This document shows, piece by piece, positions 1 through 64,000 of a DNA stretch of 64,000 nt. Origin of the DNA: Acidobacteriota bacterium. Lineage in GTDB: Bacteria > Acidobacteriota > Terriglobia > Terriglobales > Acidobacteriaceae. The stretch spans positions 124,001 through 188,000 of the forward strand of contig JAJXWA010000002.1 in the NCBI GenBank assembly GCA_021781795.1, read 5' to 3'. The first letter of the stretch is position 1, and every line of letters starts with the position of its first letter. The notes under the pieces were generated by a model. The model did no database searches. It was not told where the DNA came from and saw only the letters and a list, made by a program, of their open reading frames with translations. A program made the position numbers and the translations under genes.

Positions 1-60
1 TACAGGACCGGCTACGCGCACTGGCGCAAGCTCTATCCTGCGCTGCGCAGCCTGCGCTAG
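1..60 (+). CDS. C-terminal end of a probable FGGY-family sugar kinase (xylulokinase-like), partial
   Basis: The first 60 bases read through in frame 1 to a TAG stop and encode 19 residues ending in a tyrosine/arginine-rich tail with the pattern Y-x-x-W-R-K-L-Y-P-A-L. FGGY kinases of the xylulokinase type commonly end with a similar Y-x-x-Y-R-x-L-Y-P-x-L segment, which is the only basis for the name. The 5' part lies outside the window. It could be any other protein with this tail. Confidence 0.4.
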   Translation, partial: YRTGYAHWRKLYPALRSLR

Positions 61-135
61 TCCATCGCACAGGGTGTACACACCGGAACGCCATGATGTA
101 GCCTTGCTCCGATTTCGAAATTGCGGGGCTCCCTC

Positions 136-2253
136 ATGCGTTCTCTTGTTCTTGCCGGTTTGCTCTCTGTCACATGTGCTTCTTTGACCTTCACCGCAGC
201 AGCGCAGTCCGCGCCGACATGCGCGAATCTGCGCCTCATTCCCGCGCCGCGCGAGTGCACGGCTGTTGCCTCCATTTCTCTCGGCTCCGGCGGCGTCCGC
301 ATTGAAGCCGAACACAACGCCGACGACGAGTTTGCCGCCAGCGATCTCGAAGACGCCCTGAAAGCCCGTGGGGTCCACACCGCGGCAGAGCACGATGCCG
401 TCACCATCCGTCTGCTGCGCGCCGAGTCGCCCGCCGCAAAGCAGATCCTCACTCACCACGCGCTCGCGCTCGACCCCGCCATGCATGACGAAGGCTACAT
501 TGTGGCTCCTGATGGCGCGCGCGGCCTCGCCGTCATCGCCGACACCGCGACAGGCATCTTCTACGGCGCGCAAACCGTCAAGCAACTCGTCCGCGGCACC
601 GGCAAAGCGCAAGAACTGCTCACGCCCACCCTGCGCGACTGGCCCGCCATGCCCCACCGCGGCGTTTCCGACGACTGGTCGCGCGGCCCACTGCCTACCA
701 TGGACTTCCTCAAGCGCGAACTGCGCACCCTCGCCGCGTACAAATACAACATCTTCTCGCCTTATTTTGAGGCAACCTTCGCCTACGCCAGTACACCCGT
801 CGCGGCCTATCCCGGCGGCGCCATGACGCCCGATGAGGCTCGCGAGATGGTCGCCTATGCGGCGAAGTACCACATCACCATCATTCCCGAACAGGAGTCC
901 TTCGGCCATCTGCATCATCTCCTCAAGTTCGACGAGTACGCGCCGCTCGGCGAAACGCCCCACGGCTCCGTGCTTGCGCCCGGCGACCCGGCTACGCTGC
1001 CGCTCATCGCCGGCTGGTTCGGTGAACTCGCAAAGATCTTTCCTGGTCCCTGGGCGCACATCGGCGCTGATGAAACCTTCGAGCTGGGTCTGGGCCGCAC
1101 TCGCGCGGAGGTGCAACAGAAGGGCCTCAGCCCCGTCTACCTGGACTTCCTCACCCGCATCCACGCCGCTCTCGCGCCCATCCACAAGCAGCTTCTCTTC
1201 TGGGGCGATATCGCCGTCAAGTCACCCGAACTGGTCGGCACGCTGCCCAAAGACATGATCGCCGTGCCGTGGATCTACGACGCCCGGCCCGATTTCACCA
1301 AAGACATTCTTCCCTTCACCAACGCTGGCCTTGAAACCTGGGTCGCCACCGGCGTCAACAACTGGAACCGCGTCTACCCCAACAACAACGAGGCCCTCGG
1401 CAACATCCGCGCCTTTGTGCGCGACGGCCAGAAGCTCGGCGCAAAGGGCCTGCTCAACACCGTCTGGAACGACGATGGTGAAGGCGTCTTCGACGAGAAC
1501 TGGTTCGGCATCCTCTTTGGCGCAGCCGCGGGATGGCAGCCCGGCGAGAGCTCCGAGGCAGCTTTTACCGATTCTTACGGCCTCGCCTTCCACAATGACC
1601 CCACCGGCAAAATCAACGACGCGCAGCGCGCCCTGATGGCCGCCCACGCCGTCTTTCGCAAGGCCGATCTCAACGACGTGGAGGACGGCTACTTCTGGGC
1701 CGATCCCTTCTCGACACATGGCCAACAGACGAGCGAAAAGCTTCTGCCCGTGGCCCGTGAGATGCGCCTTGACGCCGAGCGCGCCATCACGCTGCTGGCG
1801 CAGGCACGCGACGCTGCAAAGTCAGACGGCCGCACCCTCGCGAACCCGGAGGCTCTCGACGCCTTGGAACTCGGCGCCCGCCGCATGGACTTCATCGGGC
1901 TCAAATTTGAGGAAGCCGCCGAGTGCGCGCAGATCTACAGCGAAGCCCGCTCCATCTCAGCCGACAAGACCCGCTGGGACGAGGTCTCAGAGATGCTGGA
2001 AACCATCGGCTCGAACAATGGCAAGCTGCAGGACATGCGCGATGGCTATACGCAGCTTGGTCTCCTCTACAGCCAGGCATGGCTGCGTGACAACCGGCCC
2101 TATTGGCTGGCCAACAACATGGCCCGCTACGACCGCGCCGCGCAGATGTGGATAGGCCGAGCCGACCAGTGGAACGAAGTGATCCATACCTGGTGGAGCA
2201 CGCACACGCTGCCGCCTGCAAGCGAGGTGGGCCTGCCGAATGCGCAACCATGA
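136..2253 (+). CDS. Secreted glycoside hydrolase family 20 beta-N-acetylhexosaminidase-like protein
   Basis: A protein of about 705 residues with a signal peptide (MRSLVLAGLL..., Ala-rich cleavage region near residue 25). An N-terminal GH20b-like alpha/beta domain covers roughly residues 30-165 and a TIM-barrel catalytic domain follows. The family motif H-x-G-x-D-E is present (His308, Asp312, Glu313 from this start); in GH20 the Asp-Glu pair performs substrate-assisted catalysis on terminal GlcNAc/GalNAc. A long helical C-terminal region follows the barrel. An in-frame TTG at 121 would give a longer product, but the ATG at 136 begins a clean signal peptide. The stop overlaps the start of the cytochrome gene (ATGA), so the two are probably co-transcribed. 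It likely acts in the periplasm or outside the cell on chitin or peptidoglycan-derived amino sugars; the substrate is inferred. Confidence 0.85.
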   Translation: MRSLVLAGLLSVTCASLTFTAAAQSAPTCANLRLIPAPRECTAVASISLGSGGVRIEAEHNADDEFAASDLEDALKARGVHTAAEHDAVTIRLLRAESPAAKQILTHHALALDPAMHDEGYIVAPDGARGLAVIADTATGIFYGAQTVKQLVRGTGKAQELLTPTLRDWPAMPHRGVSDDWSRGPLPTMDFLKRELRTLAAYKYNIFSPYFEATFAYASTPVAAYPGGAMTPDEAREMVAYAAKYHITIIPEQESFGHLHHLLKFDEYAPLGETPHGSVLAPGDPATLPLIAGWFGELAKIFPGPWAHIGADETFELGLGRTRAEVQQKGLSPVYLDFLTRIHAALAPIHKQLLFWGDIAVKSPELVGTLPKDMIAVPWIYDARPDFTKDILPFTNAGLETWVATGVNNWNRVYPNNNEALGNIRAFVRDGQKLGAKGLLNTVWNDDGEGVFDENWFGILFGAAAGWQPGESSEAAFTDSYGLAFHNDPTGKINDAQRALMAAHAVFRKADLNDVEDGYFWADPFSTHGQQTSEKLLPVAREMRLDAERAITLLAQARDAAKSDGRTLANPEALDALELGARRMDFIGLKFEEAAECAQIYSEARSISADKTRWDEVSEMLETIGSNNGKLQDMRDGYTQLGLLYSQAWLRDNRPYWLANNMARYDRAAQMWIGRADQWNEVIHTWWSTHTLPPASEVGLPNAQP

Positions 2254-3509
2254 ACCGTCTCGATCGCTTGGGCCCATCCAGCCTGCTCGTGCGCGTTTCG
2301 ATTCTTCGCGCCGCGGCGCCGTGCCTTGCGCTTCTACTCTCACTGGTCGCAGCGGCTCATGCGGCCGGGCCGCCGGCAGGCTCCACGTACACCGGCTCGG
2401 CAAGCTGCACCCCATGCCACCAGCGCGAGTTCGACGGCTGGAAGCAGACGCGCATGGCCAATGTCGTCCGCGATCCGAAGGTGGACCCCTCTGCCGTACT
2501 CGGAGACTTCACCACGCCCAATCCGCTGCGCTCCTTCACGCTGGACGATGTGGCCTTCGTCTACGGCAGCCGTTACAAGCAGCGCTACTTTGCGCGGCGG
2601 GGCAATGACTACTATCCCTTGCCCGCACAGTGGGACATCGCTCAGCACAAGTGGCTTCCCTATCATGTCGAACCGGGCGCGGATTGGTGGGTTCCCTATT
2701 ATGGTCCATCCAATCTTGATCGCCCCACCGGGCCCACGTGCGACGGATGCCACTCCGTCAACTACAACGTGGATACGCATCGCGTCACCGAGTGGAACGT
2801 AGGCTGTGAAAAGTGCCACGGTCCCGGTTCTGCGCACGTGGCGCATCCCACCCGCGACAATATCGTCAATCCGGCACGCCTGGACTTTGTGCGCGCCAAT
2901 GACGTCTGCATCCAGTGCCACAGCCAGGGCAGGCCGCCGGGCAACCCCATCGCCGGTCGCTATTACGACTGGCCGGTTGGATTTGTGGCCGGAGAACGCC
3001 TGGCAGACTTCTGGCGTCTGGAAGAGCTCAAGCCGGGGATAACAGATTTTTACCAGTTCGCCGATCTCACCGGGCATAAGAATCGCATGCAGGGCAATGA
3101 TTATGTGCAGAGCACGATGTACCACCGCAACGTGCGCTGCTTTGACTGCCACGATGTCCACAATGCGCGGAACCAGTCCAACCTAATTGCGCCGGTCAAT
3201 GCTCTCTGCCTCACCTGCCACACCAGCAAGAATGCCGCTGGGCTGCACGGCACAGTGAGCGAACATACCCATCACGGGCAAGACAGCCCCGGCAGCCAGT
3301 GCGTGGCCTGCCACATGCCCGCGATCGAGCAGACGATCCAGAATACATACGTGGCGGCTCACACCTTCCGGTTCATCTCGCCGGTCGAAACCGAACAGAC
3401 CGGTATTCCCAACCCCTGCACAAGCTGCCACAAAGACAAGTCGACACGCTGGGCGATCGAGCAGCTCCACAACTGGGAGAACACGTCCCCGTGGCGCGTG
3501 GCAAACTGA
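2250..3509 (+). CDS. Secreted octaheme c-type cytochrome (cytochrome c554-like domain)
   Basis: About 419 residues with an N-terminal signal peptide (hydrophobic stretch LRAAAPCLALLLSLVAAAHA). It has eight C-x-x-C-H heme c attachment motifs: CTPCH, CDGCH, CEKCH, CIQCH, CFDCH, CLTCH, CVACH and CTSCH. Distal histidines are plentiful. The arrangement resembles the cytochrome c554/multiheme family that in related bacteria is often fused to TPR repeats; no TPR is present here, and the ORF ends just after the last heme motif. It is predicted to be a periplasmic electron carrier or multiheme redox enzyme; the electron donor and acceptor are unknown. The start overlaps the GH20 stop as ATGA. A GTG/ATG-type extension upstream is possible but would overlap the GH20 gene by 147 bases. 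Confidence 0.85.
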   Translation: MNRLDRLGPSSLLVRVSILRAAAPCLALLLSLVAAAHAAGPPAGSTYTGSASCTPCHQREFDGWKQTRMANVVRDPKVDPSAVLGDFTTPNPLRSFTLDDVAFVYGSRYKQRYFARRGNDYYPLPAQWDIAQHKWLPYHVEPGADWWVPYYGPSNLDRPTGPTCDGCHSVNYNVDTHRVTEWNVGCEKCHGPGSAHVAHPTRDNIVNPARLDFVRANDVCIQCHSQGRPPGNPIAGRYYDWPVGFVAGERLADFWRLEELKPGITDFYQFADLTGHKNRMQGNDYVQSTMYHRNVRCFDCHDVHNARNQSNLIAPVNALCLTCHTSKNAAGLHGTVSEHTHHGQDSPGSQCVACHMPAIEQTIQNTYVAAHTFRFISPVETEQTGIPNPCTSCHKDKSTRWAIEQLHNWENTSPWRVAN

Positions 3510-3574
3510 ATCCCGAAAAATCAATGGGATGCTGACTGCAGTTTCGCGAGAATCGACTTCTTCAACACAAAGTC

Positions 3575-3602
3575 AAAGGCCACCCGCAGCGGATGGCCTT
3601 TT
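3575..3602 (+). terminator. Rho-independent terminator after the cytochrome gene
   Basis: An 8-bp stem AAAGGCCA/TGGCCTTT encloses an inner CCG/CGG hairpin and is followed by TTTCTT. It lies between the convergent cytochrome and STAS genes. On the other strand the stem is followed by only a weak T-rich tract, so it may work in both directions but is better for the plus strand. Confidence 0.7.
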
Positions 3603-3635
3603 CTTATGCACAGGCAGGAGGCAGCCCGTTGCGTC

Positions 3636-3980
3636 TTATTTGTACGAAGCGATCGCGCTGGCCTCGTCATCGTAGATATCGAACACGGTGTACAGCTTCG
3701 TCAGCTGCAACACATCCTTCACCTTCTTGGTCAGGCTCAGCAGCTTGAGCGCCGCGCCCTGGTTCTTTGCGGTCGTGTACGCACTCACCAGCTCGCCCAG
3801 ACCCGAGCTATCGATGTAGTTGACGTCGCCCATGTTTAACAAAATGTTTTTCATGCCTTTGCTGATCAGGTCGCGAATCGCTTCGCGAAGCTGCACGCTG
3901 CCTTCACCAAGGGTAATCCGCCCGCTCAGATCGAGGACTGTCACACCATCCAATTCACGGGAAGCAATTGTAAGAGCCAC
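3636..3980 (-). CDS. STAS-domain anti-sigma factor antagonist (RsbV/SpoIIAA-like)
   Basis: A 114-residue single STAS domain. The segment V-N-Y-I-D-S-S-G-L-G-E-L carries the serine that is phosphorylated by the cognate kinase in SpoIIAA/RsbV proteins. In the partner-switching scheme, the dephosphorylated form binds the RsbW-like anti-sigma kinase and frees its target. It lies 112 bases downstream of the RsbW-like gene on the same strand, so the pair probably forms one unit. No sigma-B-type factor is adjacent, so the output could be a sigma factor elsewhere or a non-sigma target. The Shine-Dalgarno sequence is AGGAGT, close to the ATG. Confidence 0.85.
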   Translation of the reverse strand: MALTIASRELDGVTVLDLSGRITLGEGSVQLREAIRDLISKGMKNILLNMGDVNYIDSSGLGELVSAYTTAKNQGAALKLLSLTKKVKDVLQLTKLYTVFDIYDDEASAIASYK

Positions 3981-4092
3981 GGTAACTCCTCCTTCGTTGT
4001 GGTGATACGTTTATAGCACCTTCAGGTTGCTGTGGGAGAACAATTTGCGCCGGCTTTCTGCCTATCCGGTGCATTGCTGTTTTCTGCTGAAA

Positions 4093-4533
4093 TCAGGACG
4101 TCTCAGCCGCCGGAGCGAGGTGTTTCACCAGGGTCACCTCGGTTCCGGGGTGGGATTCGCGGAAGTGGACTTCATCCATAAAGGACCGCATCAGAAAGAT
4201 GCCCCTGCCCGTTCCCCTCAGCAGGTTTTCAGGCGCCAGAGGATCGGGAATCTTGTTCGGATCCAGCCCATGCCCCTCATCGGCGATGGATACGATAAGC
4301 GACTTCCCATTATTTTCCAGCCTGACGTTGACCTTTCTGGCGGGGTCATATTCATTCCCGTGCAGAACCGCGTTCACCGCCGCCTCTCGAACCGCCATCG
4401 TAAATCCGAAGCGCGTGTCTTCGTCCATACCCGCGTTCGCAGCAAGCGTCTCGGCTGCTGCTTCAATTTCGGCCACGCTGTCCATGGTCGAACTCAGCGC
4501 AAGCTGCAGCCTACCTGTTCCCGGCTTCTCCAA
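4093..4533 (-). CDS. Anti-sigma regulatory factor, serine/threonine kinase (RsbW-like, GHKL ATPase)
   Basis: A 146-residue HATPase_c_2 domain protein. Recognisable GHKL boxes are the N-box (AVREAAVNAVLHGN), the G1 box (DEGHGLDP) and the G2-like GTGRGIFLMRSFMDE. RsbW-family proteins bind a sigma factor or other target and phosphorylate the STAS antagonist. I chose the TTG at 4533 because a near-perfect Shine-Dalgarno (GGGGGAGG) lies 8 bases upstream and the resulting length fits the family. The ORF is open further upstream to 4674, but that extension has no family similarity that I recognise. It is followed by the STAS gene and is divergent from the PRC/MgtE_N gene. Confidence 0.8.
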   Translation of the reverse strand: MEKPGTGRLQLALSSTMDSVAEIEAAAETLAANAGMDEDTRFGFTMAVREAAVNAVLHGNEYDPARKVNVRLENNGKSLIVSIADEGHGLDPNKIPDPLAPENLLRGTGRGIFLMRSFMDEVHFRESHPGTEVTLVKHLAPAAETS

Positions 4534-4718
4534 TCGATGCGCCTCCCCCTCAGCCGGAACAGAATGGCATGGCCATGTCGCCTGAGGAACCTTGCTGGCA
4601 GTTTCAGCGGTGAAGGAGAAAGTGTCAAGAGTGAGCGGGTGCCTCGCATGGGTCACGCCACCTTCGCTTGGCAATTCCGGCCAAGCGCAACACCGCGGGA
4701 AGCGGCTACACTCTCTTC

Positions 4719-5975
4719 ATGCAGCCACGGACGACCACACGAGTAAGCCTCACGGCGCTGCTGGGCACGCCGGTGACGGACCCGCAGGGGCAACTGCGCG
4801 GCAAGCTCAAGGACATCGCCGTGGCCACTGGACCGGACGCAGGCAAAGTAGCCGGGCTTGTGCTCAAGACCCGGACCGGGCTGTGCATCGTACCTTCTCA
4901 GGACGTCATGGAGACGCCTGCGGGAACGCTGGAGCTGCGCACCGCCGGATCTCTGGTCAAACTCGAGGACCAGGGGAACTTCCTGTACCTGCAGCAGGAC
5001 CTGGTGGACCGACAGATTATCGACATCCACGGGCGCAAGGTCGTCCGCGCCAACGACGTGGATCTGGAGTGGATGGGTCGCGGCGCGGCACATCTGCTGC
5101 GTGTGGCCGAGGTCGAAGTCGGCCTCCGAGGCGCGTTCCGACGGGTCTTCAAAGGCGTCCTGCCCCGTCAAACGCTGGAAAGCATCTCCAGAAAATTCTC
5201 CGCGCGGGGCATCCCGTGGCAGTTTGTGGACGTAATCGAAGTAGACCCTGCCCGCCGGGTGAAACTGCGTATTGAGCACGAGCGGCTGGCAGAGATGCAC
5301 CCATCCGACCTTGCCGAGATTCTGGAAGACCTCGCTCCCGCCGAGCGCGAGGCGGTCTTCACCTCGCTCGACGAAGAGGTGGCAGCCGAAGCGCTGGAAG
5401 AGGTCGAGCCGAAGCTGCAGAAGGCGCTCCTCGAGAAGATGGATGACGAGAAGATCGCCGACATCGTGGAAGAGATGGACCCCGGCGCCGCAGCCGACCT
5501 GCTGGGCGAACTGCCCGAGGAGCAGTCCGACGCCATCCTCGAAGAGATGGAGCCCGAGGAGCGGCAAGAGGTGGCCGAGCTTCTGGAGTTCGACGAGCGC
5601 TCTGCCGCCGGTTGCATGACCACCGATTTCGTGCAGGTGAGCATGCATGCCACGGTGGCGCAGGCGGTGCAGGTATTGCGGGCCTTCGACGGAGACCCGG
5701 AAAGCGTGACGGAGATCTATTTGCTGGATGAGAAGCGTGCCCTGCGCGGCTCCGTTCCCCTGGCCCGCCTGGTAATGGCCCAGCCAGAGACGCATCTGGA
5801 GGTTCTTGCCGAGCCGCGCGTGCTGAGCTGCCCCGCCGGGATGAGGCAGGACGACCTGGCCGAGATGTTCGACAAGTACAACCTGCACGCGCTGCCCGTG
5901 GTGGACGAAGAGGGCCGGATGGTCGGGGTTGTACAGGCCGACCATGTCATCAGCTTCCTGCGCGAAAAGCTCTGA
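4719..5975 (+). CDS. Soluble PRC-barrel / MgtE N-terminal / CBS-pair protein
   Basis: About 418 residues and no transmembrane segment. Order of domains: a PRC-barrel-like domain at residues 8-65, a second PRC-like stretch to about 140, an acidic helical MgtE_N superhelix at about 185-285 (repeated E-E-M-x-P/D-E-E segments), then two CBS motifs at about 290-415. In true MgtE channels the MgtE_N and CBS modules sense cytosolic Mg2+ and gate a C-terminal membrane pore; that pore is missing here. The protein therefore looks like a stand-alone metal or nucleotide sensor. The start at 4719 begins MQPRTTTRVSLT, directly ahead of the first PRC strand; the upstream in-frame ATG at 4668 has no recognised sequence behind it. 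Role and partner are unknown. Confidence 0.75.
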   Translation: MQPRTTTRVSLTALLGTPVTDPQGQLRGKLKDIAVATGPDAGKVAGLVLKTRTGLCIVPSQDVMETPAGTLELRTAGSLVKLEDQGNFLYLQQDLVDRQIIDIHGRKVVRANDVDLEWMGRGAAHLLRVAEVEVGLRGAFRRVFKGVLPRQTLESISRKFSARGIPWQFVDVIEVDPARRVKLRIEHERLAEMHPSDLAEILEDLAPAEREAVFTSLDEEVAAEALEEVEPKLQKALLEKMDDEKIADIVEEMDPGAAADLLGELPEEQSDAILEEMEPEERQEVAELLEFDERSAAGCMTTDFVQVSMHATVAQAVQVLRAFDGDPESVTEIYLLDEKRALRGSVPLARLVMAQPETHLEVLAEPRVLSCPAGMRQDDLAEMFDKYNLHALPVVDEEGRMVGVVQADHVISFLREKL

Positions 5976-6055
5976 AGTCCGCCTCGATTCCTGTCCAAAA
6001 GTTCAGCATTACCAAAACCTCCCCGGCTAGAAAGAATTCCTGGGCGCGGAAATTG

Positions 6056-6072
6056 AAATTGTGAAACAATTT
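6056..6072. promoter_or_regulatory. Perfect inverted repeat directly upstream of the nitronate monooxygenase gene
   Basis: AAATTGT-GAA-ACAATTT is a perfect 7-bp inverted repeat with a 3-base centre. It ends 4 bases before the ATG at 6077, where a Shine-Dalgarno sequence would normally be. It could be a repressor operator or an RNA hairpin that covers the ribosome site. No regulator gene is adjacent. Confidence 0.5.
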
Positions 6073-6076
6073 GGGT

Positions 6077-7555
6077 ATGGTGCAACTTCCCAAAATCATC
6101 CAAGGTGGAATGGGCGTCGGCGTGTCGAATTGGCGACTTGCGCAAACGGTTTCCCGCCTGGGTCAGCTCGGTGTCGTCTCCGGCACAGCAATCGATTCCC
6201 TTCTCATACGGCGGCTGGCCGATGGCGATCTTGGCGGACACATGCGTCGCGGACTCGATGCGTTTCCGTTTCCTGAGATGGCGCGGCGCATCTGGAATGA
6301 ATATTTTGTGCCGGGCGGCAAGCCGAGTGATGCACCGTATCCGAACGCGCCAATGCACCAGCGCGTGGAACCGCGGAAGCTGGTTGAGTTGTGCATCGTG
6401 AGCAACTTCGTGGAAGTATTTCTGGCTAAGGAAGGCCACAAGAATCCTGTGGGTATCAACTTTCTTGAGAAGGTGCAGATGCCCCACCTGGCATCGATTT
6501 ACGGAGCGATGCTGGCCGGCGTGGGCTATGTGCTCATGGGCGCTGGGATTCCACTGCATATTCCCGGCGTGCTCGATGCCTATGCCGCGCACCAGGCGGC
6601 GGAATATAAACTCGCCGTCACCGGCGCCGCCGCAGAGCAGGACACGATGATGCAGTTTGATCCAGCCGAATACATCGAGGGTCCCCTGCCGCGCCTGGAG
6701 CGTCCGCGCTTCCTGGCGATTGTCTCGTCGAATACGCTGGCGGCGACCATGCTGCGCCGGGCCAATGGCCGCGTGGATGGATTCGTGATTGAGAGCCCCA
6801 CGGCCGGCGGGCACAACGCGCCGCCCCGAGGCAAGCTACAGTTGAATTCCTCCGGCGAACCCGTCTATGGGGAGCGCGACCGCGTGGATTTCGCAGGCTT
6901 TCGTGAGATGGGCGTGCCGTTCTGGCTGGCCGGCGGCTATGGCGACGCGGCCAAGCTGCGCGAGGCGCTCCACGAGGGCGCATCGGGCATCCAGGTGGGA
7001 ACGGCGTTCGCCTTCAGCGAAGAGTCTGGTATGCTGCCGGAGCTAAAGAAACAGCTGATTGCTCAGGCCAAAGCCGGCCTGGCCTCTGTTTTTACTGACC
7101 CACTCGCCTCGCCTACGGGTTTCCCGTTCAAGGTGGCGCAACTGGATGGAACCGCATCGACGCTGCCGGTCTATCAGGAGCGCACGCGCGTCTGCGACCT
7201 TGGCTACCTGCGTGAGCCGTATGCGACGGAAAATGGCGGTATCGGCTATCGCTGCGCGGCTGAGCCGGTTGCCAACTATCTCGCCAAGGGCGGCAAAGTC
7301 GAGGACACCGTAGGGCGCAAATGCCTTTGCAATGCGCTTCTGGCCAACATCGGCCACGCGCAGGCCCGCAAGGACGGCCGCGTTGAGCCCGCCCTCGTCA
7401 CTGCGGGCGATGACCTGACCGCAGTCGCGCAGTTTCTGGCGCCCGGACACGACAGCTACTCTGCCGTGGATGTGGTGCGGAGCCTGCTCCAGGGAAGTGC
7501 GGAAGGTGCTGAGCCGGAAACGTTGACCATTCGTCTTCTTGCCGCAACGGCCTGA
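6077..7555 (+). CDS. Nitronate monooxygenase / 2-nitropropane dioxygenase-like FMN enzyme
   Basis: A protein of about 492 residues with a TIM-barrel FMN fold. It opens with a strand ending in QGGMGVGVS (flavin-phosphate loop), has the family motif S-P-T-A-G-G-H-N in the middle, and a later GIQVGTAFAFS segment typical of this superfamily. Nitronate monooxygenases oxidise nitronates such as propionate 3-nitronate; relatives include enoyl-ACP reductases (FabK) and PfaD proteins, so the exact substrate is open. It is longer than the typical enzyme (about 350 residues), with extra C-terminal sequence containing R-K-C-L-C-N-A-L-L. The ATG at 6077 is used; the TTG at 6071 lies inside the inverted repeat. 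It converges with the MoaD-like gene with 8 bases between. Confidence 0.75.
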   Translation: MVQLPKIIQGGMGVGVSNWRLAQTVSRLGQLGVVSGTAIDSLLIRRLADGDLGGHMRRGLDAFPFPEMARRIWNEYFVPGGKPSDAPYPNAPMHQRVEPRKLVELCIVSNFVEVFLAKEGHKNPVGINFLEKVQMPHLASIYGAMLAGVGYVLMGAGIPLHIPGVLDAYAAHQAAEYKLAVTGAAAEQDTMMQFDPAEYIEGPLPRLERPRFLAIVSSNTLAATMLRRANGRVDGFVIESPTAGGHNAPPRGKLQLNSSGEPVYGERDRVDFAGFREMGVPFWLAGGYGDAAKLREALHEGASGIQVGTAFAFSEESGMLPELKKQLIAQAKAGLASVFTDPLASPTGFPFKVAQLDGTASTLPVYQERTRVCDLGYLREPYATENGGIGYRCAAEPVANYLAKGGKVEDTVGRKCLCNALLANIGHAQARKDGRVEPALVTAGDDLTAVAQFLAPGHDSYSAVDVVRSLLQGSAEGAEPETLTIRLLAATA

Positions 7556-7563
7556 CAGCGCAT

Positions 7564-7887
7564 CTATCCACCCGCAATCGCGCCGATAATCAGCAGCGGC
7601 TCTCTGCCCTCTGCGACCGCTTCAGGCAAGGAATTATCCGGCGAGTCGAGCGAGAGGTCCTCTTCACATGCGAAGAAGCGCAGGAAGGCGCGGCGCTGCT
7701 TGGTCTGGTGGTCGCGAATCGTCCCGGCCAGCACAGGATAGCGGGCCTCCAGCGCATCGAGAATTGAAGTGACAGAGACTGGTGGAGAGACGGCGAGGGT
7801 GACCTCGCCGTCCACTTTTGCGAGATTGCGCAGGTGATACGGGAGCTGCACGCGGACCTGCGCGGCGGGTGTGTTTCGTTCCGTCAT
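7564..7887 (-). CDS. MoaD/ThiS-like ubiquitin-fold sulfur-carrier protein
   Basis: A 107-residue beta-grasp protein ending in Gly-Gly (IGAIAGG), the tail that is adenylated and thiocarboxylated in MoaD and ThiS. The start overlaps the stop of the upstream propeller gene (ATGA), so the two are translationally coupled. There are no molybdopterin or thiamine genes nearby, which argues against a standard moaD role. In many bacteria a MoaD-like gene sits beside a BNR-propeller gene; the joint function is not established to my knowledge. Confidence 0.75.
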
Positions 7888-9062
7888 GGCAGCGTCTGAA
7901 CCTCCACCGACAGCACCGCAGGTAGGTCGTGGACGATGGCGCTCCAGGTGTCACCGCCATCGGGCGAACAGTAGACCTGGCCGCCAGTGGTGCCGAAGTA
8001 GATGCCGCAGTCGTCGAGTGTATCGACGGCCATGGCGTCGCGCAGAACATTCACAAAGCAGTTGGCCTGCGGAAGGCCTTTCGTCAGCGCTTCCCACTCA
8101 TTGCCGCCGGTGCGGCTGCGGTAGACCTGGAGCTTGCCATCGAGCGGAAAATGCTCGGAGTCGCTCTTGATGGGCACGACGTAGATGGTTTCGGGCTGGT
8201 GCGCGTGCACATCGATGACGAAGCCAAAGTCGGTGGGAAGGTTGCCGCTCACCTCGCGCCAGTTGTCGCCCGCGTCGTCGGAACGCATGACATCCCAGTG
8301 CTTCTGCATGAAAAGCGTGTTGGGCCGCGCGGGGTGCATGGCGACGTGGTGGACGCAGTGGCCGACCTCGGCGGTCGGATTGGGCATGAAATTGGAGACC
8401 AACCCCTTGTTGATGGGCTTCCAAGTCTTGCCGCCGTCGTCAGTGCGGAAGGCTCCGGCAGCAGAGATGGCGATGTAGATGCGGTCAGGATTAGCGGGGT
8501 CAAGGATGACCGTATGCAGGCACATGCCACCCGCGCCGGGCTGCCATTTGGGCCCGGTGCCGTGACCGCGCAGGCCGGAGAGCTCCTGCCAGGACTGTCC
8601 GCCGTTGGTGGAGCGGAAGAGCGCCGCGTCTTCAATGCCGGCGTAGACGGTGTTGGCGTCGGTGGGTGAGGGCTCGATGTGCCAGACTCGCTTGAACTCC
8701 CACGGATGTTGCGTGCCGTCGTACCACTGATGCGTGGTGAGCGGGGCGCCGCTGCTGGCCGATGTGTCATAGGCGAAGTTGTTGCTGGCCGTGGGGGGCG
8801 TGGGCCCGGGCGTGGGAATGGGCTCGCCGGCGGGCGGGTTCCAGGTACGGCCGCCATCGTCGGACCGCTGCAGGACCTGGCCGAACCAGCCGCTGCTTTG
8901 CGAAGCGTAGACCCGGTTGGGGTCCACGGGCGAGCCTTTCATGTGGTAGATCTCCCAGCCGGCGAAGTGCGGGCCGGAAACCTGCCAGCTTTTCCGACTG
9001 GCGTCTGCGGTGAGGATGAATGCGCCTTTGCGCGTTCCGACGAGGACACGAACTGAACTCAT
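7884..9062 (-). CDS. BNR/sialidase-like beta-propeller protein, predicted cytosolic
   Basis: 392 residues with repeated Asp-box/BNR signatures of the S-x-D-x-G-x-T-W type, for example [24 protein letters not shown] and SPDGGDTW. This indicates a six- or seven-bladed propeller like exo-sialidases and Ycf48-type assembly factors. There is no signal peptide: it begins [17 protein letters not shown]. The ATG at 9062 is preceded by GGAGG at good spacing. It is coupled by overlap to the MoaD-like gene downstream. Catalytic sialidase residues were not identified, so I call it only a propeller and do not claim sialidase activity. Confidence 0.75.
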
Positions 9063-9207
9063 GGTTGACCTCCGCGGGAAGTCCGCGGCGCGATGGCATT
9101 TGGCCGCGGGGTTGATGGGTGGGAAAGCTGCGTGGACATTGTGGCCGAAAGCACCGCGGCAAACAAGCCCGAATTTGACCGGAACGGATCAACGCCCGGG
9201 CCGGTGG

Positions 9208-9663
9208 TCAGGGGATGGCTGAGAGGGCGCGCAGGTTGACGCGCAGGGTCTCGGGGTCTCCCAGGGGAATTTGCGTTTCGATTTCACGATGGGTGGAAGT
9301 CCAGACCGGAAGAGCGCGCGCGAGAAGCCGACGCCCTTTTGCGGTGAGGAGAAGGATGCGGCTGCGACGGTCACCGGGATGGGGTTTGATCCGGACGAGG
9401 CCACGGCGCTCCAGGGGCTTGAGCGCGGCGGTAAGGGTGGTACGGTCCAACGCGAGGAGCGCTGCGACGGGAGCCATGGGCGGTGGTTCGGGGCGATTGA
9501 GCGACATAAGGAGCGAGAACTGGCCGTTGGTGAGGCCGAGGGGGCGCAAGGCTTCGTCGAAGCGGCGCCCGAGGGCCCGTGCTGCACGCTGCATGTGCAT
9601 GCAGAGGCAGGTGTCGCGCACGTAGAGAGTGGTCTGGAACGGGACCGTCTTTTCGCCGGGCAC
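9208..9663 (-). CDS. MarR-family transcriptional regulator
   Basis: 151 residues. The winged helix is recognisable: LTNGQFSLLMSLNR (helix leading into the HTH), ALLALDRTTLTAALKPLERRGLV (recognition helix) and the wing IKPHPGDRRSRILLLTAKGR. Such dimeric regulators repress nearby or own genes and release on binding a small ligand. The listed start is a GTG at 9663 with no clear Shine-Dalgarno; internal ATG codons would cut off the N-terminal dimerisation helix. A perfect 12-bp palindrome lies 12 bases upstream. It is divergent from ftsY, which it is unlikely to control specifically. Confidence 0.8.
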   Translation of the reverse strand: MPGEKTVPFQTTLYVRDTCLCMHMQRAARALGRRFDEALRPLGLTNGQFSLLMSLNRPEPPPMAPVAALLALDRTTLTAALKPLERRGLVRIKPHPGDRRSRILLLTAKGRRLLARALPVWTSTHREIETQIPLGDPETLRVNLRALSAIP

Positions 9664-9675
9664 AGGAGAAATTTA

Positions 9676-9687
9676 GTTGATATCAAC
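9676..9687. promoter_or_regulatory. Perfect 12-bp palindrome, candidate MarR operator
   Basis: GTTGATATCAAC is a perfect palindrome in the 219-base divergent region between the MarR gene and ftsY, 12 bases before the MarR start. MarR proteins typically bind short AT-centred palindromes and often repress themselves, so this is the obvious operator candidate. Confidence 0.55.
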
Positions 9688-9882
9688 GTATTTGGCAACA
9701 GGAATTCCTGCCGAACGCCGCGCGGGGGGACATTTGGAGCCGCGGAAGGCCGGACGAAGCGGGATGGAAGGATGGCGAAGCACTTTGCAGATTGATTTGC
9801 CGCGGCGCGGGACCACTTCGGGGTGCTGTGGATGGTGCTGCACGAGCGAGCGATGCAATAGACTTGAGGTGGGAACAACCTC

Positions 9883-10869
9883 ATGCTCAAGCTATTTGGC
9901 GGCAAAGAGAAAGACCCGCAGGACGAGGGTGCGGCCCAGGCGGGCGGCGCGGAGAAGACCGGCTTTTTCAGCCGGATGAAGCAGGCTGTCACGCGGACGC
10001 GCGAGTCGTTTACCGCGAAGATTGACGACCTGGTGGCGATGACGCGGACGGTGGACGAGGCTGCACTGGAGGATCTGGAGTCGGCACTGCTGACGAGCGA
10101 CCTGGGCGTGCAGACGACGACGGAGATCCTGGACGCGCTGCGGGAACGTGCCAAACGGAAGGCGATTGAGGGCGGCGCGGAGCTGCGCGTGCTGCTGAAG
10201 GAACAAATTCGAAACATGCTGGAGTCTCCGCGGCGTGCAATGCCGGAGCCGGATGCGCCGCCGAAGGTGACGTTTCTGGTGGGCGTGAATGGGACGGGCA
10301 AGACGACGACGAGCGGCAAGTTGGCGGCGTGGTACCGGGGGCTGGGCAAGTCCGTGCTGCTGTGCGCGGCGGATACGTTTCGTGCGGCGGCGATCGAGCA
10401 GCTTGAGGTGTGGGCGGGACGCAGCGGCGTGGAGATGGTGAAGACGCGGCAGGGCGGCGACCCGGCGGCGGTGCTGTATGACGCGGCGAGCGCGGCGAAG
10501 GCGAAGAAGATTGATGAACTGATTGTGGACACAGCGGGGCGGCTGCACACGAAGACGGGCCTGATGGACGAGTTGGATAAGATGCGGCGGACGGCGGCGA
10601 AGCTGGTTCCGGGTGCTCCGCATGAGGTGCTGCTGGTGATGGACGCGACGACCGGCCAGAACGGATTGCAGCAGGCGCGGCTGTTTACGCAGGCAGCGGG
10701 CGTGACGGGGATTGTGCTGACGAAGCTGGACGGGACGGCGAAGGGTGGCATTGCGGTGGCAATTGCGCGGGAACTGGGCCTGCCGGTGCGCTATGTGGGC
10801 GTGGGCGAGAAGATGGAAGACCTGCTGGAGTTTGACGCCGGGGCGTTTGTGGACGCGCTGGTGGGGTAG
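9883..10869 (+). CDS. ftsY: Signal recognition particle receptor FtsY
   Basis: 328 residues with the SRP-GTPase NG domain: N-domain helices at about 30-115, then G1 GVNGTGKTTTSGK from residue 134, the SRP-specific DTFRAAAIEQL box, G3 DTAGRLHTK and G4 TKLDGTAKGG. FtsY docks SRP-bound ribosomes at the membrane and delivers nascent membrane proteins to SecYEG. The acidic A-domain seen in Escherichia coli is reduced to about 30 residues here, as in many bacteria. It is followed by ribD after 30 bases and probably shares its transcript. Confidence 0.95.
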   Translation: MLKLFGGKEKDPQDEGAAQAGGAEKTGFFSRMKQAVTRTRESFTAKIDDLVAMTRTVDEAALEDLESALLTSDLGVQTTTEILDALRERAKRKAIEGGAELRVLLKEQIRNMLESPRRAMPEPDAPPKVTFLVGVNGTGKTTTSGKLAAWYRGLGKSVLLCAADTFRAAAIEQLEVWAGRSGVEMVKTRQGGDPAAVLYDAASAAKAKKIDELIVDTAGRLHTKTGLMDELDKMRRTAAKLVPGAPHEVLLVMDATTGQNGLQQARLFTQAAGVTGIVLTKLDGTAKGGIAVAIARELGLPVRYVGVGEKMEDLLEFDAGAFVDALVG

Positions 10870-10899
10870 CTGGCCACTGCGGGGTGAGCGGGATTGCGG

Positions 10900-12057
10900 A
10901 TGGACGTGCGCGAACAAGATCGCAACTGGATGCAGCGGGCGCTGGAGTTGGCGCGGCGAGGGATTGGTGTGGCGTCGCCGAACCCGGTCGTGGGGTGCGT
11001 GATTCTGGATCGAGCGGGGCAGGTGGTGGGCGAGGGTTGGCACGAGTATGACCTGCGCGACCATGCTGAGATTGTGGCCCTGCGCGAGGCGAAGCAGCAT
11101 GCCGTTACGAACCAGAAAGAGGATCGGCTGAAGGGCGGAACCGCGTATGTAACGCTGGAGCCCTGTAATCACACTGGACGGACGGGACCGTGCACCGAGG
11201 CGCTGATTGCGGCGGGGCTGGGGCGCGTGGTGGCGGCGACGATCGATCCGAATCCCAATGTGGGGGGAAATGGACTGGAGCGGCTGCGGGCGGCGGGGCT
11301 GGAGTCGAGCGTTGGGGTGTGCGAGCAAGAGGCACGGCGGCTCAACGAAGGCTTTGCGCGATGGAGCCAGCACCAGCGGCCGTTTGTGCTGATGAAGGTC
11401 GCAATGACGCTGGATGGGCGGATTGCGCCTCCGGTCGGGATGCACGCCAAGCGCGAGCCGTACTGGATTACCTGCGAAGAGGCGCGGGCGGCGGTGCAGC
11501 CGCTGCGGTGGCAGGCCGATGCGGCGCTGACGGGTGTGGATACGGTGCTGGCGGATGATCCGATGCTGACGGACCGGAGCGGACTGCGCAGGCGGCGGCC
11601 GCTGCTGCGCGTCGTGTTGGACTCTGCGCTGCGGATGCCGCTGGACTCGAAGATGGTGCAGAGCGCGCAGAATGACGTGGTCATTTTCACCGTGTCAAAC
11701 GATGCAGCGCGGGCTGATGCTCTGCGGGCGCGGGGCGTGCGGGTGGAGGTGCTGCCGGCGGAGGGCGGGCGCGTACCGCTGGACCGGGTGCTGGAGAAGC
11801 TGGGCGCGGAGGGCATTTTGACCGTGCTGACGGAGACGGGCACGCGGCTGAATACGGCGCTGCTGGCGGCGGGGCTGGTGGACCGGGTGCATCTGTTTGT
11901 TGCGCCGCAGATTATGGGATCGGACGCGGCGCCGGCGTTTCGCGGGATGCCGCATTTCGTCCACATGGGGCCGGTGGAAGTGGAACAGTACGGGAACGAC
12001 CTGGGGCTGTGTTCCCTGCTGCACGACCCGTGGCCTGCGCCGGCTGAGACGGCTTGA
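10900..12057 (+). CDS. ribD: Bifunctional riboflavin deaminase/reductase RibD
   Basis: 385 residues. The N-terminal cytidine-deaminase-type domain has the zinc motif HAE (His55) and the later PCNHTGRTGPC. The C-terminal reductase domain begins at LMKVAMTLDGRIA and contains the TGVDTVLADDPMLT substrate loop. It converts the GTP cyclohydrolase II product through deamination and NADPH-dependent reduction in riboflavin synthesis. The ATG at 10900 follows a TTG six bases earlier; either is possible. ribE lies about 1.5 kb away, separated by ccdC and padR. Confidence 0.93.
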   Translation: MDVREQDRNWMQRALELARRGIGVASPNPVVGCVILDRAGQVVGEGWHEYDLRDHAEIVALREAKQHAVTNQKEDRLKGGTAYVTLEPCNHTGRTGPCTEALIAAGLGRVVAATIDPNPNVGGNGLERLRAAGLESSVGVCEQEARRLNEGFARWSQHQRPFVLMKVAMTLDGRIAPPVGMHAKREPYWITCEEARAAVQPLRWQADAALTGVDTVLADDPMLTDRSGLRRRRPLLRVVLDSALRMPLDSKMVQSAQNDVVIFTVSNDAARADALRARGVRVEVLPAEGGRVPLDRVLEKLGAEGILTVLTETGTRLNTALLAAGLVDRVHLFVAPQIMGSDAAPAFRGMPHFVHMGPVEVEQYGNDLGLCSLLHDPWPAPAETA

Positions 12058-12144
12058 TGCGCGCGGACGCGTTTTGGCGTCTAATAAGAAGAAGTGCGGC
12101 TTGTCCCCGTCGATTGCCAATTCTGAGTCAAAGAGGTTTCGAAG

Positions 12145-12648
12145 ATGGTTGTGTCTCCTGTCGTCACTGCCGTGGTTTCGCTGGTGGGATTGTGCGGCGT
12201 GCTGGCGTGGCGCGTGCGCGAAGGCCGCTCGGCGGTGACGATCAAGAAGCTGGTGATGCCGCCAGTGGGGATGGCGACGGGCTTCTCGATGTTTGTTGTG
12301 CCGATGTTTCGCGTGCCGTGGAGCTGGGCGCTGGCGGCGTTTCTAGTGGGCGCGATTGTTCTGGCGTATCCGCTGCTGCTGACATCGAGCCTGCGGCGGG
12401 ATGGCGACGTGATTATGATGAAGCGCTCGAGCGCGTTTTTTGCAGTGGTGATTGTGCTGGCGGCGGTGCGGTACTTTGCGCGCGGGTATTTTGACAAATT
12501 TCTGACGCTGGAGCAGACGGGCGGACTGTTCTTCATCCTGGCCTTTGGGATGATTCTGCGGTGGCGGATGAAGCTGCTGTCACTGTATCTGAAGCTGGCG
12601 CGGCCGGAGATGCCGCTGGGCACGGCGGTGGAAGAAGCGGCGGATTGA
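12145..12648 (+). CDS. CcdC-like membrane protein (DUF1453)
   Basis: 167 residues with four to five hydrophobic segments, beginning with a TM helix at residues 1-20. The segment R-Y-F-A-R-G-Y-x-D with the later Q-T-G-G-L-F-F-I-L-A-F-G-M-I-L-R-W-R matches what I know of the CcdC family (named from Bacillus cytochrome c biogenesis clusters, function not settled). It follows ribD on the same strand with 87 bases between and ends before a strong hairpin terminator. Confidence 0.7.
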   Translation: MVVSPVVTAVVSLVGLCGVLAWRVREGRSAVTIKKLVMPPVGMATGFSMFVVPMFRVPWSWALAAFLVGAIVLAYPLLLTSSLRRDGDVIMMKRSSAFFAVVIVLAAVRYFARGYFDKFLTLEQTGGLFFILAFGMILRWRMKLLSLYLKLARPEMPLGTAVEEAAD

Positions 12649-12682
12649 GCCACAGCGAGCTCGAAGAATAGTGGGAAGGCAG

Positions 12683-12710
12683 AAGGCCCCGGAGTCCGTT
12701 CCGGGGCCTT
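12683..12710. terminator. Terminator hairpin between ccdC and padR
   Basis: A perfect 10-bp stem AAGGCCCCGG/CCGGGGCCTT has an 8-base loop and sits between the convergent ccdC-like and padR genes. The symmetric A/T-flanked stem suits termination in both directions, although neither side has a long T tract. Confidence 0.65.
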
Positions 12711-12714
12711 GGTG

Positions 12715-13353
12715 TCAGAGCTCGTCGATCGACTTGGCAGCCTGGTTGAGAGCGTCCGCGATTTTCTGGATCAGCTCGGGGCTGGCGCTTTGGCGTGCGA
12801 CGCGGGCCATGACGGCGCTACGAAGGTTCATAAAGGCCTTCATCAGTTCGGGTGAGCGACCGCGGCGAAACTGCTCGCCGGTGTGCTCCAGGCGCTGGAA
12901 GAGCTCAGCGACCCGCTCGCTGTTGGCGGCGAGGTGCTGGACCCCTTCGGGCGTGAGCGCGTAGACCTTTTTACTGCCCTCCGTGCTGGAGACAGCAACG
13001 AGGCCTTCCTCCTCAAGCATGGTCAGCGTGGGGTAAATGACGCCTGCGCTGGGGGTGTATCCGCCGCCGAGGCGCTGCTCCATGGTCTTGATGAGCTGGT
13101 AGCCGTAGCTGGGCTGCTCGGAGAGCAGTTTGAGGATGGCGAGCTTGACGTCGCCGGCGTCAAAGAGGCGTTCCCTGCCCCCGCCAAAGCCGCGACCGAA
13201 GCCTCCGCGACCACCAAAGCCAAAGCCGCGGGCGAAGCCTTTCTGTCCGTGGCGGCCCCAACCCTGACCTGGCTGGCCGTGGTTGGCCGGGTCTGCCCAG
13301 CCATGGCGGCGGCAGCCGTGGCCGGGCCGTTCTGCAAAGATTTGTTCAAGCAT
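12715..13353 (-). CDS. PadR-family transcriptional regulator with Gly/Arg/His-rich N-terminal leader
   Basis: 212 residues. A low-complexity leader of about 62 residues rich in Gly, Arg, His and Phe (repeats such as GFGFGGRGG and GFGRGFGGG) precedes a PadR winged helix: LAILKLLSEQPSYGYQLIK, then the GVIYPTLTMLEEEGLV recognition region and a basic wing. The C-terminal helical part mediates dimerisation in the family. The Shine-Dalgarno AAAGGAG is well placed. Upstream DNA carries two GATATATC boxes, probably its own operator. The leader may bind nucleic acid or metal; that is a guess. Confidence 0.85.
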   Translation of the reverse strand: MLEQIFAERPGHGCRRHGWADPANHGQPGQGWGRHGQKGFARGFGFGGRGGFGRGFGGGRERLFDAGDVKLAILKLLSEQPSYGYQLIKTMEQRLGGGYTPSAGVIYPTLTMLEEEGLVAVSSTEGSKKVYALTPEGVQHLAANSERVAELFQRLEHTGEQFRRGRSPELMKAFMNLRSAVMARVARQSASPELIQKIADALNQAAKSIDEL

Positions 13354-13381
13354 TTCGTTTTCTCCTTTCGTACTATCTCAC

Positions 13382-13430
13382 GATATATCTTTATCCATGA
13401 AGTGTCAACATATTTTGAGATATATCTTTT
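13382..13430. promoter_or_regulatory. Two GATATATCTTT boxes upstream of padR
   Basis: GATATATCTTT occurs at 13382 and again at 13419, so the boxes are 37 bases apart (about 3.5 helical turns). Each contains the 8-bp palindrome GATATATC. They lie between padR and ribE, just upstream of the padR start. PadR regulators bind AT-rich palindromes of this kind, so autoregulation is likely. Confidence 0.5.
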
Positions 13431-13528
13431 TCCAGTCTGGGTGAGGCGCAGGGTGAATTCACTTCCCTGTTTGCGTGTGTGGGCAGTGGCCAAAAGGGAC
13501 CGACCGGCAGTTCCCTTAGAATCAAAAC

Positions 13529-14203
13529 ATGTTTACGGGGATTATTGAGCAGACGGGGACGCTGGTGGGACTGGCGGAGCGTGGTGGGGTGCGGCGAATT
13601 ACGGTGGAGGCGCCGGGGATCGCCGGGCTACTGCGCGAAGGGGATTCGCTGGCGGTGAGCGGGGTTTGCCTTACGGCGCTGGATGTGAATCCGACTTACT
13701 TCCATGCAGACCTGGCGCATGAAACGCTGGAGAAGACCTCACTGGGGCAGCTGGCCGCAGGCGCGAAGGTGAATCTGGAGCTGCCGACGGCGGCGGGGAG
13801 TCCGCTGGGCGGGCACGTGGTGCAGGGACATGTGGACGGATGCGGCGTGATGACGGCGCTGGATCCGGTGATTCCCGAGACAGCAGCCGGATTTGACCGC
13901 GAGACAACAGACTGGACACTGAAGGTGCGGGTACCAGAAAAAGTGCGGCCATGGATGGTGCTGAAGGGGTCTGTGGCAATTGAGGGGATCAGCCTGACCA
14001 TTGCGGATTTTGATGGAGAGACGGTGACAGTGGCAATTCTACCGCTGACGTATTGGCGAACTAATCTTCACACGCTCAAGCCGGATACGCCTGTGAATGT
14101 CGAAGCCGATGTGCTGGTAAAGCTTGCTCATGCACAGATGCAGACGACGAAGAAGCGCACACTGGAACTGACTGAAACGTGGCTGGTGGCTCAAGGTTAC
14201 TGA
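13529..14203 (+). CDS. ribE: Riboflavin synthase alpha chain RibE
   Basis: 224 residues with the signature start MFTGIIEQTG and two homologous beta-barrel lumazine-binding halves. The first half contains SGVCLTALD and GGHVVQGHVDG; the second starts near residue 105 with LKGSVAIEGISLTIAD. It dismutates two 6,7-dimethyl-8-ribityllumazine molecules to riboflavin. The promoter region is shared with divergent padR. It converges with the anti-sigma gene with 27 bases between. Confidence 0.95.
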   Translation: MFTGIIEQTGTLVGLAERGGVRRITVEAPGIAGLLREGDSLAVSGVCLTALDVNPTYFHADLAHETLEKTSLGQLAAGAKVNLELPTAAGSPLGGHVVQGHVDGCGVMTALDPVIPETAAGFDRETTDWTLKVRVPEKVRPWMVLKGSVAIEGISLTIADFDGETVTVAILPLTYWRTNLHTLKPDTPVNVEADVLVKLAHAQMQTTKKRTLELTETWLVAQGY

Positions 14204-14230
14204 CCGTAATGCAACCTGGCGCAGTGCTGG

Positions 14231-14485
14231 TCAGGACTTGGTGCTTGAGTTCTCCTCTTTGCGAATTGCGGACTCGATGCGATCCCAGAGGTCATCCTCC
14301 GGGGGCTCGACGGGAATCAATTGGCGCGCAGCCTCTGCAATGGTCTGCAAATCCGCAAGCAGGGCGCGGCAGCGGGGACAGGCTTTGAGGTGGGGATGGT
14401 TGCTGATTTCCTCGCCGGATGCAATCAGATCGGCCAGTTGATCCTGGAAGTCATCACAACTCATATCGCCGGGCTTGTGCGTCAT
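14231..14485 (-). CDS. Putative zinc-binding anti-sigma factor (ZAS/zf-HC2-like)
   Basis: 84 residues. A Cys near the N-terminus (MSCDDFQDQL) and the motif H-x-x-L-K-A-C-P-R-C match the His-x3-Cys-x2-Cys zinc arrangement of ZAS anti-sigma factors. There is no transmembrane helix, so it should be a soluble cytoplasmic form. The start overlaps the stop of the ECF sigma gene (ATGA), the typical arrangement of a sigma/anti-sigma pair in which the anti-sigma binds and holds the sigma until zinc or redox state changes. Confidence 0.75.
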   Translation of the reverse strand: MTHKPGDMSCDDFQDQLADLIASGEEISNHPHLKACPRCRALLADLQTIAEAARQLIPVEPPEDDLWDRIESAIRKEENSSTKS

Positions 14486-15162
14486 TTCTGGCCGTCCTTT
14501 CGGCTGGCGGTGCGGAGGGCTTCGCGGAGCTTGAGGCGTGCCTTGTGCAACTGCGATTTGCTATTGCCGATCGAGCACTCGAGCATCAAGGCAATCTCAT
14601 TGTGCTCATACCCTTCAATGTCGTGCAAAACAAAGATGAGCCTGTAGCCTGCGGGCAAGTCGGCAATGGCGCGTTCCAGTGCAAGCCTGTCGATCGATCC
14701 GGCCAGCGCGGGATCTGGAGCGCCGAAACTGCGGCCTGGGCCCTCGTCCGGGGTTGGCTCCATGGCCTCGTCCAGCGACGTAAGCTGCAAACCTTTCTTG
14801 CGAAGGTGCATCAGCACCACGTTCACCGCCAGCCGATGCAGCCAAGTCGAAAAGGCGGAGTCGCCGCGGAAGGTTGCGATCTTGCGGTGCAGTTGCAGAA
14901 ACGCTTCCTGAGTGAGGTCTTCCGCTTCAGCAACATTGTTGACCATGCGAAGGCAAAGGGAATAGACGCGGCGCTTGTGCAGCGCATACAACTGAGCGAA
15001 AGCCTGATGATCGCCGGCCTGCGCACGGGCAAGCACGTCATCCACTGGCATGGATGGCGCGGGAGATTCATGCTGAAGCGAAGCTTCATTGTTTGAAACT
15101 GTCTCCCCGGCTTGCTGGGTGCCTGGTCGCTGCGCTCGCGGGAGCGAGGTGGTTCTGGGCAT
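14482..15162 (-). CDS. ECF RNA polymerase sigma factor (RpoE-like)
   Basis: About 226 residues. Region 2 reads FAQLYALHKRRVYSLCLRMV then AEDLTQEAFLQLHRKIATF and STWLHRLAVN; region 4 reads LPAGYRLIFVLHDIEGYEHNEIA then the HTH ending in SQLHKARLKLR. No region 3 or region 1.1, as expected for an ECF sigma. The start at 15162 has AAAGGA 5 bases upstream; ATG codons further up give a longer N-terminus without homology. It is divergent from the TamA operon, so envelope stress is a sensible, unproven theme. Confidence 0.88.
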   Translation of the reverse strand: MPRTTSLPRAQRPGTQQAGETVSNNEASLQHESPAPSMPVDDVLARAQAGDHQAFAQLYALHKRRVYSLCLRMVNNVAEAEDLTQEAFLQLHRKIATFRGDSAFSTWLHRLAVNVVLMHLRKKGLQLTSLDEAMEPTPDEGPGRSFGAPDPALAGSIDRLALERAIADLPAGYRLIFVLHDIEGYEHNEIALMLECSIGNSKSQLHKARLKLREALRTASRKDGQK

Positions 15163-15230
15163 AGTCATCCTTTGTTGGCGACTGCGGCACATGAACAAGC
15201 ATGATGCTGCACCGGGCCTCTGACCTCGTT

Positions 15231-15260
15231 AGTATAAGGTGCAGTGGGAGCATTGGGAAA
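15231..15260 (-). promoter_or_regulatory. Candidate promoter for the sigma/anti-sigma pair
   Basis: On the minus strand TTTCCC and TATACT are separated by 18 bases, about 70 bases upstream of the sigma factor start. The -10 match is good and the -35 weak. It was assigned by eye only. Confidence 0.3.
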
Positions 15261-15361
15261 GCCGCATTGCGACTGTGCAAATCGCGCTGATTCAGTCGCT
15301 GGCGGTGACACCCAGAGTAGCCGGGCGCAGGATGCGCTGTGCATTTGCGGGAGAGTTGATC

Positions 15362-18300
15362 TTGACGAGAAGGCCGGTGGTGCGAAGGAGCATTCAGTGT
15401 TGGCTCGGCGTGCTGCTCACGGCTTGGCTCGTCTTCTGGGGCTTCACATCGACCAGCGATGCGCAGACGCGCACTCAAATCGTTCATCGGCGCGCGGCCA
15501 GTAAAGACACCTCACCTGGAGGGGAAATCTCCGGAATTGACCCATCGCCAGATCCCGCGTCTCAACTGGCTGGCCTGCGGGTGATTCGTATTTCTTTCGA
15601 AGGCGTGCCTGCAGCGCGATTGGCGCCCCTGCCCGATCATCTTGCACAGACCACTGGCGCGCCTCTCAGCGAGGCGAAGCTGGCAGCCAGCCTGCGCCAA
15701 CTCTACGCCACCGGGCTGTATGAAACCGTCGAAGCGACAGGCGTTCGTTCGGGGGACGGCGTGGCCTTGACATTTCGCGGCAAGCCCGCCATCTTCGTGG
15801 GCCGGGTGTCTGTTGAGGGCGCCAAAGGCGCAACCCTGAATACGCAGCTCGAATACGCAAGCAGACTCGCGGCAGGAACTCGATTCACGGCTGCTCGACT
15901 GACGGATGGATTGGCGCAGATGCGCGCGATGCTTGCGGACAATGGCTTTCATGAGCCAGTCATTACGAACACGCTGTCGGAACATCCTGAAGAGCAGCTC
16001 GTAGATATTGCATTCCATGTTGTCCCCGGTCCTCAGGCGCACGTTGGAAGTGTGCAGCTCACGGGCGATGCCGGAATGAGCGCGGATGATTTCAGACGGC
16101 TCGCAAAGCTGCACCGTGGCGCGCGGGTGGATCACGATACGACCAACCGCGCACTGTCAGGCGTTTTGAAACACTATCAAAAGAGAAATCATCTCGAGGC
16201 TGAGATTAAGCTCACCTCGCAGGCTTATGTCCCGGCAACCGACACATCGAATTTCAGCTTTTCCGCCAGCAGGGGCCCCATCGTTCGGGTGCGGTTGGAG
16301 GGAGCCAGTATCGATCCGGACCGGCTGAAGCGTGCCGTGCCTATATACGAGGAAGGAGCCGTAGATGAAGATCTGCTCAATGAGGGCGATCGCCGGCTGC
16401 GAAATTTCTTTCAGCGACAGGGTTACTTCGACGTGAAGGTAACGCACCAGCGACTCACTCCTCAAGCGAATGAAGTTGACATCGTGTTTCATGTCGAGCT
16501 CGGCGCAAGACGGCGGGTGGAGAAGGTCGGAGTATCGGGGAACCACTACTTTGACTCGGCCACGCTGAACGATCTACTAAGCGTGCGCGTGGCGGACTAC
16601 CTGGATCGCCATGGCAGCTACAGCCAGGCGCAGGTCTTGGCGGATGTGAGCGCTTTGCAGAGCGTCTATCGCAACAACGGGTTTTCCCAGGTAACTGTCA
16701 CTCCCACCGTGAGCGAGATACCGTCACGCCGTGGAGGCGCAAATCATAAACCATCGGGATTGTCCATCGTCTACAACATTGTGGAAGGCGCGCAACAACG
16801 CGTTGGCACGGTCAACTTTACCGGGAACGATCACGTTGCAACAAAGGATCTACTGGAGCTGATCAACACGGCGCCGGGTCAGTTGCTGTCGCCACAGAAT
16901 CTTGCCGGCGACCGTGACGCCCTGCTCACAGACTATCTGGCCCGAGGGTTTGAGCAGGCGGATGTAACTGTTTCACAGCAACCCGACGCTAGCGATGGAG
17001 GCCGGGTGGATGTGACCTTTCACATTCAGGAAGGCCAGCAGGTCTTCGTTCGCAACGTGCTGCTCACGGGACTTCACTTCACGCGCCCGTCAACTGTAGC
17101 GAGGGCCATTACTTTGCATCCTGGAGATCCTCTGAACCAATCAGCAATGGCGCAGACGCAAAGCAACCTCTACGACTTTGCATTGTTCAATGAAGTCAGG
17201 ATGGCAACACAAAACCCACGTGGCAGCGAACAGTTTAAGACTATCCTGGTGCAGACGACTGAGGCGCGGCGCTGGGCGCTCACCTACGGATTCGGGTTTG
17301 AGACGCAGACTGGTCAGCCGCAGAATAATTGCGCCGGCTTCAAGGTGACAGGCACACCCTGCAATCCAAACGGCAAAACGGGAATCAGCCCACGAGTTCT
17401 GGGCAGTGTTACGCGGAACAATCTGTTTGGCCGGGAGCAGTCTGCATCAATTCAGGGAACCTACGGCCTGCTGGAACAGGAGATTAATCTCGTCTACCAG
17501 AATCCGCACTTCCACGGTAACCGGAACATCGGCCTCACCTTCACAGGCGGATACGCAAACAGCCAGGATGTGACAACCTACGTCGCCTCCAAGCTGGACG
17601 CGGGCCTGCGCGTCACCGAGAACTTCAACTCGCCAAGCGCTGGAATTTCTCGCGCCAACACATTCATCTATGAATTCGACTTTCGGCGCGTCAAAGTCGC
17701 ATCCGATAGTTTGCAGGTTTACCCGGCCGCGATTCCTCAACTGGCTGCCGCAGTGCGCGTTGGAGGGCCAGGCTTCACGTGGATTCGTGATACGCGCGAT
17801 TCCCCTCTCGATGCGCACCGGGGAACCTATCTGAGCTTTCAGGAGTTTATCTCCAACCACACCTTCGGAGCAGAAGCTCAGTTCAACCGTCTTGATGTTT
17901 CACACTCAAACTATTTTGGCCTGGACCACGGACGAATTGTGCTGGCGCGCAACACGCGCTATGCGCAAGAGCGCGCCTACGGCCCGGCTTCAGACGAATT
18001 GATACCTCTGCCGGAGCGAATCTATGCCGGTGGCCCCATCTCGCTGCGCGGCTTTTCGGTCAACGCGGCCGGCCCCCGCGATCCGGAGACGGGTTTTCCG
18101 ATTGGCGGAGCCGGCGCCCTGATGAACAGCACCGAACTGCGCCTGCCTCCACCCAATCTGCCGTGGTTCGGCACCTCGCTGAGTTTTGTCGTCTTCCACG
18201 ACATGGGCAACGTGTTCACGAATGCAGGCGATGCGTGGGCGAGCATCGCCCGCCTGCGACAGCCCAATCGTGACGCCTGCAGAGTTCTGAACAACAGCGG

Positions 18301-18577
18301 CAACACCACGAACCTGAACAATCCGATTCCGAGCGGCCCCTCCACATCCACGGGAGTCCAGGGTCAGTGCAGCTTTGACTACTTCTCGCATGAGCCGGGC
18401 TTGGGCCTGCGCTATCACACTCCGGTGGGTCCCATCCGGCTCGACTTCAGCTACAACTTGAATCCGCCCATCTTCCCTGTCAACATTAATTACTCACTGA
18501 CGCGGCCTGCCTCTCAACCTCGAGTAGGTGAGGCGCGCCACTTCAACTTCATCTTCAGCCTGGGGCAGACGTTCTGA
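15362..18577 (+). CDS. BamA/TamA-family outer-membrane assembly protein with POTRA repeats
   Basis: About 1071 residues: signal peptide (basic TRRPVVRR then a hydrophobic core ending TSTSDAQT), several POTRA domains over roughly residues 60-620, and a C-terminal 16-strand Omp85 barrel with L-R-G-F in the RGF/IRGF position (SLRGFSVNAAGP) and a terminal phenylalanine (FSLGQTF). Omp85 proteins fold or insert outer-membrane proteins. Since tamB follows in the same operon, TamA is more likely than BamA. I chose the TTG at 15362 because GGGAGAG lies 6 bases upstream and it gives a good signal peptide; ATG at 15332 is the alternative. Confidence 0.85.
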   Translation: MTRRPVVRRSIQCWLGVLLTAWLVFWGFTSTSDAQTRTQIVHRRAASKDTSPGGEISGIDPSPDPASQLAGLRVIRISFEGVPAARLAPLPDHLAQTTGAPLSEAKLAASLRQLYATGLYETVEATGVRSGDGVALTFRGKPAIFVGRVSVEGAKGATLNTQLEYASRLAAGTRFTAARLTDGLAQMRAMLADNGFHEPVITNTLSEHPEEQLVDIAFHVVPGPQAHVGSVQLTGDAGMSADDFRRLAKLHRGARVDHDTTNRALSGVLKHYQKRNHLEAEIKLTSQAYVPATDTSNFSFSASRGPIVRVRLEGASIDPDRLKRAVPIYEEGAVDEDLLNEGDRRLRNFFQRQGYFDVKVTHQRLTPQANEVDIVFHVELGARRRVEKVGVSGNHYFDSATLNDLLSVRVADYLDRHGSYSQAQVLADVSALQSVYRNNGFSQVTVTPTVSEIPSRRGGANHKPSGLSIVYNIVEGAQQRVGTVNFTGNDHVATKDLLELINTAPGQLLSPQNLAGDRDALLTDYLARGFEQADVTVSQQPDASDGGRVDVTFHIQEGQQVFVRNVLLTGLHFTRPSTVARAITLHPGDPLNQSAMAQTQSNLYDFALFNEVRMATQNPRGSEQFKTILVQTTEARRWALTYGFGFETQTGQPQNNCAGFKVTGTPCNPNGKTGISPRVLGSVTRNNLFGREQSASIQGTYGLLEQEINLVYQNPHFHGNRNIGLTFTGGYANSQDVTTYVASKLDAGLRVTENFNSPSAGISRANTFIYEFDFRRVKVASDSLQVYPAAIPQLAAAVRVGGPGFTWIRDTRDSPLDAHRGTYLSFQEFISNHTFGAEAQFNRLDVSHSNYFGLDHGRIVLARNTRYAQERAYGPASDELIPLPERIYAGGPISLRGFSVNAAGPRDPETGFPIGGAGALMNSTELRLPPPNLPWFGTSLSFVVFHDMGNVFTNAGDAWASIARLRQPNRDACRVLNNSGNTTNLNNPIPSGPSTSTGVQGQCSFDYFSHEPGLGLRYHTPVGPIRLDFSYNLNPPIFPVNINYSLTRPASQPRVGEARHFNFIFSLGQTF

Positions 18578-19353
18578 TGGCACGGCGCTGCATGAACGAA
18601 AGAGAGACAGTCGCGAGGCGGTTCGGGAGAACGCTCCTCGGCGCCTGCGCTGCCTTCGTCGTGTCTCACGCAGCGTTCGCGCAAAGTCAGTCAGTCGCAC
18701 CCGTAGTTCTGGATCGCGTAGTCGCCGTGGTCAATAACGAAGCGATCCTTGCCAGCGATCTTGAAAACGAGATTCAACTTTCTGCGCTCGAACCAAGTGG
18801 AAAATCTGGTACAACCGAGACACAACTAGACGCTCTGCAGCGACTCATCAGCAGGGCGCTTATTCGTCAACAGATGAACGAAGAAGGCGCGCAGGTGGAT
18901 TCAATTTCTCCCGCAGAGATTGCGGAACGTCTGCTACTTCTTCGCAAAGATTTGCCCGACTGCTCCAGATTCGGATGTCAGACCGAAACCGGATGGAACG
19001 AGTTTCTGCACAGCCACGACCTGACCGCAGATGAAGTCAACGACTATCTCCGGAACAGGCTGGCGATCCTGCACTTCATCGAGCTGCGCTTTCGTTCAGG
19101 AATCCGCATCTCGCACGAGGAGGTTGAAAGCTACTATCACGACATGCTCGTGCCGCAATATGCGCAGGGTGAGAAGCCGCCTCCGGTTGACCAGGTCGAG
19201 CCGCGCATTGAGGAGATTCTTCTTCAACAACGCGTGAATGCGCTCTTTACTGACTGGCTCGATAATCTTCGCAAGCAGGGCCAGATTGAAGTGCTGGACC
19301 CTCAACTGGAAAGTGCCATGACTGCTTCGGCTGCAGGAACTGGAACCCGATGA
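18577..19353 (+). CDS. SurA N-terminal-domain periplasmic chaperone-like protein without PPIase domain
   Basis: 258 residues with a signal peptide (cleavage near SHAAFAQS). VLDRVVAVVNNEAILASDLENEI is the classic opening of SurA/PpiD/PrsA-type N-terminal domains. Helical sequence follows to the end, without a parvulin (rotamase) domain. It is probably a periplasmic chaperone for outer-membrane protein precursors; lack of the isomerase domain is consistent with chaperone-only function. Stop/start overlaps couple it to the Omp85 gene upstream (TGATG) and to tamB downstream (ATGA). Confidence 0.8.
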   Translation: MARRCMNERETVARRFGRTLLGACAAFVVSHAAFAQSQSVAPVVLDRVVAVVNNEAILASDLENEIQLSALEPSGKSGTTETQLDALQRLISRALIRQQMNEEGAQVDSISPAEIAERLLLLRKDLPDCSRFGCQTETGWNEFLHSHDLTADEVNDYLRNRLAILHFIELRFRSGIRISHEEVESYYHDMLVPQYAQGEKPPPVDQVEPRIEEILLQQRVNALFTDWLDNLRKQGQIEVLDPQLESAMTASAAGTGTR

Positions 19354-22300
19354 GCATGATGCATGCACTTGAAGCAATGCGTCGGAAGCGGCGAATGCTA
19401 ATCGCCGGGGGTGTCGCGCTGGCGGTCTTTGCGCTCATTGTGGCGGCAACAGTCATTTGGTTCAACTCCGCGTCCGGCGAAGACTTCGTACGTAGAAGGG
19501 TGGTTGCGCGCATCGAGGCTGCTCTGGGAGGCCGCATTGAGGTGCAGGCTTTCCATTGGCGATTGCTTCACCTGGAAGCAGACGCGGAAGGCATCGTGGT
19601 TCACGGCCGAGAACGCGCAGAGGAGGCTCCCTATGCGAGCATCGATGCGTTGCGCATCCAGATTAGTATTCTCAACCTCTTGAGTCCGCACATCGAGTTA
19701 CGCGCGCTCAATATCGTCCACCCCGTCCTCCACGTCATCGTGTATCCCGATGGAACGACCAACCAGCCAAAGCCGGGACGCCCGGCAACGTCGCAAAGGC
19801 CGTTGCTGGATACTTTCTTTGACCTGAAAGCAGGCAGCATCACCGTGGAGCACGCTGTGGTGGACTATGACAATCGAGCCGCCGCTTTTGATTTTCAAAA
19901 CCGTCAGGCGCCCCTTGACCTGAGAGCGACAGATGCATCTCTTCGTCTGGCTTACGAGCCAGCCCAGAAAGGATCTCCCGAACTCTACCGCATTGCGCTG
20001 TCTGCGCAGGACCTCCAATTGCTGCGAGGCACCGAGGCGCATCCATTGCACAAGCCCGTGCATGGCGCCGTCGAGGCATTGCTCGATTGCACTCGAAATA
20101 ATCTCTATCTTCGTTCATTGCGCGTCACCGCCCGCAGCAAAGACGCCGGCGAAAGAACGCTGACAGCGCAAGGTGAAATGCGCAACTTTGCCCGTCCCAG
20201 TTGGGAAGGAACAATCCAGGGCGATCTCGATATGCGCCTTCTCGAAGCCTTCACCGGCTATCCAAATGCACCGGAGGGCATCGCCAGCCTGCATATGGCG
20301 GCAAGCGGTTATGACGGCCAATTTCACGTGGATGGGCCGGTCCATATTGAGAATGGCGCGTACGTTGCTCCGGGAGTTGATGCGCGCCGGGTACGACTCG
20401 ACGCGGTCGTGCATGCCGATCCGAATCAGCTGATCATCCGCTCAGTGGTGGCGCAGCTTGCACAAGGCGGCGAGTTGAAAGGCGAAGTCGCACTCGACCA
20501 CTGGCTCCCGCCCATTCCAGGGAGCACGGTACTGGAGCAGGCGACTCCAACTCCGGCCAAGCATTTCTGGCAGCGCCGTAAGCGTCCAACTGCGAAGACC
20601 GCGCCAACCGCGCCTTCCACGCAGCCTTTGCCTCTTCTGGTCAATGGAAAAGTAACGGCCGAATTCGAAGACATGCCGATCGACACAGTCATGGACATCG
20701 TGGGCAAGGGCCCTTTTGAGCGGATGGGCATGGATGCACACATCGACGGACCTGCGACCGCAACGTGGACCAAGGGCGACGTGGGCACACTGGAAGTGGC
20801 AGCAAGACTGAACGTCTCCAGCCCTGGCCCATCGCCAGCAGGCGAAGTACCCGTCGCCGGAATGATTGACGGGACCTACACCCAGAGGGATGGCGCAGTC
20901 GACCTTCGCGCGCTTCATCTTGCGATGCCAGGGAGTTCCGTCGATGCGCAAGGCCACCTCGGGGCCTTCCCGATGACCAGTCCGTCTGTAATCTCCATCG
21001 ACGTGCATTCACGCAATCTTGCCGAGTTCGACAAGCTTCTGCGCGACATGGGCCTCGCGCGAGACGGGAAGACGGGCAGCGCGGCGCTGCCCGTCTCTCT
21101 CGGCGGTAGGGCAGATTTTTCAGGGACCTGGACCGGGTCCCTGCTGGACCCGCATCTGAGCGGCGAGCTATCGGCAAATGACCTGACGGTTGAAGTTCCT
21201 CGGCGCGCAACCGATGCGAAGGGCGCATCGGCATTTGTCCATCTCGATGTATTGCATGCGAAAGGGAGCTACTCGGCAAACAGGATCACAATCGACCGCG
21301 CAGACTTGCGCCACGGCGAAGCGACACTACAAGTGAGCGGGAATCTGACCGCTGCGATGACGCGTACTCCTGGCATTCCCGGCTTCAACGATGGCTCCAC
21401 CCTTCATGCGAAGGTTGAAGCGAACCAGATCAAAGCGGACGATCTGCTGCCCCTGCTGGGGATGAGCCTTCCTGTGCACGGCCAGTTAAGCGGGACAATC
21501 CACGCGGATGGGGTTCTCCACGCGCTCGAAGGTTCGGGCACACTGGATCTCGACAAAGGAACCATCTGGAATCAAGCCATCGCTCGGATCAGCGTTCAGG
21601 GCAAGCTGGCCAACCAGACCCTGCAGTTGAACGCGCTCAATATCAGCGATGGAGCGGCGAAGGCGACGGGAAGTGGAACCTATAACCTGCAGACCCGTCA
21701 GTTCCAGGTGGAGGCGCGCGGCAGCAACATACAGCTCGCGCAGATCCAGCGTGTGCAGGAATCCAACCTCGGCGCAAGCGGCGTGCTGAACTTTCAGATC
21801 ACAGGAAACGGTTCCTACGACGATCCGCATCTGTCCGGCTCGGGGACTCTGCATTCTCTGATTGTGCGAGGAGAAGAAATAGGCGATGTGGACCTGGCTG
21901 CGCGCACACAGAATCATGCGCTTCTGTATGACGTACAGACGCGCTTTGCGTCCGCCATGCTGCAGGGGCATGGACAGACGGAACTCCGCGAACCATTCGA
22001 GACAACGACAACGGTGCAGCTCTCGCAGTTCGACATTGGCGCTCTGCTGAAGATGGCCCACGTTCAGGGTCTTTCCGGCAAGTCCTCGCTCGCAGGAACG
22101 ATCCAGATTCAGGGACCCTTGAGCAAGCCGGAGGAGCTACGCGGAGATGCGCAACTGCGTACCGCGGAGGTGACGGTCAGCGGTGTGAATCTTCGCAGCG
22201 AAGGTCCACTGCACGCCTCCCTCGCCGATGAAAAGATCGTGCTGGACCCGGTCCATATCACCGGCGAAGAAACTGATCTCCGCGCCGGAGGCACGATTGA

Positions 22301-23594
22301 CCTGAGGGCCAGGCGACAGCTCAACCTGGATGCAGATGGCGCAATCAACCTAAAGCTGGCCGAGACTCTCGATCCTGATCTCACTGCAAGTGGGATGACG
22401 CGTTTTGAAGTTCAGGCGCGCGGCACGATGGAGAATCCTCGGCTGACAGGCCGGATTCAATTTGAGAATGCATCTCTGGCGTTGCAGGACCTGCCCAATA
22501 GCCTGAGCCAGCTACAGGGAACACTGGTCTTTAACCAGAACCGGCTCGAGGTCCAGTCGCTCACGGCGCGCACCGGCGGCGGCTCGCTGAGCGTAGGCGG
22601 CTACCTCGCATATCAAAACGGTCTCTTTGCCGCGCTCAGCCTCACTGGCCAGGGGGTCAGAGTGCGCTACCCAGACGGCGTAAGTTCGCTTGCCGATGCG
22701 AATCTGCAGTTGCAGGGAACACCGAACAGCCTATTACTGAGCGGCCGCGTGCTCGTCACCCGCTTTACGGTAAGTCCTGATCTCGACATAGCGAGTCTGG
22801 CAAGTCAGGCTGCGAAGGTCCAGCCGGTCATCCCTGCCGATTCTCCGTCCAATCACATCCGTCTCGACGTCAGAATTCAGTCGTCGCCGCAGCTCAACTT
22901 TCAGAACGCCTATGCGAAGCTGGCCGGCGACATCGATCTGCGGCTGCGCGGTACACTGGCCACGCCCTCGCTGCTAGGCCGCATCTCGATCACCGAAGGC
23001 AGCGCCACAATTGCCGGAACACGCTATGACATGCAAAGGGGCGACATCACGTTTACAAACCCGGTGCGCATTGAGCCGACGATCGACTTAAACGCCTCAG
23101 CGCGGGTAGAAGACTACGACATCGCGCTGGGCATTCACGGGCCGCTAAATAAGATGTCGGTGACATATCGCAGCGACCCTCCACTGCCAGAGTCGGACGT
23201 GGTAGCGCTGCTGGCACTGGGCCGGACACAGAATCAGGAACGGCTGTACACCCAGCAGCAGGAACAGCTGGCATCGAACCCCGCAACAGATGCCCTGCTC
23301 GGTGGCGCGCTGAACGCTACGGTCAGCAGCCGCGTGCAGAAGCTCTTCGGAGCCGGCTCCGTCAAAGTGGACCCCAGCTACCTCGGCCTTCTCGGCAACT
23401 CGACTACGCGCATCACGGTGGAGGAACAGGTGGGCCGCAATGTGACGCTTACCTGGGCAACGGATGTGGATACAACTGCGCAGCAGTTGCTGCAGGCCGA
23501 AATTGCCATCAATCGGCATGTCTCCCTGCTCATTGCGAGGGACGAGTCCGAAGTCTTTTCCATGGTCATTAAGGCGACCCGTCGCTATCGATAG
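19350..23594 (+). CDS. tamB: TamB-family translocation/assembly protein
   Basis: 1414 residues. A basic N-terminus (RRKRR) and one TM anchor at about residues 14-38 are followed by a very long beta-rich region of the AsmA/TamB type. The conserved C-terminal TamB (DUF490) domain includes GDITFTNPVRIEP and the later PLPESDVVALLALGR. TamB bridges inner and outer membranes and is linked to outer-membrane protein assembly and anterograde phospholipid transport. It is the last gene of the coupled Omp85-SurA_N-TamB set. Confidence 0.9.
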   Translation: MSMMHALEAMRRKRRMLIAGGVALAVFALIVAATVIWFNSASGEDFVRRRVVARIEAALGGRIEVQAFHWRLLHLEADAEGIVVHGRERAEEAPYASIDALRIQISILNLLSPHIELRALNIVHPVLHVIVYPDGTTNQPKPGRPATSQRPLLDTFFDLKAGSITVEHAVVDYDNRAAAFDFQNRQAPLDLRATDASLRLAYEPAQKGSPELYRIALSAQDLQLLRGTEAHPLHKPVHGAVEALLDCTRNNLYLRSLRVTARSKDAGERTLTAQGEMRNFARPSWEGTIQGDLDMRLLEAFTGYPNAPEGIASLHMAASGYDGQFHVDGPVHIENGAYVAPGVDARRVRLDAVVHADPNQLIIRSVVAQLAQGGELKGEVALDHWLPPIPGSTVLEQATPTPAKHFWQRRKRPTAKTAPTAPSTQPLPLLVNGKVTAEFEDMPIDTVMDIVGKGPFERMGMDAHIDGPATATWTKGDVGTLEVAARLNVSSPGPSPAGEVPVAGMIDGTYTQRDGAVDLRALHLAMPGSSVDAQGHLGAFPMTSPSVISIDVHSRNLAEFDKLLRDMGLARDGKTGSAALPVSLGGRADFSGTWTGSLLDPHLSGELSANDLTVEVPRRATDAKGASAFVHLDVLHAKGSYSANRITIDRADLRHGEATLQVSGNLTAAMTRTPGIPGFNDGSTLHAKVEANQIKADDLLPLLGMSLPVHGQLSGTIHADGVLHALEGSGTLDLDKGTIWNQAIARISVQGKLANQTLQLNALNISDGAAKATGSGTYNLQTRQFQVEARGSNIQLAQIQRVQESNLGASGVLNFQITGNGSYDDPHLSGSGTLHSLIVRGEEIGDVDLAARTQNHALLYDVQTRFASAMLQGHGQTELREPFETTTTVQLSQFDIGALLKMAHVQGLSGKSSLAGTIQIQGPLSKPEELRGDAQLRTAEVTVSGVNLRSEGPLHASLADEKIVLDPVHITGEETDLRAGGTIDLRARRQLNLDADGAINLKLAETLDPDLTASGMTRFEVQARGTMENPRLTGRIQFENASLALQDLPNSLSQLQGTLVFNQNRLEVQSLTARTGGGSLSVGGYLAYQNGLFAALSLTGQGVRVRYPDGVSSLADANLQLQGTPNSLLLSGRVLVTRFTVSPDLDIASLASQAAKVQPVIPADSPSNHIRLDVRIQSSPQLNFQNAYAKLAGDIDLRLRGTLATPSLLGRISITEGSATIAGTRYDMQRGDITFTNPVRIEPTIDLNASARVEDYDIALGIHGPLNKMSVTYRSDPPLPESDVVALLALGRTQNQERLYTQQQEQLASNPATDALLGGALNATVSSRVQKLFGAGSVKVDPSYLGLLGNSTTRITVEEQVGRNVTLTWATDVDTTAQQLLQAEIAINRHVSLLIARDESEVFSMVIKATRRYR

Positions 23595-23665
23595 GCCAAC
23601 CTGCGACCGACATTTACAGATTTGTAAACTTTGCCGCCGCTGCTGATGTGTAGAATCGGGCCACC

Positions 23666-24004
23666 ATGCTGGCCGAAGCACCACTAACTTTTGAGAAGCG
23701 TGCGGCCCGATCTGCAGGAAGCATTATCTTTTCCCTTTGCGGGCCGCTCACACTCAGAAACCTATTTGATCTGCAGACAGCACTCCGTCAGAATCCCGCT
23801 AAAGATCGCTGCATCCTGGACCTGAGCGGCGTACCTTATAGGGACTCTGCCGGCATCGGCCTGGTCATGAACCACTTTGTGCACTGCCAGAATCACGGCG
23901 GACGGATGATTGTCGCGGGAGTATGCCCTCGCATTATGGAATTGTTCCGGCTCACGCACATCGATAAGGTGCTCCCTCAAGCCTCTGCAGTGGAGGAAGC
24001 CTAA
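23666..24004 (+). CDS. STAS-domain protein (anti-sigma antagonist-like)
   Basis: 112 residues forming a single STAS domain with the phosphorylation-site region VPYRDSAGIGLV (D-S-A-G). It is a second such protein in the window but without an adjacent RsbW-like kinase. It follows tamB after 71 bases; the Shine-Dalgarno is weak. Partner unknown. Confidence 0.8.
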   Translation: MLAEAPLTFEKRAARSAGSIIFSLCGPLTLRNLFDLQTALRQNPAKDRCILDLSGVPYRDSAGIGLVMNHFVHCQNHGGRMIVAGVCPRIMELFRLTHIDKVLPQASAVEEA

Positions 24005-24075
24005 GGCAGTGCTTGACCCGTTGCAATCCGTGACTGCCACTGCGCCCTCAAGTACACTTGTGAGGGGTAAAGGCA

Positions 24076-24939
24076 GTGGACCTTGTGGCTAAAACGCGGA
24101 CGACGCTAGAGATGATCAAGTGGGAGCACTCGATCTTCGCACTGCCGTTTGCTTTGACAGCAACGATCCTGGCCGCGAACGGCCTGCCGTCTCTGCGCAC
24201 GCTTGGGTGGATTCTCGCCGCAATGGTGACGGCGCGCTCCAGCGCGATGGCGTTTAACCGCTGGGCCGATGCCGAACTGGACGCCGCCAACCCGCGCACC
24301 AAGAGCCGGGCCATTCCAGCCGGTCTTCTTACACGTGAATTTGTCCTGGGCTTCACCGTCCTGATGGCGCTCGCATTTGTCCTTTCCGCTGCGGAACTGA
24401 ATCGTCTTACGTTGTACCTGTCGCCGCTTGTGCTGCTCGTTCTGATGGGCTACAGCTACATGAAGCGAGTGACGCGCTGGTCGCATCTGGTGCTTGGGCT
24501 GGCGCTGGGACTCGCGCCTGCGGCGGCATGGATCGCCGTACGTGGAAGTCTGGATGCGCGCATTCTTGTGCTCACTGGAGCAGTGACCCTCTGGGTAGGC
24601 GGATTCGACGTGCTCTACGCATGCCAGGATTTTGAGCATGATCGCACAGCCGGCCTGCACAGCCTTCCGCAGGCCATTGGCATTCCAGCAGCATTCTGGG
24701 CGGCACGGCTGATGCATCTCGCAATGCTCTGCCTGCTCGTCTGGCTCGGCTTGCTCTTTCGATTCGGCATCGCAGGCTGGCTGGGAGTGGCTGCAGTTTG
24801 CATGCTGCTTTGCTACGAACACTCAATTGTGTCTCCAAGGGATCTGCGACGGCTCGACGCAGCCTTCTTCACCATGAATGGCGTCATTGCAATGGTGTTT
24901 TTTGGATTTGTCGCCACTGATCTGTGGCTGCGGAGGTAG
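24076..24939 (+). CDS. UbiA-family polyprenyltransferase (menaquinone-type, MqnP-like)
   Basis: 287 residues with about eight TM segments. The first prenyl-diphosphate motif appears as N-R-W-A-D-A-E-L-D (N-x2-x-D-x3-D) at about residue 61 and the second as D-V-L-Y-A-C-Q-D-F-E-H-D at about residue 178. It attaches a polyprenyl chain to an aromatic or futalosine-derived ring in quinone synthesis. GTG start with AGGGG 8 bases upstream. The UbiD-like decarboxylase at 42.6-44.3 kb could act in the same pathway. Confidence 0.85.
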   Translation: MDLVAKTRTTLEMIKWEHSIFALPFALTATILAANGLPSLRTLGWILAAMVTARSSAMAFNRWADAELDAANPRTKSRAIPAGLLTREFVLGFTVLMALAFVLSAAELNRLTLYLSPLVLLVLMGYSYMKRVTRWSHLVLGLALGLAPAAAWIAVRGSLDARILVLTGAVTLWVGGFDVLYACQDFEHDRTAGLHSLPQAIGIPAAFWAARLMHLAMLCLLVWLGLLFRFGIAGWLGVAAVCMLLCYEHSIVSPRDLRRLDAAFFTMNGVIAMVFFGFVATDLWLRR

Positions 24940-24944
24940 GGCGG

Positions 24945-25883
24945 ATGTCGGCTGAGACCGTTTCGCGTGATGCTGCAGCGGCGCTCTGGTACGTTTCACG
25001 CAGGCAAGGGCAGCCGCCACGTGAAGCAATCGAAACTCCGGGCGAGGTTCCCGGCGGAAATGGATTGCGCGTCGGAATCCAGGGCGAACCCGGATCGTTT
25101 AGTCATCAGGCGGCCAAGCAACTGATGGAGACTTGCAAGGTCGTGCCGTTCGCATTGTCTGCGGATGTGTTTACGGCGCTCGCCGGCGAGCAGATCGATG
25201 CGGCCGTGATTCCAATAGAAAACAGCCTCGCGGGATCGGTGGTGGAGCACTTTGACCTTCTGCTTACGCACGACGTGTGCGTAGAACAGGAGACGCTGCT
25301 CCGGATTCATCACAACCTGATCGCTCTGCCAGGCGTCGACATCTCTGGCATTGAGCGCGTCTTCTCACATCCCGTTGCGTTGGCGCAGTGCCGGGACTTT
25401 CTTGCCGATCACCCGCGGATGGAAGCGTTCTCGTTCTATGACACAGCCGGAAGCGTGAAACAGCTCGTCGAACTGCAGGATCACCACGCCGCGGCCATCG
25501 CCAGTGCAGCGGCAGCGGCCTACTATGGCGCTCAAATCCTTGCGGCGAACATTGAAGACAATCGCGAGAACTTCACGCGATTCTTCCTGGTGCGCCGGCG
25601 TAAAGATGCGCAGACACGGGCCGGCGCCAACAAGGTCAGCATCGCATTCTCGTTGGAAAACCGGCCCGGCTCCCTGGTAGCCGCACTCGCCGATTTGTCG
25701 AGTCTTGGCACCAATCTCACGAAGATTGAGTCACGGCCGGTCCACGGCAAGCCATGGGAGTACATCTTCTATGTAGACTGCCAGATCCGGGATGCGGATG
25801 AGGCAGACCTCTCTGTGAAGGCACTCGCTCCACACTGTGCAATGGTGAAGGAGCTGGGACGTTATCCTGAGGCCGCCCGGTAA
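24945..25883 (+). CDS. pheA: Prephenate dehydratase PheA
   Basis: About 312 residues. The prephenate dehydratase domain (from GIQGEPGSFSHQAA at about residue 43) includes IPIENSLAGSVVEH and the catalytic T-R-F motif in ENFTRFFLV; an ACT domain at about 215-295 includes ENRPGSLVAALADL and the E-S-R-P phenylalanine-binding element. It converts prephenate to phenylpyruvate with feedback by phenylalanine through ACT. No chorismate mutase domain. The ATG at 24945 follows GGAGG; it starts 5 bases after the UbiA stop, so the pair is likely co-transcribed. Confidence 0.93.
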   Translation: MSAETVSRDAAAALWYVSRRQGQPPREAIETPGEVPGGNGLRVGIQGEPGSFSHQAAKQLMETCKVVPFALSADVFTALAGEQIDAAVIPIENSLAGSVVEHFDLLLTHDVCVEQETLLRIHHNLIALPGVDISGIERVFSHPVALAQCRDFLADHPRMEAFSFYDTAGSVKQLVELQDHHAAAIASAAAAAYYGAQILAANIEDNRENFTRFFLVRRRKDAQTRAGANKVSIAFSLENRPGSLVAALADLSSLGTNLTKIESRPVHGKPWEYIFYVDCQIRDADEADLSVKALAPHCAMVKELGRYPEAAR

Positions 25884-25918
25884 TGGCTGAGCAGGCCTGC
25901 ACAGAGCACAACAAAAAC

Positions 25919-25943
25919 GCGGAGAGCCTTCAGGCATCTCCGC
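25919..25943 (-). terminator. Terminator between pheA and the outer-membrane barrel gene
   Basis: GCGGAGA/TCTCCGC stem with an 11-base loop. On the minus strand it is followed by GTTTTTG, so it best serves the barrel gene ending at 25979; it can also shield pheA. Confidence 0.65.
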
Positions 25944-25978
25944 ATTGATTGTTGCCCTGCCGGGCGCAATGATTCTGC

Positions 25979-26584
25979 TTAGAAGTGGTACGCCACGCCG
26001 ACGGCCGGGTAGAAGATGTTGTACCAGCGCTTGGTGCTCAACTGCGCATAACCCATGTCCGGCACCTTGGTGATAAAGCTGCGGAACTCTGCGCGCAGGT
26101 CGAAGCTGGGGCTGAGTTCGTAGGCAATACCGCCACCATACAGGATACCGGGGCCCGTCTGCTGCTTCACGTCGAGCGAAGTCGTCGTTTGATTGCGGAT
26201 GGGCAGAAAGATCAGAACTCCAGGTCCACCCTCCACAAACGGGTTGTATTTCTTGTAGGTGAAGCTGCGGACATAGGCGAATGAAATCTCCTGCGTACGC
26301 GTGTTGACGAGGTAATTGTTCGTGTTGCTGACGATGTAGTGAATCTTGTTTTCGTAGTCAATTCCGTAGTTGGCTTCCAGCGCGCTCGACGGCGTCAGCA
26401 TGAAGCGATAACTCAGCATGGCGCCAAAACCGCGGTTGGCGCTTACCTGGACATCGGTTGAAGAAGCCATGAACGGCTCCACAATGCCAGTCGCACTGAT
26501 ACTGATATCCTGCCTGCTCTCCTGAGCGCGACCCGCTGCCACACCCAAGGCCAGCAGAATTGTAAGAAAGGCGATCTTCTTCAT
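25979..26584 (-). CDS. Outer-membrane beta-barrel protein (OmpA/OmpW-like porin fold)
   Basis: About 201 residues. Signal peptide MKKIAFLTILLALGVAAGRAQ, then about eight amphipathic beta strands and a final aromatic (GVAYHF) typical of small outer-membrane barrels. Function unknown. The ORF is open 54 codons further upstream without a signal peptide, so the start at 26584 is preferred. Confidence 0.75.
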   Translation of the reverse strand: MKKIAFLTILLALGVAAGRAQESRQDISISATGIVEPFMASSTDVQVSANRGFGAMLSYRFMLTPSSALEANYGIDYENKIHYIVSNTNNYLVNTRTQEISFAYVRSFTYKKYNPFVEGGPGVLIFLPIRNQTTTSLDVKQQTGPGILYGGGIAYELSPSFDLRAEFRSFITKVPDMGYAQLSTKRWYNIFYPAVGVAYHF

Positions 26585-26756
26585 TCGGTCAAGAACCTCA
26601 CGACTGCCCAACCGTCCGGCCGGCAACCAGCTTGTCGTTTCCGGTGCTCCGGTTGGTGCCGGGCCCCGCTCTCTGCATTGTAAATGGCCGGAACGGGTTA
26701 CGGTGTACTGGCCCGATTCCGAAGGACACAGAGTCTTAGACTGCACGGAACAAAAA

Positions 26757-26794
26757 GGGGAGCATGGGACCGGATGTCCGCATGGCGGCTCCCC
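26757..26794 (-). terminator. Terminator of the LysR gene
   Basis: On the minus strand GGGGAGC pairs with GCTCCCC, enclosing a smaller GGAC/GTCC hairpin, and is followed by TTTTTG. It lies just after the LysR stop codon at 26804. Confidence 0.75.
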
Positions 26795-26803
26795 TTGCGA
26801 CTG

Positions 26804-27727
26804 TTAGCCCGGACGCTCCAGCTGATAGAAAAACGGCGTTCCCTGCTTTTGCGCAAGCGCGCGGACGGCGCGTAGAAAGGCCTGCGCGGCGTAGGAAAGT
26901 GCAGCCTGACGGCGGTGAACAAGGCGGAGGATGCGCTTCATCTCGAGTTCATCCACCTTGATTCGCACCAGATCGCCGGTTTCAAGCTCACGGGCGACGG
27001 TGAGGTGGGGTACGAGTGCGACGCCGTTGCCCATGGCGACGAACCGCTTGATGGCCTCGATGGTAGGCAGTTCGACCCGCATGTTGAGGGGCGTGCGAAA
27101 GCGCTGGAAGGTTTCGATGACCTTGCGGCGGAGTGGTGAGGTGACATTGTGCGCAATAAAGTCTTCATGGCCAAGCTCGGTAATGGAGACGCTCCCGGCG
27201 CGGGCGAGGGCGTGACCAGGGCTTGCGATCAGGGCAAGGCTATCCGCGTAAACGGCGATGGTGCGGAACTGAGCTGGGTCTGGACGGAAGGAGATGACGC
27301 CAATCTCAAAGCTTCGCAGATTCAGCTCGTCGGGAATCCGGCTGGCCAACATGCGGTGGACATTGACGTGGACCTGTGGGAATTCACGTCGAAACGCATC
27401 GATCACAGGCAGCAGGTACATGCACGTGTATTCGTTTGCCGCAAGCTGGAGATGCCCGCGCTCAAGGTTCTTCAACTCATCCAGTGCGCTGGAGGCCTCG
27501 CGCCGGAGAGCGAGCAGGCGCATGGCATATTCGCGAAGCAACTGGCCAGCGGCTGTGAGGGAGCCGTCGCGCGCGGCGCGGTCAAAAAGGGTTTCGCCGA
27601 CAGATTCTTCCAGTTTGCGGATCACCTGGCTGATCGCCGGCTGGGTGCGGTGCAACCGCTGCGCTGCGCGAGAAAAGCTTCGTTCCTCCGCGACAGTCAG
27701 AAACGTCTCAAGCTGGTTCAAGTCCAT
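26804..27727 (-). CDS. LysR-family transcriptional regulator
   Basis: 307 residues. N-terminal winged helix: MDLNQLETFLTVAEERSFS, RAAQRLHRTQPAISQVIRKLE, then a linker helix and a periplasmic-binding-protein-like effector domain from about residue 88. LysR proteins often regulate the divergent gene, here leuA and the branched-chain amino-acid cluster. Just upstream of the ATG is a run of 8 G (on its strand), 6 bases before the start, which probably acts as the ribosome site. Confidence 0.88.
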   Translation of the reverse strand: MDLNQLETFLTVAEERSFSRAAQRLHRTQPAISQVIRKLEESVGETLFDRAARDGSLTAAGQLLREYAMRLLALRREASSALDELKNLERGHLQLAANEYTCMYLLPVIDAFRREFPQVHVNVHRMLASRIPDELNLRSFEIGVISFRPDPAQFRTIAVYADSLALIASPGHALARAGSVSITELGHEDFIAHNVTSPLRRKVIETFQRFRTPLNMRVELPTIEAIKRFVAMGNGVALVPHLTVARELETGDLVRIKVDELEMKRILRLVHRRQAALSYAAQAFLRAVRALAQKQGTPFFYQLERPG

Positions 27728-27733
27728 GGCTTA

Positions 27734-27741
27734 CCCCCCCC
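27734..27741 (-). promoter_or_regulatory. G8 tract at the ribosome site of the LysR gene
   Basis: The plus strand has CCCCCCCC; on the coding strand of the LysR gene this gives eight G, 6 bases before the ATG, in place of a normal Shine-Dalgarno. Such tracts can change length by slippage. Confidence 0.4.
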
Positions 27742-27789
27742 ATAGGTCAACTCTACATATAACTAATTTTAATGAAGACCACAAAAAGA

Positions 27790-27804
27790 ATAACTTTGCC
27801 TTAT
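27790..27804. promoter_or_regulatory. Candidate LysR-type binding site upstream of leuA
   Basis: ATAA-CTTTGCC-TTAT is a 4-bp inverted repeat with a 7-base gap, fitting the T-N11-A rule for LysR boxes. It lies in the 135-base divergent region between the LysR gene and leuA. The match is short, so chance is not excluded. Confidence 0.35.
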
Positions 27805-27862
27805 GATCTCCGTTTGAGAGAGAATGGTTGTGTTTGACGAGGTTCCCCTGGCAGGCGCTTGT

Positions 27863-29068
27863 ATGAGTTCAAATCCGACGAATCACATTGTCTTTTTCGA
27901 TACGACTCTGCGCGACGGCGAGCAATCGCCCGGCTGTAGCATGACAACGCAGGAAAAGCTGACGATGGCCCACGCACTCGAAGATCTGGGCGTAGACATC
28001 ATTGAGGCAGGCTTTGCCATGGCGTCGGAGGGCGACTTTGCGGCGATCTCAACGATCACGCAGGCGATCCGGAAGCCGCGGATTGCGTCTCTTGCCCGCG
28101 CGAAGACGGAAGATATTGAGATGGCGGCACGCGCGCTCCAGTTCGCGGATCGCGCGCGAATTCACGTTTTTCTTGCGTCGAGCGATTTGCACCTGGAATA
28201 CAAATTGAAGATTGATCGGCAGGAAGCGCTGGATCGCACCGGGGAGTCGGTTCGGCTGGCGCGGTCTCTTGCAGACGATGTGGAGTTTTCACCAGAGGAT
28301 GCAACGCGGTCGGATCGAGATTTTTTGGTGGAGATGGTGCGCGTTGCAGTGGAAGCCGGGGCGACGACGATCAACATGCCGGACACAGTAGGCTACTCCA
28401 CTCCGGAAGAGTACGGGCAAATGTTCCGCGAGGTGCGCGATCGCATTCCGGCGATCGATGCGCAGGGGATTGTGCTCTCTTCCCATTGCCATGATGATCT
28501 TGGATTGGCAGCGGCGAACTCGCTGGCGGCAATTCAGAACGGGGCGCGCCAGGTGGAGTGCACGATTAACGGAATCGGCGAGCGGGCAGGCAATGCGTCG
28601 CTCGAAGAGATTGCGGCCGCGCTGTACGTGCGCTCGGACCGGTACAAGGTGACGTCGAGCATCAAGCTGGACAAGCTGTACCCAACAAGCGAAGTGCTGG
28701 GGCAGATCATCACCTTCAAGCCTTCGCCGAATAAGGCGATTGTTGGAGCAAATGCGTTTGCACATGAGTCAGGGATTCACCAGCACGGAATGCTGGCGAA
28801 TCCGCTGTGCTACGAGATTATGACGCCGGCACTGGTCGGGGTGTCACGCACGCACCTGGTGCTGGGCAAACACTCGGGGCGCGCGGCGCTGCGGCACAGG
28901 CTGGAGCAGCTTGGATTTTCGCTCGACCGCGAGGAGCTGCAGCAGGTGTATTACCGGTTTGTTGCGCTGGCAGACCGCAAAAAGAACATTTATGACCAGG
29001 ACCTGATCGGGCTGTTGCCGGATCCGATTCGCGAGCGCCGGAATATGCCGGTTGCGCAACTGGATTAA
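27863..29068 (+). CDS. leuA: 2-isopropylmalate synthase LeuA, short form without the leucine-regulatory domain
   Basis: About 401 residues. TIM-barrel motifs of DRE-TIM metallolyases: [14 protein letters not shown], the metal histidines in [15 protein letters not shown], and [17 protein letters not shown]. The linker helices reach [14 protein letters not shown], and the ORF stops there. Usual LeuA proteins continue for about 110-120 residues with the LeuA_dimer domain that binds leucine. Only 47 bases separate the stop from leuB, with no frameshifted remnant of a regulatory domain. It catalyses condensation of acetyl-CoA with 2-ketoisovalerate; leucine-insensitive activity is inferred. ATG at 27824 would add 13 residues and remains an alternative. 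Confidence 0.85.
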
Positions 29069-29115
29069 TTTCAAAGCCAAGCAACACAACACTGACAACC
29101 ACCACGAGAGAAGGA

Positions 29116-30207
29116 ATGAAGCTGAAGATCCTAGTTGTTGCCGGGGACGGCATCGGGCCTGAAGTCACGCATGAAGCTGTCGCCGTGCTGCAGGAAGCAG
29201 CCGCGCTGGGCGGGCACACCCTTCACATTACTGAGCGCCGCATTGGCGGCGTGGCCATTGTGCAGGACGGCACGCCGCTGCCTGAAGACACTCTGAAGGA
29301 AGCGCTGGGGAGCGACGCCGTGCTGCTGGGCGCGGTGGGCGGTAACGAGTTCAATTCCCTGCCCCCGGACAAGCGGCCCGAAGCGGGACTGCTGAAGATT
29401 CGCGCGGAGCTGGGTGGCTTTGCAAACCTGCGGCCTGCGTTCGCCTTCAAAGAGCTGACGGTGAACAGCCCGTTGCGTCCCGAAGTGGTGGATGGAGCCG
29501 ACATTCTGTTTGTCCGTGAATTGCTCGGCGGGCTGTACTTCGGCAAGCCGCGCGAGTGGAATCGCACGACCGGCGAGGCGTGGAACACGATGCGCTACAC
29601 CAAAGGCGAAGTAGCGCGCGTTGCACGGGTGGCCTTCCAACTGGCGCAGAAGCGCCGCAAGAAGGTGACGAGCGTGGACAAGGCTAACGTGCTGGAGGTT
29701 TCGCAGCTGTGGCGCGCCACGGTGGATGAAGTTGCGAAGGAGTTTCCGGATGTGACGCTGGAGCACCAGTATGTGGATGCGATGGCGATGCACCTGATGA
29801 ATCAGCCGTGCAACTACGATGTGGTGGTCACGGAGAATCTTTTCGGCGATATTCTCTCCGACGAAGCCGCGGTGATTACAGGCTCACTGGGGATGCTGCC
29901 TTCGGCGACGATCGGCGGCAAAGTGAATCTTTATGAGCCGGTGCATGGCTCGGCGCCGGATATCGCGGGCAAAGGTCTGGCGAATCCGCTGGGCGCGATT
30001 CTGACGGGAGCGCTGATTCTGCGCCACTCGGCAGGGCTGGAGACGGAGGCCGCGGCGATTGAGAGCGCCGTGCGCAAGGTGCTGGAGCAGGGCTTCCGCA
30101 CGCCGGACCTAGCGCGCAGCAATCCGCAGGGCTACCCGGTGCTCTCGACCAAAGAGATGGGCGCCAAAGTGCGTGAAACCGTGAAAGCGCTGCTCGTCAG
30201 CGCGTAA
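29116..30207 (+). CDS. leuB: 3-isopropylmalate dehydrogenase LeuB
   Basis: 363 residues of the isocitrate/isopropylmalate dehydrogenase fold. [11 protein letters not shown] begins the protein; the substrate region [12 protein letters not shown] has the Glu/Leu pattern of LeuB, and the signature [24 protein letters not shown] binds metal and NAD. It oxidises and decarboxylates 3-isopropylmalate. AAGGA lies just before the ATG. Confidence 0.96.
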
Positions 30208-30234
30208 CGCAGGACACAACACAGAGGATGACGG

Positions 30235-31668
30235 ATGAGTTCCGAACCAAAGACACTTTTTGAAAAGGTTTGGGAGCAGCATGTGGTCGTGGAGCCGAAG
30301 GGCGAACCGACGCTGCTCTACATCGACTTGCAACTCGTGCACGAAGTCACATCTCCCCAGGCCTTTGAAGGACTGCGCCTGGCGGGGCGTACTGTGCGCC
30401 GGCCAGACCGCACGGTGGCGACAGTCGACCACAACGTGCCCACCACGATTGAGGGCCGCCTGCATATCGTGGATCAGATCTCCGCAAAACAGATCTCCAC
30501 TCTGCGCGAGAACTGCAAGGACTTCGGCATTGAGCTGTATGACGTGAACTCGCGCAAGCAAGGGATCGTGCACGTCATCGGGCCGGAACTGGGTCTGACC
30601 AAGCCGGGCATGACGATTGTCTGCGGCGACTCGCACACGTCGACGCACGGGGCGTTTGGCGCGCTGGCGTTCGGCATCGGCACGAGTGAAGTGGAGCACG
30701 TGCTGGCGACGCAGACGCTGCCGCAGTCAAAGCCGAAGACGTTTCGCATTTCCGTCGAAGGCAAGTTGCCGACGGGCGTAACGGCAAAGGACATCATCCT
30801 TGCGATCATCGGGAAGATAGGCACCGACGGCGCGACGGGATGCGTGATTGAGTATGCAGGATCAGCCATTCGCGCGCTTTCGATGGAAGGCCGCATGACG
30901 ATCTGCAACATGAGCATCGAAGCTGGCGCTCGCGCAGGGATGATTGCGCCGGATGAGACGACCTTTGCGTATCTGAAGAGCCGGCGCTTCAGCCCGCAGG
31001 GTGCGGAGTGGGAAAAGGCGGTTGCGGAGTGGAGCAAACTGCCGAGCGACCCCGGCGCGAAGTTTGATCGCGAACTGGTGATGGACGCCGCGACGCTTGT
31101 GCCTTATGTGAGCTGGGGAACGAGCCCCGGGATGGTGGCTCCGGTGACGGCGAACGTACCCGACCCGGCGGCCGCGGCCTCGGAGCAGGAGCGCAAGTCT
31201 TTTGAGCGTGCGCTGGAGTACATGGACCTGAAGGCGGGCACGAAGCTGGAAGACGTCTCGATTGACCGCGTGTTTATTGGCTCGTGCACGAATGGACGGC
31301 TGGAAGACCTGCGGGCGGCGGCACGGATTGCGGCGGGACACAAAGTATCGGCTCATGTGCATGCGATGGTGGTGCCGGGTTCGCAGCAGGTGAAGGCCGA
31401 TGCGGAAAAAGAAGGCCTGGACCGCATCTTCCTCGACGCAGGATTTGAGTGGCGCGAACCAGGCTGCTCGATGTGCCTGGGTATGAATCCCGACATTCTT
31501 TCACCAGGCGAGCGCTGCGCATCGACGAGCAATCGCAACTTTGAAGGGCGGCAAGGACGCGGTGGACGCACGCACCTGGTGAGTCCGGAGATGGCCGCCG
31601 CGGCAGCGATTGCCGGACACTTTGTCGATATTCGCAAGTGGGCCGTTCGCGAGGAGGTAAAAGCATAA
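30235..31668 (+). CDS. leuC: 3-isopropylmalate dehydratase large subunit LeuC
   Basis: 477 residues of the aconitase superfamily. [12 protein letters not shown] and [20 protein letters not shown] occur early; the 4Fe-4S cysteines are in [12 protein letters not shown] and [11 protein letters not shown]. It acts with LeuD to isomerise 2-isopropylmalate. Stop and start overlap with leuD (TAATG). Confidence 0.96.
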
Positions 31669-32279
31669 TGCAGCCATTTCGTACACTGACCGCACCGGCG
31701 GCGCCGCTGGACCGCACAAACGTGGACACGGACCAGATTATTCCCAAGCAGTTTTTGAAGCGCATCGAGCGCACGGGGTATGGCGATTTTCTCTTTTTTG
31801 ACTGGCGGCAGACTGCATCGGGCGAACCGATTGCGGACTTTGTGCTGAACCAGCCGCGCTACAAGGGCGCGCAGATTCTGATTGCGGGCAAGAACTTCGG
31901 TTGCGGATCGAGCCGTGAACATGCCGCGTGGGCCCTTTCAGACTATGGGTTCCGCGTGGTGATTGCGCCGACGTTTGCGGACATCTTTTTCTCAAACGCG
32001 GGCAAGAACGGCATTGTGCTTGCGCGGCTAAGCGAGGAACAGGTGGCCGAGCTACTGCACAAGGCGCAGACCAAGCCAGGCTATCAGCTGACGGTTTCAC
32101 TGGAAGAGCAGACCGTGAAGGACAGCGAGGGCTTCAAGGCTTCGTTTGAGATCGATGCATTTCGCAAGTTCTGCCTGCTGGAAGGTCTCGACGACATTGG
32201 ACTGACGCTGCGTCATGCTGCGGCGCTGGATTCCTTCGAATCGAAGCACGACCACGCCGGATGGCTGAAGGCGAAATAA
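31668..32279 (+). CDS. leuD: 3-isopropylmalate dehydratase small subunit LeuD
   Basis: About 203 residues. Swivelling domain with NVDTDQIIPKQFLKR near the N-terminus and the active-site loop FGCGSSREHAAWAL. The ATG at 31668 shares a base with the leuC stop. It pairs with LeuC. Confidence 0.95.
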   Translation: MQPFRTLTAPAAPLDRTNVDTDQIIPKQFLKRIERTGYGDFLFFDWRQTASGEPIADFVLNQPRYKGAQILIAGKNFGCGSSREHAAWALSDYGFRVVIAPTFADIFFSNAGKNGIVLARLSEEQVAELLHKAQTKPGYQLTVSLEEQTVKDSEGFKASFEIDAFRKFCLLEGLDDIGLTLRHAAALDSFESKHDHAGWLKAK

Positions 32280-32334
32280 CCGCAGTAGACATACCTATCT
32301 CCACTCCAACTACAGGGAAGACACAGGTAGAACA

Positions 32335-34008
32335 GTGACGATCGAAGGGAAACGCCAGAGCATTCCATTGACCGAGGGCCCCAGCCGCGCCGCCGCGCGT
32401 TCCTATCTGCGCGGCGCGGGCTACTCCAAAGATGACCTGCACAAGCCGATTATCGGGATTGCGAACACATGGACCGAGATCGGAACGTGCAATGTGCATC
32501 TGCGCGATGTAGCGGAGGCGCTGAAGGAAGGCATTCGCGAAGCGGGTGGCACGCCGATGGAGTTCAACACCATCACGATTTCTGACGGCATCACGATGGG
32601 CACGCAGGGCATGAAGGCCTCGCTGGTGTCGCGCGAAGTGATTGCTGACTCGATTGAACTGGTGGCGCGCGGGAATCTTTTTGACGGGCTGGTGGGCATT
32701 GGCGGCTGTGACAAAAATATGCCAGGCATCATCATGGCGCTGTGCCGACTGGATATTCCGGGCATGATGCTCTATGGCGGATCGATTGCTCCGGGCAAAC
32801 TGAATGGCGTGGACATCACGATTCAGAACGTGTTTGAGGGGATCGGCTCGTATGCCGCGGGCCGGATTGACGATGCGGGGCTGGAGGCTTTGGAAGCGAA
32901 CGCCTGCCCCGGCGCGGGCGCCTGCGGCGGGCAATTCACGGCGAACACGATGGCAATGAGCGGCGAGATTCTTGGCATCTCTCCGATTCAACTTTCGGGT
33001 GTTCCTGCAACAGCGAAGGACAAGCACGCGGCGACGCGGGAGGCCGGGCGGATGTTGATGGATGCCGTGCGCGCGAACCGGCGTCCCTCGCAGATCATCA
33101 CGCGCAAGTCGCTGGAGAACGCGATTGCGAGTGTGGCGGCAAGCGGCGGATCGACGAATGCTGTGCTGCATCTGCTGGCGATTGCGAACGAGATGGGCAT
33201 CCAGCTTTCGATCGATGACTTTGACGCAATCAGCAAGCGGACACCGTTCATCTGCGACCTGACGCCGGCGGGCAAGTTTGTCGCTTCAGACTTTCAGGCG
33301 GCGGGCGGATCGCGCCTGCTGGCCAAGCGGCTGATCGACGCAGGCCATGCGGATGGATCGACTCTGACCATCAGCGGGCGCACGCTGGCCGAAGAGGCCG
33401 CGCTGGCGAAGGAGACGCCGGGGCAGGTCGTCATCCACACGTTTGACAAGCCGCTGAAACCGAATGGTGGTCTGGTGATTTTGAAAGGCAATCTGGCGCC
33501 GGAAGGCTGCGTGATGAAGATTGCGGCAGCGAATCGCTACGAGCATCGCGGACCGGCGCGGGTGTTTGATTGCGAAGAGGACTGCTTCGCTGCAGTGCAG
33601 CAGGGCAAGATCAAACCGGGCGATGTGCTCGTAATTCGCTATGAAGGACCGAAGGGCGGACCGGGCATGCGCGAGATGCTGCAGGTGACGGCGGCCATCA
33701 GCGGGATTCCGGAGCTGAGTTCAACGGTGGCGCTGCTGACCGACGGGCGCTTCTCTGGCGCGACGCGCGGCTTCACGGCTGGGCACGTAGCTCCGGAGGG
33801 GTTCGTGGGCGGGCCCATTGCCGCGGTACGCGAAGGCGACACAATCTCTTTCGACATTCCGAATCGGAAGCTGACGCTTGAGATCAGTGAGGAAGAGATG
33901 AAGTCGCGGCTGAAGAATTTTCAAGCGCCAGCTTTGCGCTGGCCACAGGGTGTGTTTCGCAAGTATGTGGATCGGGTGAACTCGGCCTCAAAGGGCGCAA
34001 CGACGTAG
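32335..34008 (+). CDS. ilvD: Dihydroxy-acid dehydratase IlvD
   Basis: 557 residues. GGCDKNMPG and ACPGAGACGGQFTANTM contain two of the iron-sulfur cysteines, and GTCNVHLRD the third. TDGRFSGATRGFTAGHVAPE is the C-terminal signature. It dehydrates dihydroxyvalerate and its methyl homologue in valine/isoleucine synthesis. GTG start at 32335; the leader is 55 bases long. Confidence 0.95.
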   Translation: MTIEGKRQSIPLTEGPSRAAARSYLRGAGYSKDDLHKPIIGIANTWTEIGTCNVHLRDVAEALKEGIREAGGTPMEFNTITISDGITMGTQGMKASLVSREVIADSIELVARGNLFDGLVGIGGCDKNMPGIIMALCRLDIPGMMLYGGSIAPGKLNGVDITIQNVFEGIGSYAAGRIDDAGLEALEANACPGAGACGGQFTANTMAMSGEILGISPIQLSGVPATAKDKHAATREAGRMLMDAVRANRRPSQIITRKSLENAIASVAASGGSTNAVLHLLAIANEMGIQLSIDDFDAISKRTPFICDLTPAGKFVASDFQAAGGSRLLAKRLIDAGHADGSTLTISGRTLAEEAALAKETPGQVVIHTFDKPLKPNGGLVILKGNLAPEGCVMKIAAANRYEHRGPARVFDCEEDCFAAVQQGKIKPGDVLVIRYEGPKGGPGMREMLQVTAAISGIPELSSTVALLTDGRFSGATRGFTAGHVAPEGFVGGPIAAVREGDTISFDIPNRKLTLEISEEEMKSRLKNFQAPALRWPQGVFRKYVDRVNSASKGATT

Positions 34009-34067
34009 CAACCGAGTCTCGCTGCGGTCAGGGATCTACGGACGGGAAATCCGAGAAGGAGTCTGCC

Positions 34068-35834
34068 ATGGGAAAGAAAGAAAGCGCGCATGCATCGAAC
34101 GCTCACCTCACGACACCGACCCGCCTGACGGGTGCTGAAATCATATGGGCCACGCTGGTGGGCGAGGGCGTAAAGGATGTGTTCGGCTATCCTGGCGGGG
34201 CCATACTGCCTGCCTATGATGCCCTGCGGAAGTTTCCCATCCGGCATACTCTGGTGCGGCACGAGCAGGGCGCAGCGCACATGGCCGATGGCTACGCGCG
34301 CGCCTCAGGCAAGCTGGGCGTAGCGATTGCGACCAGTGGGCCGGGCGCGACGAACCTCATCACCGGGATTGCGACGGCGATGCTGGACTCCATTCCGGTG
34401 TTGTGCATTACGGGTAACGTATCGAGCAAAGTGCTGGGGACGGATGCCTTTCAGGAAGTGGACATCACAGGCATCACGCTGCCGGTGACGAAGCATAACT
34501 TTCTAGTGCATCGCACGGAAGATATCGCGCCGACCATCCGGCACGCGGTGCAGATTGCGACATCGGGCAGGCCGGGGCCGGTGCTGGTGGACATCACAAA
34601 GGACGCGCAACAGGGCACGGCAGTGTTTGACTTTGAAGCTGCAAAACCGAAGCAGTACCGTCCGCATCCGATGCTGCGCGTGGAAGAGTCCGGACTTGTA
34701 CAGGCGGCGGAACTGATACGCAACGCCAAGCGACCCGTGATTCTTGCGGGGCACGGAGTGATTGAATCCGGCGCGATGGAGCAGGTGCAGACTCTGGCCG
34801 AGCGTGCGCAGATTCCTGTAGCGCTCACGCTGCTGGGGTTGGGCTGCTTCCCTGCCTCGCATCCGCTGAACCTGGGCATGATGGGAATGCACGGCGAGGC
34901 GTGGGTGAATCACGCGATTCAAGAGGCAGATCTGCTGATTGCATGCGGAATGCGGTTTGATGATCGTGTGACGGGAAAGACGTCGAGTTACGCAATGAAC
35001 GCGAAGAAGATTCACATTGAGGTGGATCCGGCGGAGATCAACAAGAATATCAAGGTGGATGTGGCACTTGTGGGCGATCTGCGCGCAGTGCTGGAGGATT
35101 TGCTGCCGCGCATCTCCGGGCGCGACGGCAGCGCGTGGCTGAAGACGATTGAGCAATCAAAGGGTGCATCTGCCGTGCGCGACATCAAGAACCTCGCGGA
35201 CTCCGGCCATTTGTATGCGGCGCATGTGATGCATGACCTGTGGCGGATTACAGGTGGTGAAGCGGTAGTGGTGACGGACGTGGGCCAGCATCAGATGTGG
35301 GAAGCGCAGTACTTCCGGCATGAAAAGCCGCGTACGCTCATCACCTCTGGCGGACTTGGCACGATGGGCTTTGCGTTGCCTGCAGCGATTGGCGCAAAGG
35401 TTGCATGCCCGGAGAAGGAAGTATGGGTGATTGCGGGCGACGGCGGCTTCCAGATGACTTCCCCGGAGTTGGCGACGATTGTGCAGGAGAAGATCAAGAT
35501 CAACATCGCTATCATCAACAACGGCTATCTGGGGATGGTGCGCCAGTGGCAGGAGTTTTTCTACGAGCGCAATTATGAAGCAACACCGCTGGTGAGCCCG
35601 GACTTTGTGAAGCTGGCTGATGCGCACGGCATCCAGGCGCGCGCCGTGCATACACGCGCAGAACTGGCCGTGGCGGTGGAAGAGGCACGGTCTGCAGAGG
35701 GTCCGTTCCTGCTGAATTTCATGGTGGAAAAGGAAGACTCCGTGTATCCGATGATTCCCGCCGGAAGCGCACTGCATGAGATGATCCGCCGTCCGGGCCA
35801 GAATCCTCTGGTGGAGAGCGCTGAAGATCAATAG
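34068..35834 (+). CDS. ilvB: Acetolactate synthase large subunit IlvB
   Basis: 588 residues. TPP-dependent enzyme: N-terminal glutamate region FGYPGGAILPAYDAL and HEQGAAHMADGYARASG; C-terminal TPP/Mg site GDGGFQMTSPELATI followed by INNGYLGMVRQWQE. It makes acetolactate or acetohydroxybutyrate. AAGGAG precedes the ATG by 7 bases. The catalytic partner of IlvN downstream (14-base gap). Confidence 0.95.
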   Translation: MGKKESAHASNAHLTTPTRLTGAEIIWATLVGEGVKDVFGYPGGAILPAYDALRKFPIRHTLVRHEQGAAHMADGYARASGKLGVAIATSGPGATNLITGIATAMLDSIPVLCITGNVSSKVLGTDAFQEVDITGITLPVTKHNFLVHRTEDIAPTIRHAVQIATSGRPGPVLVDITKDAQQGTAVFDFEAAKPKQYRPHPMLRVEESGLVQAAELIRNAKRPVILAGHGVIESGAMEQVQTLAERAQIPVALTLLGLGCFPASHPLNLGMMGMHGEAWVNHAIQEADLLIACGMRFDDRVTGKTSSYAMNAKKIHIEVDPAEINKNIKVDVALVGDLRAVLEDLLPRISGRDGSAWLKTIEQSKGASAVRDIKNLADSGHLYAAHVMHDLWRITGGEAVVVTDVGQHQMWEAQYFRHEKPRTLITSGGLGTMGFALPAAIGAKVACPEKEVWVIAGDGGFQMTSPELATIVQEKIKINIAIINNGYLGMVRQWQEFFYERNYEATPLVSPDFVKLADAHGIQARAVHTRAELAVAVEEARSAEGPFLLNFMVEKEDSVYPMIPAGSALHEMIRRPGQNPLVESAEDQ

Positions 35835-35848
35835 GGAGAATAGCCATC

Positions 35849-36421
35849 ATGCTGCATACTTTCGTTGCGTACGTCGAAGATTTGCCGGGGGTGCTCACGC
35901 GCGTGGCATCGCTCTTTCGCCGGCTCAATATCAATATCAGCTCGGTTACGGTAGGACGCAGTGAACGGCCGGGACTTTCCCGGCTGACGCTGGTGTGCGA
36001 GGCATCGGAAGAGGCCGGACACCGCATTCGCGCGAGCCTCTACAAGCTCGAGAATGTCGTAGACGTAGACGACATTGCACAAGCGCCGAACGTGACGCGC
36101 GAATTGGCTCTGATTAAAGTGGCGGCCACGACGAAGACACGCTCGCAGATCTTTGAACTCGTAGAAGTTTTCCGCGCGCGGATTGTCGATCTTACATCTG
36201 AGTCACTGATGATTGAAATGACTGGCGTGGAGAGCAAGATCGAAGGGCTGATCGAGATCCTTCGCGCGAGCGACTGCCGTATTCTTGAGTTGTGTCGCAG
36301 CGGCAAGATGACGATGCGACGTGGACATCACACTTCGAGCGTCCTTAAGGCTATGGGCGCGGGCCCCGATGAAACGCCGCTGGCCGCGGAAGAAGCAGCC
36401 GCGGTGGAACCAGAACTTTGA
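35849..36421 (+). CDS. ilvN: Acetolactate synthase small (regulatory) subunit IlvN
   Basis: 190 residues. N-terminal ACT domain (VEDLPGVLTRVASLFRRLNIN, SSVTVGRSERPGLSRLTLV) and the C-terminal ACT-like domain of the small subunit. It confers valine feedback sensitivity and raises catalytic activity. The C-terminal tail is acidic and somewhat longer than usual. Confidence 0.94.
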   Translation: MLHTFVAYVEDLPGVLTRVASLFRRLNINISSVTVGRSERPGLSRLTLVCEASEEAGHRIRASLYKLENVVDVDDIAQAPNVTRELALIKVAATTKTRSQIFELVEVFRARIVDLTSESLMIEMTGVESKIEGLIEILRASDCRILELCRSGKMTMRRGHHTSSVLKAMGAGPDETPLAAEEAAAVEPEL

Positions 36422-37510
<1,089 letters not shown>

Positions 37511-37530
37511 CCTCCTCTTGCTCCTGCGAC

Positions 37531-37559
37531 GGCTCCGTGCGATTCACATCCGCGGAGCC
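37531..37559 (+). terminator. Likely terminator at the end of the ilv/leu cluster
   Basis: GGCTCCG/CGGAGCC stem with a 15-base loop, followed by ACTTCCTTTA. The T tract is weak. It sits 20 bases after the ilvC stop, before the convergent olsA-like gene. Confidence 0.5.
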
Positions 37560-37591
37560 ACTTCCTTTAGTGCATCACATTTCCATTCAGG

Positions 37592-38374
37592 TCAAGCCGC
37601 TTCGCACCGCTCGAACTTTCGGTTGTGTGAACTCCCGAACTGCAAGATCCCAGCAGCACGCATCGACAAAATGGTTTCTCTCGTCGCAGCGGCGGCAATC
37701 GTCCGGTCCATGTAGACCTGAGGATGACCAAAGCGGATCTGCACGGTAAATCGCTCGCCGCAAAGCAAGCTCCACAGGTGCGATAGAAATGAAGCGTCAC
37801 CAAACCAGCACAGATGCAGCTCATCCCCTCCGTCCGCCGGCAAGTACCGGATGCTGGCGGCAGTGATGCAATGGCGGCTCTCAATGGCCGGCTCAAAGAG
37901 CCACGGAGGAAAGTGCCGGACAGTGGAACCGTCTGTGCTGGTGCCCTCAGGGAACAGTGCCACGCAAACAGAGGAGGCGAGACGCTGACCGATGGAAGTC
38001 GCGGCCCTGGCTGCGCTGGCGCGACTTCCACGATTGAGAAAGATTGTCCCGCCCGCCTTCGCCAGCATGCCGAAGACCGGCCAGCGTTGAACCTCGCGTT
38101 TCGAAACAAATGCACATGGCGCTTGCGCGGCAAGCACAACAATATCGAGATAGCTGAGATGGTTGGCGACCAGCAGCCCTGAAGCAGGTGGATTTCCTTC
38201 TCGTCTGCACTCGACATCCATCGCGCGCAAAACCGAAATGCTGGAGCGATGCATCCACATCGCACGAGCCTGCGGTGTGTTCCGCCTCCGCACGCCGATC
38301 CTTGCGTAACTCAGTGTGCTCCGAATCAAGGCAGCGCCAAGGCAGACACCGCGCCGCATTGCTCGAAGATTCAT
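37592..38374 (-). CDS. PlsC-type lysophospholipid acyltransferase, probable ornithine-lipid OlsA
   Basis: 260 residues. Acyltransferase block I N-H-L-S-Y-L-D (H-x4-D), block II about F-L-N-R-G-S-R, and block III F-P-E-G-T-S-T. The start overlaps the stop of the upstream GNAT gene (ATGA). OlsA adds the second fatty acid to lyso-ornithine lipid, and pairing with an OlsB-like N-acyltransferase supports this over a generic 1-acyl-glycerol-3-phosphate acyltransferase. Confidence 0.7.
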   Translation of the reverse strand: MNLRAMRRGVCLGAALIRSTLSYARIGVRRRNTPQARAMWMHRSSISVLRAMDVECRREGNPPASGLLVANHLSYLDIVVLAAQAPCAFVSKREVQRWPVFGMLAKAGGTIFLNRGSRASAARAATSIGQRLASSVCVALFPEGTSTDGSTVRHFPPWLFEPAIESRHCITAASIRYLPADGGDELHLCWFGDASFLSHLWSLLCGERFTVQIRFGHPQVYMDRTIAAAATRETILSMRAAGILQFGSSHNRKFERCEAA

Positions 38375-39261
38375 GATGCGGTAGTGCCGAAAAAGCGATT
38401 CCTTGCTGCGGGCAATAGGGCTTCGAGGTCCAGCAGCGTGAGAATGTCAATCGTGCCGAATGATCGATCCCATGCGGGAGGGGAGCAAATAAGGGCTCCA
38501 ATCGCAAGATACGCCTTCAGAAGCCGCGGAACTTTCACAGCGGGAACAGAACCCGTCGCCTTGTCTGCTTCTTTGCTGTCATGCTGCTCCCAATTGCGCG
38601 GGCAAATGTATGGCGCCGTTGGAAGCGTCTCAAATTCCGGCCCAGTACGGAAGGTATCTAGAAGGCGATACAGAACCCAGCCATCGCTCGGCTCTTCCGA
38701 ATGCAGCGAAGAACACCCGATGAGGTAGCGAAATCCGAAGTGCCGCGAATATTGCGCGATTCCGCGCCAAAGGAGTGTGAGAACCTCAGGTGCGCGATGC
38801 TCACGGTCAATCGATGCCCTGCCCAGTTCGAGGACGTAGGGGCGAAGCGGCTCGTAGGGCTCCAGTTGAAACTCCTGCTGCGAGTAGTAGCCAATTTGCC
38901 GGGCCGCTGTGTCTCCGGACTGCATCCGGTAAGTCCCCACCACGCGCCGCGTCAGCTTATCTTCAACGAGCAGATGATCGCAGAAGAAATCGAATTGATC
39001 CGCGTCCATGCCGGTCACATAGGAACTGGCAAGACCTTCTTGAAGCTCAATATTGAAGACCTTGAATCGCAGACGGCACGCCTCATCCCGATCTTCGACC
39101 GATGCAGCGAGACGCAGCCGGTAGCGCCCCACTTCTGCGTGGACCAGGCTAAGAGCGCTTTGATCCGCAACACGATTCTCTCCTGCCACCCTTGAGTGGA
39201 TGGAGAATCGACCAATGGACTGTACAGACTCCGAAATAGCCCGCTCTGCTGAAGGGGTCAC
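38371..39261 (-). CDS. GNAT-family N-acyltransferase, probable OlsB (ornithine lipid synthesis)
   Basis: 296 residues. RLRLAASVEDRDEACRLRFKVFN is the usual start of OlsB/hemolysin-type acyltransferases; the core has VEDKLTRRVVGTYRM and ELGRASIDREHRAPEVLTLLW. OlsB acylates ornithine with a 3-hydroxy fatty acid. It is coupled to the PlsC-type gene, matching an olsB-olsA pair. No lipid A or exosortase gene is near. Confidence 0.7.
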   Translation of the reverse strand: MTPSAERAISESVQSIGRFSIHSRVAGENRVADQSALSLVHAEVGRYRLRLAASVEDRDEACRLRFKVFNIELQEGLASSYVTGMDADQFDFFCDHLLVEDKLTRRVVGTYRMQSGDTAARQIGYYSQQEFQLEPYEPLRPYVLELGRASIDREHRAPEVLTLLWRGIAQYSRHFGFRYLIGCSSLHSEEPSDGWVLYRLLDTFRTGPEFETLPTAPYICPRNWEQHDSKEADKATGSVPAVKVPRLLKAYLAIGALICSPPAWDRSFGTIDILTLLDLEALLPAARNRFFGTTAS

Positions 39262-39369
39262 ATCGTCATGATGCAGTGATTCGTGTCAACGGACAGTCAA
39301 GCAGACGAGAATTATTAGCGAACAACCGAGGAGCGCCGAAACGATGAGGGGGATGGCTCTCCCTGACCT

Positions 39370-40539
39370 CTAGTTCGTATACACGCGCACGTAGTCAATG
39401 AGCATCTGCGAAGGGAACGGCGTGGTGCTGGCCGGTGGCCCTGGCCAGTCCCCGCCGATAGCCAGGTTGAGCAGGATAAAGTTGCTCTGGCCAGCGTCGA
39501 AGGGCCATACCGCCCCACTGAGCTTGCTCAGACTCGATGTAGTGTATGTGACGTAAGGATGTGCGGGATCATCGACGTAATAGGAGACACTTCCCTTCGT
39601 CCAGATCATGCCGTAGGTGTGCCAACCGCCTGCTGTCTGTCCCGCAGGAAAGTCGAAGACCGTTCCCAGGCCGGCACTGCCAGTGAATCCAATACCATGC
39701 ACAGAGCCTTCATTCCAGTCCGGCGTCTTTGCGGCGTTCACGCGCTCCAGCACATCCTGCTCTCCACAAGCTGGCCAATCAACGGTTCTGACGTTATTAC
39801 CAAGCAGCCAGGCCGCCGGCCAGAAGCCTTGCGCTTCAGGAACTTGTGCACGGACCTCGAAGCGTCCGTATTGAAGGCTGAAGAGGCCCTGGGTCTTGAG
39901 CCGTGCAGAGGTGTACAGTCCTGCGGACGGCTGCTCCGCCACAATGTGCAGGTAGCCATCGGTACCGACAAAGGCGTTCGGGTCCGCTGTCGAACACGGT
40001 GGCGCGTTTGCGCCCCATGCACAATAGGTCTCGAGCTCGTGATTGCCGAAGCCGCTGTTGCCGGTGTCGTAGGTCCACACCGCAGGATTGGGAGCGGTAT
40101 TGACTCCCGTCGAGTTTTCGAACTCATCGGACCAGACCAGCGTTCCGGAAGGAATATTCAGCGTGAAGATCTGTGTAGTCACGCTGCTCACTCTGGTCTG
40201 CAATATAGCGACCGCATTCACCGTGACATTCGAGGCGACCAGAAACGGTGCTTCGTAGAGTTGCGAAGCTGCTGTGGGTGTTGAACTATCCACAGTGTAG
40301 TAGACTGACGCACCCGCAATGGCATCACTCAGCGAGACGATGACTGCTCCATTCCGCGCGGAAGCCGTGGTGAGCGTGGGTGCCTGCACAGCTTGCGCGG
40401 CCGGGGAAGCCGACGCAGATGAGGTGCCACCGCAACCGCACACGATAAATGCGGACGCAAGCGTCGCATACGCCATCTTGGTTCTGCGGATGGAGTTCAA
40501 GGCGGCTAGGGTCAACATCAAAACTTTCACGGTTACCAT
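39370..40539 (-). CDS. Secreted GH16 endo-beta-glucanase (laminarinase-like) with chitobiase-like domain
   Basis: About 389 residues. Lipoprotein-like signal ending in I-V-C-G-C; a bacterial Ig/chitobiase-C-like domain (PF13290-type) at about 50-125, then a GH16 jelly roll. The catalytic motif W-P-A-C-G-E-Q-D-V-L-E-R has the E-x-D-x-x-E core of laminarinases. DSGHTYG-like W-H-T-Y-G-M-I-W follows. It probably cleaves beta-1,3-glucans (substrate inferred). A downstream ATG at 40476 would give a shorter signal peptide. Confidence 0.8.
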   Translation of the reverse strand: MVTVKVLMLTLAALNSIRRTKMAYATLASAFIVCGCGGTSSASASPAAQAVQAPTLTTASARNGAVIVSLSDAIAGASVYYTVDSSTPTAASQLYEAPFLVASNVTVNAVAILQTRVSSVTTQIFTLNIPSGTLVWSDEFENSTGVNTAPNPAVWTYDTGNSGFGNHELETYCAWGANAPPCSTADPNAFVGTDGYLHIVAEQPSAGLYTSARLKTQGLFSLQYGRFEVRAQVPEAQGFWPAAWLLGNNVRTVDWPACGEQDVLERVNAAKTPDWNEGSVHGIGFTGSAGLGTVFDFPAGQTAGGWHTYGMIWTKGSVSYYVDDPAHPYVTYTTSSLSKLSGAVWPFDAGQSNFILLNLAIGGDWPGPPASTTPFPSQMLIDYVRVYTN

Positions 40540-40628
40540 GAAAACACTGGCCTGCTGCTGGCGTCAACGCACGGAAAGCGCGTGACCGAATGCAGACTCG
40601 ATACATCGATGGATGGTGCTGTACGAAC

Positions 40629-41099
40629 CTATCGGCCTGCAGTCAGCGCCTGCACGGGCACTAGCATGTCTTCCTTGCGCATCACCAGGTTGGTCGCATT
40701 CAAGGTCGCCAGCTCAAATCCATGGCCGTGGGTGATAGCGTCCGTTGGGCATGCTTCAACACAATAGCCGCAGAAGATGCAGCGGTTGTAGTCGATGTTG
40801 TAGACCTTGGCATAGCGCTCGGACGAGGAGATGCGAACTGCATCAGTGTTTTCCGCCGCCTCAATGTAGATGCAGTTAGACGGGCACGCAGCGGCGCATA
40901 GATAACAAGCGACACACTTTTCCATGCCGTTCTCGTCGCGCTGCAGCACGTGGGCACCGCGGAATCGCGGCTGAAACTTTGCGCCGCGCATCGGACCGGG
41001 ACCATCCGGGTAGTTCTCAACCTGTGTCGGCTCAAAAATCTCCCGAAACGTGATGCTCATTCCCTTGGCAATCGCGCTGATGTTGCCCACAATCGACAT
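40629..41099 (-). CDS. nuoI: NuoI-like 4Fe-4S ferredoxin subunit of NADH dehydrogenase, standing alone
   Basis: 156 residues. Two 4Fe-4S motifs: C-V-A-C-Y-L-C-A-A-A-C-P and C-I-F-C-G-Y-C-V-E-A-C-P; the N-terminal SITFREIFEPTQVENYPDG matches NuoI. In complex I it carries clusters N6a and N6b between NuoG and NuoB. No other nuo gene is adjacent. The start is MSIVGN; the ORF extends upstream into the divergent gene. Confidence 0.85.
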   Translation of the reverse strand: MSIVGNISAIAKGMSITFREIFEPTQVENYPDGPGPMRGAKFQPRFRGAHVLQRDENGMEKCVACYLCAAACPSNCIYIEAAENTDAVRISSSERYAKVYNIDYNRCIFCGYCVEACPTDAITHGHGFELATLNATNLVMRKEDMLVPVQALTAGR

Positions 41100-41136
41100 G
41101 CTTCCAGTATACGATGAAGGCCGAGGATGTTTCATC

Positions 41137-41703
41137 ATGCGATCTGGAATCACGACAATTTCAGCCTGGATCAGTCTGGGGATTGCGTTCGGCTCGGCTT
41201 CAGGGCAACAGCACCCCAGCATGCCGATGGGGCCTCCACCGGAGCCGGACACCAGCCGAGTTCAGCAGGAGATGGAGACTCGGCCCGCAGACTCCTCGCT
41301 TCGAACTATCTTTGGAAAGAAACAAATGGAGTGGAGCCCAGAAAAGCTGGCTACTCTGCCCCACATCACCATCACTGTGTTGAACGGGCACACGAGCGCG
41401 ACCGAGACGTACACTGGAGTGCCTCTTTTCGCCTTGTTGGAGCCGCTCGGTTTTCCAGCCCAGCCGCATGGAAAAGACTTCCGAATGTATCTCGTTGCCG
41501 AGGGCGCAGATGGCTATTCCGTTGTCTATGCAATGGCCGAAGTAATCCCGTCCATCCACGATGCGACTGTGCTCGTCGCGGATGCAGTGAACGGAAGGCC
41601 TCTGGGCGCAATTGGCCCTTTTCAACTGGTAGCAACCGGAGAGAAACATCCTGCACGATGGGTTCGCAACCTCACGTCGATTCGGGTAGAGATGGCGCAT
41701 TAG
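41137..41703 (+). CDS. Secreted protein with a sulfite-oxidase-type molybdopterin fold lacking cysteine
   Basis: About 188 residues. Signal peptide MRSGITTISAWISLGIAFG. The core (LPHITITVLNGHTSATETYTGVPLFALLEPLG ... ADGYSVVYAMAEVIPS ... VADAVNGRPLGAIGPFQLV) resembles the Oxidored_molyb domain. The mature protein has no cysteine, so the Mo ligand of sulfite oxidase is missing. It may bind a cofactor or act without one. It starts 38 bases from the divergent nuoI. Confidence 0.65.
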   Translation: MRSGITTISAWISLGIAFGSASGQQHPSMPMGPPPEPDTSRVQQEMETRPADSSLRTIFGKKQMEWSPEKLATLPHITITVLNGHTSATETYTGVPLFALLEPLGFPAQPHGKDFRMYLVAEGADGYSVVYAMAEVIPSIHDATVLVADAVNGRPLGAIGPFQLVATGEKHPARWVRNLTSIRVEMAH

Positions 41704-41730
41704 CAACGCTTCGTCGCGGGAAACCAGGGA

Positions 41731-42600
41731 CTATCGCGTCGGCCGCTTCTCGCCATTCGGCTCTGCGCAGGCACACGGTTTGTGAATTTCTCTTGCCGCC
41801 GCTGGATGCAATAGCCCCCGGCACAACTCCGAATCCTGGCCGCTGGACAGGTTTGCAATGGCATCCTGGGCGCTGCAAAGGCGCGGCTCCAAAGCAGATG
41901 CCTGCTTGTCAGTCACGGGCTGCACACGGTCAAGGCCGGTCCAAGGATCAACGTCGTACTTGTAGAGGTAATCTTCGGCTGGCTTTAAGGTTCCATAGTC
42001 GAAGTGAGTCCACGTGGCTGCAAATTCGTCGCCGTTCGGATTGGCAAGCACCGAGAAGACCTGCGTCCACTGCACACCTTGCGGCGGGGTCGCGTTGCGA
42101 ACCGCAACCGCCTGGTTGCCATGGAGCCAGCGCGCGCTCCAGCCATGCTGCGTGATGTCGTAGTAGAAGACAGTGAAAAAAGTAGAGGGATTGCAATCAG
42201 TGCAGTCGTTATAAAGTACGGCAAGTTCTCGCGGATGGCTCGTTGCGAGTTGAGCCCATGCCAGCATACGCAGGTTTGATCCCTGCAGAAGGCGAAAAAT
42301 CTGATGGGTTGTGAGGGAAGCACTCCACACCGTCTCCATGTCGCCGGTGGCGCCGCCGCGCGAGTTGGATCGCTGACTGGTTACCACCAGGGCCGAATCG
42401 TACTCCACGCCAATCTCGCGGATGGCTGTCCAGTCTTCCGCCGCGAGTGAGTGAGTCACCCACGCCACCACGCTCTGATCTTTGTCCGAATGAAAATCAA
42501 CCCAATGGAAGGCGTCCGGCGCCTGCTGTGCGCTGGATTCCAATGCAGTAGACAAAAAGAGAGAACAGAATCCAACTAAGCCAAGAGTTAAACCACGCAT
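41731..42600 (-). CDS. Secreted protein of unknown function
   Basis: 289 residues with a signal peptide (MRGLTLGLVGFCSLFLSTALESSAQQ). The rest is soluble, with a Cys pair (DCTDCN) near the middle and four Cys toward the C-terminus (KPCACAEP and two earlier), possibly disulfides. I do not recognise the family. It follows the UbiD-like gene by 34 bases, so co-transcription is likely. The C-terminus is polar and probably disordered. Confidence 0.6.
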   Translation of the reverse strand: MRGLTLGLVGFCSLFLSTALESSAQQAPDAFHWVDFHSDKDQSVVAWVTHSLAAEDWTAIREIGVEYDSALVVTSQRSNSRGGATGDMETVWSASLTTHQIFRLLQGSNLRMLAWAQLATSHPRELAVLYNDCTDCNPSTFFTVFYYDITQHGWSARWLHGNQAVAVRNATPPQGVQWTQVFSVLANPNGDEFAATWTHFDYGTLKPAEDYLYKYDVDPWTGLDRVQPVTDKQASALEPRLCSAQDAIANLSSGQDSELCRGLLHPAAAREIHKPCACAEPNGEKRPTR

Positions 42601-42634
42601 GGTCACAGGGTAAATCAGGCAGCCTGAAGACAGG

Positions 42635-44326
42635 TCAGAGCCCAAGCTTTGCCCAGATTGCATCCACCTTCGCTTTCGTCGCGCGGTCCATCTCGATCAT
42701 GGCGGGCCAAGGACGATCGAATCCTTCAGCCTTCCACTTCCGGGTGGCATCAATCCCCATCTTGGAGCCAAAATTGGGCAGCCGCGATGCGTGGTCAAGC
42801 GAATCGACCGGGCCGAGCGTGAATTGGATATCTCGTTCCGGATCGATGTTATTGGCGACACGCAGCACAACTTCACCAACGTCCTGCACGTCGCAATCTT
42901 CATCGACCACCACTATGCACTTGGTGAACATTGCCTGACCAAGGGACCAGATTGCGTTCATTACCTTGCGCGCCTGACCGGGATAGCTCTTCTTGATCGA
43001 CACCAGCATCAGGTTGTGGAAGACACCCTCAACGGGCAGATGCACATCTACAATCTCGGGAATCGTCATCTTCATCGCGGGAAGAAAGATGCGCTCCACA
43101 GCCTTCCCCATCCAGGCATCCTCCATGGGAGGTTTGCCTACAATCGTGGCTGCGTAGATAGGACTCTTGCGATGGGTAATGCAGGTGAGATGGAAGACCG
43201 GATACTCGTCGGTCATCGTGTAGAAGCCGGTATGGTCGCCGAATGGTCCCTCCGTGCGCAGCTCGCCCAGTTCCACGTAACCTTCCAGGATTATCTCGGC
43301 GTTGGCGGGCACTTCAAGATCGACGGTCTCGCACTTCACAATCTCGACCGGCTTACCGCGCAGGAAGCCTGCGATCATGAACTCCTCAACCTCGGGTGGA
43401 GCCGGAACGATCGCAGAGAAGGTGGTCGCCGGGTCCGTGCCAATAGCCACAGCCACCTCAAGACGCGTTCCCTTGAGGTGGCCCACAGCCACCTGGGGCA
43501 GACCACCGATGGGACCGTCAGGAATGGCGACTGTCCCGCCGGCCGACTCGGCCATGGCGGCCACACGCGCGACGCCTGCTGAGGCTGCCGGATTCGCAGC
43601 GGCTGCAGCTTCAGCCGCGGATCGCAGAACTTCACGATAGTGCTCAGCGGCTACCTTTTGCCGTTGCCAGTGCATCCCTGTCGTGCGCCCATCGAAGACC
43701 TGCATGCGATACATGCCGATATTGCGTTTGCCCGTAAGGGGGTTGCGGGTGTGGACACACGGCAGGGTAATAAACCGTCCCCCATCGTAAGGCCAGCACT
43801 TGAGAATCGGAAACGAGTTCAGGTCAAATCCGTCGCGCAGGACAACCTCTTTGCAGGGTGCGTCTTTTGCCTGAACGGTCTTTGGAAAGGCGCTCGTGAG
43901 CGCGCCGAGCTGGGGCAGCATCTTGAGCTTGTCGAAAAGGCCCTCGGGTGCCTTGAGATTCATGAGCCCCTGAATGCGCTCAGCAATCTCGTCCAGACGC
44001 TCCACGCCGAGCGCCATCGCCATGCGCCGCTCGCTGCCAAACTGGTTGATGAAGACTTTCTGGCCGGGATGTCCCTTTACATTTTCAAACAGAAGGGCCG
44101 GCCCACCTGGTGAGTACTTACCCTTCGTATTGGCTCGGGATGTGGCCGCTCCGTGCGCTCCAAACTTGGATACGCGATCCGTAATCTCCGTAATCTCGAG
44201 CTCGGCAGAGACCTCTTCGTGGATGCGTTTCAGCTCGCCGTGCTTTTCCAGGTAGTGAATCCATTCGCGCAGGTCTTCGTATGCCAAGGCGATGTGCTCC
44301 GTGCAAAAAGTATTGCTCCCTTTCAT
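42635..44326 (-). CDS. UbiD-family decarboxylase
   Basis: About 563 residues. Core motifs of prenylated-FMN decarboxylases are visible, such as F-G-S-E-R-R-M-A-M-A-L-G-V near the N-terminus, GPFGDHTGFYT, and A-I-G-T-D-P-A-T-T-F. UbiD-like enzymes decarboxylate a polyprenyl-hydroxybenzoate or a futalosine-pathway acid (MqnL/MqnP route); the substrate is inferred. The start at 44326 was chosen as the first ATG before homologous sequence; the ORF is open to 44638. Confidence 0.85.
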   Translation of the reverse strand: MKGSNTFCTEHIALAYEDLREWIHYLEKHGELKRIHEEVSAELEITEITDRVSKFGAHGAATSRANTKGKYSPGGPALLFENVKGHPGQKVFINQFGSERRMAMALGVERLDEIAERIQGLMNLKAPEGLFDKLKMLPQLGALTSAFPKTVQAKDAPCKEVVLRDGFDLNSFPILKCWPYDGGRFITLPCVHTRNPLTGKRNIGMYRMQVFDGRTTGMHWQRQKVAAEHYREVLRSAAEAAAAANPAASAGVARVAAMAESAGGTVAIPDGPIGGLPQVAVGHLKGTRLEVAVAIGTDPATTFSAIVPAPPEVEEFMIAGFLRGKPVEIVKCETVDLEVPANAEIILEGYVELGELRTEGPFGDHTGFYTMTDEYPVFHLTCITHRKSPIYAATIVGKPPMEDAWMGKAVERIFLPAMKMTIPEIVDVHLPVEGVFHNLMLVSIKKSYPGQARKVMNAIWSLGQAMFTKCIVVVDEDCDVQDVGEVVLRVANNIDPERDIQFTLGPVDSLDHASRLPNFGSKMGIDATRKWKAEGFDRPWPAMIEMDRATKAKVDAIWAKLGL

Positions 44327-44461
44327 ACTACGGCGTGAGGCGGATCCGGTGACGCCGCCATCGGCAGGGAACCGCTGAGCCTTCCGCAAACTTTGATTGC
44401 GCTCGAAAACCTTGCCATACTCCGGCGCGCAGCATCCAATGGAGAACAGGAGGTTTTCGCC

Positions 44462-45544
44462 ATGCGCCACTCCCCCTCGCATCGGTGCAAGTCCTATCTC
44501 AAGCGGCTGAAGCCAGAGTTTGCAGCAACTGCGGTCCCGTGGAATGTACCCGACCTTTGCGCAGCCTACAACTGGCCCACCCAACAGACCGGTGGCGGAG
44601 TCATAGCCATTGTCGAGTTGGGCGGCGGCTGGGTGCAATCAGACATCGAATCGTACTTCCAATCGCTTGGGCAGCCTCCGCCCTCCATCACGGACGTTTC
44701 AGTAGATGGCACGCAAAATACTCCGAATCAAGGTGGTTCGGCGGGTGATGCCGATATGGAAGTTGCGCTCGACATTGAAGTCGCCGCCGCATCCTACTTC
44801 GCGGCTACAGGACAGACTGCCAGCATCCGCATGTACTGGTCACAGGACATCGCTTCCGCGGTGAAGATGGCGGCGACGGACGGGTGCGATGTGTGCTCAA
44901 TCTCGTGGGGCTCTGACGAAGCCAACTGGGGCAAGCCGGCGGCCGAGCAGATGGAATCCATTGCGGCTGCTGCGACTCAGGCAGGGATGATCGTTCTCGC
45001 CGCAGCTGGGGACAATGATTCGAGTGATGGTGGACCAACGCCCGCAAATGTGGATGTCCCTGCATCGTGCCCGCACGTCATCGGTTGCGGCGGCACAAAT
45101 AAGACGTCGACCTCGGAGACGGTCTGGAACGACAATCCCGGTCAGACCAACGGAGAAGGCACAGGAGGCGGCTACTCGACGATCTTTCCGGTGCAGGCAT
45201 TCCAGAAGGGCGCGCCGCCAGCACCAGCCAGCAGCCAGGCGGGCAAGGGCAGAATGGTGCCCGATGTAGCTGCCAACGCCGATCCCAAGACCGGCTATAC
45301 GATCTTTGTTCACGGCGTCTCTGCTGTCGTGGGCGGCACCAGCGCCGTGGCGCCGCTCTATGCGGGGCTGTTTGCGGCAATGGGAACGAAGAAGGGCTTT
45401 GTAACTCCAACCCTCTGGCAGAACTCGCAGGCCTTTCATGACATCACCCAGGGGAACAATGGGTTCTACCAGGCAGCACCCGGGCCCGATCCATGCAGCG
45501 GATTGGGCGCGCCAATTGGGAGCCGCATTCGCGGACGGTTTTGA
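44462..45544 (+). CDS. S53 sedolisin-family peptidase lacking pro-domain and signal peptide
   Basis: 360 residues. Catalytic residues of the Ser-Glu-Asp family: Glu100 and Asp104 in D-M-E-V-A-L-D, the oxyanion Asp in A-G-D-N-D-S-S, and the Ser in G-G-T-S-A-V-A-P. The C-terminal D-P-C-S-G-L-G-A-P is also typical. Sedolisins usually start with a propeptide of about 200 residues and a signal peptide; here the mature domain begins near residue 20. It may be an intracellular or differently exported form. Divergent from the UbiD-like gene. Confidence 0.82.
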   Translation: MRHSPSHRCKSYLKRLKPEFAATAVPWNVPDLCAAYNWPTQQTGGGVIAIVELGGGWVQSDIESYFQSLGQPPPSITDVSVDGTQNTPNQGGSAGDADMEVALDIEVAAASYFAATGQTASIRMYWSQDIASAVKMAATDGCDVCSISWGSDEANWGKPAAEQMESIAAAATQAGMIVLAAAGDNDSSDGGPTPANVDVPASCPHVIGCGGTNKTSTSETVWNDNPGQTNGEGTGGGYSTIFPVQAFQKGAPPAPASSQAGKGRMVPDVAANADPKTGYTIFVHGVSAVVGGTSAVAPLYAGLFAAMGTKKGFVTPTLWQNSQAFHDITQGNNGFYQAAPGPDPCSGLGAPIGSRIRGRF

Positions 45545-45570
45545 TTGTTGAGTTGGAGAATTCGCCGCAG

Positions 45571-46551
45571 TTAAGCGGATGCTGACGGCAGGGCGACCTG
45601 TACCAGCGGTTGAACGGGTGGAATTGCCTGAAGCGGATAACCAAGGCGCTTCCACTCGTCAAAGCCGCCTCGCAGCGGCCGCACGCGCTCAAAGCCGAGC
45701 TTGTGAAGAATCATCGCTGTCTTCGCAGCGGTGGCTTCATTCGGGCACGTGCAGTAGAGGACGATCTCCCGGTCGCGCGGAATCTCCTCCAGCCTGGACG
45801 CCAGCGCCTCAGGCATCAGATGCAGTGCGCCGGGTAGCGTATATGGCTCCGGAACGAGCTCCAGAGGATGCCGCAAGTCCACGATAAATACGCTCTCGCC
45901 GGCATCAAGCTGGCGCTTCAAATCCTCAGGCTCAAGCCTGGCATCCACTAACTTGCGCAGGAACGCTCGCCGGCGATACAGCCGCGCTGCGAAAAACGCG
46001 AAAATGCCAAGAATCAGGAGACCGCCGGAGAATCGCCCCACCCAGTTGAGGACCCCCGGATCGCGCTTCAGTGCGTCGCCAAACAACCATCCGCCAGCCA
46101 GCAGACCTCCAACCCAAAGGGCCGATCCCAGGCCGTCGAAGACAAGAAACTGCTCGACGCCCATTCCATTCTCACCCGCAACGGGAGGAGCCAGCGTCGC
46201 CAGCCCCGGCACAAACTTGGCGATGACGAGTGTCAAGGAGCGGCGACTGGCAAAGGAGTTCTGCGTTTGACGGACACAGATATCGGGCTCCAGCGAGAGC
46301 TTGCAGAGCAAGCGCAAGACATGATGACCGTAGCGCCTGCCGATGACAAACCACGCCGTATCCGCAATCAAACACGCCGCCAGTCCCGATGCGAATGCCA
46401 GGGGCAGGCTCAACTGATGCTGGGAGGCGAGCGCTCCGGCAGCCAGAAGCACCGGCACCGCAGGCAAGGGCAATCCGAACTGCTCCACTAGAACCCACAG
46501 AAAGAGCAGGAGATAACCGTAGGTCAGAAGGATATGTGTGGGCAGTTCCAT
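45571..46551 (-). CDS. DedA-family membrane protein fused to a rhodanese domain
   Basis: 326 residues. DedA/SNARE-associated domain with VEQFGLPLPAVPVLLAAG and the A-K-F-V-P-G-L region, about five TM helices to residue 192, then a cytosolic rhodanese domain at about 205-310 with the active-site loop Y-C-T-C-P-N-E-A-T. The first Cys is positioned as the sulfurtransferase nucleophile. DedA proteins act in lipid carrier recycling or drug resistance; the fusion suggests a thiol or sulfur input. Confidence 0.85.
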   Translation of the reverse strand: MELPTHILLTYGYLLLFLWVLVEQFGLPLPAVPVLLAAGALASQHQLSLPLAFASGLAACLIADTAWFVIGRRYGHHVLRLLCKLSLEPDICVRQTQNSFASRRSLTLVIAKFVPGLATLAPPVAGENGMGVEQFLVFDGLGSALWVGGLLAGGWLFGDALKRDPGVLNWVGRFSGGLLILGIFAFFAARLYRRRAFLRKLVDARLEPEDLKRQLDAGESVFIVDLRHPLELVPEPYTLPGALHLMPEALASRLEEIPRDREIVLYCTCPNEATAAKTAMILHKLGFERVRPLRGGFDEWKRLGYPLQAIPPVQPLVQVALPSASA

Positions 46552-46682
46552 GGGGACTCTAACGCTTTCTCGAGAAGTTAGACACCACTGAGGCGCGGAT
46601 GGACAAAATCGCAGACAGCGGTGTTCTCTTCATCGGATGTGCCAGATTGGAATTCGTTGCAGGAGCCACACGGAAAACTGAA

Positions 46683-46704
46683 GGCAGGAAGGCTCGAACC
46701 TGCC
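46683..46704 (-). terminator. Possible terminator of the transpeptidase gene
   Basis: GGCAGG/CCTGCC stem with a 10-base loop, followed on the minus strand by TTCAGTTTTCC. It lies 39 bases after the transpeptidase stop. Confidence 0.45.
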
Positions 46705-46742
46705 AGTGCTTCCATCTGAAAGGCTGCTGCGCAAATCCCTCG

Positions 46743-48020
46743 CTACTGGACTGCGGAGTCGGCGGCAGCTGGCGCTGCAGCCCGCGCGGACTGCTGGTCT
46801 TTGCCCGCGAAGTAGTTGTGATCCCATAGGTTCTTGTAGAACTCGCCAGTCAGCTCTGCAGCGCGCGGGCCGAAGGTCGGTCTTCCTCCTTCGAGGAAGA
46901 AGACTGTGACGAGATTTCCCATCGGGGTCTGCGAATAGGACGCAAACCAGCCGAACCGGGTGCCCTTGTCCGAACAAGTGCCCGTCTTTCCAAAGACCGG
47001 CAGCTCCTGGAAGTTGGCGCGCAGGCGGCGCGCGGTGCCATACTGCACGGCTCCGGCCATGCCATCTTCAAGGTCTGGGACGTACTTGGCGATGTTGAGG
47101 GACCGCTTGATTCTGGGCTGGAAGCCCGCGATTTCCTCGGGCGTGGTGGGGTGCTGGAGATAATAGAGCGTGCCGCCGTTGGCGATGGCCGCGACCAATG
47201 CTCCCAGTTGCAGTGGCGTCATCGATACACCCTGGCCAAAGCTGCACATACGACCTACTCCGCCCTCTGCCGCGGGAATTGGCTCGTCGGGATACACACC
47301 CAATTGCTCGCCATCCAGGTGGTAGCCGGCGAGCTCGCCCAGGCCAAACTGCGTTGCATAATGGCGAACGCGCTCAAAGCCTAACTCACGGCCAAGCTCT
47401 TCAAAATAGAGGTTGTTGCTGTGTGCGATGGCCTGGGTCATATTCATGCGAAAACCCTGCAACTGGACCATCGTGTCGCGCGTCACGATGCCCTCCGACA
47501 GCGCCGCAAGGGCTACCGAGAGCTTGATGGTGGAGCAGGGTTCAGCACCCGGCGAGAGGGCAAGCTTCTGATTGACCATGGCAAGGATGCGGCCGTTGGC
47601 CGGGTTGATCACAACGGCAGTGCCATTCATGTCACCGAGGGCGTCGATTGCCGCCTGCCGCACCATTGGATCTTCACCCGCGGTTACGTCTCCTTCGCCA
47701 ATTGGCGCATCTGTAAATGAACTCGCCGTGAACCTCTCGTAGTAGCGATGGCGGCGATGCAGGCTCACCGTGCGAGCCGTGCCCCCCGCATGTGAAGCGG
47801 TACTGCGTCTCGCCCGTGTGCGCGCTGCGGTCTGGGGGCCAGCAGGCTTGCGACTCGTCGCCCGCCGATGCGAATGGGCATGAGCACTAGCTGAAAGATG
47901 CTGACTTGCCTGTTTGGAGTGATGAAGAGTGTGCGGCGCATCCAGCGCGGCGGACGCGACCGGAACCATCGTCAGACAACCAAGGATGAGGCCCCAGGCC
48001 CGCACACCACAACGTTTCAT
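46743..48020 (-). CDS. Penicillin-binding transpeptidase-domain protein
   Basis: 425 residues. Signal peptide (to about residue 25), a basic His/Arg/Ala-rich linker (about 30-95), then a transpeptidase domain. Active-site motifs: C-S-T-I-K (SxxK), S-N-N (SxN) and K-T-G-T. It cross-links peptidoglycan. It lacks a full PBP dimerisation domain and could be a class-B-like or D,D-transpeptidase/BlaR-like enzyme. Last gene on the minus strand of the cluster, 309 bases downstream of ftsZ, with its own leader. Confidence 0.82.
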   Translation of the reverse strand: MKRCGVRAWGLILGCLTMVPVASAALDAPHTLHHSKQASQHLSASAHAHSHRRATSRKPAGPQTAARTRARRSTASHAGGTARTVSLHRRHRYYERFTASSFTDAPIGEGDVTAGEDPMVRQAAIDALGDMNGTAVVINPANGRILAMVNQKLALSPGAEPCSTIKLSVALAALSEGIVTRDTMVQLQGFRMNMTQAIAHSNNLYFEELGRELGFERVRHYATQFGLGELAGYHLDGEQLGVYPDEPIPAAEGGVGRMCSFGQGVSMTPLQLGALVAAIANGGTLYYLQHPTTPEEIAGFQPRIKRSLNIAKYVPDLEDGMAGAVQYGTARRLRANFQELPVFGKTGTCSDKGTRFGWFASYSQTPMGNLVTVFFLEGGRPTFGPRAAELTGEFYKNLWDHNYFAGKDQQSARAAAPAAADSAVQ

Positions 48021-48329
48021 TTAGTCAGTATCCTCTCCTCGGTCACCCTCTTACCCTGGGCCCAGATCATCCGATTGAACTTAAGTAACGCTTACTCTTT
48101 CGCTCGCTGCGCCATGCCTACACTACCCGCAGGGAATGCTAAACAGCCACTGCGTTGCCACAAACCCAAGATCCGCATGCACGACACTGTGAGTCATCGT
48201 TTACTCTTCTACAATATAGGAAAGACACAGTTCGCAGCGACAAAACCCTGCCCCCGTGCAAATTTTGGCACTTCCCCATCCGGCAGGACCGATTTACGCG
48301 CCAGCCGCGATGTATCTTTCCGCCATCAC
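48021..48329. other. Noncoding stretch between ftsZ and the transpeptidase gene
   Basis: 309 bases with no plausible ORF. It holds the transpeptidase leader (GAGGAG before its ATG). A TATATT-like -10 is on the minus strand near 48212-48217, with a weak TTGTCG 19 bases upstream. I see no clear terminator for ftsZ. Confidence 0.5.
48084..48096. promoter_or_regulatory. Inverted repeat in the transpeptidase leader
   Basis: AGTAA-CGC-TTACT, a perfect 5-bp inverted repeat, 63 bases upstream of the transpeptidase start. It may be an operator or chance. Confidence 0.3.
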
Positions 48330-49781
48330 TCAAAACTGCAGCCTGCGCATGAATGCAGGAACATCCAGGTCACGCTCCGAGTCCTCGGAAGGCTCGGTGA
48401 AGAGCGATGCGCCGGAAGTCTCCGGCTGCGTCGCAACGGATGCCACATTCACGACCGCGTCCACCAGGCCCTGCGCAAAATCGCGCGGCAACGGTACGTA
48501 GCTCGCGGCAGTGTCGATCTCCCTCGTCTGCGCGTGCGACCGCAAACCTCCATCGGCGAAGTGGATGGCAACGCTGTCTGCAGCATCTGCATCGACCGAC
48601 GCATCAAGGACTGTTTCACCGCTGGCGTGGGTCTCGTACTCGGTCGGGAATTCTTCCTCGCTCTGGAAACGCGGCAGCGCCGCCGCTGTCACTGCGGGTT
48701 CCGGCTCGCGCATCCAGTTCTCCGGAGCAACAACGGGCACGGAGATGACTGGCGCCTCTTCCACGTTCAACATGCGCGCACGGCGCTCTGGCATCTGGTC
48801 GCGGAAGCCGGTGGCAATGACGGTGATCTTCACTTCGTCGCCCATGCGCTCGTCCTGCACCGCGCCGAAGATGATGTTGGCATCTTCGTGCGCCGCCGAT
48901 TGAATGAGCGACGATGCCTCGTTCACCTCGGACAGCTTCAGCGAGCTTGAACCGGTGATATTGATGAGAATGCCCCGCGCTCCGTCAATCGCACCTGCCT
49001 CCAGCAACGGCGAAGCCATGGCGGCCTGCGCGGCTTCCGCGGCGCGATTCGCGCCCGACCGCACGGCTGTGCCCATCACGGCATGGCCCATGCCGGCCAT
49101 TGTCGTCTTCACATCGGCAAAGTCGCGGTTGATAATGCCCGGAATCGTAATGATGTCGCTGATGCCCTGCACGCCCTGTCGCAGCACATCGTCCGCGACA
49201 CGGAAGCTCTCAAAGAATCCCGCATCCTTGGCTACGGCGAGCAGCTTCTCATTCGGAATCACGATCATCGTATCGACGCTCTCAAGGAGTTCCTTGAGGC
49301 CTCGCTCGGCCTGCTGCAGGCGGCGCTTACCCTCGAAGGCAAACGGCCGTGTGATCACTGCCACGGTGAGGATACCCATCTCGCTGGCCAGCGAGGCAAT
49401 GACCGGCGCCGCGCCTGTGCCAGTTCCGCCGCCGAGACCAGCGGTTACGAACACCATGTCGGCGCCTTCGAGCGCTTCGATAATTTTTTCGGAATCTTCC
49501 AATGCAGCTCTGCGACCGACATCCGGATTTGCCCCGGCACCGAGACCGGACGTGAGACGCACACCGAGCTGTAACTTGACTGGAGCCTGGGACAGCTTGA
49601 GCGCCTGAACGTCGGTATTGGCAGCGATGAATTCCACGCCTTCCAATCCAGCCTGAATCATGCGGTTGACTGCATTTCCGCCACCACCGCCAACTCCAAT
49701 TACCTTGATCCGCGCACCGCGCGGGCTCTCGTCGTGAAATTGAATTCGCATCTCGCCTGCCTGGTTTGTTTGCTGTTCCAT
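48330..49781 (-). CDS. ftsZ: Cell division GTPase FtsZ
   Basis: About 483 residues. Tubulin signature [11 protein letters not shown]-terminal [14 protein letters not shown], and T7 loop region F-A-D-V-K-T-T-M. An unusually long C-terminal linker (about 150 residues, acidic) precedes the conserved tail D-V-P-A-F-M-R-R that binds FtsA and others. The Z-ring scaffold. The ATG at 49781 is preferred; the ORF continues 25 codons upstream. Confidence 0.96.
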
Positions 49782-49809
49782 ACGACGTGAGCCTCCTTCA
49801 GAACTATGG

Positions 49810-51018
49810 TTAAAAGCTTGCAGCAAAGAGCGCGCGTAATTTCGTGCGCAGCGCATTGCTTTCCGCGGCGCGAGTCACACGCGTGCGGTGCGCATATAGG
49901 ATCATTCCAATCAGCACGGCGAAGGCCGGATTGGCCAGCTCACCTGGCATGCCCGAAAGCCGCACCGGCATTCCCGTTCTGGCGGGCACCCGCAGCTGGC
50001 TCTCCGTTACATCGAGCATTCCGGGCAACGCCGAGCCGCCGCCCGTGAGTACGCAACCGGCACCAAGCGCATCCATCACGCCGCCATGCCGCAGACTCTC
50101 TTTGACAAAATGCATCAGCTCCCGCGCGCGCGGCTCCAGAATCTCTGCGATCGTGCGCAGCGCTAGACGTCTGGGCTGCGGGTTGGCAATATCAATCTCG
50201 GCTTCCTGCGGAACCGCGGTGACAACAGCATGACCGAACTGGCGTTTCAGGTCCTCTGCCTGCGCAACGGACATCTGCAGGCCAACTGCGAGGTCATTCG
50301 TAAAGTGAGCGCCGCCTACCGGAATGGACCCCGTGTGCGCCACGGCTCCTTCAAAAAAGACGATCAAGTCACTGGAGTGTGCGCCTATGTCGAGCAGACA
50401 CACTCCAAGCTCACGCTCATCGGAGGAAAGCGTCGACTCAGCAGCTGCAATCGACTCCAGTACGGCCTCGGTCACTTCGAGTCCCGCGCGATTGGCGCAG
50501 GTAACTGTGCTCTGCAAGGCGCTGCCGGAGCAGGTGGCGATGTGCAAATCCACTTCCAAACGCGCTCCCACCATCCCGATGGGATCGAAGATGCCCGGCT
50601 GATCATCGAGAATGAACTGGCGCGGCAGCAGATGCAGAATCTCCCGGTCGGGCGGTCGCTCGACAGCTCTTGCCCTGTCAATCGCGGCGCGCACGTCGTC
50701 GCGCGAAATCTCGCGCATGCGGCTGCCCAGGTCAAGGCCCCCATTCGTATTCACTCCGCGAATGTGCGGCCCGCCCACGCCCACTGCGCAAGCCTCGATA
50801 TTCGTGCGCGCTGTTCTCTCGGTGGAATCCACTGCGGCCTTCACCGTCTTGGCAGCTTCCTTCAGTTCCGAGATGAGTCCCTTGCGCATGCCGGCCGAAG
50901 CCACAATGCCATGGCCGCGGTAACGCAGCGCGCCTTCGTTCAGATCCGCGGCGAGCATCCGGGTCCAGGCGCTGCCGGCATCCAGCACGACAATAAGATT
51001 GTCTGGCTTCTGGCTCAT
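49810..51018 (-). CDS. ftsA: Cell division protein FtsA
   Basis: 402 residues of the actin fold. [16 protein letters not shown] is the phosphate 1 loop, [14 protein letters not shown] the phosphate 2 loop, and [12 protein letters not shown] the adenosine motif; the SHS2-type 1C domain is present ([14 protein letters not shown]). The C-terminal amphipathic helix ([13 protein letters not shown]) targets the membrane. It links FtsZ to the membrane. Located 10 bases after ftsQ. Confidence 0.95.
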
Positions 51019-51028
51019 CGTTCGGGCC

Positions 51029-52411
51029 TCACTGTCCCTGCTCTGCGAGTTTGACTTTTGGCTTCATCTGCGCCTGGGGCTTGCTGTTCGCGTCCGCCGC
51101 ATGCTTCTGCAAGGCGTGCCGCTGCGCTCTCAGTGCTCGCTGTCTCGCCGCCGCGCGCTCTATTTGCTCCTCGCTCGGCCGGGCTGGCTTCTTCCTCGCG
51201 ACTAGGCGGGGCTTCCGGAAATCGTGCTTAGGCGTCGCCGCCATGCTCCTATGGCTCTTGACGACCAGATGAGAGCGACTCGCGGGTGGATTGACCTTCG
51301 CAGCAGCCATAGAGCTCGTACTGTTTCCTGCGGTCTGCTTGTGAGTTGCATCGGATTGCTTGGCGGGCACAGCAGGAGACGGAGCGGGCTTGCTCGCCGA
51401 GTCTGCCGGATTCATCGTATGAGTCGACGAAGCTGCGTCCGCCCCAGGATCCATCTCCAGCACAACTTGCTGATCGTAGCGAAGGTCTACCGCTGAGAGA
51501 TGCGGATACTGCTGTCTCCACTCGGCGATGTGAGCCTTGTATCGCTGATACCGTTCCAGAAAATGGTCCTCTCCAAAGTGCGCCAGAATGTCGCTTCCCT
51601 GCTCCGGCATTACGACGCGCGCATCTTCAGGATCGGTGAGGTCAATCTCTGAGATCTGATCCGAATCGTGCTGGCCATTGGCGTCGAGGTCACTCATCAA
51701 CCGCAGATAAAGCGCCAGGCGCGCTTTGCGCGAGGACAGCGGGTCGCGCGCATCAATCCCCGTCAGTACTGGAAAGGAATAATGATGTTGCGCTATCGCC
51801 GCAGCTGGCATATCCAGGAGCACGCCGTTGGCGTCCACGAGACCAATCTTTCCCGCCTGGCGCACGAAGGCGACGGGCTTGCGCTCGACGATCGAAACCT
51901 GAATTCGATCCGGGAGCAGGCGCATCACAGTTGCCCGTTCCACCCATGGAATCTGCTCGATCTGAGTGCGGCGCTCGCTCAGGGGTACAAAGAAAATATT
52001 GCGCCCCATATCCCCACCAAAAATTGCTAACAGGTCGCCGCGGGTGACCTGCCCGATGCCGGTCACTTGCAGGTTGTCTGCGCCTGCGATTCGAAAGCGG
52101 GCGTCATGGTCGAGGTAGTGACGCACCGCCTGGACGGCGAATCCGGTAGCGGCCAGCAAGGAGATGAATACAACACCTGCAAGAACCCGGCCCGTAATAC
52201 CGGTCGGCTTCCACCACGGCCGGCCTTGCGGCCGAGACGCTTTGCGCGAAGAACCGTCATCGTCGTCGATGTCGTCCATGGCGACCGGCATACCCGGCAG
52301 GTTCCTGCGCGAAGAGGACACGGGTTCCTGCACGCGCCGGAAGCGAGGTTCCATGGGCGCGTCGTCTTCCCACGCAAGGGGCCGAGTCTGATGGATGCCG
52401 TGTTTAGCCAC
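51029..52411 (-). CDS. ftsQ: Cell division protein FtsQ with a long basic C-terminal tail
   Basis: 460 residues. A cytosolic N-terminus of about 70 residues, one TM helix (about 72-93), a POTRA domain (FRIAGADNLQVTGIGQVTRGDLLAIFG), then the FtsQ beta domain with the I-P-W-V-E-R-A and L-P-D-R-I-Q-V motifs. About 120 residues of Ala/Ser/Lys-rich low complexity follow the beta domain. FtsQ joins FtsB and FtsL in the divisome. The tail is unusual compared with typical proteins (about 270 residues). Confidence 0.88.
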   Translation of the reverse strand: MAKHGIHQTRPLAWEDDAPMEPRFRRVQEPVSSSRRNLPGMPVAMDDIDDDDGSSRKASRPQGRPWWKPTGITGRVLAGVVFISLLAATGFAVQAVRHYLDHDARFRIAGADNLQVTGIGQVTRGDLLAIFGGDMGRNIFFVPLSERRTQIEQIPWVERATVMRLLPDRIQVSIVERKPVAFVRQAGKIGLVDANGVLLDMPAAAIAQHHYSFPVLTGIDARDPLSSRKARLALYLRLMSDLDANGQHDSDQISEIDLTDPEDARVVMPEQGSDILAHFGEDHFLERYQRYKAHIAEWRQQYPHLSAVDLRYDQQVVLEMDPGADAASSTHTMNPADSASKPAPSPAVPAKQSDATHKQTAGNSTSSMAAAKVNPPASRSHLVVKSHRSMAATPKHDFRKPRLVARKKPARPSEEQIERAAARQRALRAQRHALQKHAADANSKPQAQMKPKVKLAEQGQ

Positions 52412-52568
52412 GCCTTAGCAGGGTCGTGAGAATCGCCAGACTCAACTATAGCCCGCTGGAAAGCGGACTCGGGCCACGGCAAATCGCAGGGGAATCCGCA
52501 GCGTAACGGGGCAGACGGCAGCGGCTCAGATGAATTCGGGATTCTGGTACTCGCATGCGGGGCAATGC

Positions 52569-54005
52569 TCAGGCCCACTCCAGCGTCAGCACGGACTCGG
52601 CCGGAAGGTCCACATCCAGCGCCTGCGAACCCTGCACTAGTTGCACAAGTGTCTCTGCTCCGCGGTTGGCAAGCACGACGACAAAGCTGCCGCCGGGATT
52701 GCGGAATCCCGCGTGCGTCACTTCGCTTCCCTTGCCCGTACCGCCCACGCCATCCGTCGCGAAGACCTTCGCTCCGCGGCGAACATGCCGCGCAAAGTGA
52801 GCAAACGCCCAGTATTGCCCGCTGTAGCGAATCTTGTGCGTCTTGCTGTCGATCGTGACCACTCCGCCACAACTGAAAGGCCCGACATTCGGCCGGCCCT
52901 GCTCATCAAGTGCAAGGTTCCACGAAGTAATTGACCGAGCCCAATTGCCCACGATGCCGTTAAAAGTGTCAGCCCATTTGGCCCAGTCGGTCGCATAATC
53001 GGGCTGATTGATATCGGGTCCGCCCTCGGTCCAGTAGGCGCTCTTCTGCGGAAAGGCATCATGCACGCGCGTCATCGCAGAGGGTTCGCCCACGTAGCCA
53101 TGCCAGGCAATCCCGTCGATGTACTCATACGCGCCCGCATCGCTTAGCTCGTCGATGGCGCGGCCCCACAGGTTGTAGTTGTGATCGAGCACCCATATCT
53201 TCGTCGGCGCACCTGCCTTGCGCAGCGCTGGCCCCAGATAGCTCTTCACAAACTCAATCTCCTGTTCCTGCGACCAGAGACAGGCCGGCATGCGGCCTTC
53301 CTGCTCCGCATCGGTCTCGTTCTGCACAGTGACGGCATCGATCGGCACACCCTGCGCCTTGTACTCCTCAAGAAAGCGAAGGAAGTAGCGCGTATACGCG
53401 GGAAAGCTCAGCTTGCGCATCGCCCCGCCCAGCATCGAGTTGTTCGGCTTCATCCATCCGGGCGGGCTCCACGGCGATGAAAATAGGAAAAGATCGGGAT
53501 TCACCTTCCGGGCCTCGCGCAGCATGGGAAGAATGTAGGCTTTGTCATGCTCGATCGAAAAGCGCCGCATCTCCGGGTCCGGCTCAGGGCCGTCATCGAA
53601 GCTGTAGACGGTGCGTGAGTAGTCGCTGGCCCCAATGCATGTCCGGCACACATTCAATCCCATCGCATCCGGCGCGAAGAGGTCTTGCATCAGCGGTGCG
53701 CGCTCCGACTCGGTGAGCTGGCTCAGAACAAAGCAGGATGCATCCGTCATCGCTGCCCCAAATCCGAGCATCTCCTGCCTGATGGTCGCGGGATCGAGCA
53801 GGATGGCATTCGCCGCGACTTGCTGCACAGGCTTCCATCCCAAAGGCTCTGAGGGGGCGTGGCGCCTGTCGCGGAATGTGGTCCAGACCTTGACGGGACT
53901 AGCCATAGTCGATTCTCCCCGGGCAGGCAAACCACCGGGCAGGATTGCAGCCGCCCCTGCGGCAGAGACGGAAGACAAAAACTCGCGGCGCGTGCTCCTT
54001 GCCAT
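52569..54005 (-). CDS. Tat-exported glycoside hydrolase family 30 (glucosylceramidase-like) inside the dcw cluster
   Basis: About 478 residues. Tat signal R-S-T-R-R-E-F-L-S-S-V (twin arginine) and an Ala-rich core. The GH30 TIM barrel has acid/base Glu in V-Q-N-E-T and nucleophile Glu in Y-W-T-E-G-G; the side beta domain ends the protein. GH30 enzymes include glucosylceramidases, beta-1,6-glucanases and xylanases, so the substrate is open. GAGG precedes the ATG by 6 bases. It separates murC from ftsQ where murB or ddl usually lies; no murB/ddl is present in this window. Confidence 0.85.
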   Translation of the reverse strand: MARSTRREFLSSVSAAGAAAILPGGLPARGESTMASPVKVWTTFRDRRHAPSEPLGWKPVQQVAANAILLDPATIRQEMLGFGAAMTDASCFVLSQLTESERAPLMQDLFAPDAMGLNVCRTCIGASDYSRTVYSFDDGPEPDPEMRRFSIEHDKAYILPMLREARKVNPDLFLFSSPWSPPGWMKPNNSMLGGAMRKLSFPAYTRYFLRFLEEYKAQGVPIDAVTVQNETDAEQEGRMPACLWSQEQEIEFVKSYLGPALRKAGAPTKIWVLDHNYNLWGRAIDELSDAGAYEYIDGIAWHGYVGEPSAMTRVHDAFPQKSAYWTEGGPDINQPDYATDWAKWADTFNGIVGNWARSITSWNLALDEQGRPNVGPFSCGGVVTIDSKTHKIRYSGQYWAFAHFARHVRRGAKVFATDGVGGTGKGSEVTHAGFRNPGGSFVVVLANRGAETLVQLVQGSQALDVDLPAESVLTLEWA

Positions 54006-54111
54006 ACTCACCTCGCAAACAGTGAAACTCAGCGACGGCAGGATGATAGCAGCGCCGGCTGATGAAGTAAAAGGTTTCAGTAGAAGGATAGCTGGATGAA
54101 TCCGCGATGGT

Positions 54112-55479
54112 TCAGAGGCCTTCCAGTGCGGCAAGAATCTGTGGGGCAAGCTGGCTCACGCTGCCGGCGCCAAGGGTGAGGATCAGATCGCCTTCCGCGG
54201 CCTGCGCCCGAACCTCTGCCACCGCGGTGGGAAAATCCGGAGCGAACCGCACACGCGGGCCCGCAATCCGCTGCACGAGGACCTCTGCTGTAACGGCCGG
54301 GATAGGTGCTTCGCTGGCTGCGTAAATGGGAAGCACAACGACGGAATCGGCATCTTGAAACGCAGTGGCGAACTCCTCCATCAGGTCGCGGGTGCGCGAG
54401 TAGCGATGCGGCTGAAACACGACGTGAATCCTGCCCTGCGTGCACTCTCGCGCGGCAGCGAGCGTGGCGCGAATCTCAGTGGGATGATGGCCGTAGTCAT
54501 CGACCACGCTCACTCCGCGCACCTGACCGCGCTGCTGGAAGCGCCGATCCACGCCGCGAAAGAGCCTGAGACCCTCGGCGATCCTATCCGAGGGGACTTC
54601 GAGTTGATGGGCAATGGCAACCGCGGCAGTGGCATTTAGCACATTGTGATGACCGGGCACATGCAGCTCAAATGGACCGAGCGCACCCGTTGCAGTAGAA
54701 ACCATAAACCGCGAAAAACACCCCGGCTGAGACTCAAGCATCTCCAACTGATAGTCGGCATGCGAAGAAGTGCCATACGTAAAGACGCGCCGCCGCACCC
54801 GCGAAAGAATCGAAGCAAGCTGCGGGTTGTCGATGCAGGCCGTCACCGCTCCGTAGAACGGTACCTTGTCCATGAATGCAAGAAAGGAGGCCTCCACATC
54901 TTCCATGTCGCGATAGCAGTCCATATGCTCGCGGTCCAGATTGGTCACAACGGCGAGGATGGGAGACAGCTTCAGAAAGGACCGGTCGCTTTCATCCGCT
55001 TCGGCCACGAGATACTGTGTTGTACCGAGGCGCGCATTGGAGCCAAGCGCATCCACCCGGCCGCCCACAACAACCGTAGGATCGAGTCCACCCGCTGAGA
55101 GTACCGCCGCCACCATAGAGGTCGTGGTTGTCTTTCCGTGCATGCCGGCAACGGCGATGCCATATTTCAGCCGCATCAGTTCTGCAAGCATCTCGGCACG
55201 CTGGATGACGGGAATTTTTCGCGCCTGGGCTTCGAGCACCTCAGGATTGTTCGCCTGCACAGCGGAGCTGATGACGACCACAGTCGCCCCAACCACATGG
55301 GCCGCGTCGTGCCCTTCGTAGACCGTGGCTCCGAGCTGCGTCAGCCGGTCCGTCACCGCGCTCCGCCGCAGGTCCGAACCAGACACCTTCATCCCAAGCG
55401 TCAGTAGAATCTCGGCAATACCGCTCATGCCGATTCCACCAATCCCGATGAAATGCGCGTGCTGGGAGGTGGCAAACAT
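54112..55479 (-). CDS. murC: UDP-N-acetylmuramate-L-alanine ligase MurC
   Basis: About 455 residues. N-terminal HFIGIGGIGMSGIAEI (UDP binding), the ATP loop G-M-H-G-K-T-T-T-T, and D-D-Y-G-H-H-P-T-E. Adds L-alanine to UDP-MurNAc. The start at 55479 (MFATSQHAHF) lacks a good Shine-Dalgarno; TTG at 55497 or GTG at 55494 has GGGGGT 7-10 bases upstream and may be used. Confidence 0.94.
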   Translation of the reverse strand: MFATSQHAHFIGIGGIGMSGIAEILLTLGMKVSGSDLRRSAVTDRLTQLGATVYEGHDAAHVVGATVVVISSAVQANNPEVLEAQARKIPVIQRAEMLAELMRLKYGIAVAGMHGKTTTTSMVAAVLSAGGLDPTVVVGGRVDALGSNARLGTTQYLVAEADESDRSFLKLSPILAVVTNLDREHMDCYRDMEDVEASFLAFMDKVPFYGAVTACIDNPQLASILSRVRRRVFTYGTSSHADYQLEMLESQPGCFSRFMVSTATGALGPFELHVPGHHNVLNATAAVAIAHQLEVPSDRIAEGLRLFRGVDRRFQQRGQVRGVSVVDDYGHHPTEIRATLAAARECTQGRIHVVFQPHRYSRTRDLMEEFATAFQDADSVVVLPIYAASEAPIPAVTAEVLVQRIAGPRVRFAPDFPTAVAEVRAQAAEGDLILTLGAGSVSQLAPQILAALEGL

Positions 55480-55703
55480 GGAAGGGTGAAACACCAATGT
55501 AACACCCCCGGATGCATCGGCCTTTCCACCCGGCCAAAAAGTGCATCCAACTATCTCAAAAGGAAAATGTGGGGCAGAGCAATTTTTTCACTCTCTGCGC
55601 AACCTTTGAGTTCAGAAGTGTTTGCACAAACAATAACATCCAGTCAGGACGCAGGAGACTGGACAGGAAACTGCGAATAGCTCGAACCGGAAAGCGAGGC
55701 ACC

Positions 55704-56168
55704 ATGCGATTTGTGAAGACATGTCTACTGGCAGTGGCGGTGATGGCAGGGGTACTAGCGGCCGGAACGCAACGCGCGGACGCGCAGTATGCGTACCAGG
55801 GTGGCCCTGCAAACTACATCCCGCCGCCACCCGGCCCAGGCTACTCCTGGATCAATGGATACATGAGCAACGGATATTGGGTGCCGGGAAGGTGGGTTTG
55901 GATCGGCAACGGCGATGACGATGAGAATGAGAATGGCGCCTACGCTGCTCCTTATGCGCCCGCCTACGGCGGCCCCTACGCTGCACCTTATGCGGCTCCC
56001 TATGGGGGCGATGGCGATGGGGACGGCGACCAGGGTGGCGGATTTTGGCAGGGCGCTCAGGGAATTCTGGGCGGTGTCGTCGGTGGCATTATAGGCGGCT
56101 GGGGCGGTGGCGACGATGGCGGCTGGCGCGGCGGCTGGGGTGGCGATGACGGTGGCGATGATGATTAA
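55704..56168 (+). CDS. Small secreted Gly/Tyr/Trp-rich protein with YXWGXW-like repeats
   Basis: 154 residues. Signal peptide (MRFVKTCLLAVAVMAGVLAAGTQRADAQ); then the segment Y-S-W-I-N-G-Y-M-S-N-G-Y-W-V-P-G-R-W resembling the WXXGXW/YXWGXW repeat family. The C-terminus is low complexity (Gly/Asp/Trp repeats and Tyr-Ala-Ala-Pro repeats). GAGG precedes the ATG by 5 bases. Unknown function; probably envelope associated. It is on the strand opposite the mur genes. Confidence 0.7.
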   Translation: MRFVKTCLLAVAVMAGVLAAGTQRADAQYAYQGGPANYIPPPPGPGYSWINGYMSNGYWVPGRWVWIGNGDDDENENGAYAAPYAPAYGGPYAAPYAAPYGGDGDGDGDQGGGFWQGAQGILGGVVGGIIGGWGGGDDGGWRGGWGGDDGGDDD

Positions 56169-56472
56169 TCCGACCCGCCAGCGCGATAGAATCGGCCAGA
56201 TCAGATCAAGGATTCATTTTTTCAATGACTTAGAAAAGGTTGTCGACTTTTGCGGGGGCAGATTCAATCCATGCACTCACACTGTCTGGACCAACATCAC
56301 CGGCCCGCATGGGAAATTGGCAGGGAAAGACCGCAACTAATGCGGGTTTCCATGGTTAGACTATTCAGACGCCGGTTCTGAAACAAGGGACGAACCGGAG
56401 GGTGCTGGGATCGCAATTGGATGGTCCGAATTCCAGGTTCAATCATGAACCGGACGGCACAAGGAGGAAGTC
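56169..56472. other. Noncoding leader region between the two Gly-rich secreted protein genes
   Basis: 304 bases without a convincing gene. The last 100 bases hold repeated CCGGTTC/GAACCGG elements and a strong AAGGAGGAAG ribosome site for the next gene. Confidence 0.55.
56372..56453. promoter_or_regulatory. CCGGTTC/GAACCGG inverted repeats in a leader
   Basis: CCGGTTC at 56372-56378 pairs with GAACCGG at 56392-56398 (13-base loop). A second hairpin GGTTC-N6-GAACC lies at 56436-56451, and its right arm extends to GAACCGG. They lie in the 100 bases before the ATG at 56473 and could be a structured 5' leader or operator. Confidence 0.4.
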
Positions 56473-57393
56473 ATGAAAAGTTTGCGGCTCGTTCTGATTG
56501 CGATGCTCTTAGCATTACCGTTTGCTGGAACCGCCAGCGCGCAGATCGGGATCGGAATCGGCATCGGAATTGGGCCGGCAGTTGTGCCCGTCCCTGTGGA
56601 TGATGGCCCTCCCGTTTGCTCCTGGGGCTACTACCCCTACTACCCCTACGGCTGCGCGCCGTATGGCTACTACACTCCAGACTGGTTTGTTGGCGGCGCC
56701 TTCATCGGCGCGGGTCCGTGGCTGGGCTTCGGCTGGGGTCCGGGCTGGGGCTGGGGCGGCTGGGGTGGCGGCTGGGGTTGGGGCGGCTGGGGTGACGATG
56801 ACTGGGGCGAGCACGGCTGGGGTAGAGGCGGCTGGGGTGACCGCGGCGGTTGGGGCGATCACGGCGGCTGGGGCTACGGCAACCGTGGAGGCTACAACCG
56901 TTTCGGCAATAATGGCGGATACAACCGGTTTGGCAACCAGCCTGGGAATGGGTACAACCGGTTTGGCGGTCGCAACACCTTTCAGGGTGGACCGGTGCAT
57001 AGCTTCAATGGGAACCAAGGCCGTGGTCTAGCTTCAAATGGATTCCGGAACGCCTATCCGGGCGGCCGTACCGGCGGCTTCGGTGGAAACCGGTTCGGCG
57101 GCAATGGGTACCAGGGGAACGGTTTCCGCAGCAGTAACTTCGGAGCCGGAGGCTTCCACGGAAATGGCTTCCAGGGTGGCGGCATCCGCGGTGGCAACTT
57201 TGGCGGTGGTGGCGGTGGATTCCGTGGCGGCAACTTCGGCGGAGGCGGCTTCCATGGTGGCGGCGGTGGTGGCTTCCATGGTGGTGGTGGTGGATTCCAC
57301 GGCGGCGGTGGCGGCTTCCACGGTGGTGGAGGTGGTGGATTCCACGGCGGCGGCGGCGGCTTCCACGGTGGTGGTGGCGGCGGACGCCGATAA
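56473..57393 (+). CDS. Secreted glycine-rich repeat protein with GFHGGGG repeats
   Basis: 306 residues. Signal peptide MKSLRLVLIAMLLALPFAGTASA; then G-I-G-I-G repeats, a Tyr/Pro-rich segment, Trp-Gly repeats (G-W-G-W-G-G-W-G-G), N-R-F-G-N repeats, and about seven copies of G-G-F-H-G-G-G-G near the C-terminus. Very low complexity, and about one third glycine. A strong Shine-Dalgarno (AGGAGG) suggests high expression. Histidines could bind metal; the function is unknown. A real gene judged from the signal peptide and ribosome site, despite repeats that produce long shadow ORFs on the other strand. Confidence 0.75.
   Translation: MKSLRLVLIAMLLALPFAGTASAQIGIGIGIGIGPAVVPVPVDDGPPVCSWGYYPYYPYGCAPYGYYTPDWFVGGAFIGAGPWLGFGWGPGWGWGGWGGGWGWGGWGDDDWGEHGWGRGGWGDRGGWGDHGGWGYGNRGGYNRFGNNGGYNRFGNQPGNGYNRFGGRNTFQGGPVHSFNGNQGRGLASNGFRNAYPGGRTGGFGGNRFGGNGYQGNGFRSSNFGAGGFHGNGFQGGGIRGGNFGGGGGGFRGGNFGGGGFHGGGGGGFHGGGGGFHGGGGGFHGGGGGGFHGGGGGFHGGGGGGRR
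57180..57390 (+). repeat. Degenerate tandem repeats encoding GGFHGGGG units
   Basis: About 210 bases of short GGC/GGT-rich units with the core GGCGGATTCCACGG or GGCGGCTTCCATGG, inside the glycine-rich gene. Units differ in codon choice and length (one to five Gly between Phe-His pairs), indicating expansion and contraction. Confidence 0.75.
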
Positions 57394-57412
57394 TCCAACC
57401 ACTTGAATGAAC

Positions 57413-57450
57413 AAGGCCTGCTTGCTTCGGCAAGCGGGCCTTCCTTTTTT
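57413..57450 (+). terminator. Strong rho-independent terminator
   Basis: A 13-bp stem (AAGGCCTGCTTGC with GCAAGCGGGCCTT, one G-U pair) is closed by a TTCG tetraloop and followed by CCTTTTTT. It terminates the glycine-rich gene and shields murG, which converges here. Confidence 0.9.
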
Positions 57451-57506
57451 GAGCGCCGAAGATTGATCGATAACACCGAATCAGACCAAGCGACAGCCAG
57501 CCTGAA

Positions 57507-58631
57507 TCAGCGCTGCCAGTCAGGCGTGGCGAGCCCCGCCAGACGATCGGCGATCCGCGCCGCTGCATCTGGATGGGCCAGTGTCCGCGCTGCCGTACCC
57601 ATGCCGGCGAGCCGCTCTGGAGAAGCAAGGAGTCCTGTAAGCGCGACGAGCAGTTTTTCAGGACTGGACAACTCGTCCTCCGTCAACATGACCGCGGCGC
57701 CTGCCTGCACCATGGCTTCGGCATTGCGCCGCTGGTGATCGTCTGCGGCCGCCGCAAACGGGACGAGCAGCGATGGCTTTCCGGCGGCGGCCAACTCGGC
57801 CACGGTGGAGGCTCCACCACGCGCCATCACCAGATTTGACCTTGCAAATCGCATCGGCATGTCCTCTAAAAATGCACTCACCTGCCAGCGCGCGGGATCG
57901 GCTCCCGTAGCGGCATACGCAGCTTGCGTCGTCTCAGCGTGCCGCGCCCCGCACTGGTGCAGTATCGTCAACCCTGGAACCGAAGCAAGCAACTCCGTGA
58001 GAATCTGTGGCAACGTGACGTTGAAGAGCCACGCGCCCTGCGATCCGCCAAAAATCAGCAGATGCGGTGATTGCGGAGGCCGAGGCTCCAACTGGAAAAA
58101 CTCCGGACGGACCGGAATCCCGGTCACCTCGGGCTTGTGAAACCATCGTGCGGCTGCGGGAAAATTGACGGCTGCCGCCTGCACCCACTTGCCCACGATC
58201 CGATTCGCCATGCCAGGCATTGCATTCGGCTCAAAAGCCATAGTGGGCACTTTCATCAGGAGGCCGGCGGCCATGGCGGGACCGGATGCGTAGCCACCTA
58301 CGCCAAAGACCACACTCGGGTTGAACTCGTGGATGATGTTTCGGCAAGCCATTACGCTGCGCGGCAAATCCAGTAAGGTCCGGATTCGGGTGGCCAGCGA
58401 AACGCGATTCAGAGGCCCAACTTCCACCATGCGCAGTGCAAAGCCCGCTTCCGGCACCAGACGGCCTTCCATGCCGCGCGCGGTTCCCACAAACAAAACC
58501 TCTGCACGATGCCGCGCGACCAGCTCGCGCGCAACCGCCAGAGCGGGGATGATATGCCCGCCTGTTCCACCGCCCGCTATCAGCACACGCAAACTGGTCA
58601 ACGAGACGCCTCTCATCGGATTCTGCGCCAT
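57507..58631 (-). CDS. murG: MurG lipid II synthase
   Basis: About 374 residues. N-terminal GGGTGGHIIPALAVA (first glycine-rich loop), GVGGYASGPAM, and the C-terminal UDP-GlcNAc site region with ARGGASTVAELAAAGKPSLLVPF. It transfers GlcNAc to lipid I. Starts: ATG 58631, ATG 58616, or TTG 58601 (the last has AGAGG 7 bases upstream). Confidence 0.94.
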   Translation of the reverse strand: MAQNPMRGVSLTSLRVLIAGGGTGGHIIPALAVARELVARHRAEVLFVGTARGMEGRLVPEAGFALRMVEVGPLNRVSLATRIRTLLDLPRSVMACRNIIHEFNPSVVFGVGGYASGPAMAAGLLMKVPTMAFEPNAMPGMANRIVGKWVQAAAVNFPAAARWFHKPEVTGIPVRPEFFQLEPRPPQSPHLLIFGGSQGAWLFNVTLPQILTELLASVPGLTILHQCGARHAETTQAAYAATGADPARWQVSAFLEDMPMRFARSNLVMARGGASTVAELAAAGKPSLLVPFAAAADDHQRRNAEAMVQAGAAVMLTEDELSSPEKLLVALTGLLASPERLAGMGTAARTLAHPDAAARIADRLAGLATPDWQR

Positions 58632-58734
58632 ATGACGTACTTTCAACTCGCCGGGTCTCTATTCATCAGGAGCGCAACTCGCCTCATCCTGGCACGGCAG
58701 CGCAATCCGATGCTCAAGCTGAGTCGCGCCAATT

Positions 58735-59829
58735 TCAGTCCACCTGCTTGGAGATGTTCAGGAGGATTCCAATACTGGCCAGAGTGCAGAAGATGGATGT
58801 GCCCCCTGAGGAGATCAGCGGCAGGGGAATGCCTTTGGTAGGAAGCAGCGAAAGTACCACGCTGATGTTGAAAAATGCCTGGAGAAGAATCGCTGTCGTA
58901 ATGCCGAAGGCAATCAGGCGGCCGAATGGATCCCGAATCTTATACGCGGTTCGGAGGCCGCGAAAGCCCAGCACAAGGAAGAGAATCAATAGCAGCATAG
59001 CACCGGCAAACCCCAGCTCCTCGCCAATATTGGCAAAGATAAAGTCGGTCGAGGCCTCAGGGAGATAGAAGAGCTTCTGCATACCCTCCATAAAGCCGCG
59101 ACCAAACCATCCGCCCGTGCCTACGGCAATCAGGGACTGGTTGATATGAAAGCCAGCACCCATGGGATCTGAATCGGGATGGAGGAACACGAGCATGCGC
59201 TGCCTGCGCCACGCCACCCAGAACAGCATGAACGCCAGCACGGGAGCGGCGCCCGCAGCCGCAATCAAGAGATACTTCCACTCCATGCCGGCGAGCAGCA
59301 GCATCATGGCGGTGACGCCAGCAAGCACAAGCGCCGTTCCAAGATCCGGTTGCTTGAGGATGAGCACGATGAAGACCAGCGGCACGATGGCCGCACGCAG
59401 CAACGTGTTTTTCCAATCGTTCATCGAACCAAGGCGGGTGTGAAGAAACCAGGCCAGAAAGAGAATCAGAACCGGCTTTGCGATTTCAGAAGGCTGAAAT
59501 GTGAAAAGGCCACCGAAGCGAATCCACCGGTGGGTATTATGCGAATTCCGAAAAAAGAACACCATCACCAACAGCACGGTTGTGGCTGAAGTAGCAGCGA
59601 AAATGATCCGAGGTGACTTATAGCGCTTGTAGTCGATCGTCATCAGCCAGACCATACAAAAGACGCCCCCCAAGGCCCAGCCGACCTGCTTTCCGACGAT
59701 TGCGTAAGGATTATGAAATTGATCCTGGGCGACGACCGCGGACGCGGAAAACACCATCGCCAGGCCGTAGACCACAAGCACCAGCGTGATGAAGAAAATC
59801 CACTTGTCGACGCCTACGCGTTTTGCCAT
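58735..59829 (-). CDS. ftsW: FtsW lipid II polymerase/divisome membrane protein
   Basis: 364 residues with about ten TM helices. SEDS-family motifs include FTFQPSEIAK and L-K-Q-P-D-L-G-T-A, and the C-terminal L-P-L-I-S-S-G-G-T-S. SEDS proteins polymerise glycan strands during septation with a class B PBP. It overlaps the murD stop by 16 bases. RodA is the alternative, but the cluster position favours FtsW. Confidence 0.93.
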   Translation of the reverse strand: MAKRVGVDKWIFFITLVLVVYGLAMVFSASAVVAQDQFHNPYAIVGKQVGWALGGVFCMVWLMTIDYKRYKSPRIIFAATSATTVLLVMVFFFRNSHNTHRWIRFGGLFTFQPSEIAKPVLILFLAWFLHTRLGSMNDWKNTLLRAAIVPLVFIVLILKQPDLGTALVLAGVTAMMLLLAGMEWKYLLIAAAGAAPVLAFMLFWVAWRRQRMLVFLHPDSDPMGAGFHINQSLIAVGTGGWFGRGFMEGMQKLFYLPEASTDFIFANIGEELGFAGAMLLLILFLVLGFRGLRTAYKIRDPFGRLIAFGITTAILLQAFFNISVVLSLLPTKGIPLPLISSGGTSIFCTLASIGILLNISKQVD

Positions 59830-61196
59830 ACCTTCCAGCCCCGCCAGTCGTTGACAAGTTCTTTGAAAGCCCGGCCGCGATGTTCGTAGCTGTCAAACTG
59901 GTCGAAGCTCGAACAGGCAGGAGCAAGCAGCACAATTTCGCCGTGGTGTGCAGCGGATGCAGCCGCGCTCACAGCGCGCTCAAGCGTTTCGCACGAGTGT
60001 AGCGGCACCACACCGCGCAAGTGAGATTCGATCTTGGCTGCCGCGGAGCCAATTGTGTAGACAGCACGGACGCGTTCCCGCAGCAACGGCGAAAGCTGTG
60101 TGTAATCGGAGTTCTTATCCTTGCCGCCGAGAATCAGATGAATGCCACCTGAAAATGCCGCGATCGCTTTTGCAGTTGCGTCCACGTTGGTGGCCTTGGA
60201 GTCGTTGTAAAACTCGACGCCATTCAACGTGGCCACATATTCCAATCTGTGCTCGACCGCTTTGAATTTCTCAATGGCTCGGCGAATCTCGTCCGCCGGA
60301 GCGCCCGCCAATCTGGCCGCACAAATCGCAGCCATTACGTTCTCGACATTGTGTTCGCCTTTGAGCGGAATCGCGCTGAGTGGGATAATGTGCTCCACGG
60401 CGCCGTCGCGGACTCCGCGGTATACGATCGCGCCCTCTTCGATCCATGCCCCGCGCGGAACGGAATGCTCCATCGAAAACCAGTACACCGGCGCCGCCGA
60501 GCGCGCTGCAGAAGCAGCGGTTCGGACGTTGTCGGCGTTCAGCACCAGAGCGTCTGAGGCTGCCTGAGCGGCAAAAATCCGCTCCTTGGCCATTGCATAG
60601 TTCTCAAAGGTTCCGTGGCGATCGAGATGGTCGGGCGTGATGTTCAAAATCACGGCGATGTTTGGATGGAACTCCTCGGTGGTCTCCAGTTGGAAGCTTG
60701 ATACTTCCAGTACCGACCAGGTCTCGTCCGTACTCTCATCAATCAGAGACACGACAGGCACACCGATGTTGCCGCCCACCAAAGTACGAAACCCGGAAGC
60801 ATCGAGGATCTCGCCAAGAAGCGCCGTCGTGGTCGTCTTGCCGTTGGACCCCGTGATTGCCGCGAGCTTTCCTTTGAGGAAGCGTGCGGCCAGCTCCAGT
60901 TCGCCAATCACGGGCAGCCCGAAACTCTTCACCTGAACCAGTTCGGGCGTGTCCAGCGAAACCCCTGGACTGACGACGATCAGGTCCTGCCGCCGGAAGG
61001 TCAGCAGACCGTGGCCACCTGTCTCGACCATAATGCCCTCTTCCAGCAGGGCGGGAATATCCCTGGCGAGAGCTTCCGCGCTGCGCACATCCGACACGGT
61101 CACCTGTGCGCCACGGCGGCGCAAAAACAAAGCCGCGGCCAGACCAGACTTGCCCAGTCCCACGACCAGAACTTTTTTCCCTTTCAGCTCCATCAT
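59814..61196 (-). CDS. murD: UDP-N-acetylmuramoylalanine-D-glutamate ligase MurD
   Basis: 460 residues. N-terminal VVGLGKSGLAAALFL (Rossmann), the ATP loop G-S-N-G-K-T-T-T-T, the substrate/lysine region and the C-terminal D-S-K-A-T-N-V-D-A-T motif. Adds D-Glu to UDP-MurNAc-Ala. It overlaps ftsW downstream and follows mraY by 67 bases. Confidence 0.95.
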   Translation of the reverse strand: MMELKGKKVLVVGLGKSGLAAALFLRRRGAQVTVSDVRSAEALARDIPALLEEGIMVETGGHGLLTFRRQDLIVVSPGVSLDTPELVQVKSFGLPVIGELELAARFLKGKLAAITGSNGKTTTTALLGEILDASGFRTLVGGNIGVPVVSLIDESTDETWSVLEVSSFQLETTEEFHPNIAVILNITPDHLDRHGTFENYAMAKERIFAAQAASDALVLNADNVRTAASAARSAAPVYWFSMEHSVPRGAWIEEGAIVYRGVRDGAVEHIIPLSAIPLKGEHNVENVMAAICAARLAGAPADEIRRAIEKFKAVEHRLEYVATLNGVEFYNDSKATNVDATAKAIAAFSGGIHLILGGKDKNSDYTQLSPLLRERVRAVYTIGSAAAKIESHLRGVVPLHSCETLERAVSAAASAAHHGEIVLLAPACSSFDQFDSYEHRGRAFKELVNDWRGWKVWQNA

Positions 61197-61263
61197 TGCG
61201 GTTGTTCCTCAGGCCCCTCGGATGACTCTATTGTGCATCGGCGGAGGGCTGGTGCGCTTGCGC

Positions 61264-62412
61264 TCAACGGAGTTTGAGCGTAGTAAGAGCAAACAGTGCA
61301 AACACTAGCGCGCCAATCCAAAAGCGGGCAATAACCTTGGATTCATGCCAACCCAACTGCTCAAAGTGATGGTGTAAAGGCGCCATCCTGAAAATACGCT
61401 TCTTGTTGCGCAGCTTGTAGCTGCCCACCTGCAGCATCACGGATAGAGCCTCAAGAATGAAAATCCCGCCGATGAAAGGCAGTAGCAGTTCCTGCCGTAT
61501 GATGACCGCGACTGTGCCAATCGCCCCGCCCAGCGCGAGCGATCCTACATCGCCCATAAAGATCTCAGCGGGGTGGGCGTTGTACCAGAGAAATCCGATT
61601 GAGGCCCCGACCATCGCTCCGCAGAAGACCGTCAGCTCACCTACCATCGGCATGCGCTCGAGTTCCAGGTAATCCGCGAAAACCACATGACCGCTCACAT
61701 AGGTCAGCACGGCCAATGCCGCCGAGGCGATGATGGTGCATCCAATCGCCAGACCGTCCAGACCGTCGGTAAGATTCACGGCATTCGTTGACCCCATCAG
61801 AACAAAGATGACAAAAGCCACAAATGGCAGAAAGGCCAGCCAGCCCAAGTGCGGGAAGCTGCCAATCCAATGCCATTGCAGATCCGGACGCCAGCTTTTG
61901 ACGAACGGCACCATCAAGGTTGTCGAAAAAATCTTGAATTGCGTGAGCACGGCTAGCGCCACGGCGACGGCCATCGCGGCCAGGGTTTGCCAGAAGAGCT
62001 TGGCGCGTGCAGTGAGTCCAAGGCTGCGGCGCTGCACCACTTTGATGTAGTCGTCGGCAAAGCCGATAGCTCCAAAGGCAAGGGTCGAGATAACAACAAC
62101 CCACACAAACGGATTTGCAGGATCGGACCAGAGGATCGTCGGCAGCAGAATCGCGATTACGATGAGAACCCCGCCCATCGTAGGCGTTCCCGATTTCTTC
62201 TTATGCGACTGCGGACCCTCTTCGCGGATGTATTGGCCAATCTGAAACTCGCGGAGCTTCTCAATCACATACGGCCCAATCAACAGGCCAATCAGCAACG
62301 CCGTCAGCGACGCAAACGCAGTGCGAAAGGTCAGGTAGCGGAAGATGCGAAACGGGTGGAAAAACGGATAAAGCTTTTGGTAGAGCAGCCAGTAAAGCAA
62401 GTGGCCTCCCAA
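61264..62412 (-). CDS. mraY: MraY phospho-MurNAc-pentapeptide transferase
   Basis: 382 residues with about ten TM helices. Motifs: [12 protein letters not shown] (DDxxK-like), [13 protein letters not shown] and M-A-P-L-H-H-H-F-E. It makes lipid I on undecaprenyl phosphate. It follows the metallo-beta-lactamase gene by 78 bases. Confidence 0.95.
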
Positions 62413-62490
62413 GCCGAATGGACACAGACGTTCACGATGATTCTACAAGGTGGCGACAGCATCGGCTGTGGATGGCTTAACAGGATGCGA

Positions 62491-63369
62491 TCAGCGGCTG
62501 CGCGCGCTTTGGCGGTGGTACTCGGCCTCAAATGCCCGCTTCCGGTCTGCAATGTACTCGCGATAGCCAGCAGGGTCAATAAAGGCGTCATGATCCCCGC
62601 CCTTCCACCGGGCATATTTTCCTGGCAAGTCGAAGTATCCTCCATGCGCGCCGAGGAAAATGTCGCACTGGAGGCTGGACAACAATCTGAACCCTTCGCG
62701 ATAGTCCGTTGCTATCGACGGATACGCCCGATTTCCGACAAGCTTGTATCCGGGGTTCACATTTGGACTTCCAACGATGACCACGTGCTCCACGCGACCA
62801 GCTTCTTGCTCGTCGAGTGTCCAGGTTGTTGTACCTTTCGTGTGCCCGCCGGTCAGGTGCGCTGTGAGCACCGTACCGCCAAGGCTCACTGTGTCGCCAT
62901 CGTGGAGCACGCGGTCGACGTGCGAAGCCGGATACTGCATGGACTTGTCACTCCCGTACTGGAAGTCAGCCTTACCGCCTGATTCGACGACAGCGACATC
63001 CTCGCTCATGACTTCATATTTCGCTCCGGTCCTACGCAAAATCGCCGCACTGCCCGCGCAGTGGTCATAGTGAGCGTGACTGATGAGCAGGACCTTGATA
63101 TCACTGAACTGAAATCCCAACGACTCCACGCTCCTGCGAATGAGCGGCACAGAAGACACAAGGCTGCTGTTGATCAGGATGTCGCCCTTTGGCGTGACGA
63201 TCAGATACGAAGCCAGATCCTCACTGCCCACGTAGTACAGATTGCCGGCAATGCGAAATGCGGGAAAGGGGGTTGTCCATGATGCCGGCAAGGCCAGTGC
63301 AGGTCGATTGAACGCCAGGGGCAGCACAGCCAGAACGGCACAGAGCATCGCAAACTGAAGGCGTCTCAA
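62491..63369 (-). CDS. Subclass B3 metallo-beta-lactamase inside the mur cluster
   Basis: 292 residues. From the TTG start at 63369 it has a basic signal peptide (RRLQFAM, hydrophobic core, cleavage near ALALP). The B3 metal ligands are all visible: His98 and His100 (zinc 1), Asp102 and His103 (zinc 2), His176 and His242. The motif H-A-H-Y-D-H and the later G-G-H-T and G-A-H-G-G-Y fit subclass B3, and a Ser at the position normally Cys in B1 enzymes is in G-S-P-N. Such enzymes hydrolyse beta-lactams in the periplasm; activity is not proven by sequence. The TTG overlaps the murF stop (TTGA). An upstream ATG at 63483 would overlap murF by 118 bases and give a very basic leader. Confidence 0.85.
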   Translation of the reverse strand: MRRLQFAMLCAVLAVLPLAFNRPALALPASWTTPFPAFRIAGNLYYVGSEDLASYLIVTPKGDILINSSLVSSVPLIRRSVESLGFQFSDIKVLLISHAHYDHCAGSAAILRRTGAKYEVMSEDVAVVESGGKADFQYGSDKSMQYPASHVDRVLHDGDTVSLGGTVLTAHLTGGHTKGTTTWTLDEQEAGRVEHVVIVGSPNVNPGYKLVGNRAYPSIATDYREGFRLLSSLQCDIFLGAHGGYFDLPGKYARWKGGDHDAFIDPAGYREYIADRKRAFEAEYHRQSARSR

Positions 63370-64000
63370 TGTCCTGCGCTTTCTGTGGCGCCGGTAATCG
63401 CCTGTACAGCTCGCTCGAGGCGTACGCCTCTTGATCCTTTCACGAGTACCACGTCGCCCTTGCGCAGGTTTGCCTGCAGCCATTTTCCTGCTGCATCAGC
63501 ATCAGGAAGAAACAAGGATGCGACGCCGGCCGAACACGCCGCAGTCGCAAGATGCTCCGCGTTGCCGCCTACCCCAACCACGCAATCCAGGCCCGCATCT
63601 GCCGCAGCCCGCCCGCAGGCTGCGTGCAGCGCTGGGCTATGTTCACCCAGTTCCAGCATTTCTCCGGCGACAAGAATGCGCCGCACTGCGGATCGCGTCG
63701 ACAGCGTGCGAATCATCGAACGGAGCGCCTCAGGATTGGAGTTGTAGCAATCATTCAAGACCACGGCTCCTCCAATCTCAATGACTTCTCCGCGCTTGTC
63801 CCCAGGCGTCAGTGACTCCAGCGCACGGACCGCCTCGTCCAGTTGCACGCCGGCTTCCAGCGCCACGGCCAGACCCGCCATGGCATTCGTCCCGTTGTGA
63901 GCGCCGAGAAGGTGCAGAGTCATCCAGCCTTCCCGTGCCTGTGCACTATAGCAGACGTGCAGTCCCGATTCGTCTTCGCTGATCGCCACCATTTGCGGAT
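63366..64000 (-). CDS. murF: MurF (C-terminal part, runs off the window)
   Basis: About 211 codons read from the window edge to TGA. V-L-N-D-C-Y-N-S-N-P-E-A and A-G-E-M-L-E-L-G-E-H-S-P match the C-terminal region of UDP-MurNAc-tripeptide-D-alanyl-D-alanine ligase; V-K-G-S-R-G-V-R-L-E is the family's terminal motif. The ATP-binding loop lies beyond position 64000. Its stop overlaps the start of the metallo-beta-lactamase gene. Confidence 0.92.
   Translation of the reverse strand, partial: PQMVAISEDESGLHVCYSAQAREGWMTLHLLGAHNGTNAMAGLAVALEAGVQLDEAVRALESLTPGDKRGEVIEIGGAVVLNDCYNSNPEALRSMIRTLSTRSAVRRILVAGEMLELGEHSPALHAACGRAAADAGLDCVVGVGGNAEHLATAACSAGVASLFLPDADAAGKWLQANLRKGDVVLVKGSRGVRLERAVQAITGATESAGH

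Follow-up and report, generated by a model that had tools for sequence, protein, structure and literature searches.

A subclass B3 metallo-beta-lactamase gene overlapping murF in the wall cluster of an acidobacterial genus

The window, that is, the whole stretch of 64,000 nucleotides analysed here from an acidobacterial contig, carries a gene for a subclass B3 metallo-beta-lactamase (bla) directly behind murF, the two genes sharing four bases. The reading that we favour, and that we regard as fairly probable in its entirety, is that a B3 lactamase of the FEZ-1 type was captured once as the last cistron of the murF operon, where it would confer a growth-coupled and dispensable resistance. In reading direction, the features concerned are:

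63366..63998, minus strand: 3' part of murF; the gene extends beyond the window, and further along the contig its start and the end of murE overlap
63366..63369, minus strand: TTGA, overlap of the bla start with the murF stop, with the Shine-Dalgarno-like bases CAGGA just upstream
62491..63369, minus strand: bla, subclass B3 metallo-beta-lactamase, 292 aa from a TTG start, signal-peptide-like N-terminus
62439..62448, minus strand: TTGTAGAATC, promoter-like box of the extended -10 type, lying between bla and mraY; 47 of 52 mraY leaders have it
61264..62400, minus strand: mraY, with its TTG start at 62400 behind GGAGGCCAC
59814..61196, minus strand: murD, downstream wall-cluster gene
58735..59829, minus strand: ftsW, downstream wall-cluster gene
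57507..58646, minus strand: murG, downstream wall-cluster gene

The last three were named by sequence rather than by profile scan, and their homologues occur in the same order. Upstream of mraY the contig reads mraZ, rsmH, ftsL, an ftsI-like transpeptidase, murE, murF and bla, with gaps of 25-28 bases (measured to the longest frames) as far as murE and four-base overlaps at murE-murF and murF-bla. Within this ordered dcw cluster, bla lies on the same strand as its neighbours and overlaps or abuts them. The transpeptidase, which carries a PASTA domain, reached no NCBIfam cut-off and is called ftsI because of its match to Pfam Transpeptidase (E 3.4e-73) and its position; MraZ and FtsL scored below the NCBIfam cut-offs and above those of Pfam. 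Adjoining murG there is a glycine-rich, low-complexity ORF with GGGGFHGG repeats (window 56473-57393, plus strand).

An earlier note on this DNA had described a signal-peptide protein at 62491-63369 (minus strand) with a TTG start and a complete set of B3 zinc ligands, and re-reading of the ORF bore this out. All six ligands (H98, H100, D102, H103, H176 and H242) are present, and the N-terminus is signal-peptide-like by a simple rule rather than a dedicated predictor, as it is in 47 of 55 bla loci, that of the window included. The protein passed the curated B3 profile NF033105 (310.7 bits, cut-off 240), its assignment to B3 was far above chance in a profile search with VIA-align as a second look, and its fold is the MBL fold of B3 type. 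A HARLDQ-type non-lactamase was rejected, given the motif HAHYDH of the window protein and a score of 215.6 with the HARLDQ profile against a cut-off of 350. A true B3-type enzyme is thereby supported as the predicted product, with beta-lactams as its putative substrate. In standard numbering, which we take to be H/Q116-x-H118-x-D120-H121, H196 and H263, ligands H118, D120, H121 and H196 are unchanged in all 103 relatives, H263 is found in 99 (the other four having gaps), and position 116 is His in 101 and Gln in two. The label B3-Q stands for a Gln at this first zinc-ligand site. The two proteins in which Gln replaces the first ligand His, L129 (genome G179) and L162 (G044), resemble in this respect the B3-Q enzymes, so labelled in PMC7381538. 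In two bla rows, L143 (G198) and L044, an in-frame stop points to decaying genes or to errors in the assembly sequence.

With regard to its history in the genome, bla does not look like a recent mobile gene, a possibility that was discarded because its closest plasmid homologues are just 40-42% identical and its GC3 (0.66) lies inside the range of the neighbour genes (0.62-0.69). The dN/dS of bla in twelve near pairs (0.04-0.39, next to 0.04-0.18 for 11 values of murF in near pairs, with dS saturated in both pairs that include the window sequence) indicates that the gene is under purifying selection.

The junction itself was also as the earlier note had read it: the bla TTG occupies 63369-63367 and the murF stop TGA 63368-63366. 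Among the 55 inspected junctions between murF and bla (52 from the genus and three from other genera), a four-base NTGA overlap with ATG, GTG or TTG as start is found in 37, including 36 of the 52 genus loci, and the exact overlap is absent from 18; Shine-Dalgarno-like bases lie within reach in 27 of the 37. As murF stop and bla start share these four bases, ribosomes would be handed from one gene to the other, those ending murF re-starting on bla. We infer such a translational coupling in vivo, and bla would presumably be co-transcribed with murF.

This arrangement is common in the genus. In a sample of 80 same-genus genomes a B3 match (E <= 2.1e-34) was obtained in 55, and in 52 of these bla comes immediately after murF in the same orientation, a recurrence by which a chance ORF or a misassembly at the window end was rejected. 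In G197 and G210 bla lies near a contig start, and in G221 on a contig other than that of murF. One assembly, G208, holds two bla copies (contigs C340 and C287), each beside a piece of mraY, perhaps from two strains. Altogether, the comparison supports a stable placement of bla in the wall and division cluster, with the start-stop overlap in most of the genus. Across the family the placement is not conserved: in 150 genomes a B3 match (E <= 3.1e-39) was found in 47, and bla is beside murF in just five of the 47, from three genera, as read off by coordinates (three of the 47 not assessable). Moreover, murF lies directly upstream of the B3 gene in 25 of 68 named loci, all titled Acidobacteria or families thereof.

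The genomes that lack the gene are equally informative. Of the 25 genus genomes without a B3 match at that threshold, 11 carry murF and mraY together on a contig, their hits 93-1308 bases apart with no bla match in between. In eight, the 1 to 1.9 kb read after murF is other sequence with only weak and short bla hits, and six could not be assessed; many of the compared genomes are fragmented. The earlier note had made its housekeeping idea depend on related genomes having the gene at this site, and the outcome is divided, since 52 of the 80 genomes have it there and 19 do not. In two bla-less genomes, G167 (L103) and G168 (L104:569-1467), the place between murF and mraY is taken by a RES-domain toxin and an Xre/MbcA/ParS antitoxin, a pair recognised by Pfam scan in G168 and alike by eye in G167. 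A search for scars with the final 780 bases of bla from 49 of the 55 loci gave, in G167, a stretch of 48 bases, adjoining this pair, that matches the 3' end of the bla of G156 (87.5%, E 1.4e-11). Numerous blastn hits to L115 and L147 were rejected as remnants, since they lie within the opening 92 bases of two CDS with assumed starts inside murF. A 38-base match in G176 (E 3e-7) was not counted because it is to the end of three long bla frames that appear to extend into the mraY leader. Weak hits of 25-57 bases occur in L178, L182, L094 and L196 (E 1.6e-4 to 0.007).

As for descent, we built a bla tree of 103 B3 rows with midpoint root, which leaves out L071, L075 and L076 as well as two of the 55 loci (L139 and L152) in which bla spans fewer than 150 aa. 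A single clade of 57 rows (SH-aLRT 98) holds the 53 murF-linked copies of sufficient length, together with the copies of G197, G210 and G221 and the long-branched L162 of G044, a divergent member located away from murF. Under the midpoint root this clade is nested among 46 rows, mostly acidobacterial, that lie elsewhere in their genomes, so that a single gain of the position, out of a dispersed family, is most likely; the capture would date to a common ancestor of the genus and two or more of its neighbour genera. The term ancestral, used in the earlier note, does not suit murF-linked copies that form one clade within a family otherwise located, as far as sampled, at other places in the genome. 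The distances among bla and among murF sequences are correlated: the Mantel r is 0.63, a value that 0 of 999 permutations reached (51 rows, leaving out L108 and L161 with their long branches). On a murF tree of the genus and three carriers from other genera, without G162 and G174 whose murF is in fragments only, the label of bla presence changes 11 times, of which the well-supported branches alone force only three. The 17 bla-less rows on this tree were rejected as one clade (p-AU 0.0004, in an AU test done after tree inspection), and G167 pairs with the bla-bearing G156 (SH-aLRT 95). Both trees are of a quick kind, with no bootstrap, and change counts on the tree alone do not separate loss from gain; it is the single bla clade combined with several label changes that argues for one capture and repeated loss. 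The gene is, in short, useful and not essential.

These data bear on the proposal that bla encodes a housekeeping wall enzyme, acting on a peptidoglycan-derived or other envelope substrate and for that reason sited behind murF, with hydrolysis of beta-lactams as a secondary activity. Such a role would agree with the linkage in 52 of the 55 bla-bearing genus genomes, with purifying selection and with an export signal that directs the product to the wall compartment. However, 19 genomes of the same genus do without bla behind murF, those tested are not one clade, and G167 keeps a deletion scar. Relatives outside the clade lie elsewhere: dispersed acidobacterial enzymes (among them Acidobacteriales 59-55 L032, Edaphobacter lichenicola L040/L050, Granulicella sp. 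S190 L042 and Acidobacterium sp. S8 L057) share the ligands of the window protein but differ in their surroundings. The DNA retrieved on either side of them gave no match to murF, mraY, murD, ftsW or murG, and no neighbour family is common to three or more of 22 loci in which ORFs were called by a rough method. As the gene is missing from several separate lineages, and as ligands and fold match FEZ-1, we hold the housekeeping role advanced in the earlier note to be quite improbable; nothing in this analysis points to muropeptides as substrates.

The far end of bla tells where its transcription unit may stop. The earlier note was right in placing mraY downstream on the same strand, and its gap of 78 bases rests on an upstream TTG (62412) which most relatives do not keep. 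What they do keep is GGAGGCC(A/C)(C/T)TTG, so the start of mraY is most likely the TTG at 62400, 90 bases after the bla stop. Between both genes lies the promoter-like box, with the consensus T[AT]?GTA[AG]AATC, and in 43 of the 47 leaders that have it the distance to the third mraY codon is 43-45 bases, which puts the box about 38 bases ahead of the start codon. Leaders with bla upstream have it in 27 of 29 cases, those without bla in 8 of 10 and those of an mraY sited elsewhere in 12 of 13; shuffling the letters of the leaders gave it in 0.005 of 52, a figure that reflects conservation and not independent hits because mraY leaders share descent. From upstream of mraZ to the mraY start, 9.7 kb, the coding strand has the box once, between bla and mraY. 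In a promoter and terminator scan of 61100-64000 the counts were close to the shuffled mean, with no excess of generic sigma-70 promoters (2 found against 1.0 expected); as a conserved motif, the box is a candidate promoter. The whole window has two copies of TGTARAATC, against 0.36 expected, the second at 23649-23657 (plus strand), and the box before mraY may serve as a promoter motif for the genus.

The position of mraY is itself variable. Of the 52 genus genomes with murF-bla, 25 have mraY at most 250 bases after bla and a further four at most 1,771 bases after it; in 18, where bla is still with murF, the contig continues for 2.4-120 kb past bla without mraY, and five could not be assessed. 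This split changes six times on the murF tree (64 rows). In the cultured Occallatibacter savannae AB23 (L069), which has murF-bla, mraY comes 680 bases later. Where the wall cluster breaks right behind bla the followers differ (L011, L013 and L021 scanned; L015, L016, L022 and L026 by eye): an MscS-like gene and those of glycerol-3-phosphate acyltransferase and dehydrogenase in L011, a YggU family gene in L013 and an alanine-racemase-fold protein in L021. The conserved box and these splits suggest that bla ends the murF unit and that mraY begins another, from its own promoter, instead of the single murF-bla-mraY unit supposed before, although there may be read-through from bla into mraY.

A gap between two transcription units could also be a tolerant site that takes up cargo, bla being a passenger kept for resistance and its link with the wall meaningless. 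The RES/Xre pair in the same gap of G167 and G168, the bla-less gaps of 282 and 368 bases in G171 and G220 and the promoter-like box of mraY would all be expected of such a site. Unlinked cargo, however, should not need the NTGA overlap that most genus loci retain, nor be expected to stay by murF in the 18 genomes with no mraY nearby, and we think this explanation unlikely.

Under the favoured reading of a single capture, bla would be a periplasmic di-zinc B3 beta-lactamase of FEZ-1 type and the last cistron of mraZ-rsmH-ftsL-ftsI-murE-murF. It would be made whenever the operon of the septal transpeptidase, a target of beta-lactams, and of the precursor ligases is translated, and the exported enzyme would hydrolyse beta-lactams in the periplasm, its amount linked to the operon encoding the transpeptidase that they attack. 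Its most likely job would be a constant, growth-coupled hydrolysis of soil beta-lactams, for which it would be kept by purifying selection while remaining dispensable and having been lost several times.

Among known enzymes, FEZ-1 (subclass B3, Legionella gormanii) is like the window protein in active site and fold, although with the FEZ family profile NF000216 the latter scores 343.3 bits, below the curated cut-off of 600. LRA-12, a B3 enzyme from soil metagenome, is 35% identical to it. As with AmpC, beta-lactamase expression would be tied to the state of the wall, but in AmpC, according to PMC3567504 and PMC12561984, this occurs by induction through a regulator that senses wall fragments, whereas here it would come from physical linkage and a start-stop overlap, and the enzyme is a metallo-enzyme. 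That Acidobacteria have B3 enzymes is already known from PMC7381538, in which an uncultured member of this group has the highest number of B3 copies, and the origin of these enzymes is discussed in PMC6882493. A full-text literature search of partial coverage gave, among the matches listed, no account of an acidobacterial mur cluster with a beta-lactamase in it; as coverage was partial, the novelty of a murF-linked bla is put forward as a lead.

Chromosomal beta-lactamases are usually regarded as separately regulated or mobile. Here, much of a genus keeps a B3 gene as the final cistron, overlapping murF, of an operon for a beta-lactam target and wall precursors. We suggest tentatively that a beta-lactamase may become a standing part of the wall operon, its dose set by translational coupling, giving a growth-tuned resistance that would need no regulator, possibly with a second, envelope-related substrate. 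The related genomes without bla are natural controls, and with the gene placed in a wall operon they would make a wall function of environmental beta-lactamases directly testable.
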